In this document: in pieces, positions 1 through 31,685 of the stretch | Numbering within the stretch: the stretch's first letter is position 1 | Layout of the letters: each line of letters begins with the position of its first letter | Assembly (NCBI GenBank): GCA_903831545.1 | Contig: CAIKYI010000524.1 | Coordinates: 1 to 31,685 of the forward strand | Direction of reading: 5' to 3' | Origin: an uncultured Methylobacter sp. | Lineage (GTDB): Bacteria; Pseudomonadota; Gammaproteobacteria; Methylococcales; Methylomonadaceae | DNA: 31,685 bases | Program-made: the position numbers and the translations under genes | Notes under the pieces: generated by a model | The model's input: only the letters and a program-made list of their open reading frames with translations | What the model was told of the DNA's origin: nothing | The model's database searches: none

Positions 1-1
1 C

Positions 2-238
2 TGCAAATGCGGAGAGACAGTGGGTTGTTACAGGGAAACCGTCACGACAAAAGAAGTTTTAAAGTGCGAGAAATGCAATCATGATGCTTGCAAAATACCT
101 CGCTATGCTCATCTCTTTGTCAAACAAGAAACCAAGTGCGATGATTGTAAAATATCAGAGTACTACCATAACCTAGCCAGAAAGGGGAAATGCAATGAAA
201 CCAACAGCCTTACTCGTATGCCCAGAGCCGAACTGTAA
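2..238 (+). CDS. Cys-rich zinc-ribbon-like protein, 5' partial
   Basis: The reading frame is open to the left window edge, and the residues before the first possible start (GTG at 20) include two further cysteines (CKCG), so the gene probably begins outside the window. The visible part has Cys pairs CKC, CEKC and CDDC in a Lys-rich background, which suggests zinc binding. It overlaps the next gene (ATG at 195) in another frame. No family is recognised. It may be a small host-interaction or transcription-modulating protein, but that is inference. Confidence 0.55.
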   Translation, partial: CKCGETVGCYRETVTTKEVLKCEKCNHDACKIPRYAHLFVKQETKCDDCKISEYYHNLARKGKCNETNSLTRMPRAEL

Positions 239-371
239 GCGACCAATCTTTGGTTGTAGAAAAGACAGAGCTAGACTCTACTGTGACCTTTGTAGCATTG
301 AGAAACACTGTAACTTCATAGTGGATGAAACCATCCCACTCTCCGAAACCACATGTTATGTCTGTGGTTGA
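195..371 (+). CDS. Cys-rich 58-aa protein
   Basis: ATG at 195 is preceded by an AGGGGA-like purine stretch about 8 nt upstream, one of very few Shine-Dalgarno-like sites in the window. The product has cysteines at residues 9, 14, 21, 30, 33 and 39, plus a terminal CYVCG, consistent with a small zinc-binding fold. Its first 44 nt overlap the preceding Cys-rich frame, which suggests translational coupling. It ends with TGA just before a hairpin. Function unknown. Confidence 0.5.
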   Translation: MKPTALLVCPEPNCKRPIFGCRKDRARLYCDLCSIEKHCNFIVDETIPLSETTCYVCG

Positions 372-383
372 CCTAAAGAGTTA

Positions 384-406
384 AGACTCTCTCTATAAAA
401 GAGTCT
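384..406 (+). other. Hairpin after Cys-rich gene, weak terminator candidate
   Basis: A perfect 7-bp stem (AGACTCT/AGAGTCT) with a 9-nt loop lies 12 nt after a stop codon. It has no following T-run, so intrinsic termination is doubtful; RNA processing or 3'-end protection is equally possible. Confidence 0.3.
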
Positions 407-432
407 AACCAACCTAATTTAAAAATAAATAT

Positions 433-696
433 ATGATTGAAAAAATCAAAACATTTTTATCAAGTGAGCAAGGCAAAAGATTAATTTATGAATCAAAGTC
501 TTTTTTAATGACATTTTCTACAGTCTTAGTCGGCTTAGTTGGTGCTGAAAACTTCACTAACATCAACGCAGTCTTTAATGGCTGGGATTTAATTATTAGC
601 TCTTTGGGGTTAGCACTGTCCAGAACAGTTGTCATCTTCATCCTACAAGCGACCGGAATTGCTGACTATCGTGGTGAGACTAAGAAATTTATCTAA
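433..696 (+). CDS. Holin candidate (small two-helix membrane protein)
   Basis: An 87-aa protein with a charged N-terminus (MIEKIK), a hydrophobic segment at about residues 23-40, a polar turn, a second hydrophobic segment at about 52-74, and a charged tail (RGETKKF). This size and layout fit a two-transmembrane holin, which permeabilises the inner membrane so an endolysin can reach the wall. The next gene, 4 nt downstream, is a peptidoglycan peptidase, the usual holin-endolysin order. The call rests on topology and position, not on a recognised family motif. Confidence 0.6.
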   Translation: MIEKIKTFLSSEQGKRLIYESKSFLMTFSTVLVGLVGAENFTNINAVFNGWDLIISSLGLALSRTVVIFILQATGIADYRGETKKFI

Positions 697-700
697 ATAT

Positions 701-1105
701 ATGGCTGCTAATTTTAAAGGATTAACCCCTGAAACTAAAAGAAAAATGGATATGTTTATGAGGGCTTGTGCAGCTCAACAAAATATAACATTAAAAGGTG
801 CCGGAATCATCATAACTCATGCAGTCAGAACAGCCGCTGAACAGAATGCATTGTGGCAAATTGGTAGAGACTCTAAGGGGAGAGCAATAGGCAAGACAGT
901 CACAAATGCCAAGGCTGGCAAATCTATGCACGAAATAGGAAAAGCTTTTGATATCTGCTTCTTAATTAATAAAAGGGCTAGTTATGTTGGTCCTTGGGAG
1001 CAGGTTGGACAAATAGGTGAGAAGTGCGGATTGGAATGGGGTGGAAGGTGGACAATAGCTAAAGAAGGCATTGTTGACAAACCTCACTTCCAAAGTAATA
1101 ACTAA
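701..1105 (+). CDS. Endolysin, peptidase M15-type (L-alanyl-D-glutamate / D-Ala-D-Ala peptidase)
   Basis: This 134-aa protein carries the M15 zinc-peptidase signature. SMHEIGKAFD gives the Zn ligands His77 and Asp84, LEWGGRW precedes the active region, and DKPHF supplies His129. Related phage endolysins cleave peptide bonds in peptidoglycan stems. The frame is open upstream to 629, but that overlaps the holin, so I start at ATG 701, which sits in the usual AT-only leader. The length matches single-domain M15 endolysins and there is no separate wall-binding domain. It follows the holin candidate by 4 nt and should lyse the host at the end of infection. Confidence 0.88.
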   Translation: MAANFKGLTPETKRKMDMFMRACAAQQNITLKGAGIIITHAVRTAAEQNALWQIGRDSKGRAIGKTVTNAKAGKSMHEIGKAFDICFLINKRASYVGPWEQVGQIGEKCGLEWGGRWTIAKEGIVDKPHFQSNN

Positions 1106-1124
1106 TTTATTTAAATATAAAAGC

Positions 1125-1283
1125 ATGACACCATTTGGAATATTAAAAAGCGGTGAGGTTATCACTGCAGAGAGCGAAATCGTAAAGAATTTGATGGCTG
1201 AAAACCCTGATTTTTCAGTTGAACTAGCTATTGCAACCATTCTTACAAAGGAAGAGCAAACAAGCGAACCTGTGGATAACTAA
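1125..1283 (+). CDS. Small acidic protein of the lysis cassette
   Basis: A 52-aa, mostly acidic product (MTPFGILKSGEVITAESEI...) without hydrophobic segments. It follows the endolysin by 19 nt and is the last gene before the strong terminator at 1311. The frame continues upstream to 1071 inside the endolysin, but ATG 1125 avoids that overlap. No family recognised. Its position suggests a lysis accessory or a decoration-type protein, without proof. Confidence 0.5.
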   Translation: MTPFGILKSGEVITAESEIVKNLMAENPDFSVELAIATILTKEEQTSEPVDN

Positions 1284-1310
1284 GAGAAGAAAAAACAAAA
1301 ATTAAGGAGG

Positions 1311-1342
1311 AAAGAGCAGAACGGAACACCCTGCTCTTTTTT
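1311..1342 (+). terminator. Strong intrinsic terminator
   Basis: A perfect 9-bp stem (AAAGAGCAG/CTGCTCTTT) with an 11-nt loop leads into six consecutive T. It lies 28 nt after the last gene of the lysis cassette and closes that transcript before the promoter at 1372. Confidence 0.92.
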
Positions 1343-1344
1343 GT

Positions 1345-1360
1345 TGCCAAAATTAGCCAA
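1345..1360 (+). promoter_or_regulatory. TGCCAA direct-repeat element, candidate regulator site
   Basis: Sixteen bases with two TGCCAA-like half-sites 10 bp apart (TGCCAA-AATT-AGCCAA), 12 bp upstream of the -35 of the promoter at 1372. Near-identical elements lie at 4591-4605 and, on the other strand, at 6028-6043. Protein binding is inferred. Confidence 0.3.
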
Positions 1361-1371
1361 CACTCTACTTA

Positions 1372-1400
1372 TTGACACAATTTAATATATTTGATATACT
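1372..1400 (+). promoter_or_regulatory. Sigma-70 promoter, early class
   Basis: TTGACA (1372-1377), a 17-bp spacer and TATACT (1395-1400), with an extended -10 TG at 1392. It directly follows a terminator and precedes the operon starting at 1428. The whole 29-bp element, including the spacer, matches the promoter at 7488 at 25 of 29 positions. Confidence 0.9.
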
Positions 1401-1427
1401 TATATCATAACTAAATAAATAAAAACT

Positions 1428-1559
1428 ATGGACTACTCAAACGAGGCACTAGAAATGATAAACGATAACAAGTTTATGACCGAGACTGCCCTAGGCAGAA
1501 AAATGACACAAGAGATGGTAAATGAAAAAATTTTAATAGACCTTAATTTAAACGAATAA
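1428..1559 (+). CDS. 43-aa early protein
   Basis: First gene after the promoter at 1372. ATG 1428 has the recurrent AAAACTATG start context and no Shine-Dalgarno. The sequence MDYSNEALEMINDNKFMTETAL... is soluble and mixed-charge with a likely helical C-terminus. It ends 1 nt before the next ATG. No family recognised; being first in an early operon, it might act in host takeover. Confidence 0.5.
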   Translation: MDYSNEALEMINDNKFMTETALGRKMTQEMVNEKILIDLNLNE

Positions 1560-1560
1560 T

Positions 1561-1713
1561 ATGTATACCATCACAATCACAAACGAAGAAGGCTCAAGCC
1601 TAACACGACGAGTAACCGATACCTATTTCAAAGACAAAGCAGACTCGCCTGAATATATAGGCATGGACATGCTAGAAATAGTACAAATTATAGACTCCAA
1701 AATAGAGTTCTAA
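1561..1713 (+). CDS. 50-aa early protein
   Basis: Starts 1 nt after the previous stop in the TAATATG context. The product MYTITITNEEGSSLTRRVTDTYF... begins like a short beta strand and ends in a hydrophobic helix (MDMLEIVQIIDSKIEF). Unknown function. Tight spacing and codon-like composition support translation. Confidence 0.5.
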   Translation: MYTITITNEEGSSLTRRVTDTYFKDKADSPEYIGMDMLEIVQIIDSKIEF

Positions 1714-1742
1714 AAAAATAACAAAAATCAAAAATAAAAACT

Positions 1743-2345
1743 ATGAAAAATCAAAATTTTACTCAAAAAAACAAGACCGACATTATTCTCCTTTCAATCT
1801 TCTTAGTAGCAGTATCGATTATCGGAAATAGAGCCGTAGCACTAAATAAAGATGTAGAGTTGATAGATAATGCCAGAATTGAAATAAAACGCCACAGCGA
1901 GCCAAATTTGGGCAAAAAAGAGGTTAAGAAATCAACATCAACAAGCACATACGCAAAAGTGTTGGCTGAAATGGGAAAAATGGGTATCGCATACGAAAAA
2001 GCCAGTAAGGAGTTTAACGTACCGCTGGGACTGATGATTGGTATCGCAAACGCTGAAAGCTCACTTGGTAAAAACTTTTATAACGAATACGATAAAAATA
2101 ATTGCCACAACTGGATAGGATTAAAGGGTGGAAACATGACGAAGCGTAAAGATGGAAGCTGGTTGAGATGTTTTACAAACGAAGAGGCTGGTGCAAGAAC
2201 TTTTGCCAAGACTTTAAGACTCTACTATCTGGATGAGGGTAGAACAACACCGGAAAAAATTGCCATGAAATGGGTTGGTAAAAACCAAACACCACACCAC
2301 AAACAATGGATAAAAAATGTAAATAAGTATTATACACTTAAATAA
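1743..2345 (+). CDS. Membrane-anchored lysozyme-like (glucosaminidase / lytic transglycosylase fold) protein
   Basis: A 200-aa protein. Residues about 13-33 form one hydrophobic anchor or signal-anchor, followed by a Lys/Ser/Thr-rich linker to about 70. A lysozyme-like domain then starts: GLMIGIANAESSLG places a candidate catalytic Glu at 105, followed by CHNWIGLKGG, DGSWLRCF and an AGARTFAKTL helix. Cys121 and Cys143 could form a disulfide outside the membrane. The family cleaves glycan strands of peptidoglycan. It is far from the holin-endolysin pair and sits under an early-type promoter, so it may act early (entry-site repair, wall remodelling or exclusion) or be a signal-arrest endolysin. 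The specific reaction is not determined. Confidence 0.72.
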   Translation: MKNQNFTQKNKTDIILLSIFLVAVSIIGNRAVALNKDVELIDNARIEIKRHSEPNLGKKEVKKSTSTSTYAKVLAEMGKMGIAYEKASKEFNVPLGLMIGIANAESSLGKNFYNEYDKNNCHNWIGLKGGNMTKRKDGSWLRCFTNEEAGARTFAKTLRLYYLDEGRTTPEKIAMKWVGKNQTPHHKQWIKNVNKYYTLK

Positions 2346-2357
2346 TTAAGCAACCCT

Positions 2358-2543
2358 ATGCTAAACAAAAAATATACAAAACTTTCGCCCCGGATTATTG
2401 AGCACATTTTACAAATGTGGTGTGGAAAACTAAGCCAAGATGGTGGATGGACCAAGGCTGACAGTAAGATAGCTCTTATGCTAGAAAATCTTAAAAGAGA
2501 TATGTACCACGACACTTATTTAAGAAATAAGAAAAAAATATGA
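2358..2543 (+). CDS. Hypothetical 61-aa protein
   Basis: Basic, helical product (MLNKKYTKLSPRIIEHILQMW...) that ends in an ATGA overlap with the next gene, a sign of translational coupling. The Trp-containing amphipathic helix and lack of Cys pairs do not point to a family. Confidence 0.55.
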   Translation: MLNKKYTKLSPRIIEHILQMWCGKLSQDGGWTKADSKIALMLENLKRDMYHDTYLRNKKKI

Positions 2544-2806
2544 GCAATTCATTGAAAGAAATCCTATATTATAAGATAAAGTGCAGATACCCATTCAATG
2601 TTCCGATAGATGAAGTAGAAATGGTTTGTAAGGCAAACAATTATAAATTAAGTAATGCTGAGCGTAGACTAAGAGAAATGCATCAATCTGGATTGATAGA
2701 TATGGTCTACGATGAAAAGAAAAAATATATTAAGGCATATAAATTCATTGTTCAAGATAAGTATCAAAAGAAGATTGAAGAACAATTTGCTCAACCAATG
2801 TTTTAA
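2540..2806 (+). CDS. Winged-helix-like small protein
   Basis: An 88-aa protein with a helical pattern (PIDEVEMVCKANNYKLSNAERRLREMHQSGLIDMVYDEKKKYIKAYKF) that reads like a winged helix: helix, recognition-like helix, then a hairpin wing with the aromatic strand IKAYKF. Coupled to the preceding gene by ATGA. Such proteins often act in phage replication initiation or transcription control. The fold is inferred by eye only. Confidence 0.55.
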   Translation: MSNSLKEILYYKIKCRYPFNVPIDEVEMVCKANNYKLSNAERRLREMHQSGLIDMVYDEKKKYIKAYKFIVQDKYQKKIEEQFAQPMF

Positions 2807-2807
2807 C

Positions 2808-2835
2808 TTGACATAAATATATTATTTGCTATAAT
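2808..2835 (+). promoter_or_regulatory. Sigma-70 promoter
   Basis: Consensus TTGACA (2808-2813), 16-bp spacer, consensus TATAAT (2830-2835), with an extended -10 TGC just upstream. It starts immediately after a stop codon and precedes the ribbon-helix-helix candidate at 2863. Confidence 0.9.
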
Positions 2836-2862
2836 GATATTAATAATTAATTAAGCAATTTT

Positions 2863-3009
2863 ATGACTAAAGAAGAGCGTGCAAAACGTAAAGTCGTAAA
2901 CTTGAAAATCCAACTTTCAACTCATCAACTATTGATGAATGAAAAGGCTAAAACCTACACATCTATAAACGATTTGGTGGAGGCAGCGATTATCAAGGTT
3001 TACAAATAA
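2863..3009 (+). CDS. Ribbon-helix-helix-like DNA-binding protein, 48 aa
   Basis: Too short for most gene callers, but it has its own consensus promoter. A basic N-terminus (TKEERAKRK) is followed by a strand-like segment VVNLKIQLS, then two helices (THQLLMNEKAKTY and SINDLVEAAIIKVYK). This is the ribbon-helix-helix layout of MetJ/Arc dimers, which bind inverted or direct repeats. An imperfect 10-bp inverted repeat lies 43 nt downstream, before the next gene, and is a candidate operator. No family hit could be checked. Confidence 0.6.
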   Translation: MTKEERAKRKVVNLKIQLSTHQLLMNEKAKTYTSINDLVEAAIIKVYK

Positions 3010-3039
3010 AAAATCCGCCCGGTTAAGAACAGATTTTTT
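3008..3039 (+). terminator. Weak terminator-like hairpin
   Basis: An 8-bp A/T-rich stem (AAAAAATC/GATTTTTT) with a 16-nt loop overlaps the stop codon of the ribbon-helix-helix candidate. Its 3' arm is itself a T-run. Low GC makes termination uncertain. Confidence 0.35.
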
Positions 3040-3052
3040 ACTAATTTAATAC

Positions 3053-3088
3053 ATTCCCTATGTTCTAATACAGTATAGCATAGAGAAT
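3053..3088 (+). promoter_or_regulatory. Inverted repeat, candidate operator
   Basis: ATTCCCTATG at 3053-3062 and CATAGAGAAT at 3079-3088 match as an inverted repeat at 9 of 10 positions around 16 bp. The site lies between the ribbon-helix-helix candidate and the recombination genes. On the minus strand the same stretch contains TGCTATACT, an extended -10-like motif with only a poor -35, so a divergent promoter is possible. Confidence 0.4.
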
Positions 3089-3098
3089 AAAAAACACA

Positions 3099-3482
3099 AT
3101 GACAGAAACATTGAACCAAATGCTAGGCGACCTTAGAACATTACAATCTAAGATTGACGACTTAGAAACTAAAAAAACCTCTATTAGAGCTGAATTATTA
3201 GAGTTTTTAAAGACCGAGGATATAAAGAGTTACAAAAATGATTTTGCTTCGATATCTTATGTAGAAAGGAAATCAATCAAGATACAGGACAGAGAGGCAG
3301 TAATCGGACACCTTTTATCTAACGGACTTACTAACTTCTTGGAACTAGTACCGGAAAAGATTGAAGCTGAACACTACGAACTCAACAAAGACTTTGATGA
3401 CCGAGTGAAGAAAGGCTTTTTACAGGTTGATGGCGTAGAGGTTACGGTTACTGAGTTACCACAAATTAAATTTAACGACTAA
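3099..3482 (+). CDS. Gp157-like coiled-coil protein of the recombination operon
   Basis: A 127-aa protein. Residues about 5-35 form a coiled coil (LGDLRTLQSKIDDLETKKTS), followed by a globular part with NDFASISYVERKSIKIQD and many acidic residues. The order, coiled coil then a strand-rich K...FASI...V.I.D segment, resembles the siphovirus Gp157 type often encoded beside single-strand annealing proteins, as here (ERF lies 160 nt downstream). Its role is unproven; nuclease inhibition or partner binding are suggestions only. Confidence 0.55.
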   Translation: MTETLNQMLGDLRTLQSKIDDLETKKTSIRAELLEFLKTEDIKSYKNDFASISYVERKSIKIQDREAVIGHLLSNGLTNFLELVPEKIEAEHYELNKDFDDRVKKGFLQVDGVEVTVTELPQIKFND

Positions 3483-3483
3483 T

Positions 3484-3642
3484 ATGAAAAATTACTTAGA
3501 AAAACTTACTCAAAAAGAGCAAAATGAAATATTAAAAGTAATTCAAAGACAAAAATTAACAATTAAAAGTAGCGGTGCAGATGCTAGTATTTGGAACAAT
3601 GCTTTAACAAATATAATTGACGTGTTATACGGACATAAATAA
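3484..3642 (+). CDS. Hypothetical 52-aa protein
   Basis: Lys-rich helical product (MKNYLEKLTQKEQNEILKVIQ...) starting 1 nt after the previous stop and ending 1 nt before the ERF gene, both in the TAATATG junction typical of this genome. Function unknown. Confidence 0.55.
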   Translation: MKNYLEKLTQKEQNEILKVIQRQKLTIKSSGADASIWNNALTNIIDVLYGHK

Positions 3643-3643
3643 T

Positions 3644-4249
3644 ATGAAAAGACTATTACAATTTCAAGCACAGGTTGGTGCTATTACAAAGGACTCAACT
3701 AATCCTTTTTATAAGAGTCGATATTTTGACATCAATAAACTAATAGAAGTTATTAACCCAGTATTAACCAAAAACGACCTTGTTATTTTACAGCCTCTAA
3801 CCACAGTTGACGGTAAGCCAGCCATTAAAACAATGATTATTGGAGCCAGTGATGGTGTGGTGTTAGTAGAAGATAAAGTTATCATCCCAGAGATAAACGA
3901 CCCTCAAAAAATGGGAGCATGTATAACTTATTTTAGACGATACTCACTACAGTCAATATTACTACTAGAAGCAGAGGACGATGATGCGAACTCGACCACT
4001 AAGCCACCAGTAAGTTATCAACAGCCAGCTAAAAGTTACTCAAGCCAAGTAATCCAAAATAAGATGGCAGAGGAAAAGAAAGTTGGGGATAAGTGTGAAA
4101 AATGTGGAGCACCACTAGCCAAATCAATGCAAGGTAAAATATATTGCTCAGCTAAGTGTTGGTTACATCAAGAAGAGCCTCTGCCAGTAATCCAGCAGGA
4201 CGACTTTGCAATAGACAACAAACAAATCAATGATATATTCCCTTATTAA
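3644..4249 (+). CDS. erf: ERF-family single-strand annealing protein with C-terminal zinc finger
   Basis: A 201-aa protein. The N-terminal 115 residues carry ERF hallmarks: FQAQVGAITKDSTNPFYKSRYFDINKLIE and DPQKMGACITYFRRYSLQSIL ending in EAEDDDAN. ERF proteins form rings that bind single-stranded DNA and anneal complementary strands during phage recombination or genome circularisation. A flexible linker leads to a C-terminal zinc finger (Cys151, Cys154, Cys168, Cys172), which may add DNA binding or recruit a partner. The frame is open from a TTG at 3617, but ATG 3644 follows the previous stop by 1 nt and starts the conserved domain. Confidence 0.88.
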   Translation: MKRLLQFQAQVGAITKDSTNPFYKSRYFDINKLIEVINPVLTKNDLVILQPLTTVDGKPAIKTMIIGASDGVVLVEDKVIIPEINDPQKMGACITYFRRYSLQSILLLEAEDDDANSTTKPPVSYQQPAKSYSSQVIQNKMAEEKKVGDKCEKCGAPLAKSMQGKIYCSAKCWLHQEEPLPVIQQDDFAIDNKQINDIFPY

Positions 4250-4262
4250 TTAAAAAAACACT

Positions 4263-4373
4263 ATGACAAACTACAAGTACTTATCAATCGCACTAGGCGT
4301 AGCATTTATTGGCTCAAGCTTAATCGCTCTTACAGCCATCCTAGCTTTTAATGAAATATCAAATTTAATTTAA
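4263..4373 (+). CDS. 36-aa single-pass membrane peptide
   Basis: A short polar N-terminus, then a hydrophobic stretch at about residues 6-28 (LSIALGVAFIGSSLIALTAIL) and a short tail. Starts in the CACTATG context after ERF. Membrane peptides of this size in early regions can mediate exclusion or lysis timing; none is recognised here. Confidence 0.5.
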   Translation: MTNYKYLSIALGVAFIGSSLIALTAILAFNEISNLI

Positions 4374-4377
4374 AACT

Positions 4378-4536
4378 ATGCAAGAAATATTAGGATTAAT
4401 TATGCTTTATGCAACCGGACACTTCTTTGTAATACAACAAAAAGGATGGGCCAATTTAAATCAGTATGAAAAAGTTGTCAGCGTAGTAGCGATGATATCA
4501 ATAGCACTTATTTATATAGGAATTATTACCGAATAA
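4378..4536 (+). CDS. 52-aa membrane protein
   Basis: Two hydrophobic segments (about residues 2-19 and 33-50) separated by a polar loop (QQKGWANLNQYEK). Starts 4 nt after the previous stop with TAAAACTATG. Its stop codon is the first base of a block (4532-4544) repeated at 7820, where a structured RNA begins. Function unknown. Confidence 0.5.
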   Translation: MQEILGLIMLYATGHFFVIQQKGWANLNQYEKVVSVVAMISIALIYIGIITE

Positions 4537-4580
4537 AACCACTTCTCTGCTCGTTTACACGGGCAGGATAGTGAGGTTAT
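4537..4580 (+). ncRNA. 5' hairpin block of structured RNA region A
   Basis: An inner 7-bp stem CTGCTCG/CGGGCAG with a 6-nt loop (4547-4553/4560-4566) is enclosed by AACCACT pairing with AGTG..GTT around a 2-nt bulge. The start AATAAAACCACTT (4532) and AGGATA (4565) recur at the same spacing at 7820 and 7853, with one base pair changed on both sides (G-C here, A-T there). It is the left part of a 596-nt stretch without a gene (4537-5132). Confidence 0.6.
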
Positions 4581-4589
4581 TTAAAAGCC

Positions 4590-4618
4590 TTGACAAATTT
4601 GCCAAATTAGATTAAGAT
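4590..4618 (+). promoter_or_regulatory. Promoter for the attenuator-like RNA
   Basis: Consensus TTGACA (4590-4595), 17-bp spacer, TAAGAT (4613-4618, 4 of 6). The spacer contains a TGCCAA half-site of the element also seen at 1345 and 6028. Expected start is near 4625, inside the gene-free block. Confidence 0.6.
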
Positions 4619-4624
4619 ACGAAT

Positions 4625-4735
4625 ACAACCTACTTCTAAACGTTCAAACAAAGCAGTAGTTCTATTGCCTTGAGACCTTAATTGGTCAACCCTTTGAACG
4701 GGGTAGAGGCAAGGCAATAGAATTGTTGCTTTTTT
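4625..4735 (+). ncRNA. Small RNA or attenuator with 23-bp terminator hairpin
   Basis: Bases 4650-4672 pair with 4710-4732 without interruption (23 bp, three G-U), and six T follow, a very strong intrinsic terminator. Its 37-nt loop holds a GACC/GGTC hairpin (4674-4687) and TTTGAACG (4693-4700), a perfect complement of CGTTCAAA (4641-4648) just upstream of the stem. The upstream pairing, extended by CTAC/GTAG (4630-4633/4703-4706), would block the terminator's 5' arm, so the two folds exclude each other. This is attenuator logic placed 8 nt before a tRNA. A stand-alone sRNA is the alternative. Confidence 0.65.
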
Positions 4736-4743
4736 ATATATAT

Positions 4744-4814
4744 AGCTGGTTAGAGAAGTGGCAACTCGCAGGGCTCATAATCCTGAGACCTCGGTTCGAA
4801 TCCGAGACTAGCAA
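4744..4814 (+). tRNA. tRNA-Met (CAT), initiator-like
   Basis: Full cloverleaf: acceptor AGCTGGT/ACTAGCA, D stem GAG/CTC, anticodon stem CAGGG/TCCTG with loop CTCATAA (anticodon CAT at 4776-4778), T arm CTCGG-TTCGAAT-CCGAG. Several features match bacterial initiator rather than elongator tRNA-Met: unpaired first position (A1/A72), A11-U24 in the D stem, G29-G30-G31 facing UCC, and a CTCG..GGGCTCATAA core as in tRNA-fMet. The variable loop is 4 nt and no CCA is encoded. tRNA-Ile2 (CAT) is less likely because of A11-U24 and the 1-72 mismatch. Confidence 0.8.
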
Positions 4815-4847
4815 CTGAAATTATACAATTTATCTTCAAGTTTATTT

Positions 4848-5117
4848 CAAGGTTCATACTTACAAAAAGAACCTCGGATAGCATCTAGTGAGACATCACC
4901 TGATAGCGTTAAGTCTTTAATCATAGTAGTCACCTGTCAATTAAAATTAGTTGCTAGATGACTATGATGAACCAGCCCAAGACTGAACATCCACCGTAAC
5001 AACGGAAACATACCGAAAGGTCTCCAAATCCTTGCCTGACTAGCATTGTGATAGGAATGAAGAATAATAAATATATAAACAGCATGCTAACTCACATAAT
5101 GACTAGTATGGGCTGGG
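4848..5117 (+). ncRNA. Large structured RNA, region A
   Basis: A gene-free stretch between the tRNA and 5133 with many stems: AGGTTC/GAACCT (4850-4855/4869-4874); a 10-bp helix 4882-4891/4951-4960 crossed by ATCATAG/CTATGAT (4920-4926/4962-4968); CCGT-AACA-ACGG (4994-5005); ACC-GAAA-GGT with a GNRA tetraloop (5012-5021); a 13-bp helix 5039-5051/5092-5107 with two small bulges; and a closing helix CCAGCCCA/TGGGCTGG (4972-4979/5109-5116). The last four form one closed multibranch domain. CAAGGTTCAT (4848) and GAACCAGC (4969) recur in the same order in region B. I do not recognise an Rfam class; phage giant RNAs of the GOLLD type also lie near tRNAs. Confidence 0.6.
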
Positions 5118-5132
5118 TATTATCTAAAATAT

Positions 5133-5441
5133 ATGGAGTATTTACCAAGTTTAAAAGAGTTAAATGGAGAGATGGGACTAGAGCCAGTTACTAAAATAAT
5201 TGGCAAAAAAAAGAAAAGAGAAGAACAGCAAATTAGATTGCCTGGAGGTGGTGAAGTTTGTAGGCATTGCGGTACAGTCATGGAGAGAAGAGGTTGGAAA
5301 AGGGCAAGTCAGAAAGAGCTAGATAGACCATTCTATTATGCTCAATGGGACAAGTGCGATGACTGCGGAAGAATTTACATGTATGAGAAATATAAGGTAT
5401 ATGACAAAAAGCAACCATGGGAACTTAATATATTTAAATAA
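5133..5441 (+). CDS. Zinc-ribbon protein, 102 aa
   Basis: A Lys-rich N-terminal half (IIGKKKKREEQQIR) is followed by a two-pair zinc ribbon: CRHC at about residues 43-46 and CDDC at about 75-78, separated by a basic, aromatic segment. ATG 5133 has the AAAATATATG context at the end of the structured RNA region. A nucleic-acid-binding role is likely but the family is not recognised. Confidence 0.6.
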   Translation: MEYLPSLKELNGEMGLEPVTKIIGKKKKREEQQIRLPGGGEVCRHCGTVMERRGWKRASQKELDRPFYYAQWDKCDDCGRIYMYEKYKVYDKKQPWELNIFK

Positions 5442-5446
5442 ACAAT

Positions 5447-5851
5447 ATGCGTACAATAAAATTTAGCTACATTTTTCAACATGAAGATACTGGTAGATAT
5501 ACTGAAAAGATTTTTGATTACTTAGGGCTATATCTTGGTTATGTAAAAAATTACTTAGATACTAACATGATTAGATGTATTGTTGTTGCCAAAAGACAAT
5601 TTACAGGACTAACCGACAAAAACGGAAAAGAGATTTATGAGGGGGATATTGTTGAGTGGGGCATGGATGGAGAAGAAATAACTATTAGGAGAGCGGTTGT
5701 AAATATTGACCCAGACATACAGTTTCAAAGATTTAATGATGTTGATTATGCATTCCAGTTCGGTAGCTTTGCTTATCAAGATACAGAAAATCATTTAGTG
5801 GTAATCGGCAACATCTACGAAAACCCTGAATTATTAAATAAAACAGCATGA
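5447..5851 (+). CDS. YopX-family protein
   Basis: A 134-aa protein with the YopX signature QFTGLTDKNGKEIYEGDIVEW at about residues 51-71, a middle part of variable strands, and the usual ending VVIGNIYENPELL. YopX proteins are small phage proteins of unresolved function, often found in accessory regions between replication and packaging genes. Here it is translationally coupled to the next gene by ATGA. Confidence 0.85.
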   Translation: MRTIKFSYIFQHEDTGRYTEKIFDYLGLYLGYVKNYLDTNMIRCIVVAKRQFTGLTDKNGKEIYEGDIVEWGMDGEEITIRRAVVNIDPDIQFQRFNDVDYAFQFGSFAYQDTENHLVVIGNIYENPELLNKTA

Positions 5852-6027
5852 ACCCTCAAAAAGTAACCAAGATAATATCAGACCTTAAGGCTGGTTTACC
5901 AATACCAAGAAAGACTAAGCAAGTGGCAATTGGCTTTTTACAGAACGTACAGAGTAAGCACAAGAATGCTGGAAAGGTTGAAGAAGAGGAGGCTATCAAG
6001 AAAGCGATTGAATTTCTTAATAAATAA
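5848..6027 (+). CDS. Hypothetical 59-aa helical protein
   Basis: Starts in an ATGA overlap with the YopX gene. Basic N-terminal half (MNPQKVTKIISDLKAGLPIPRKTKQV) and acidic helical end (VEEEEAIKKAIEFLNK). No family recognised. Confidence 0.5.
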   Translation: MNPQKVTKIISDLKAGLPIPRKTKQVAIGFLQNVQSKHKNAGKVEEEEAIKKAIEFLNK

Positions 6028-6043
6028 TTGGCAAAATTTGGCA
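6028..6043 (-). promoter_or_regulatory. TGCCAA direct-repeat element
   Basis: On the minus strand this reads TGCCAA-ATTT-TGCCAA, a direct repeat one helical turn apart, matching the element at 1345 at 14 of 16 positions. It starts right after a stop codon in a 112-nt gap (6028-6139) that otherwise shows no gene or clear promoter. Confidence 0.3.
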
Positions 6044-6139
6044 TTTTAAAAACACAAGGTACAATCTATCGGGCATAGTTAAAAAATCGCACCACACCCC
6101 CTAATTTGCCCAAATATGAGGGTTTAAAAAGCAAAGTCT

Positions 6140-6574
6140 ATGATACTAAAAGCTAAAATATCTAATGCTGACATAAAATGGGAAAATCCTGCCATAGTTT
6201 TGGCTGAACTTTCTAAGATGGGCGATGTCGAAGTTGTGGTAGAAATTAAGAAAGCCAAACACCTCCGGACCCTAAGACAAAACTCCGCAATTCATCTTTA
6301 CTTGAGCCAACTAGCAGAAAGTTTAAATTCAGCAGGATTTGATGTTAAAAAGACTATCCGGCAAGAAGTAGAAATACCTTGGTCAGCTTATAACTGCAAA
6401 GAACTTCTGTGGCGACCTGTGCAACAGGCTATGTTAGGTAAGAAATCAACAACCGAGCTTGAGAAAAAGGATGTCGATAAAATTTACGATATAATCAATA
6501 AGACTATCGGAGAAAGGACCGGAGTGCATTGTCCATTTCCAAATATTGAAACTATATATGAAGAAAGGTTTTAA
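6140..6574 (+). CDS. NinB-like recombination protein
   Basis: A 144-aa protein with the pattern LRTLRQNSAIHLYLSQLAESLNSAGFDVKKT, EIPWSAYNCKELLWRPVQQAMLGKKSTTEL and a C-terminal KIYDIINKTIGERTGV. This matches the phage family often annotated as NinB-like, related to lambda Orf, which helps load recombination proteins on single-stranded DNA. With ERF upstream and a NinG-like gene downstream the context is consistent. The family name is from memory of the motif, so function is moderately certain. Confidence 0.6.
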   Translation: MILKAKISNADIKWENPAIVLAELSKMGDVEVVVEIKKAKHLRTLRQNSAIHLYLSQLAESLNSAGFDVKKTIRQEVEIPWSAYNCKELLWRPVQQAMLGKKSTTELEKKDVDKIYDIINKTIGERTGVHCPFPNIETIYEERF

Positions 6575-6857
6575 TTCAAAACAGGAAATAGTGTCGGCAC
6601 TTCTGGCTTGTGGATATAAGCTTTACGGAGAAAACGATAACTGGTTTTTTAAAAAAGATATTTGGAACCCAACCATTCACCCAATGCTAAGACACCATTT
6701 TCATGCCATTATAGATTATAACTGCCAAATTCTTAACCTGCATATAGATAAGCCAGTTCGCATAAATAAACATAAAACAATGCAAAAAGGCGATGCCATT
6801 CAGTCGGAAATGGATAGCATAAGTAATATAATAGATAAAATGATAATAAATGCCTAA
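6558..6857 (+). CDS. Hypothetical 99-aa protein
   Basis: Overlaps the NinB-like gene by 17 nt. I use ATG 6558 (TATATATG context), though an in-frame TTG at 6546 would add four residues. The product is rich in His and aromatic residues (WNPTIHPMLRHHFHAII) with a Lys/Arg patch near the middle and a helical end. His residues might bind metal, but no known motif fits. Confidence 0.55.
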   Translation: MKKGFNSKQEIVSALLACGYKLYGENDNWFFKKDIWNPTIHPMLRHHFHAIIDYNCQILNLHIDKPVRINKHKTMQKGDAIQSEMDSISNIIDKMIINA

Positions 6858-6978
6858 ATATTACTGCACAAAAAATAAATCAGACATAGCTTACCCTAAG
6901 GTTTTAGCAGTGTGTTTGTTGAAAAGTTGTCCGTTTTTAAAAAGATTAAATAAAACCCATGCTAAAAGAAAAAGGTAA
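6850..6978 (+). CDS. Small basic Cys-containing protein, 42 aa
   Basis: ATG 6850 overlaps the previous gene by 8 nt, and the frame ends 20 nt into the NinG-like gene. The product MPKYYCTKNKSDIAYPKVLAV... has three cysteines and a very basic tail (LNKTHAKRKR). Overlap at both ends is the only support beyond an open frame. Confidence 0.35.
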   Translation: MPKYYCTKNKSDIAYPKVLAVCLLKSCPFLKRLNKTHAKRKR

Positions 6979-7501
6979 ATGCAAAAAATGTGACAAAAAG
7001 AGATGTGCTAATGTGTCTTTATGTTTTACTCACTACAGGGAGGCTGAACGAGAAAAGAAACTAATGAAAAAAGAAAAATCCAAGCTTAGAAAGGAGAGCA
7101 GTAAGAAGTTTCAGGAAAGCGAAAGGAAAAAGCTACACAAAGAAGCGTGGAGGCTGATGAGTGAAATAGTGAGGCGTGACGGAGTAAATCTTGATGGTTA
7201 TGGCGAGTGTTATACTTGTGGGGCAGTAATTCACTGGACATCGGCAAACGCTGGACACTTCAAACACGACAGATTGGACTTTGACTTCAGAAATCTTAAG
7301 AGACAGTGCGTGGCTTGTAACCTACATCACTCCGGTAGGCTCGACGTCTACGCTGAGAAGTTGATAGAAGAGAATGGGTTAGAATGGTTTAAAAAGTTAT
7401 CCACTGACGCAAATGCTTATAATAAATATACTGTGGATAAACTAAAAGAAATCATAAAAGACCTGCAAAATAGGCGGTTATTACTACTTGACACTATTTG
7501 A
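6959..7501 (+). CDS. NinG / Rap-like recombination endonuclease
   Basis: A 180-aa protein. The N-terminus holds a short Cys cluster (CKKC, C16, C22, H25), then a highly charged helix (30-75). The C-terminal half has the NinG zinc/nuclease pattern: CYTC (84-87), AGHF (His100), FDFRNLKRQC (Cys117) and CNLHHSG (Cys120). Lambda NinG (Rap) is a Holliday-junction endonuclease that resolves recombination intermediates. ERF and NinB-like genes upstream support a full recombination module. The last bases overlap the promoter at 7488. Confidence 0.8.
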   Translation: MLKEKGKCKKCDKKRCANVSLCFTHYREAEREKKLMKKEKSKLRKESSKKFQESERKKLHKEAWRLMSEIVRRDGVNLDGYGECYTCGAVIHWTSANAGHFKHDRLDFDFRNLKRQCVACNLHHSGRLDVYAEKLIEENGLEWFKKLSTDANAYNKYTVDKLKEIIKDLQNRRLLLLDTI

Positions 7502-7516
7502 TATGTTTGATATATT
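7488..7516 (+). promoter_or_regulatory. Sigma-70 promoter, early class
   Basis: TTGACA (7488-7493), 17-bp spacer, TATATT (7511-7516) with extended -10 TG at 7508. It overlaps the 3' end of the NinG-like gene. At 25 of 29 positions it equals the promoter at 1372, spacer included, so both may answer to the same regulator. Predicted start is near 7523, at the first stem of the leader RNA. Confidence 0.85.
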
Positions 7517-7521
7517 TAAGA

Positions 7522-7597
7522 TGTTGAGGGAAATAAATCAGAATTCTGCACAAAACCCGTAGCCACTGCCCTCAACAAGCCGACTGAGGGTTTTGTG
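7522..7597 (+). ncRNA. 5' leader RNA with interlocking stems (pseudoknot or switch)
   Basis: TGTTGAGGG (7522-7530) pairs perfectly with CCCTCAACA (7569-7577), and CACAAAACCC (7549-7558) pairs perfectly with GGGTTTTGTG (7588-7597). The stems interlock, with linkers of 18, 10 and 10 nt, long enough for a pseudoknot. CCCTCA can instead pair with TGAGGG (7585-7590), giving an alternative fold. Transcription from the promoter at 7488 should begin at or within the first base of the first stem. The gene at 7615 starts 17 nt after the last stem. No known riboswitch class is recognised. Confidence 0.65.
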
Positions 7598-7614
7598 TTA
7601 GATTTAAAAACTAT

Positions 7615-7821
7615 ATGGAAAGAAAAGGCGTAAAAATTGGTGACAAATTTATGACACCCGGAAAATTCAAAAGAGAGGCAACCGTAGTAGATATTTATAC
7701 AGTAACTAATAGTCAAGGTGAAGTTGTTAGACACGAATGCATTGCGACTTATAGTCTAGGAGAGCAGAAAATGATATACAACGTAGCTTTTTCAACAGTA
7801 ATAATGAATAGGCTTAGATAA
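7615..7821 (+). CDS. 68-aa protein behind a structured leader
   Basis: Starts in the AAAACTATATG context. MERKGVKIGDKFMTPGKFKREATVVDIYTVTN... reads as a small beta barrel (strand-rich, KIGDKF...ATVVDIY...ECIATYSLGEQ), similar to short SH3/KOW-like phage proteins, but no family is certain. It is the only gene between a strong promoter with leader RNA and structured RNA region B. Confidence 0.6.
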   Translation: MERKGVKIGDKFMTPGKFKREATVVDIYTVTNSQGEVVRHECIATYSLGEQKMIYNVAFSTVIMNRLR

Positions 7822-8180
7822 TAAAACCGCTTGGCTACCGATTCTAAATAGTAGGATAACTGTTGGGGAGCAGCAAGCATCATAAACCTATAAAGTAGCA
7901 GAAAGGTTTATACTTTGAAATCAGGGGGTAAGGTGGGGTGAGTTATTACGCAAAACGAAAGGCAGTCTATGTGACTGAATAATCAAAACAAGGTTCATCG
8001 TTCCCATTAACTCAAATACCCCTATCGGCAGACCTAGGCATAGTACATTAAGGTAATGTCCCTGAATCAACAGGGTGTAACGACGCTAACCAGCACGCCT
8101 CTATCTGGTGTAAATTTTACACAATATGCGAACCAGCTAGTCGGACTATATAAAGCTGATGACCCTGCCCTCTGATTCTA
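7822..8180 (+). ncRNA. Large structured RNA, region B
   Basis: This 380-nt gap (7822-8201) has no open frame but many stems: GCTTG/CAAGC (7829-7833/7874-7878) around CTAC/GTAG (7835-7838/7851-7854); ATAAACCT/AGGTTTAT (7882-7889/7904-7911); long-range GGGGTA/TACCCC (7925-7930/8017-8022) and TGAGTTA/TAACTCA (7939-7945/8008-8014) enclosing CAGTC/GACTG (7963-7977); ACATTA/TAATGT (8045-8059); CCCTG/CAGGG (8060-8075); ACCAG/CTGGT (8089-8109); and GTGTAAA/TTTACAC (8108-8122). Blocks at 7820, 7853, 7989 and 8130 match region A in order. A genome-packed phage keeping this much folded non-coding sequence suggests a functional RNA. Confidence 0.6.
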
Positions 8181-8201
8181 AGGTAATTAATAAATAATAG
8201 T

Positions 8202-8357
8202 ATGAAAATATATACATACAAAGACATTGATGGAATTTTAAGACCAAGGGCTTTCGTTTCTTTTGAAGATGAAATTCAATACAGAGAAAAGGATGTTAAG
8301 GCAATGCTAAAAGATGGTGGCGAAATTGTTTTGTGTGAACTAACTGAAATTAAATAA
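8202..8357 (+). CDS. Hypothetical 51-aa protein
   Basis: First gene after structured RNA region B. MKIYTYKDIDGILRPRAFVSFEDEI... is acidic and strand/helix mixed, ending IVLCELTEIK. It is followed 1 nt later by the next ATG. Function unknown. Confidence 0.5.
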   Translation: MKIYTYKDIDGILRPRAFVSFEDEIQYREKDVKAMLKDGGEIVLCELTEIK

Positions 8358-8358
8358 T

Positions 8359-8454
8359 ATGGAAATAATAAAATTCATGTACGAGCACTGGTTCTTAACA
8401 ATGATATTCCTTAGTTGTTTTTCTGGTGCTAAGTGGTTAACTATTAATAAATAA
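8359..8454 (+). CDS. 31-aa membrane peptide
   Basis: MEIIKFMYEHWF... followed by a hydrophobic stretch (LTMIFLSCFSGA) and a short basic tail. Starts 1 nt after one stop and ends 1 nt before the next ATG, both in the TAATATG junction, which supports translation despite its size. Confidence 0.45.
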   Translation: MEIIKFMYEHWFLTMIFLSCFSGAKWLTINK

Positions 8455-8455
8455 T

Positions 8456-8614
8456 ATGAAACAAGATAAAAAATTTAAGCCATATATAATTTCAATTAGT
8501 TGCGATGAGAACGGAAATTTAGGTTCAATGGGCACTAGTCAAGAGTTTCATGACATTAAAGTTATTCAAAGAATTAACCAATTTATTCAAAAAGAATTAA
8601 GCAAAAAACAATGA
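8456..8614 (+). CDS. Hypothetical 52-aa protein
   Basis: MKQDKKFKPYIISISCDENGNLGSMG... contains an alternating hydrophobic strand and a basic helical end (VIQRINQFIQKELSKKQ). ATGA overlap with the next gene. No family recognised. Confidence 0.5.
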   Translation: MKQDKKFKPYIISISCDENGNLGSMGTSQEFHDIKVIQRINQFIQKELSKKQ

Positions 8615-8796
8615 CAAAAGCTGAAGCACGAAAAGAAGCTACCGTAGTCTTAAAGAAAGATGCTGGTGATTATTCCATGAGAAGTTGTTGGAAGTGCAAC
8701 GGAGCTCATGAACATCTCAAAGAACTATCACATCCTCTTTGTTGCTTTGAGTGTGGTGAGTGGTATTTTAAGGGTATTAATATAACTAAAAAGTAA
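8611..8796 (+). CDS. Zinc-finger-like 61-aa protein
   Basis: The Cys/His set CWKCNGAHEH...HPLCCFECGEW can ligate zinc, with a basic N-terminal helix (TKAEARKEATVVLKK). Translationally coupled by ATGA to the upstream gene. Probably a nucleic-acid or protein-binding accessory factor; family unknown. Confidence 0.55.
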   Translation: MTKAEARKEATVVLKKDAGDYSMRSCWKCNGAHEHLKELSHPLCCFECGEWYFKGINITKK

Positions 8797-8797
8797 T

Positions 8798-9121
8798 ATG
8801 ACAAGTTTAACCGCCCTGTGGCTCGCCTCTTACCTTAACATCCAAATAGTCTATCAACTTACACCTCTCTGTATCGCTAATGGTTGGTCTGGATGCTACT
8901 ATCCAGGAGAGGAAAGAGTCTTAGTTAAGAAAGGATTAAGTCCTTATTGGACTAATAAGATTATTCTGCACGAGCTTGGACACTACTGCTATGCCAAACT
9001 AAAGAGTGATATGTCAGAAGATAGTGCAATGGACTTTGCTAATGCACTAACTGACGGAGAAATAGTGCACACTAACGAATATTACGATAACCTAATAAAA
9101 GATTGCCAAATAAAATTTTAA
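8798..9121 (+). CDS. HExxH mini metalloprotease-like protein
   Basis: A 107-aa protein with a clear zinc-protease motif: NKIILHELGHYCYAKL, with His58, Glu59 and His62. A later acidic segment (SAMDFANALTDGEIV) could give the third ligand. The arrangement resembles a minimal ImmA/IrrE-type peptidase core, a family that cleaves phage repressors, but no repressor is seen nearby and the protein is shorter than most. ATG 8798 follows the previous stop by 1 nt. Proteolytic activity and target are inferred. Confidence 0.6.
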   Translation: MTSLTALWLASYLNIQIVYQLTPLCIANGWSGCYYPGEERVLVKKGLSPYWTNKIILHELGHYCYAKLKSDMSEDSAMDFANALTDGEIVHTNEYYDNLIKDCQIKF

Positions 9122-9122
9122 T

Positions 9123-9374
9123 ATGAAATATCAATTCACTTTTAAAAAACTATACCAAAAAGTCAAAGAGGGCGAGTACATTTATGCCATAGTAGCATAT
9201 GCAAACGACCCATGTTTAATAAAGAAATATCCAGATGGCTATCTCAAATCATGGACATCAACAAATCCTTATGAGAATGAAACATACATAGCTCAATATA
9301 GAAAAATGCTGAGAATAGACCTACTGTTTGTGTATATTTACTTTGAATGGACATCTAAAGAAATAACTTATTAA
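9123..9374 (+). CDS. Hypothetical 83-aa aromatic-rich protein
   Basis: Unusually rich in Tyr and Trp (KLYQKVKEGEYIYAIVAYA, KYPDGYLKSW, YIYFEW). Starts 1 nt after the previous stop. Not membrane-like overall despite one hydrophobic stretch (LLFVYIYF). Unknown function. Confidence 0.55.
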   Translation: MKYQFTFKKLYQKVKEGEYIYAIVAYANDPCLIKKYPDGYLKSWTSTNPYENETYIAQYRKMLRIDLLFVYIYFEWTSKEITY

Positions 9375-9375
9375 T

Positions 9376-9546
9376 ATGAAACCACTACTAATCTTAATGT
9401 TCATACTTGGACTAATCGCTGGTATTCTAGGAGTACTAGCAGCCAGACAGGCTTATGCTGTCCAAGTTACAGCTTCGGTCTTACCTAATAAATGTAATCA
9501 ATGCATATCCCTATGCCAACAAAAGTGTGTCGTAAATGTCAAATAG
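9376..9546 (+). CDS. Signal-anchored Cys-rich peptide, 56 aa
   Basis: MKPLLILMFILGLIAGILGVLAA is a signal peptide or N-terminal anchor; AARQAYA could be a cleavage region near residue 28. The exported part has CNQC and C...QQKC motifs (four Cys), suggesting disulfides outside the membrane. It overlaps the next gene by 46 nt in another frame. Could be a periplasmic or envelope-acting exclusion or lysis accessory; speculative. Confidence 0.5.
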   Translation: MKPLLILMFILGLIAGILGVLAARQAYAVQVTASVLPNKCNQCISLCQQKCVVNVK

Positions 9547-9737
9547 AAAAGCCCTTAGAAGACTTCTATAAATACAGCAACTACTACAAAGATGCTTGGA
9601 AGCCTCAATGCAAAGAGTGTGATAAGAAAGAGAGGTATCCTAAAACAATTAAAGAACCAGAGGGTAAGAGTTATGCAGAGAGGTTGGCTGAGTATAAAGA
9701 AATTAATAAAAAAGATTATGCAAGTAAGACAATTTGA
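9501..9737 (+). CDS. Small zinc-ribbon protein (CxxC...CxxC), 78 aa
   Basis: MPTKVCRKCQIEKPLEDFYKYSNYYKDAWKPQCKECDKKERY is the widespread phage pattern with CxxC, a KPLxxFY turn, then CKEC, followed by a long charged helix. Starts at ATG 9501 or 9513; the latter gives the usual MPTKVC beginning. The family includes HNH-like and endonuclease VII-like zinc ribbons, but no catalytic residues are visible here. Confidence 0.6.
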   Translation: MHIPMPTKVCRKCQIEKPLEDFYKYSNYYKDAWKPQCKECDKKERYPKTIKEPEGKSYAERLAEYKEINKKDYASKTI

Positions 9738-10080
9738 AACAGGTGCCACTAAAAGCTCAGATGCTGGTAAGCCAAATTATCACGCCATATTATCTCCCCT
9801 GGTTATCCATCGCTATGGTGAGTATATGAACAAACATAGGTTACAACCAGACGGAAGCTTGAGGCAACCAGACAACTGGAAAAAAGGCATACCACAAGCA
9901 GATTACTTTGATTCGATGCACAGACACTTCTTAGACCTTTGGCTTCACCACGATGGCTTTTCTAGCTTCACAGTGGAGGATTATGAGGAGTCACTGACAG
10001 CTTTATACTTTAATGTGCAAGGTTACTTACATGAAATCTTAAAAGAAAAATATGCAAAAAATAACCAAGACACAATATAA
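9718..10080 (+). CDS. dATP/dGTP diphosphohydrolase-domain-like protein
   Basis: Using ATG 9718 (the frame is open back to 9592 but overlaps the zinc-ribbon gene), the 120-aa product reads GATKSSDAGKPNYHAILSP, RYGEYMNKHRLQPDG, DNWKKGIPQADYFDSMHRHFLDLWLHHDG. This order (GKP, Y..Y, NW+KG, RH) resembles a phage family annotated as dATP/dGTP diphosphohydrolase N-terminal domain (DUF5664). That would hydrolyse purine dNTPs and alter nucleotide pools. Here the typical GE..D metal motif is less clear, so the activity is uncertain. Confidence 0.55.
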   Translation: MQVRQFETGATKSSDAGKPNYHAILSPLVIHRYGEYMNKHRLQPDGSLRQPDNWKKGIPQADYFDSMHRHFLDLWLHHDGFSSFTVEDYEESLTALYFNVQGYLHEILKEKYAKNNQDTI

Positions 10081-10210
10081 CAGACTGCCAGTAGAGAAAA
10101 AGATGGAGATGATGAGAAAAAAGATAAAAGGAGAACTAAAAATAGTAAACGATGACGAGGCTGAAGATATAATGGACTTCTTTAGAGGGTTTGCCAACGT
10201 AAAACACTAG
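10052..10210 (+). CDS. 52-aa charged protein
   Basis: MQKITKTQYNRLPVEKKMEMMRKKIKG... is a basic helix followed by an acidic helix (VNDDEAEDIMDFFRGF). It overlaps the previous gene by 29 nt, and its stop codon TAG is the start of the TAGACA -35 box at 10208. Function unknown. Confidence 0.5.
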   Translation: MQKITKTQYNRLPVEKKMEMMRKKIKGELKIVNDDEAEDIMDFFRGFANVKH

Positions 10211-10236
10211 ACACATTTGATATAAAAGTGTATAAT
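10208..10236 (+). promoter_or_regulatory. Promoter of the packaging/methylation module
   Basis: TAGACA (10208-10213), 17-bp spacer, consensus TATAAT (10231-10236) with TG directly upstream. The same TAGAC...(17)...TGTATAAT pattern recurs at 13665 and 28468. Confidence 0.85.
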
Positions 10237-10256
10237 TACATTATAAATAATAAAAT

Positions 10257-10460
10257 ATGTCAATTTTAAAAAGAAAAAAGGCGGTTGAACAACCAAAAGT
10301 TAAGGAAGTAATCGAAAACATCGATGAAGTAATACAAGAAGTAGAGGAAGTGCAAGGCATAAGAGTTGAAGAGCCAAAACCAACATTTAAATTTCTTTAT
10401 AACGGCATTCCACACAAAAAGGAGTTTGTTAACGGTCAGTATGTCGTCACCAAGCTTTAA
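10257..10460 (+). CDS. 67-aa acidic-linker protein
   Basis: Begins with a basic patch (SILKRKKAVEQPK), then an acidic helix (VIENIDEVIQEVEEVQ) and a small C-terminal unit (FKFLYNGIPHKKEFVNGQYVV). First gene behind the promoter at 10208. Not recognised. Confidence 0.6.
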   Translation: MSILKRKKAVEQPKVKEVIENIDEVIQEVEEVQGIRVEEPKPTFKFLYNGIPHKKEFVNGQYVVTKL

Positions 10461-10563
10461 TTGGTTTTATAATATAAAAAACAACTTTGAGGAGTTAGAA
10501 TTAAAGAAACCTATAATTAAAAATATGGCTTGCAAACCAAAACCTAAGGGTAAAAAGAAATAA
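10441..10563 (+). CDS. 40-aa basic peptide
   Basis: ATG 10441 overlaps the previous gene by 20 nt; the frame is also open upstream to 10366. MSSPSFNWFYNIKNNFEELELKK... ends in a strongly basic tail (CKPKPKGKKK). It ends in a TAATG overlap with the methyltransferase start, which supports coupled translation. Confidence 0.45.
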   Translation: MSSPSFNWFYNIKNNFEELELKKPIIKNMACKPKPKGKKK

Positions 10564-11759
10564 TGTTGATAGAAAACATTAAAATAGCATTATTGTTGGA
10601 ATACGAAAAAAACCACAGGACTCACCCACCTAAGCAGGTTGATTTATTGGCTAAAAATATTGAGAAGTTCGGATTTACAACACCAATTTTAGTTGACGAT
10701 AATAATGTAATAATTGCTGGTCACGGAAGATTGTTAGCACTAAAAAAACTTAAAAAAGAAGAAGCACCTTGTGTTAGAATGAAAGGACTGACTGAAGATG
10801 AGGTGAAGACTTTAAGACTTGCTGACAACCAGATAGCCTTAATGGGAGAGACAGACATGAAATTGGTCATTGAAGAGTTGAAAGGCTTATCGGCTGAAAT
10901 GTTAGACCTTACCGGATTTGATAAAGACTTAATTATTGAACCAGACGACAAAGACGATGAAGTGCCTGATGTGCCAGAAGAACCACAAAGTAAGATTGGT
11001 GATATTTATATATTAGGACAGCACAGAGTTTTATGTGGGGATAGTACCAAGATTAAGGATGTTGAGAGGCTGATGGATGGTAAAAAGGCGGATATGTATT
11101 TAAGCGACCCGCCATATAACGTAGACTACGAGGGCAAAACAAAAGATGCTCTTAAAATTCAAAATGATAAAAAGACTGACGGAGACTTTAGACAGTTTTT
11201 AATAGACGCTTTCGCTGGTGTAGATGCATTTTTGAAGCAGGGTGGTGTATTTTATATATGGCATGCAGATTCAGAGGGTTATAATTTTAGAGGAGCTTGC
11301 CACGAAGTAGGATGGACTGTTAGGCAATGTCTTATTTGGAATAAAAGCTCTATGGTAATGGGCAGACAAGATTATCACTGGAAACATGAGCCTTGTCTAT
11401 ACGGATGGAAAGATGGTGCTGGTCATTTGTGGGCAACAGACAGAAAACAAACAACAGTATTAAACTTTGAAATACCAAGCAGAAACGGAGAGCACCCAAC
11501 AATGAAACCAATAGAACTGCTTGCTTATCAAATACAAAACAACACCAAGGGAGAAGATATAATAATTGACAACTTTCTTGGCTCCGGCTCAACCCTAATA
11601 GCATCAGAAAAGACGGGAAGAATATGTTACGGTATGGAGTTAGACCCTAAATACGCTGACGTGATTGTGCAAAGATATTGTGACTATGCAGGTACTAATA
11701 AAATTATTAAGAACGGTAAACAAATAACATGGACAAAGGCGGAAGACCAAGCAAAATGA
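10563..11759 (+). CDS. ParB-like domain / DNA methyltransferase fusion
   Basis: A 398-aa protein in two parts. Residues 1-130 are a ParB/Srx-type domain: KNHRTHPPKQVDLLAKNIEKFGFTTPI, IIAGHGRLLALKKL and LRLADNQIAL. Residues about 140-398 are an AdoMet-dependent amino-methyltransferase: motif IV SDPPY (181-185) precedes motif I DNFLGSGST (336-344), the beta-class order, with HPTMKPIELLAYQI between. It should methylate adenine or cytosine amino groups, protecting phage DNA or marking it for packaging. The fusion is common in phages, typically beside terminase as here. It overlaps terS by 31 nt. Confidence 0.9.
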   Translation: MLIENIKIALLLEYEKNHRTHPPKQVDLLAKNIEKFGFTTPILVDDNNVIIAGHGRLLALKKLKKEEAPCVRMKGLTEDEVKTLRLADNQIALMGETDMKLVIEELKGLSAEMLDLTGFDKDLIIEPDDKDDEVPDVPEEPQSKIGDIYILGQHRVLCGDSTKIKDVERLMDGKKADMYLSDPPYNVDYEGKTKDALKIQNDKKTDGDFRQFLIDAFAGVDAFLKQGGVFYIWHADSEGYNFRGACHEVGWTVRQCLIWNKSSMVMGRQDYHWKHEPCLYGWKDGAGHLWATDRKQTTVLNFEIPSRNGEHPTMKPIELLAYQIQNNTKGEDIIIDNFLGSGSTLIASEKTGRICYGMELDPKYADVIVQRYCDYAGTNKIIKNGKQITWTKAEDQAK

Positions 11760-12133
11760 CACCAGAAGTAATTAAGAAACTAGAGGAGGTTTTTGCTATG
11801 GATGGCAGCATAGGAGAAGCCTGTTATTATGCTGATATTAGCAAAGTTACCTATCACGATTGGATAAAAAAAAACCCAGAGTTAGCTAACCGTTTTGAAG
11901 CACTAAGGGAAAGACCTGTATTAAAGGCTAGACAAGAGGTAATGAAAGGCTTAAATAACTACCAAAATGCTATGGATTATTTAAAGCGTAAAAAGAAACT
12001 AGAATTTAGTGAGAGAGTAGAAATGACTGGAGCAGATGGCAAAGACCTTATGCCTACCGGAGAACAAAAAGAAAAGACTTTAAACGCTATTCAGCAACTT
12101 ATCAATGACACTACAGGAAATAATACAATCTGA
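11729..12133 (+). CDS. Terminase small subunit
   Basis: A 134-aa protein with an N-terminal helix-turn-helix: GRPSKMTPEVIKKLEEVFAMDGSIGEACYYADISKVTYHDWIKKNPEL, the usual beginning of phage small terminases, followed by a helical oligomerisation region (ERPVLKARQEVMKGLNNYQNAMDYLKRKKKLEFSERVEMTG). It recognises the packaging site and hands DNA to the large subunit, whose gene overlaps by 29 nt. Start ATG 11729 lies inside the methyltransferase gene. Confidence 0.85.
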   Translation: MDKGGRPSKMTPEVIKKLEEVFAMDGSIGEACYYADISKVTYHDWIKKNPELANRFEALRERPVLKARQEVMKGLNNYQNAMDYLKRKKKLEFSERVEMTGADGKDLMPTGEQKEKTLNAIQQLINDTTGNNTI

Positions 12134-13667
12134 TGATTTGCTTTTAAAAAAAGCTTTATTTCAATTTGAGAACGAAACCAACAAAGAAATCTTGCTTAAA
12201 TTTAACGTGTGGGCAAGGTTTTTTTTCATTTCTTATTTCTCTAGTAATGACGCCAAGTTTCATAAGGGGATGGACCTGCAGAATATTAGAGCATACAGAG
12301 GGGAAATAAACTCTTTTACTAATTTGGCATTTCGTGGAAGTGGTAAGACTAGTAGGACTAAACTGTTTATAGCTTATTGCATAGCCAACGACATAAAAAG
12401 GTCTAGGAAATATATTAAGATATTGGCGGCAGACACCCAGAACTCAAAACAGATGGTGACTGATATCTATAATATGCTTATCAATCCTGCCATCACACAG
12501 ATGTATCCGGAACTTTTTGCCAAGACTATCTACAAGAAAGAGGAAACTATGAACTCGTTTACCACCGCCACCGATGTTAAGGTTTTAGCTAGTACGGTTG
12601 GAACGGACCAGAGAGGAAGCTTACAGCAGGAGTCACGTCCTGACCTTATACTATTTGACGACTATGAGAACAGGTCTACTCTTAGAAGTGCAGTAAAGAC
12701 TAAGGCAATATTTGACAACATGGAGGAGGCTCGCACCAGTCTTTCAATAGATGGGTCCTGTATTTACCTTGGAAATTACATTAGTGAAGCTGGGAATGTC
12801 CATAAACTCGTATTAAAGGAGAATGAAAAAAATGTTGTTTCAATTATACCTATCATGACAGATGACGGAGCTATTACTTGGAACAGATATACAAAAGAGG
12901 ATGTTGAACAGATGAAGTCGGAGGATGATGATTTTGAGGGCGAAAGACTTTGCAAACCTAGTTCTAGCCGAGATGTTCTATTTGACCGTGATACGCTGGA
13001 TAATATGCCCCTATTAGCCCCTATAAGGGACGTGGCAGGCTTTAAGATATACAAGGAGTACGATGCAAGCCATAGATATGGAAGTGGTCACGACGTGGCA
13101 GGTGGTGTTGGTTTGGACAGCTCAACCTCCGTATTTATAGACTTTTCAACAGTTCCTGCTAACGTCGTGGCAACTTTTCACAATAATATTATTAAGCCTG
13201 ATACTTTAGGCGATGAGATAAACAGACAATCAAATCTATTTGGTGGTAACCTAGTGGCTATTGAAAAGAACAATCACGGACATACCACCATCGCTAGGTG
13301 TAGACAGTTGGGAGTAAATCTTTATAAAACACAAAGAAAAGAAACCAAGATTGGACACGATGCACCGACCGAATATGGATGGCAGACCAATGGATTAACT
13401 AAATCTAGTATGCTTTTTTCTCTTAAAAAGGCTATTGAGGATGGATTGTTACTCTTAAATGACAAAGATTTGATACAAGAGGTCAAAGGATACACCAGAA
13501 ATGACTTAATGGACAATGAAATAGACCCCAGACTAGCCACCAGACACTCTGATTTACTAATAGCCTGCTGTATAGCTTGGCAAACGAAAGACTTTTCACA
13601 AATTAAAAAGACATTTGACTATAAACAGCTCGAAGAAGAGTGTATGTACTCAGAAATTGGTATATAG
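12105..13667 (+). CDS. terL: Terminase large subunit
   Basis: A 520-aa protein of usual length. The ATPase domain has Walker A FRGSGKTS (GSGKT at 78-82) and Walker B LILFDDYE (181-188); the coupling region near 216-225 reads DGSCIYLGNY. The C-terminal RNase-H-like nuclease begins with GSGHDVAGGVGLDSS, with Asp330 as a metal ligand candidate, then VAIEKNNHG (Glu) and RHSDLLIACCIAW (Asp) as further acidic ligands. It cuts concatemers and drives DNA into proheads through the portal encoded next. The gene ends two bases after the portal promoter begins. Confidence 0.93.
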   Translation: MTLQEIIQSDDLLLKKALFQFENETNKEILLKFNVWARFFFISYFSSNDAKFHKGMDLQNIRAYRGEINSFTNLAFRGSGKTSRTKLFIAYCIANDIKRSRKYIKILAADTQNSKQMVTDIYNMLINPAITQMYPELFAKTIYKKEETMNSFTTATDVKVLASTVGTDQRGSLQQESRPDLILFDDYENRSTLRSAVKTKAIFDNMEEARTSLSIDGSCIYLGNYISEAGNVHKLVLKENEKNVVSIIPIMTDDGAITWNRYTKEDVEQMKSEDDDFEGERLCKPSSSRDVLFDRDTLDNMPLLAPIRDVAGFKIYKEYDASHRYGSGHDVAGGVGLDSSTSVFIDFSTVPANVVATFHNNIIKPDTLGDEINRQSNLFGGNLVAIEKNNHGHTTIARCRQLGVNLYKTQRKETKIGHDAPTEYGWQTNGLTKSSMLFSLKKAIEDGLLLLNDKDLIQEVKGYTRNDLMDNEIDPRLATRHSDLLIACCIAWQTKDFSQIKKTFDYKQLEEECMYSEIGI

Positions 13668-13693
13668 ACATGTTTTTGTAAAAGTTGTATAAT
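13665..13693 (+). promoter_or_regulatory. Promoter of the structural genes
   Basis: TAGACA (13665-13670), 17-bp spacer, TATAAT (13688-13693), preceded by TTG. It overlaps the terL stop codon and lies 18 bp before the portal ATG. It argues against the upstream in-frame start at 13685. Confidence 0.85.
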
Positions 13694-13711
13694 GTAAGTA
13701 ATTATAAAACT

Positions 13712-15616
13712 ATGGTTAATCTACAAATAGCAAAGAAGATAGCAAGTCAGGCAGTCAATGAGATTGCTGTTGCTCGTATTTACAAACAAGGAAAAATTGG
13801 AAACTGGCAGACAAATGAAAATCTTTATTATGGCAAGAAGCTAACAATGCTTGAGGCTCGTTCTAACGTTCAGCTTTCAAGAATGCAGGAATTTGTCCAC
13901 ACTTTACTCTCAAAAATTGATAATCCTCTTGTTTTTAAATTTACCAAGAGAAAGAATAGCCAACTTAAAAGAGTAGAAAGGCTTAATGCTTTAGTAAATT
14001 TTGATAAGAATTCAGATAATTGGGATATTAAGGACATTGCTGGAAAGAAGCAGGGTATTATATATGGTCGTGCAGTTTATTTTTACTACGCTGACAGTGT
14101 AAATAAAGAATATCAAGCTCACCTTGAAAACACAGATGTTTATGATTTTTTGATTGACCCAGATGCAGGTGGCATTGATATTGAGAAAGCTCTTTATTTA
14201 GGCAGGTATTCTGTCGTTAAGAATAAGAAAGATTTAAAAGATGGTGCCAAGTCTGGTGCTTATTATAAAAGCGTAGTCAACGACCTTATTGAGTCTGGTG
14301 GTGGTGAGGACCAGACACAAGAGCAGACCAATAAACTATCAAGAAGTTATGGAACTAACACTATTGGTAAAAAGGACAGTCAAAGCACTATTAAATATAA
14401 GTTCTGGGAATGGTTCACAACCTTTGAAGAGGATGGTGAGCGTTACTATATATTAATGGACAATTCCGGTAACCCACTTAAGTGTGAGAAGTTGGTTGAT
14501 ATGTTCCCTACTAATAGATACTTCCCTCAAGGGGCTTATCCAGTGTGGACTTGGGCTTGCTTCCCAGACCTCACAGAGTTTTGGACACCCAGTTATTGTG
14601 ATTACGCTAGGGAGATATTCATGGCACAGGATGTTAGTATCAATCAGATGCTTGATAACGCTGAGCAAATAAATAAACCACAAAAAGTTGTTAATGTTGG
14701 AGCCATTGAGGACCTTGCAGACCTTAAATATCGCAGGAATGGTATTATTAAGACTAAGGGGGACTATGATGCCAACAGAGCAGTGCAAACACTTATCACT
14801 CCATCAATTAATACTCCTATTCAGGTCTTTAACATTCTTGAGGAAATACAAAACAGAGCTTCAGGAGTAACTGCCGCAGCCGCAGGTGCAGCTGATGAGG
14901 ATGGCAAGGTAGGAATTTATGAGGGCAATGTTCAGGCAACAGCCGATAGGTTTGGACTTTTAAATAAATCTTATTCTTTTGGATACCAAAGGTTTGCCCG
15001 TCTTTATGAGTCAGGTGTCAGACAACACTTAATGAAGAAAACAGCTATTGAGATATTTGGTCCAGACGGTTGTGAGGTAGAAGAGGTTAAGCGTTCGGAT
15101 ATATTTAAACAAGGCGATGAGTACGGGGTTATTGTGGAGGCATCAAATGCTGAATTAATGTCGTCATCTAAAGAAAAGGCAGAGAGGTCAGCTTTTCTAC
15201 AAAGACAGGTTATGAACAAGGAGGTCAACCAAAAGAAACGATTTGAAATGGAAGCACTTGTGTCAGGAATGAGTGATGATGAGGTTAAGCAGTTACTAGA
15301 CACCTCTTATTATGGAAACAGTGAACTGATGAGCGAGTGTGACCGAGATATTGAGGAGTTGTTGGAGGGTGAGAATATCAAACCCAATGCCTATGCCAAT
15401 AACGCTTATAAGCAAAAAATGGTTGATTTCTTGCGAGACCACGAAGAGGATGTGGATATGGAGACGTTTATTCGCTTCACAGACTATATTGATAAACTTG
15501 ACCCCATTATAATGAAAAATGAGGTCAGGGCTATAAATAACGAAACAATTAATATGGCTAAAAACTTACCACCAGAAATGTTGGGAGCAGAGCCACAAAC
15601 CAATGCCACAATATAA
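13712..15616 (+). CDS. Portal protein
   Basis: A 634-aa protein directly after terL. The dodecameric portal ring forms the DNA entry channel and docks terminase and tail. I start at ATG 13712 (AAAACTATG context) because the -10 box lies upstream of it. Central features include a Trp/Pro-rich region (YFPQGAYPVWTWACFPDLTEFWTPSYCDYAREIFMAQDVSINQML) and a glycine/alanine segment (GVTAAAAGAADE) as in other portals, with an acidic C-terminus. The large size resembles P22-type portals with an extended C-terminal region. Confidence 0.85.
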   Translation: MVNLQIAKKIASQAVNEIAVARIYKQGKIGNWQTNENLYYGKKLTMLEARSNVQLSRMQEFVHTLLSKIDNPLVFKFTKRKNSQLKRVERLNALVNFDKNSDNWDIKDIAGKKQGIIYGRAVYFYYADSVNKEYQAHLENTDVYDFLIDPDAGGIDIEKALYLGRYSVVKNKKDLKDGAKSGAYYKSVVNDLIESGGGEDQTQEQTNKLSRSYGTNTIGKKDSQSTIKYKFWEWFTTFEEDGERYYILMDNSGNPLKCEKLVDMFPTNRYFPQGAYPVWTWACFPDLTEFWTPSYCDYAREIFMAQDVSINQMLDNAEQINKPQKVVNVGAIEDLADLKYRRNGIIKTKGDYDANRAVQTLITPSINTPIQVFNILEEIQNRASGVTAAAAGAADEDGKVGIYEGNVQATADRFGLLNKSYSFGYQRFARLYESGVRQHLMKKTAIEIFGPDGCEVEEVKRSDIFKQGDEYGVIVEASNAELMSSSKEKAERSAFLQRQVMNKEVNQKKRFEMEALVSGMSDDEVKQLLDTSYYGNSELMSECDRDIEELLEGENIKPNAYANNAYKQKMVDFLRDHEEDVDMETFIRFTDYIDKLDPIIMKNEVRAINNETINMAKNLPPEMLGAEPQTNATI

Positions 15617-15977
15617 ACTAAAAGAAATCGACGGAGAAGATAAGATTGACCAAGTAATTGAAAAATCAGACTTCTCGCACGAGTTCACAGTCCGTTCAAT
15701 CTTGGAGCATAAAAAGTACCTAGAAAAGAATATCAAGGAGCTTACATCACAAAGGGATTTGGAGGTGGCTAAGATGACAAACTACACAGAAAATCACCCC
15801 TATATATTGGAACTTGATGATGAAAAGCAAAATGCAGTGACTCTTTACCGGACTTCTAAGCTATTACACGAGCAGTGTGTTGAAAAATTGGCAGAGCTTG
15901 ATGAGGTGGTCAAAGAGTATGACCAAGTAGGACTGGACATTAAAGAGCAAACTGGCTTAGACATCTATGGAAATTAA
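15603..15977 (+). CDS. Coiled-coil virion assembly protein, 124 aa
   Basis: Overlaps the portal gene by 14 nt. The acidic helical protein has two coiled-coil stretches (about 33-60 and 85-110: EHKKYLEKNIKELTSQRDLEVAKM and CVEKLAELDEVVKEYDQVG). Position between portal and scaffold suggests a head assembly or minor capsid factor; no family recognised. Confidence 0.6.
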   Translation: MPQYKLKEIDGEDKIDQVIEKSDFSHEFTVRSILEHKKYLEKNIKELTSQRDLEVAKMTNYTENHPYILELDDEKQNAVTLYRTSKLLHEQCVEKLAELDEVVKEYDQVGLDIKEQTGLDIYGN

Positions 15978-16248
15978 AAAAGAAATACAGCAAGACATTG
16001 AGAAATACGCAAGCATTAATGCACTCGCAGGATTGGAGGGTGGAAAAATCTTAGTTAAAAGTTTGAAGTCGGACGTATTGTCTAGCATTAACTTTTTAAC
16101 AGGAAACTATAAGACAGTACCAGAAATTGAATTGCGTGCGTCTATCGCCAAACTGGAGGCTAATTTGAGCCTATACAGAGTAATCACTAGAGCAGAAAAG
16201 AATAAGTTAATGGCTATTGAGGAACTTGAAAATATATTAGAGGAGTAA
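15967..16248 (+). CDS. Helical 93-aa protein
   Basis: Overlaps the previous gene by 11 nt. Almost all helix (IKKEIQQDIEKYASINALAGLEGGKILVKSLKSDV...). Typical of small accessory proteins between portal and scaffold in phage head operons; function unknown. Confidence 0.6.
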   Translation: MEIKKEIQQDIEKYASINALAGLEGGKILVKSLKSDVLSSINFLTGNYKTVPEIELRASIAKLEANLSLYRVITRAEKNKLMAIEELENILEE

Positions 16249-16257
16249 CGCTACATT

Positions 16258-16346
16258 GTTCGGGTACAAACTCCCCGTACCTGAACAGTAAGCGACACTT
16301 GTCGTTTGCTCTTGGATAGAGTTATTAAATCCCACCTGCAACGGTG
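16258..16346 (+). ncRNA. Tandem stable hairpins before the scaffold gene
   Basis: Two 10-bp stems follow each other with no gap: GTTCGGGTAC/GTACCTGAAC (16258-16267/16277-16286, one G-U) and AGTAAGCGAC/GTCGTTTGCT (16287-16296/16301-16310, two G-U). A third small stem CACC/GGTG lies at 16333-16346. They fill the only sizeable gap (115 nt) in the portal-to-coat operon and lack a T-run. Possible roles are mRNA processing, differential expression of scaffold, or a small structured RNA. Confidence 0.6.
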
Positions 16347-16363
16347 TAAAACTTGTTAAAAAC

Positions 16364-17092
16364 ATGCCTGAACAAGACATTATGGCTCCAGAGGTGGAGG
16401 ATACAAATACCGACCCTGTAACACCCGAAGCAGACGACATCAAATCTGATGACGAAGAGGGTAAAATAGGTGACCTGCTGGACACTGAGCCAGAGAAAAA
16501 GGAACGCCTAGTGCCTGAGTCAGTTTTAATCCAAGTCAAAAGGGAATTAAAAGACTTAAAAAAATCCATTAAAGACGGTGCGACTAACCGAGAGGTGACA
16601 TCCGACATCAAAGATTTAGCGGCAAGGCACGGAGTAGATGAGGACTTTTTGACAGAACTCGTCTCAACACTAAAGACAAAAACACAAAGCGAAATAGAAG
16701 AAAAACTATCGCAAGAGATGAAACCCTTAAAAGACAAGGAACGTCTCGAGAAAATTGACACTGCTTTTAATGAACACTTCGATAAAACGATTGCAAAAAT
16801 GCCTGAGTTTGATGGAGTGGTAAACAAAAATGTCATTAAACAGTTGTCACTTGACCCATCTAATAAAAATAAGACATTTCAGCAATTAATAGATGAGGCA
16901 TACGGTCATCTTGTCACTGGCAAAAAAACCCTAGAGGGTGCGAAGCCAAGTGTATCAAGAGGTGAGGCAGGTGATGTTGATTTCGATAAGATGAAAAAGG
17001 ATACAAATTATTATAAAGAAGTGATGAGTAATCCAAGTCTTAAAAAGAAATACAACGCAGACCTGACCAAACGACTATCCTCGGTGCTTTAA
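16364..17092 (+). CDS. Scaffolding-like protein
   Basis: A 242-aa protein directly before the coat gene. The N-terminal third is very acidic and unstructured (EVEDTNTDPVTPEADDIKSDDEEGK); the middle is charged coiled coil (ESVLIQVKRELKDLKKSIKDG, LKTKTQSEIEEKLSQEMKPLKDKERLEK); the end is basic (SLKKKYNADLTKRL), the part that binds coat in other scaffolds. This is the typical scaffold profile: a helical, acidic protein that guides coat assembly then leaves. No sequence family recognised; the call comes from composition and position. Confidence 0.75.
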   Translation: MPEQDIMAPEVEDTNTDPVTPEADDIKSDDEEGKIGDLLDTEPEKKERLVPESVLIQVKRELKDLKKSIKDGATNREVTSDIKDLAARHGVDEDFLTELVSTLKTKTQSEIEEKLSQEMKPLKDKERLEKIDTAFNEHFDKTIAKMPEFDGVVNKNVIKQLSLDPSNKNKTFQQLIDEAYGHLVTGKKTLEGAKPSVSRGEAGDVDFDKMKKDTNYYKEVMSNPSLKKKYNADLTKRLSSVL

Positions 17093-17113
17093 TTGATTGA
17101 ATAAAATAAATCT

Positions 17114-18313
17114 GTGAGCTTGACCGACTTTAAACCGCATTTTGACAATGCGTACCAAGAAATCTTCCAAAAAGTCTTGGTTGCTAAGAAAATCGCTAAT
17201 TTACGCTTTGAGCCAACTCTAAAGTTTGGTGAGTCAGTTGAGCGTGTAGCGTACGACATCTCTGGTGTTCGTGTTCGTTCAGTTGTTCGTGGTTCAGCTT
17301 CAACTATTGATGCTATCACTGACTCTTCTGAGCTTTTGACAATCAACTACGAAAAGGAAGCTGTATTCCACATCTCTGATGGTGAGGTTAAACAGGTTGG
17401 TCCTTTGAATCCAGGCGAGGTTATTGGTGGTAAAATTGCTATGAAAGTAGCTATTGACTTTGATGCCTACGTTTTGGCTGAAACTGTAAATGCTGCTTAT
17501 ACTTTTGATACAGGCGATTTGACTACTTTGTCATCTAGTGGTGTGCCAATTACTATCAGCTCAACAACTACACCTCAGTTTGTAATGCGTGCTCCTGCTA
17601 AACTTCGTAAGAACAACCAGACATTGACTAATCTTTGTTTTGTTACTGATTCTTATGCAGCTGCAGACTTGGCTCAGTACCTTTTGAGTAAGGACATTGA
17701 TTTGGCTTCATCTATCTACAAGAATGGTGAAACTGAAATGCGTACTGGTGGTGCTGAGGTTTATATCTCAGAAAACCTAACAGCTACAACTGTTCTAGGC
17801 ATGGCTACAAATGCTACTGCTGGTGATACTGTAACTCACAATGGATTGACATATACTATCGTCGCTTCTCCAAGTGCTGCTGGTGATGTTGATTTAGGTG
17901 CTGATGCAGATACTACTCGTGCAAACTTGACTGCTGCTTTTAATCAGGGTGCAGGTGCTGGTACAGCTTATATCGCTTGGACTGGTGCAAATTTGATTAC
18001 TTGGGAAGATGGTAAGATTACTGCTACTAATGACAATACTGCTAACACAATGACTGTTGTGTCTATCGGTACTGGTGCTGTAACAGTATCTGAAACATTG
18101 ATTGCTGGTGGTGATTCTTGGACAACTAACTACATTAACTGCTACTTCGGTAAAAAGGGTGGTATTGATGCAGTTGTTCAAGACCTTAAGGAGGTTGATA
18201 TGCGTCAGACTGCTGACCGTCGTGGTACCAATGTATTTAGCTCATTATTGGGTGGATACAAGACATACGCTGATGGTGCTAAGCAATTCTTGAATGTTAA
18301 ATTAGCTCGCTAG
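17114..18313 (+). CDS. Major capsid (coat) protein with inserted beta domain
   Basis: A 399-aa protein after the scaffold. Start is GTG at 17114 (MSLTDFKPHFDNAYQEIFQKVL); there is no nearby ATG. Residues about 1-225 and 336-399 look like the HK97-type core (SGVRVRSVVRG, DFDAYVLAETVN, GTNVFSSLLGGYKTYADGAKQFL). Between them about 105 residues (GDTVTHNGLTYTIV...DTTRANLTAAFN...ITATNDNTANTMTV) form an inserted Thr/Gly-rich beta domain, which would project from the capsid as the P22 coat insertion does. Codon use shifts strongly to T-ending and TTG Leu codons, as expected for the most abundant protein. Confidence 0.8.
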   Translation: MSLTDFKPHFDNAYQEIFQKVLVAKKIANLRFEPTLKFGESVERVAYDISGVRVRSVVRGSASTIDAITDSSELLTINYEKEAVFHISDGEVKQVGPLNPGEVIGGKIAMKVAIDFDAYVLAETVNAAYTFDTGDLTTLSSSGVPITISSTTTPQFVMRAPAKLRKNNQTLTNLCFVTDSYAAADLAQYLLSKDIDLASSIYKNGETEMRTGGAEVYISENLTATTVLGMATNATAGDTVTHNGLTYTIVASPSAAGDVDLGADADTTRANLTAAFNQGAGAGTAYIAWTGANLITWEDGKITATNDNTANTMTVVSIGTGAVTVSETLIAGGDSWTTNYINCYFGKKGGIDAVVQDLKEVDMRQTADRRGTNVFSSLLGGYKTYADGAKQFLNVKLAR

Positions 18314-18327
18314 TTTAGTTCTCATAC

Positions 18328-18346
18328 ACTGCCCTTTCTGGGCAGT
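18328..18346 (+). other. Hairpin after the coat gene
   Basis: A 7-bp stem ACTGCCC/GGGCAGT with loop TTTCT, 15 nt past the coat stop. No T-run follows, so it more likely stabilises the coat mRNA 3' end or lowers read-through than ends transcription. Confidence 0.5.
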
Positions 18347-18363
18347 AATAAGCACTAAACAAA

Positions 18364-18978
18364 ATGATAACTAGCGAAATTATAGCTAAATTTGAATTAT
18401 TGGTGGACGACTCTTCTGAACTAAGCACTTTCGAAGAGCTTGCCCTTGCCAATAAAGTCTATCAAAAGGTTTGCGATGACAGACCTTGGGAGTTTTTAAA
18501 GAAAGAAAAAACTGGGACCATAAATGGTACATCAATATTATTACCAGATGATTTCAGCCACGTGTTGAATAATTATCAGGCGACTGGTAATAATGACTCA
18601 ATCGACACCAATCAACGCCCAGCGGTCGTTTTTGTGGCAAATAACCCCTATCTAATAGTCAATTGGTCAGACAGAAAGAAGCAATATAACCAAAACTTCT
18701 GTTATATCGACATGGCTCTTAATCAGATTGTTTTTAATACCTCCGTGTCTGGGACATATAGTTTTGATTATAAGTATGTTCCGGAAGATTTAACCCTCAC
18801 GACTTCCCCAGTATTCCCTGCCAGATTTCACGATATTATTGCTCACGGCATGGCAGTGGAGGACATGATTTGTCAGTTGTTTGACAAGGCTCGTTCTTAT
18901 GCACCTGAAAATACAGCGACTTACAATGAAATTAAAACTCGAATGGCTTATTGGAACATTAATTTGAACATGAACTAA
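18364..18978 (+). CDS. Head-tail adaptor (gp4 / tail tubular A-like)
   Basis: A 204-aa protein directly after coat. An N-terminal helical part with LANKVYQKVCDDRPWEFLKKEKTGTI is followed by strand-rich LPDDFSHVLN...FDYKYVPEDLTL and C-terminal helices (DIIAHGMAVEDMICQLFDKARSYAPE). The DDRPWEFL...LPDDF pattern is shared by podovirus adaptors that ring the portal and connect it to the tail. Identification is by motif memory and gene order. Confidence 0.65.
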   Translation: MITSEIIAKFELLVDDSSELSTFEELALANKVYQKVCDDRPWEFLKKEKTGTINGTSILLPDDFSHVLNNYQATGNNDSIDTNQRPAVVFVANNPYLIVNWSDRKKQYNQNFCYIDMALNQIVFNTSVSGTYSFDYKYVPEDLTLTTSPVFPARFHDIIAHGMAVEDMICQLFDKARSYAPENTATYNEIKTRMAYWNINLNMN

Positions 18979-18982
18979 TACT

Positions 18983-20872
18983 ATGGATAGTAATATAAAT
19001 GCTTTTGTAGCAGGTTGCCACAATTTGATTGACCCAGAGAATACACCAAAAGACTCAGCACAAGACTCTTCTAACTTTGTGACGATTGATGGAAAAATTT
19101 CATTAGTTGGTGGTCGCTCATCTTTAGGCACCGAGGGAACTACTGGCAAAATTACTGGTCAGCACCTTGGCTATAAGGTAGACGGTTCTCAAATTCAATA
19201 TGCTAAATTCGGCACAGTCTTAAAATATTGGGACGGTTCAGCGTGGCAGGACTGTATTACAGGTCTCACAGAGGACCTTGAGATGTCGTTTGCCAACTAT
19301 TCATCACTAGCAGGAGCTTTTACTTATGTTAATTCACCAGATGGATATTGGAAAATAATTAATGCTAATCCTGGAAGTCCAATTAATGTTTATAATGCAT
19401 CGATTAATTTCAAGGGCTATATTTTAATTGACAAGGGCAGGACTTTGTTGTGGAACAGGGACAAGGACAAAACAGGTATTTATGGTTCATATATTGATAA
19501 ACAGAACTCAACCGTTTACACAGCAGTGACAGCAGAGGCTATTGGAGCGTTAGGCTCTGCAACATATACCGGAACACTAGCTTTTAAGGCAGGAGGCTCA
19601 ACTCGTGCTTGTTTTGGTGTGGTTATTAAGGGAAACACAACAACATTAGAAACATTTACAGATAACTATTTAGGAGTTTTAACCTCTGATAAGGGTGGAA
19701 CTGGAACTATTAATTATGCAACTGGAGCCTATTCAGTAACTTTTAGTGCGGTGACGACTGGAGCAGTAACAGCTGATTATCAGTGGGAAAATTGTAATTC
19801 TAAGGGAGTAACTGACTTCACCAAAAGTGCTACTAGATTAGCTGGCGAGGGCTTTCAATTCCCTCAAGATGATGGTGGCGATGCTATTTTAAATGTATTT
19901 ATTGGTCAAGATGGTGAGTATTATTCAATGAAGTCACACTCAGCATACCAATTGAGTGTTGATGCCGACGATTTAAACGCTACAAACAAGGTATATCGCA
20001 AAGATATTGGTTTACCTAATTGGAAAGCTGGTTTAGTAACAGAAAAGGGTATTATTTTCTTGAACACCTCAAATCCAACCAAGCCTAAAATGGTAATACT
20101 ACAGAAGAATGAAACTGGTACGACGGTTGAGCCATACACACTATTTCAACACTTCAAGTTTGAAAATTACAACTACGATGACGCTTATTTTACCTCTTTT
20201 GACAGGTGGGTAATGGTTTTATGTAAAAATGTTGGAAGTCTTAACAACGATACAATTTTAATGTGTAATTACTCGGCTAAAACCGTAGATATTGTCAATT
20301 ATAACGCATTTACAGCAGTACAGAATAATGGTATTATATACATAGGAGACTCTCTTTCAAAATCTGTTTATCAAATATTTTCAGGCTACGATGACATGGG
20401 ATTACCATTAGAAGCTTTTTGGACAAGCAAAGATGAATTATACGGTGCTGAGAGGCTCAAAAAGACACGCAGGCTTCGCTTCAAAGGGAATATTGACCCA
20501 GACCAGTCTGTGGAAGTGTATGTCGATTATGACAGTGCTGGATTTTCTCTTGCAGGCACAATATCCGGTAAAGGCGATTATGTTAACTATCAGACACCTG
20601 CCACGATTGGTAGTCCATTAATAGGTGAACAACAGGTTGGTGGTGATGATATTGCTCAAAGTTATCCGTTCTTTATGGAGATGAAGTTAAAGACTCCTAA
20701 GTTTAGAAAAAGAACCGTCAAATTACTTCCTAAGGGAATCGGCTACTTTGACCTTGATACAATAATTGACTACGACATTCTTACATTTGAGAATAGAATA
20801 CCTCGCTCTTATAGAGAAAAACAAAACGTTTCTTTAAATGGACTACAAAATAATTTAGATAATCCTCAATAA
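18983..20872 (+). CDS. P22 gp10-like DNA stabilisation / tail hub protein
   Basis: A 629-aa protein starting MDSNINAFVAGCHNLIDPENTPKDSAQDSSNFVTIDGKISLVGGRSSL, typical of beta-propeller stabilisation proteins that close the portal after packaging. Repeating blades (YFTSFDRWVMVLCKN..., KTVDIVNYNAF..., IYIGDSLSKSVYQIF) continue to about residue 480, then a beta C-terminal part. Residues about 186-275 hold a separable insert (ATYTGTLAFKAGG...GTINYATGAYSVTFSAVT) of the kind seen in phage surface proteins. It follows the adaptor by 4 nt, the order in P22-like phages. Confidence 0.65.
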   Translation: MDSNINAFVAGCHNLIDPENTPKDSAQDSSNFVTIDGKISLVGGRSSLGTEGTTGKITGQHLGYKVDGSQIQYAKFGTVLKYWDGSAWQDCITGLTEDLEMSFANYSSLAGAFTYVNSPDGYWKIINANPGSPINVYNASINFKGYILIDKGRTLLWNRDKDKTGIYGSYIDKQNSTVYTAVTAEAIGALGSATYTGTLAFKAGGSTRACFGVVIKGNTTTLETFTDNYLGVLTSDKGGTGTINYATGAYSVTFSAVTTGAVTADYQWENCNSKGVTDFTKSATRLAGEGFQFPQDDGGDAILNVFIGQDGEYYSMKSHSAYQLSVDADDLNATNKVYRKDIGLPNWKAGLVTEKGIIFLNTSNPTKPKMVILQKNETGTTVEPYTLFQHFKFENYNYDDAYFTSFDRWVMVLCKNVGSLNNDTILMCNYSAKTVDIVNYNAFTAVQNNGIIYIGDSLSKSVYQIFSGYDDMGLPLEAFWTSKDELYGAERLKKTRRLRFKGNIDPDQSVEVYVDYDSAGFSLAGTISGKGDYVNYQTPATIGSPLIGEQQVGGDDIAQSYPFFMEMKLKTPKFRKRTVKLLPKGIGYFDLDTIIDYDILTFENRIPRSYREKQNVSLNGLQNNLDNPQ

Positions 20873-20873
20873 T

Positions 20874-22430
20874 ATGGCTTCAAAGCTTGGAAAAATCATT
20901 GCAGATTTTAGAACATCATTAGCAGTTAAAATCGCAGTAGGTGGTGAAACTGGTACTTTACAGAGTGCAACAGACGATGACAGCGTAGCACTGCCAACTG
21001 GTCATTACTTTTTAACATTAGACGGTGACAATTCACAAAAAGAACACATTGCCTGTACCTTAATTGGGACGGCTTTAACTGCTATTAAATCAGTATCAAG
21101 GCAGGGCGTGCAGACTACTGGCTGTGTCCGAGAGCATAGAATTGGAGCTACAGTAACAATCACTGATTTCGCTCACATAAAATACATCAACGACCTTTTA
21201 GATGGCACCACAGACTTGGATGGTTCAAATCCTCTTGCTTATGATACCCAACCAACTATTACAGACGATAAACAACTGGCAACTAAAAAATATGCCGATG
21301 ATATAGCCATTGCTGGTGGAGCAGACGCTTCTACTTCTACTAAAGGCATTACTAAGCTATCTACTGCTCCAGCTTCAGCAACCGAGCCAATAGCAGTAGG
21401 AGATAATGACACTAGACTGCCAACACAAGACGAGAATAATGCTTTGGCTGGCACTTCTGGAACTCCAAGCACTTCTAATAAATACGTTACTAATGACGAC
21501 ACTTCAGCCACATCTTCGAATAACAAGGTAATCAGATACGGTGCAGCTGGTCTTATCAAGTCATCAACGACTGCAGCAAGTGTAGCAGGTGATGTGGTGG
21601 CACTTGATGCTGGAAACAAATTGCCAGCAGTTGATGGTAGTCAGCTAACAGGAATCATAAGGAATTTTTATCAAACAGTCGTTTATAATAACACATCTAC
21701 TGATGCCAGCGGACTTGCCACAACATTAAAAACAGCATCCAGTCAAGATGGACAGTATATGGTAGCTACAGCGTTACCAGGAAGCGTGTATATTTATTTG
21801 TTGAAAAAGGACAGCAGTGGTGCATACTATATCATAGCCACAGTAAGTGAAAACATAACTGGTGGTGAGGGTGTTTCATATTTATGCCCAGTGATTGTTG
21901 GTAATTATATTTATATTATATCGAAAAGAACGCTGGCTGGTCAGATAGTCGATAGATATGACCTAGCCACACTTGGAAATAAAACATCCACAACTATAGC
22001 AGGCGGCTCGTTTCATACAGCAACACCACTCACTGCGGTGTCGGAGGGTAGCAATATTTATATTAATGTTTCTAGCAATGTACTAGATAAGTACACATTG
22101 GCTGCCAACACTATTACATATTCGTCATCTATTACATTTACAAGTCTTGGTTCTGACGGAGGACTTGTGTCAGATGGTAGTTATTTCTATTCTTGCGAGA
22201 ACACAGCTGCACCAACACTACAAACATTGAGAAAATATAACTTTACTGGTGGTTCCGCAGTTTCTACAAAAAGTATTAGTATAGATAATAGCGGACAACA
22301 GTATGAGGGGACCAATAGACTTGTCAGTCTTTCTTCAACAGAGCTTGGTATAGTTAAGGCATCTAGCCGACAATACTCCACAACTGTAACTGGTAATTAT
22401 TTTACCATTAAGCCTTTGGCAACATTCTAA
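20874..22430 (+). CDS. Tail fibre-like protein
   Basis: A 518-aa protein. The N-terminal 110 residues match a common tail attachment domain (LPTGHYFLTLDGDNSQKEHIACT...AIKSVSRQG...REHRIGATVTITDFAHIKYINDLL). Then comes a Thr/Ser/Ala-rich fibre shaft with STSTKGITKLS and LPAVDGSQLTGI, and from about 265 a strand-rich C-terminal half (GSVYIYLLKKDSSGAYYIIATVSEN...NYIYIISKRTLAGQIVDRYDLA) that could be a propeller. Likely a short fibre or needle-associated protein; receptor binding is inferred. Confidence 0.7.
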   Translation: MASKLGKIIADFRTSLAVKIAVGGETGTLQSATDDDSVALPTGHYFLTLDGDNSQKEHIACTLIGTALTAIKSVSRQGVQTTGCVREHRIGATVTITDFAHIKYINDLLDGTTDLDGSNPLAYDTQPTITDDKQLATKKYADDIAIAGGADASTSTKGITKLSTAPASATEPIAVGDNDTRLPTQDENNALAGTSGTPSTSNKYVTNDDTSATSSNNKVIRYGAAGLIKSSTTAASVAGDVVALDAGNKLPAVDGSQLTGIIRNFYQTVVYNNTSTDASGLATTLKTASSQDGQYMVATALPGSVYIYLLKKDSSGAYYIIATVSENITGGEGVSYLCPVIVGNYIYIISKRTLAGQIVDRYDLATLGNKTSTTIAGGSFHTATPLTAVSEGSNIYINVSSNVLDKYTLAANTITYSSSITFTSLGSDGGLVSDGSYFYSCENTAAPTLQTLRKYNFTGGSAVSTKSISIDNSGQQYEGTNRLVSLSSTELGIVKASSRQYSTTVTGNYFTIKPLATF

Positions 22431-22456
22431 TATGATAAAAATATAATAATAAAAAT

Positions 22457-23875
22457 ATGGCTTTAACAGCAGAGCAAATTGCTCAACTAGACCAAGCATA
22501 CGCAAGAAATAAAAGCGGACAAGCAACAGACACAAATGCTGGTGATGTTGCTAATATTGCTTATGCTGAAAAAAACCTAGGATATAAATATGACCCTACA
22601 AGAAATCAATCAGTCACTGGTGCAGCAGGTGGACAGTCTAGTGTGCAACAAACACAGCCAATGATACCAGCAGACCCTACAACTGGTGATGTTTATAAAG
22701 GTCTTATTCCAGCACTAACACCAGAAGAACAGGCGGCTTATAACAGACAGCAAACCATATTAAACGAAGACACTGCCCCTGTAGATGAAGAGGCTATTAG
22801 AAAGAAAAAGCTAGACGAAATGCAGACCGAAATTGATGCTCTTAACAAGGTTTACGCCATGAAGCGACATGAGGCAGAAAGAGCAGGGTTGGGTAGATTG
22901 GGTAGTGCTGGTGCCATTCAGGCTCGTAGAGGGCTATTAGGTAGTGATTTTGGTGCTTCACAGACAGCTGCACAAGAAAGTGCCAACCAAGATGTATATA
23001 GTGCTATTGATGCAGAAAAGAATGCTAAAATTTCTAATATAATGGCAGCCGCACGTGGTGCTGCTCAATCTGAAATTGCTAGTAAGGTTGAAGCTCGCAG
23101 AAAAGGTGCAGACTCTTATGTTGCCTTTTTAAAAGATGCCGCTACTCGAAAAACTCAAAGAGCAACGGATGCTATTAAAAACATATTAGCTCAGAATTTA
23201 CAGCCTAAAGACAGCGACCTTGAAACTATTGCTAAGGAGATTGGCATTAGTGTTGGGGAGTTGAAGAGCCAGTACATGGCTAATAAAGCAGAAAATGACA
23301 AGTTAGTGGCAGATAAAATTGCAAAAAAAGAGGTTGCTACTGCTAAAAAGGCTGCAGACGAGCTAAAAGCTAAGCAAGAAGCCACTAAACTATCAGGCAA
23401 GCCAACCGATAAAGACTTGTTGGATAAGGGCTATACATACATCCAAACTCCAGCTGAAAGAGACAGATTGAAAGGTTTAGGCTATGAAAAATATACACAA
23501 GACGGTAAAACCTACATGAAACCCGGAAAAAATGTGGTTAAGACTGTTAAGGTTGGAAGCGGTAAGACCAGTCAAACATATCAGATTACTTATGACCAAT
23601 ATGGACAAGAGTTGAAGCGTGAAAAGATTGGCGGAGGTGCAATCCCTACAAGTGGAGGCACTAAAACTTCTACAAAAAGCACAACTACCAAGGTTACAAC
23701 CGTTAAACAGACACCAGAAGAAAAGGCTTTTGAGAAAGACCTCTCTAATGCTAGAAAGAATTTAGCACAGGGAAAGCCTTGGGGAGCTGAATGGAATTAT
23801 CTTAAAAATCAGTATGGAGTACCAACAGATAAGTTAGATGCTATTTTAAACAAGGACCAATACTATAACAACTAA
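22457..23875 (+). CDS. Internal virion (ejection) protein, Ala/Lys-rich
   Basis: A 472-aa protein. A polar N-terminus leads to a long Ala-rich helical region (residues about 105-320) with GLGRLGSAGAIQARRGLLGSDFGASQTAAQESANQDVY and a Lys/Ala coiled coil (VADKIAKKEVATAKKAADELKAKQEATK), then a Thr/Lys-rich part. It is the first of three consecutive large proteins lying where P22-like genomes carry ejected proteins. Function from position and composition only. Confidence 0.6.
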   Translation: MALTAEQIAQLDQAYARNKSGQATDTNAGDVANIAYAEKNLGYKYDPTRNQSVTGAAGGQSSVQQTQPMIPADPTTGDVYKGLIPALTPEEQAAYNRQQTILNEDTAPVDEEAIRKKKLDEMQTEIDALNKVYAMKRHEAERAGLGRLGSAGAIQARRGLLGSDFGASQTAAQESANQDVYSAIDAEKNAKISNIMAAARGAAQSEIASKVEARRKGADSYVAFLKDAATRKTQRATDAIKNILAQNLQPKDSDLETIAKEIGISVGELKSQYMANKAENDKLVADKIAKKEVATAKKAADELKAKQEATKLSGKPTDKDLLDKGYTYIQTPAERDRLKGLGYEKYTQDGKTYMKPGKNVVKTVKVGSGKTSQTYQITYDQYGQELKREKIGGGAIPTSGGTKTSTKSTTTKVTTVKQTPEEKAFEKDLSNARKNLAQGKPWGAEWNYLKNQYGVPTDKLDAILNKDQYYNN

Positions 23876-23876
23876 A

Positions 23877-26180
23877 ATGAGCAGTATTAACTTTGACAAG
23901 TATATTACTTCAAAGCCAATAGCTACACCTAAAACAGCCTTAAATTTTGACAAGTACATAGTAAATAAGCCAGTAGTAGGTGCTAAACCAGTAATACCAC
24001 AGGGCAAGATAGTGGAAAAGACTTTAAAAGGTGGTGGGACTTTTAAGCTAAAAGTTGGTGACCCGAATGCTTTAATTAAAACAGAGCGTTCTACTTATGG
24101 TGGGGTGCCAACCAAGAAAGGCTTTGAGCGTGCTGATGTGGTTCCTGTTTCTTTAGGTGGAGTCAACTCATCGCCTGCTAATATTCAATATGAGAAATAT
24201 CCTGTAACTGAAAAAGTTAGGGAGTTTTTGAATGAGTCAATTTTAGGCAGACAATATGTGCCAAAAACAAGCACTGATAAATTTATTTTAAACGAACTAT
24301 TACCAAAGTATAAAAGTGGTCAAATATCTCTGCGTGAGGCACAGGCAAAAGCAGTTTCATACTTATCCGACGAACAGCAAGGACTTAAAAAAACAGTAGC
24401 AGGAAACCTATTAGCAGGACTTAAAGAAGCTCCTAGCCAAATATTCTCATCAATTAAAAAGAAGTTAGAGCCTGAAAAGACATTTACCTTTGATGTTGGT
24501 GCTGGATTAAGTCCAGAACAGGCTAAAATGGCACAAGCAGAGGCTAGAAAAGAGCCTGTTGTGCCTATTAAAAAGCCAATACTTGAGCAATACGGAGAAG
24601 ATGTTAAACAGGCGGCTAAAGATGAGGCTTTTTTAAGGTCCAAGAAGCTTGGCTTAGTTAAATCAACACCAGCGACAAACCTGCGTGAAGCTAAAATCAA
24701 GGAAGCACGAGTTCAAAAAACAGCCGAGGCGGTTACAGCTCCGGTTAGGTGGACTGCTGGCTCCTTGGCGAGCGTAGCTACATCTGGTGCTTTAGAATAT
24801 GCAGGAGTAGATAAAACCTATAAGCCAAAGACTGATGCAGAAAAACTGTTAATTGGAGAAAACGAAATAAAAAGACTTTCAAAGTCAGATGATTTATATG
24901 GACAGATTGCTAAAACAAGCGTGCCTCTTGCCATCATTGCAGGTGCATTTTTAGAAAATCCTTTTATTGCTGGTACTGGCATTGGACCTGCCATTAAGGC
25001 AGGTGTAAAGAAAGCTGTGGTTAAACAAGGATTAAAAGTTGTAGAAAAGAAAATTGCTAAAGAAGAATTGGTCACCCTAGCAGAAAAAGCTCTAGACGAC
25101 ATGGCTCAGACTGGAAAAATGACACCTGAACAAGTTGGACAGGCGGTGGCAGAGGTTGAGAAATTTAAGGGTGCTATCGCTAAATCAGAGGCACCAAAAA
25201 TTGAGCCTAAGGTTGAGGTTCAACCTAAAGCCGATGAAATACTGCCAGAGCCTGTTAAAATCGCACCAGTGGGCAAAATTGAGCCAATTACGCCAACTGT
25301 AAAGACAATGAAGACAGCAGACTTAGTATCTATTAAAAGGGATGGCGGATTTAGAACACCAGAAGAAGCTTTAAATTTAGAAAAAAGTATTGCGGATGAG
25401 GGAATTAAAGAGCCGATTGTGTTGGTAAAAAAACCAGACAATACTTTTGTTTTAGATAATGGCAATAAAAGAATAGGCGTAGCTGAAAAACAAGGCATAA
25501 AAGATGTGCCAGTTGCAATTTATCAACAGTCTAAAAATGGAGAATCAATCAAACTAGATGGAGATGATTACGATAAGGCTGTGGAAGATTATAAAAAGCA
25601 ATATGCCAAGAAACCAGAGCCAATCAAATCAGACTTTGACGAAGTAAAGAAAAGTAGAGTTTGGGAAAGAATTAAAGCTGAAAACCCCGGACTATTGGAC
25701 GGTGAGGTTAGTTATCAAAAAAGCTCAATTAAGGGTGAAATTGATAAGGCTGTTGAAGATATAGAAAAAGATGCAGTCACTTCATACCGCAAGGCTATGG
25801 GATTTGAGCCAGCACCACAAGTTGAGCAAGTGGCTAAGAATATTGTATTAGCAGAAAAAGCACTTGAGTCTGGAGACAATGAAGCTTATGCCAAGCTGAT
25901 TAAACAAAGAACTCTGGCACAAACTGAAAGAGGTAAGGCAATCGTACAGGAAAAGGCAAGTGTTACTAATAACACCACTGACCGTTATGTGAAGCAGGTT
26001 ATTCGTGATAGGCTTGATAATATAAGTAAGAGAGTGATAGCTGATTTTAAAAGTAATAAATTTGACTCAGCTCAAAAAGTAATTAAAAAGGAAGTTGAAA
26101 AGATAAAAAAGGTTATCTCATCTAAAAGACTGAGTATCCAAGAAGCTCAAGACTTCATCGATAAACTAGCTTGCAAATAA
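23877..26180 (+). CDS. Large internal (polyvalent-type) protein with HNH-like and ParB-like domains
   Basis: A 767-aa protein. The N-terminus repeats INFDKYI / LNFDKYI (residues 4-10 and 22-28). Residues 85-104 read RADVVPVSLGGVNSSPANIQ, the HNH layout D-H-x-x-P-x-S-L-G-G...N, but with Asp where the catalytic His normally stands, so probably not a nuclease. Residues about 479-560 are ParB-like (LEKSIADEGIKEPIVLV...VLDNGNKRIGVAEKQGIKDVPVAIY). Long helical linkers fill the rest. Such mosaics are typical of polyvalent proteins injected with phage DNA. It ends 1 nt before the next gene. Confidence 0.65.
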   Translation: MSSINFDKYITSKPIATPKTALNFDKYIVNKPVVGAKPVIPQGKIVEKTLKGGGTFKLKVGDPNALIKTERSTYGGVPTKKGFERADVVPVSLGGVNSSPANIQYEKYPVTEKVREFLNESILGRQYVPKTSTDKFILNELLPKYKSGQISLREAQAKAVSYLSDEQQGLKKTVAGNLLAGLKEAPSQIFSSIKKKLEPEKTFTFDVGAGLSPEQAKMAQAEARKEPVVPIKKPILEQYGEDVKQAAKDEAFLRSKKLGLVKSTPATNLREAKIKEARVQKTAEAVTAPVRWTAGSLASVATSGALEYAGVDKTYKPKTDAEKLLIGENEIKRLSKSDDLYGQIAKTSVPLAIIAGAFLENPFIAGTGIGPAIKAGVKKAVVKQGLKVVEKKIAKEELVTLAEKALDDMAQTGKMTPEQVGQAVAEVEKFKGAIAKSEAPKIEPKVEVQPKADEILPEPVKIAPVGKIEPITPTVKTMKTADLVSIKRDGGFRTPEEALNLEKSIADEGIKEPIVLVKKPDNTFVLDNGNKRIGVAEKQGIKDVPVAIYQQSKNGESIKLDGDDYDKAVEDYKKQYAKKPEPIKSDFDEVKKSRVWERIKAENPGLLDGEVSYQKSSIKGEIDKAVEDIEKDAVTSYRKAMGFEPAPQVEQVAKNIVLAEKALESGDNEAYAKLIKQRTLAQTERGKAIVQEKASVTNNTTDRYVKQVIRDRLDNISKRVIADFKSNKFDSAQKVIKKEVEKIKKVISSKRLSIQEAQDFIDKLACK

Positions 26181-26181
26181 T

Positions 26182-28401
26182 ATGGCTACATTCTGCATAC
26201 CAAAACATTTAGTTGCTACATTAAAAGACTCTGTCATTAAAGGAAACGTGAATATTGCTGAAATATACGAAATGACATCGGTTCAAAGGCGAGAGTATTT
26301 TGGCAAGTTTACTAACAAGGAACTCGGTAAGTTTATCAATACTGAATTTGAAAAGGCGATGGTGTCAAAAAAGGCGAGTGCCTTAGCTGACTGGGCTAAG
26401 TCTGTATATGACCCTAAAACTAAAAAGGACTCTTACAATGGATTAATAAACAAGATTAAAGAGCTTGATGAACTCGGAGTATTAACACCAACCTCAGAAG
26501 ATAAGTTTTTACAAGACTTGGCTGAAAACAAGCTTGGTATTAAGGTGTCACCTAAGGAAGTAGAGGAAATCCATAAGCGAGCTACTGTATTACAGGAACT
26601 AGAGAAAGAGATTAACTTGGGCAATCCTGACAAGTTTAAGGACAACCTTAAATTTTTAGAAGCAAAGGCTGACATGGATAAATACATTGAGGGAATTAAT
26701 CCATCATCAAGGCTTAAGGTTGCTACCGGATTGATTGGTCGTGGCAGTATGCTTTTTAATATTAAAAGTGCTGCTCTTAATATCGAGTCAAACATTGTAG
26801 CAGGTTTAGCAGAGGCTTTATCTAGGAGAATAGCCAACGGCTCAATTAAGACAACGGATAGAGAATTGGCAAAGAAGTTTGTCCAACAAAATATAGAGAT
26901 TTATAAAAAAACAGGCTTTGACTTTTCAAGAATGTATAATGCTGACTCTTTGGAACGTGGAGCTAAGGCAGTTGATGATATTATCACTGCAGAGGGACCA
27001 GGAGCTACTAGGAAATATGGTCGATTTGTTAAAGATATAGTTTTTGATAAATTAATGGGAAGACCTGATGTAGAGTTTGCTTCAAGACATTTTGCTGATA
27101 GTCTCAACCTAAATTCTTTAAAGATGGCTAATGGCGACAAAGCCAAAGCTACGGAGATGATGAAAGATGCCATGAAGTTGGCACCAGAAACAACCGAGGG
27201 TGCTTTATTAAGAGAGCAGTCAGTTTTTGACTCTGAAATGGCTACATGGACAAACAAAAGTTGGTCATCACAGACTGCTCTTAAATTGCGTGATGCTTTA
27301 AATCAAATCTTCCCGGATGCTAGACTTGGCGACCTTTCAATGCCTTTTGTAAAAACACCTGCCAATGTAATATCAACAGGATTAGATTATGCAGGCGGTG
27401 GAGCTGTTAAAGGTATTTACCAAATGGCAAAGATGTTTAAAAACAAAGACTTCACTAAAAGCGAAATGTCATCGGTTATTAGAAATCTGTCAAGAGCTGG
27501 TTTAGGACTTACCGGAGCTTTGCTTTTTACATCACAACTAACGGAAGATGATTTTGTCGGAGCCTACGACCCTGCACGAGCACAAATCGAGGAATTAAGA
27601 GGCAGTAGCAACAACTCAATAAGGCTTTTCAATAAATGGTACAGCACAGATTATCTTGGTCCATTTGCTGTTCCGGTATCAAGCATTATGTATGCTAGAA
27701 AATACGGTCAAGGAGGTTTAAACTCAGCCATGCAATACACCAAGGGAACTTTGTCACAGTTTGGTCAAATTCCGGGCATTGAACAGATAGCCGATATTTA
27801 TAAAAGTGCTACAAAAAAAGGAAAGGCTGAGGGAACTGGTGAGGTTGGTGCCGGAATGTCCGCTGATTTTACTAATTTTGCATTATCCAGAATTGTGCCT
27901 AGTTTTGTGACTGACATTGCCAATGTTCTTGATACTTCCAAGCGTGAAACTCCAAGGGGTGTTGTTGACAGTGTAAAATCTAAATTGCCCGGACTAAAAA
28001 ACACTTTAAAAGAGAAAAAAGACGTGTTCGGTAGACCAATTAAAGCTGAAAACCCCGTCATTACCCTATTGGCTGGCTCAAGAATTAAAACATCAAGAGA
28101 AGATGATACTATTAAGGAAATTAACATGATGATTAACACCAGTGGAAAAAGTATTAATTTCACTGACTGGACTAAATCTACTGGTAAGCAACTGGGAGCT
28201 TTTAAGCTTAAAGTTGGTGACGAAAAGTTTAACCAAGCTAAACAGGAATATGGAGAACTTCTTAAACAAAAACTTGACGACATTGTAAATAGTGATAAAT
28301 ATAGAAATGCCGATGAATTAGATAAAATTTCTATGCTTAATAATGCTGATTTAGGGGCTATTAAGAAAATAACCCAACAATACGGGTTTAAATATAAATA
28401 A
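26182..28401 (+). CDS. Large internal virion protein with amphipathic core
   Basis: A 739-aa, mainly helical protein. A region around 386-455 (LSMPFVKTPANVISTGLDYAGGGAVKGIYQMAKMF, then SRAGLGLTGALLFTSQL) is hydrophobic and resembles the C-terminal domain of large polyvalent-protein-associated or transglycosylase-type internal proteins that insert into membranes. GPFAVPVSSIMYARKYGQGG and a KDVFGRPIKAENP turn fit the same type. With its two upstream neighbours it likely forms the ejected set that carries DNA across the envelope. No catalytic motif seen. Confidence 0.55.
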   Translation: MATFCIPKHLVATLKDSVIKGNVNIAEIYEMTSVQRREYFGKFTNKELGKFINTEFEKAMVSKKASALADWAKSVYDPKTKKDSYNGLINKIKELDELGVLTPTSEDKFLQDLAENKLGIKVSPKEVEEIHKRATVLQELEKEINLGNPDKFKDNLKFLEAKADMDKYIEGINPSSRLKVATGLIGRGSMLFNIKSAALNIESNIVAGLAEALSRRIANGSIKTTDRELAKKFVQQNIEIYKKTGFDFSRMYNADSLERGAKAVDDIITAEGPGATRKYGRFVKDIVFDKLMGRPDVEFASRHFADSLNLNSLKMANGDKAKATEMMKDAMKLAPETTEGALLREQSVFDSEMATWTNKSWSSQTALKLRDALNQIFPDARLGDLSMPFVKTPANVISTGLDYAGGGAVKGIYQMAKMFKNKDFTKSEMSSVIRNLSRAGLGLTGALLFTSQLTEDDFVGAYDPARAQIEELRGSSNNSIRLFNKWYSTDYLGPFAVPVSSIMYARKYGQGGLNSAMQYTKGTLSQFGQIPGIEQIADIYKSATKKGKAEGTGEVGAGMSADFTNFALSRIVPSFVTDIANVLDTSKRETPRGVVDSVKSKLPGLKNTLKEKKDVFGRPIKAENPVITLLAGSRIKTSREDDTIKEINMMINTSGKSINFTDWTKSTGKQLGAFKLKVGDEKFNQAKQEYGELLKQKLDDIVNSDKYRNADELDKISMLNNADLGAIKKITQQYGFKYK

Positions 28402-28467
28402 ATTATTTACGTTTTTATCATTTTGGCTATTATCTATTGGGATATTAGAGTTCAGGGTAAAATTTAT

Positions 28468-28496
28468 TAGACCACTTCTTAAATTTGTTGTATAAT
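28468..28496 (+). promoter_or_regulatory. Promoter of the fibre genes
   Basis: TAGACC (28468-28473), 17-bp spacer, TATAAT (28491-28496) preceded by GTTG, in the 101-nt gap after the internal proteins. It overlaps the in-frame upstream start at 28485, so the fibre gene is taken to begin at ATG 28503. Confidence 0.75.
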
Positions 28497-28502
28497 AAAA
28501 GA

Positions 28503-29387
28503 ATGGAAAACAATGAACAATTCGAAGAGTTCCAAGACTTAAGACTTTCACAAGCTCACGAACATCACCAAGATGTAACTGGCTTGCTTGATGTCCTAAT
28601 AGAAAGAACATCCAATGAAGAAATGGAGAACTCTCTTGACGTTATTATTGAGCAAAATGATACTTTAGTAAAAACTATTAAGGACCAGAGTATCGTAGAC
28701 CCTCTTGAAAAGATTACCAAAGCTATTGAAAAAATAGCAGACAGAAACAATTTTATTGATGTCGAGGTTATTAAACTAAAGGGTGAAAAAGGTGATGACG
28801 GTTACACTCCAGTTAAGGGTAAGGATTATGATGATGGCAAAGATGGTTATACCCCAGTGAAGGGCAAGGACTATTTTGATGGTAAGGATGGCAAGGACGC
28901 AGATGAAAAACTGATTATAAGTGAAGTTTTAAGCCAAATACCAACACCAAAAGACGGAAAAGATGGAAAAGAAGTGGATAAAAGCTTTATTATATCAGAA
29001 GTTTTAAGCCAAATACCTAAAACAAAAAACGGTATCAAGGGAAAAGATGGCAAGGATGGCTCACCAGACAGTCCAACTGATATAGTTAAAAAATTAGAGT
29101 CTCTTGAACGTGAAGAAAGGCTTGATGCTAAGGCTATTAAAAACCTTGACAATCATATATCCAACAGGCTGTTCCCTTTCTCTAACAAGTCTTTTGTCAA
29201 TTTAACCGATACACCAGAAACTTACGCAGGTCAAGCTGGCAAGGTTGTCAAAGTAAAGGCTAACGAAGATGGTCTTGAGTTTGGTGTTGGCGGTGGAAGT
29301 GGCTCGGTGTTATTGGCTGACAAGTATAACGCTTCAACCGTATCAGGGATATTAATTTGTTCAAAATATAACGTACTAGCTAACTAA
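28503..29387 (+). CDS. Tail fibre protein with collagen-like repeats
   Basis: A 294-aa protein. An acidic coiled-coil N-terminus (about 1-85) is followed by Gly-Lys-Asp collagen-like stretches (residues 93-190: GEKGDDGYTPVKGKDY, DGKDGKDA, GIKGKDGKDGSPD) and a C-terminal unit FVNLTDTPETYAGQAGKVVKVKA...LEFG from residue 231. The last motif recurs in the next gene. Collagen-like segments trimerise and form flexible fibre shafts in phages. It probably links to the larger receptor-binding fibre downstream (gap 5 nt). Confidence 0.75.
   Translation: MENNEQFEEFQDLRLSQAHEHHQDVTGLLDVLIERTSNEEMENSLDVIIEQNDTLVKTIKDQSIVDPLEKITKAIEKIADRNNFIDVEVIKLKGEKGDDGYTPVKGKDYDDGKDGYTPVKGKDYFDGKDGKDADEKLIISEVLSQIPTPKDGKDGKEVDKSFIISEVLSQIPKTKNGIKGKDGKDGSPDSPTDIVKKLESLEREERLDAKAIKNLDNHISNRLFPFSNKSFVNLTDTPETYAGQAGKVVKVKANEDGLEFGVGGGSGSVLLADKYNASTVSGILICSKYNVLAN
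28800..29017 (+). repeat. Tandem repeats in the collagen-like fibre gene
   Basis: Two families lie in the coding sequence. GYTPVKGKDY is encoded at 28800 and again 45 nt later (15 codons) with synonymous changes. A 20-base identical unit, GAAGTTTTAAGCCAAATACC, occurs at 28923-28942 and 28998-29017 (period 75, 25 codons, peptide ISEVLSQIP). Both keep the frame, so copy number could change without breaking the protein. Confidence 0.8.
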
Positions 29388-29392
29388 AAAAT

Positions 29393-31492
29393 ATGAGTTT
29401 AGAAAGATTACAAATACCTTATTTATCCACAGCTGAAAGGGTTGCCATCATCCCTAATGACCGTGACTTAATTTATGACACAGACTTAAAGTCGGTTTTT
29501 ATAGGAGATGGAACTACACTCGGAGGTAATCCTTTGGTGGCAGGTGGAATCAGTGAATTCACTGAGTTGACCGATGTGCCATCATCTTATACAGGTCAGG
29601 GTGGTAAAATTGTAGCAGTTAAGGCTGATGTGTCCGGTTTGGAGTTTATTGCAGCAGGTTCAGGTACAGGTGACGTTGTCGGTCCAGCAACAAACACAGA
29701 CTCTTATATACCACAATGGGATGGTGCAAACTCCAAGACTTTAAAAAATGGCATACCAACATCCACCTTTGCACCAGCACTAGGTCCAGATGATAACTAC
29801 GTCACTGATGCTGAGAAAACAGTCATAGGTAATACTTCAGGCACCAATACAGGTGACCAAGACCTTAGCGGATTAATACCAAAAACTCAAAACACTTTAA
29901 CTAAAGAACCAACTGGCTTCACTTCACCAGCTGATGTGATTGTAACCTATGACTCAACAGCTAGAACTGTAACCCTAACAGGCACAGTAGAGGCTTATTT
30001 TAGAGGCACAGTTGTCTCAGCCCTAGTATCAGGCTGGGTATCAGATGCACACACAGCAACAACCGGTCCTTGGTTCTTATACTATAACGGCTCAGCTTTC
30101 GTTTGGTCACAAACTGCATGGACTTGGGATATGTTGATGATTGCCTTTGTCAATTACGGAACGACTGACAAATTTGCAATTAGAGAAACTCATGGCTTAA
30201 TGCAATGGCAAGCTCACGAGGAATTTCACGAAACCATTGGCACTTATGCTTCAGCTGGTGGTGATATGTCAGGCTATACTCTAGCCTCAACCACAGCTGC
30301 TAATCGCAGACCAGTAGTGTCTTCAACAATGATTGATGACGAGGATTTACATACAGCAAACGCTACACTAACCTCATCACTATATACTAAGCATTACATT
30401 GCAGGTGCAGGTGCTACTTCTACCTTTGTAGTAGAAACAGCTGACATTGTGCCGCTATCAACAAACAGACCTTACTTTAATGAATTTACTGGAGGTGTTT
30501 GGACTCAGACCTTAATGGCTACTAACACCTATTCAGATGTATGGTTGGTAGCAGTGCCAGCTTCAGCAGACACAACTTCACAGCAATATCGTTATATTTG
30601 GGTACAGGGTCAAACTAATGGTTCTTTAGCAACTATCGATGCCTTAATACCTGGTTATCTTAACTTAGGACAATTAGCCACTATAGCAACTGAATTTGTC
30701 TTTATTGGCAAGATAGTAATTCGATACACAGGTGGTAATTGGAATTTAACAAGCGTAGCTAAATTAACAGGCACTAAATTATCTCAAGTAGCAACCTCAG
30801 GTAATTATCTAACTGGTGTAACAACAGACACAACATTGACTGGTGGAGGCACACCAGCTTCACCATTGGTAGTAGCTAACCCAGTAGCACCACAGACAAC
30901 TGGCTTTACCATTACAGCTGGAACTACACCAAAGACTTTAACAGTAGCTGACACAGCTTCGGTAACTGGCACCAATACAGGTGATAATACGGTAGCCACT
31001 GCTTTAACAGGTACGCCAAGTATTACAGTCGCAACAGTTACAACTACTGGTAACATAGAATTAGGTCACGCAACTGATACAACTATCGCTAGAGTATCAG
31101 CTGGTGTTATTTCAGTGGAGGGTGTCACAGTACCGACAATTTCAAGTACTAGCACATTTACCAACAAAAGAATAAGCAAAAGAGTAATAACAACCACTCA
31201 ATCAGCAACACCCACAATCAATACAGACAATGGTGATATATTCTCAATAACAGGTTTAGCTCAAGCAATCACTTCATTTACTACTAATCTAAGTGGTACA
31301 CCAACAGCAGGTGATATGATGATGATACAGATAACCGATTCAGGAGTGGCAAGAGCAATTACTTGGGGAGCTTCATTTGATGGAACTACTGCTACACCTT
31401 TGCCTACTACTACAGTTATCTCAACTTTATTAAGAGTACTTTTTCAACGCAACACCGCTAATGATAAGTGGACTTGCATTGGAATTAATTAA
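29393..31492 (+). CDS. Large tail fibre / receptor-binding protein
   Basis: A 699-aa, Thr/Ser/Gly-rich protein with almost no Cys. The N-terminus has IPYLSTAERVAIIPNDRDLIYDTDLKSVFIGDGTTLGG, a common fibre start, then FTELTDVPSSYTGQGGKIVAVKA, shared with the gene before it. SGTNTGDQDLSGL (about 150) and TGTNTGDNTVATALTG mark shaft repeats. Residues about 200-490 are a globular domain with Trp-rich surface strands. The C-terminus (VITTTQSATPTINTDNGDIFSITGLAQAITSF...) is a widespread fibre tip domain. It should bind the host receptor. Confidence 0.8.
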   Translation: MSLERLQIPYLSTAERVAIIPNDRDLIYDTDLKSVFIGDGTTLGGNPLVAGGISEFTELTDVPSSYTGQGGKIVAVKADVSGLEFIAAGSGTGDVVGPATNTDSYIPQWDGANSKTLKNGIPTSTFAPALGPDDNYVTDAEKTVIGNTSGTNTGDQDLSGLIPKTQNTLTKEPTGFTSPADVIVTYDSTARTVTLTGTVEAYFRGTVVSALVSGWVSDAHTATTGPWFLYYNGSAFVWSQTAWTWDMLMIAFVNYGTTDKFAIRETHGLMQWQAHEEFHETIGTYASAGGDMSGYTLASTTAANRRPVVSSTMIDDEDLHTANATLTSSLYTKHYIAGAGATSTFVVETADIVPLSTNRPYFNEFTGGVWTQTLMATNTYSDVWLVAVPASADTTSQQYRYIWVQGQTNGSLATIDALIPGYLNLGQLATIATEFVFIGKIVIRYTGGNWNLTSVAKLTGTKLSQVATSGNYLTGVTTDTTLTGGGTPASPLVVANPVAPQTTGFTITAGTTPKTLTVADTASVTGTNTGDNTVATALTGTPSITVATVTTTGNIELGHATDTTIARVSAGVISVEGVTVPTISSTSTFTNKRISKRVITTTQSATPTINTDNGDIFSITGLAQAITSFTTNLSGTPTAGDMMMIQITDSGVARAITWGASFDGTTATPLPTTTVISTLLRVLFQRNTANDKWTCIGIN

Positions 31493-31500
31493 AAAAATAT

Positions 31501-31685
31501 ATGTCATTACAAAAAGTTAAAACATTGCCATCAGGTGTATCATTCGACTTCCATAAGATTACTAAATGTAACTTCGATGATGCTACAATGAGTGCAGAGA
31601 TTACAGTATCTTCATTTCTTAATGAAGCAGCGAAGATTGCTAAGAAAACTCCAGTAGAGGAAACAGTCAAGTCAGTATCAATCGC
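31501..31685 (+). CDS. Hypothetical protein, 3' truncated by window
   Basis: ATG 31501 follows the fibre stop by 8 nt in the AAATATATG context. At least 61 residues are open to the window edge (MSLQKVKTLPSGVSFDFHKITKCNFDDATMSAEITVSSFLNEAAKIAKK...). The start resembles small structural or fibre-assembly proteins that follow fibre genes, but the family cannot be judged from this fragment. Confidence 0.6.
   Translation, partial: MSLQKVKTLPSGVSFDFHKITKCNFDDATMSAEITVSSFLNEAAKIAKKTPVEETVKSVSI

Follow-up and report, generated by a model that had tools for sequence, protein, structure and literature searches.

Pairing within a leader RNA controls a replication gene in plasmid systems such as PK-repZ (RF01087) and pIP501-type repR attenuation, and the T4 gene 32 mRNA carries a pseudoknot through which gene 32's own protein exerts control. 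In the lambda PR'-tR' / 6S RNA unit, a strong promoter is followed by a terminator ~100-200 nt downstream. The pseudoknot of tisB works via a ribosome standby site (PMC7708055). A study with GOLLD and ROOL profiles taken from Rfam gives GOLLD lengths often above 800 nt and places one GOLLD downstream of a Met-tRNA (PMC12286853).

We analysed a stretch of 31,685 nt (the window) and found two sets of interleaved complementary segments, each lying directly behind a consensus promoter (Table 1). Our main reading, to which we give a probability of roughly 55%, is that these are two transcription units with consensus promoters and leader RNA elements of one architecture, which recurs in other phages. 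The interleaved complementarity, the place behind promoters, the excess over shuffled sequence and the recurrence in uncultivated phages, with many instances upstream of a replication gene, are direct observations. As in the plasmid rep leaders, a leader loop pairs elsewhere in the leader; unlike them, these are phage elements without a sequence match, antisense promoters are mostly absent from the phage leaders, and the downstream genes in the window are not replication genes. The H-type pseudoknot near the 5' end, placed where it may govern the next gene, recalls the tisB and T4 gene 32 mRNAs, which lack the terminator-like second helix (S2) and T run of 4641-4732. The lambda unit shares the strong promoter followed by a terminator, whereas in the window the loop of the putative terminator is complementary to the 5' end.

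With GOLLD and ROOL the locus has in common a phage noncoding RNA near a tRNA (here tRNA-Met at 4744), but the leaders span only 77 nt (7522-7598) and 92 nt (4641-4732), and the gene-free stretches ~310 nt (A2) and 374 nt (B). A comparison with these families through Rfam had been proposed; both are in principle within the copy searched, and at gathering score the whole window matched only tRNA. Nothing except tRNA reached gathering score in 4200-8400 searched with E up to 5, or in 8 family loci and 20 leader loci. PK-repZ gave a chance-level match in the window (6027-6076, 17.3 bits vs gathering 44, E 1.7), in the wrong place, and none in the 20 leader loci.

Table 1. Features of the window discussed in the text (S1 and S2, first and second helix of each predicted pseudoknot).
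Feature	Position	Strand	Details
Sigma-70-type promoter TTGACA-17-TAAGAT	4590..4618	+	10/12
Predicted leader pseudoknot 1	4641..4732	+	S1 4641-4648/4693-4700 (8 bp), S2 4650-4672/4710-4732 (23 bp)
tRNA-Met (CAT)	4744..4815	+	ARAGORN; Rfam RF00005, 55.2 bits
Region A2, gene-free, structured	4816..5125	+	helices 4851-4857/4967-4973, 4920-4927/4961-4968, 4972-4979/5109-5116
ORF, 102 aa	5133..5441	+	earliest ORF of at least 60 aa downstream of A2
Sigma-70-type promoter TTGACA-17-TATATT	7488..7516	+	11/12; TG precedes second hexamer
Predicted leader pseudoknot 2	7522..7598	+	S1 7522-7530/7569-7577 (9 bp), S2 7548-7558/7588-7598 (11 bp)
ORF, 68 aa	7615..7821	+	phrog_28041 (unknown function), E 2e-7
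Region B, gene-free, several hairpins	7822..8195	+	

Promoter-linked elements in the window

By complementarity, both elements have the H-type order S1a-S2a-S1b-S2b, and in both a promoter is followed by interleaved helices within a span of 55-114 nt. They begin 23 nt (4641) and 6 nt (7522) from the second promoter hexamer; the start site of the 4590 promoter would lie near 4625. Pseudoknot 1 scores 63 and pseudoknot 2 scores 47 under a rule that was devised after both elements had been seen, and neither score was reached in 2000 local shuffles. In 60 shuffles of the whole window the highest score is likewise 47. On the + strand, only 8 of 1578 stretches of 140 nt score at least 45, and every one of them falls at one of the two elements. 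The sequence-only reading had proposed a pair of undescribed structured RNAs in two gene-free regions, A and B; a pair of like architecture does exist, but at 4641-4732 and 7522-7598, the former taken in that reading for an addition within A and the latter located between A and B.

The nested fold of 4641-4732 has a z of -6.16. The 3' arm of S1 forms the 8-nt apical loop of an ACCC/GGGT helix (4689-4692/4701-4704), and a T run occupies 4730-4735. With its 23-bp stem, T6 and S1 as an alternative pairing, this element resembles a terminator or attenuator; a simple terminator scan that allowed only loops of 3-8 did not pick up 4650-4735. The link of 1 nt is too short beside 23 bp, so that both full helices together look sterically excluded and the element would act as an either-or switch. 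At 7522-7598 the link of 17 nt is long relative to 11 bp, and a true pseudoknot is thus possible. This second element ends 16 nt upstream of the ATG at 7615 without a T run, and termination is therefore not common to all elements. Downstream lie tRNA-Met and the 68-aa phrog_28041 ORF; no replication gene was recognised there. We read the pseudoknots as putative 5' leader RNA control elements and as probable attenuators.

Under our main reading, the transcription units would begin at the sigma-70 promoters at 4590 and 7488, and their initial 80-110 nt would fold into leaders in which the 5' segment S1a pairs with part of the loop enclosed by the later helix S2, whose end falls within a U-rich stretch, or close to one, shortly upstream of the next gene. 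During transcription by RNA polymerase, S1 would form first and then either compete with S2 or knot it, and S2 would serve as a terminator or sequester the beginning of the following gene. The balance of S1 and S2 would then set the output of the downstream gene, namely the tRNA-Met at 4744, the 68-aa ORF at 7615 and, in relatives, replication initiators.

Similar leaders in other uncultivated phages

Four loci with related terminases (L066, L081, L087 and L008) have promoter-linked pseudoknots upstream of DnaD-like or O-like replication genes, and a fifth locus, L089, has a promoter-linked element upstream of a primase-helicase. Across 43 related loci (957,572 nt, both strands counted) we found 19 pseudoknots scoring at least 42; 4 of the 19 have a promoter of at least 10/12 within 70 nt, against 1/216 in the other loci examined. 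Among gaps in terminase relatives, we rejected those of L005 and some in L008 and L074, which are either occupied by opposite-strand genes or spurious. When IMG/VR loci were selected for DnaD-like or O-like genes at GC <50%, leaders scoring at least 42 numbered 9/53 and 6/30, compared with 0.03 and 0.07 expected. Leaving out the loci that had prompted the comparison, 7/51 and 5/28 remained, and 6 and 4 of these have a promoter of at least 9/12. Among unselected DnaD-like leaders, 12 of 56 score at least 40, compared with 0.6% of shuffles and none of 56 coding controls. In most leaders a strong pseudoknot is missing (for example, in 44 of these 56 at score 40). For rep_O loci the control failed, with 24/56 coding controls also scoring at least 40, so the raw score is a poor guide there and weight can be given only to the part with low GC and a linked promoter. 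Ten cultured phages carrying DnaD- or O-like genes showed no pseudoknot at score 38, and in annotated records of cultured phages these genes are tightly packed against the preceding gene. The leaders are alike in architecture and unrelated in sequence; we found no copies that had diverged and could still be aligned, and in searches of open-licence PMC papers we recognised no account of such a phage leader. In 6/21 leaders (vs 2.1 expected) an apical loop is formed by the 3' arm of S1, a modest feature of the set.

The leader pseudoknots could act on translation or stability instead of termination, a reading that we regard as rather unlikely. The ribosome would be recruited or held back as in tisB standby, a phage protein would feed back on its own mRNA as with T4 gene 32, or the 5' end would be protected from decay. 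The elements start near the 5' end, in 13 of 16 leaders their S2 stops 16-33 nt ahead of the protein match (a position that also speaks for the main reading), in L158 S2 reaches into the start codon, and for tisB a 5' pseudoknot is described as essential for standby translation (PMC7708055), all of which would fit an effect on translation. By contrast, S2 of 4641-4732 has T6 at its end and lies ahead of an untranslated tRNA gene, and T content at S2 ends is raised overall (5.69 of 12 vs 3.88), although a T-rich end is not universal among the leaders.

It is quite improbable that the elements are antisense-controlled attenuators of the kind found in plasmid rep leaders, in which binding of a counter-transcript to the leader allows S2 to act as a terminator. 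The place upstream of a replication gene is the same, and so is the terminator-like helix with a loop that pairs upstream; however, of 16 leaders only 1 has an antisense promoter of at least 10/12 close to where the replication gene starts, and the stretches tested at both window elements contain no such promoter. Very improbable, too, is that the interleaved repeats function as DNA, in the form of operators, iterons or origin hairpins, and are RNA-like in appearance only. The richness of rep_O coding regions in such repeats, seen in the failed control, and a palindrome that spans the promoter in L066 would suit DNA sites, but G-U pairs outnumber A-C pairs by 36 to 6 (19 leaders, symmetric scoring), the repeats are located behind promoters, and the S1 and S2 sequences are unrelated to each other.

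Gene-free regions A and B

The strings on which the sequence-only reading had based two copies of one RNA are all present: AATAAAACC(A/G)CTT at 4532 and 7820, AGGATA 33 nt downstream of this first block in each region (4565 and 7853), CTGC/GCAG in A and CTAC/GTAG in B at equal offsets, CAAGGTTCAT at 4848 (A) and 7989 (B), and GAACCAGC at 4969 (A) and 8130 (B). Both regions are gene-free as described, with no + strand ORF of at least 40 aa in 4537-5047 or 7822-8201, and A does contain a promoter (4590), an attenuator-like hairpin, which is the pseudoknot at 4641-4732, and the tRNA. Each region starts at a stop codon, but its position relative to the first block differs (4534-4536 in A, 7819-7821 in B). 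The change called compensatory amounts to one differing pair in one weak helix: the hairpin has 9 bp in the predicted fold of A, and 4 bp with a 12-nt loop in B, where the predicted fold lacks it. In both regions a single helix has one arm within CAAGGTTCAT and the other within GAACCAGC: GGTTCAT/ATGAACC for A, and GGTTC/GAACC, read from the sequence, for B. Region A2 folds better than its shuffles (z -2.92, 0/100) and holds a weaker interleaved pair at 4882-4968 (score 35), while B does so weakly (z -1.87, 3/100), with no 150-nt piece of z below -3 in a coarse scan.

That A and B belong to one structured RNA class is hardly credible, in spite of the gene-free character of both and the structured A2, since their similarity is no better than that of shuffled sequence, the outcome that had itself been named in advance as refuting. 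Of 200 shuffled pairs, 141 matched or beat the best local alignment score, and 150 did so once 4581-4815 was removed from A. A collinear 10-mer and 8-mer with spacings equal to within 25 nt occurred in 95/2000 shuffled pairs and in 186/2000 pairs of real stretches drawn at random from the window; the total chain length was reached by 49/2000 and 239/2000, respectively. The initial 40 nt, with 25 identical positions and the equally spaced AGGATA, are more unusual than the other shared strings, being equalled by 6 of 1532 window site pairs starting AATAAA. Searching IMG/VR with the pattern CAAGGTTCAT-N-GAACCAGC gave 42 stretches, of which 41 lie within a stop-free frame of at least 115 codons and the other (L032) within one of 38 codons, so that they look unlike noncoding RNA relatives. 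Neither A nor B yielded a relative that could be aligned: DNA relatives in the phage collection were limited to tRNA-level and weak matches for A and were absent for B, and among 61 relatives of the MAG only the MAG itself has B. We rejected a common origin, the alignment and shared words being at or near chance, and treat A2 and B as separate gene-free stretches. As for neighbouring proteins, the 102-aa ORF has no Pfam or PHROG match at 0.001, and IMG/VR yielded no protein relatives of NinG, the 68-aa ORF or the 102-aa ORF.

A possible role of leader RNA in replication timing

A broader reading, which we offer tentatively, is that the elements belong to a widespread, unrecognised group of phage leader RNAs that keeps its architecture (promoter, 5' segment, and terminator-like helix with a loop pairing back to that segment) and leaves its sequence free. 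Such leaders may time the expression of replication initiators, and the window phage may use the design at two places, once ahead of an initiator-like tRNA-Met and once ahead of a small early protein. The element, of ~100 nt and with its own promoter, is testable, and its pairing pattern provides a simple descriptor for finding further leaders. If the broader reading is true, sequence-based searches would miss these leaders because only the pairing pattern is kept, which would show why Rfam-style covariance searches can overlook such RNAs, and replication timing in a set of uncultivated phages would be encoded in short leader RNA.

The phage contig and its predicted leader pseudoknots

The window is a 31,685-base phage contig inside a metagenome-assembled genome. 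Its terminase has IMG/VR relatives that are 48-70% identical over most of the protein, and four relatives lie in genome contigs with the MAG labels Parcubacteria, Methylococcaceae, 'bacterium' and Gammaproteobacteria; no cultured phage is close.

Genes of the window, and leader elements in related phage loci (L-numbers: fetched loci; promoter matches out of 12 hexamer positions)
Feature	Position or span	Promoter and pseudoknot	Next gene
ERF	3617		
YopX	5447		
NinB	6140		
NinG	6959		
Methylase	10563		
Large terminase	12105		
SU10-like portal	13685		
L081	90 nt, 24 nt behind second hexamer	weaker promoter, like geometry	DnaD-like
L066	84 nt, 22 nt behind second hexamer	weaker promoter, like geometry	DnaD-like
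L089	140 nt, 16 nt behind second hexamer	weaker promoter, larger element	primase-helicase
L008		score 37, promoter 11/12	Phage_rep_O
L087		promoter-linked pseudoknot	Phage_rep_O
L007		promoter-linked pseudoknot	HNH protein

Four plus-strand promoters in the first 12.5 kb carry a perfect TTGACA (1372, 2808, 4590 and 7488); a pair of interleaved helices, S1 and S2, is present behind 4590 and 7488, with none behind 1372 and 2808. At 4641-4732, CGTTCAAA is complementary to TTTGAACG, which forms the loop (8 nt) of a short ACCC/GGGT hairpin enclosed in a 23-bp helix with a T6 end. The element at 7522-7598 has helices of 9 and 11 bp and ends 16 nt upstream of the ATG at 7615. Pseudoknot scores of at least 45 occur in 8 of the 1578 overlapping 140-nt plus-strand stretches of the whole window, all at these two places, and 0 of 2000 local shuffles attain the score of either. 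Since 60 whole-window shuffles reach a top score of 47, the 63 at 4641-4732 lies well above them and the 47 at 7522-7598 alone is not; the latter element is notable through its position 6 nt behind its promoter.

The tRNA-Met (CAT) at 4744-4815 has what we take to be an initiator-like look, with A1 and A72 unpaired, A11:U24, G29-C41, G30-C40 and G31.U39. At 2808-3040, the perfect promoter (12/12) precedes a 48-aa ORF (2863-3009) resembling, by eye, a small ribbon-helix-helix regulator, and an AT-rich inverted repeat (3007-3040).

The sequence-only reading had proposed two copies of one undescribed structured RNA in the gene-free regions A (from 4532) and B (from 7820). All the strings it listed are present, and they are poor evidence of common origin: the local alignment is equalled or exceeded in 141 of 200 shuffled pairs, and the co-occurrence of a 10-mer and an 8-mer in the same order at similar spacing was seen 95 times among 2000 shuffled pairs and 186 times among 2000 random real window pairs of the same lengths. 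The first block is the strongest part (25/40 identical, reached by 6 of 1532 comparable pairs). In region A, the blocks CAAGGTTCAT and GAACCAGC carry GGTTCAT/ATGAACC, two arms of one helix; of the 42 stretches that a pattern search of IMG/VR with both blocks brought up, 41 lie in stop-free frames of at least 115 codons. The stretch at 4816-5125 is structured (fold z -2.92); region B (7822-8195) is less so (z -1.87), with no 150-nt piece under -3 in a coarse scan. The sequence-only reading was correct in that the window has a pair of undescribed structured RNAs, at 4641-4732 and 7522-7598; it erred in the stretches it named and in what it read into the shared blocks.

Leader pseudoknots in related loci and a wider survey

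Among 43 related loci, a set that takes in the window and keeps overlapping records, we counted 92 promoter rows with at least 10/12 matches and, on both strands, 19 pseudoknots scoring at least 42. Such a promoter lies within 70 nt of 4 of the 19 (the window twice, L007 and L087) and of 1 of 216 pseudoknots in the other fetched loci, which differ in GC from the related ones. In L068, the stretch upstream of a replication initiation protein contains a promoter-like site plus a closed RNA that has a T run, and no pseudoknot under the scoring rule.

The wider survey took IMG/VR loci via their replication proteins, the RNA playing no part in the choice, and near-copies were removed before counting; rep_O loci are the best 80 of 493 throughout. 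Scores of at least 40 in the 280 nt upstream were found for 12/56 DnaD-like genes (shuffles 0.6%; coding control 0/56) and 11/57 rep_O genes (shuffles 3.5%), where a coding control of 24/56 makes the raw score unsafe. Restricted to leaders below 50% GC, scores of at least 42 and 200 nt upstream, the survey gave 9/53 DnaD-like leaders vs 0.03 expected, seven with a promoter of at least 9/12, and 6/30 rep_O leaders vs 0.07 expected, five with such a promoter. Without the four prompting loci, 7/51 (six with promoter) and 5/28 (four with promoter) remained. A strong pseudoknot is absent from most leaders and was seen in 0 of 10 cultured phages. No leaders align with each other except near-copies, no leader of 20 loci matched Rfam, and no diverged homologues for a covariation test were found. 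Under scoring that is equal for G-U and A-C, the count over 19 promoter-linked leaders was 36 G-U to 6 A-C pairs (four of the six from L175), an excess that points to sense-strand RNA.

Downstream of the window elements lie a tRNA and an ORF of no known function, not a replication gene. A tRNA also adjoins the leader of a replication gene, directly upstream, on the opposite side from that in the window, in L209 (1272-1344, Rfam) and L188 (by eye).

Other structured stretches

At L091:8327-8976, a 12/12 promoter is followed, upstream of the terminase, by a noncoding RNA of ~616 nt. Its fold is much stronger than those of 20 shuffles (z -6.07), its last part is a terminator-like helix, and it has no Rfam match. 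Structured noncoding stretches at L091:1021-1229 and 6110-6290 seemingly have TTATTACCnCC ... GGCGATA around a stem in common (by eye) and are possibly two copies of one element. L074:1297-1740 combines a promoter-like site (10/12), a structured noncoding stretch of ~430 nt, in which 150-nt pieces reach z -5.2, and a terminator-like end. A tRNA-like stretch at L091:5900-5969 (likewise at L076:540-609) apparently lacks a normal acceptor stem, because its Rfam match (30.5 bits) covers model positions 6-65 only. L080:2292-2510 is strongly structured, with a tRNA-like arm bearing CTCATAA.

Possible function of the leaders

The S2 end lies 16-33 nt upstream of the protein match in 13 of 16 leaders, and T content there is 5.69/12 vs 3.88 in the surroundings (16 leaders). 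We read S2 as a probable terminator or gate, and S1 as a partner that would form first and disturb it. At 4641-4732, full S1 and full S2 would be mutually exclusive because of the 1-nt link and 23-bp helix; by a rough rule, the same would apply in L133, L147, L174 and L234. The main rival to such a gate is that the leaders control translation. Antisense control of the plasmid type is unlikely, since 1 of 16 leaders has an antisense promoter. We class the leader elements with the cis-acting leader RNAs, as an undescribed form within this known kind.
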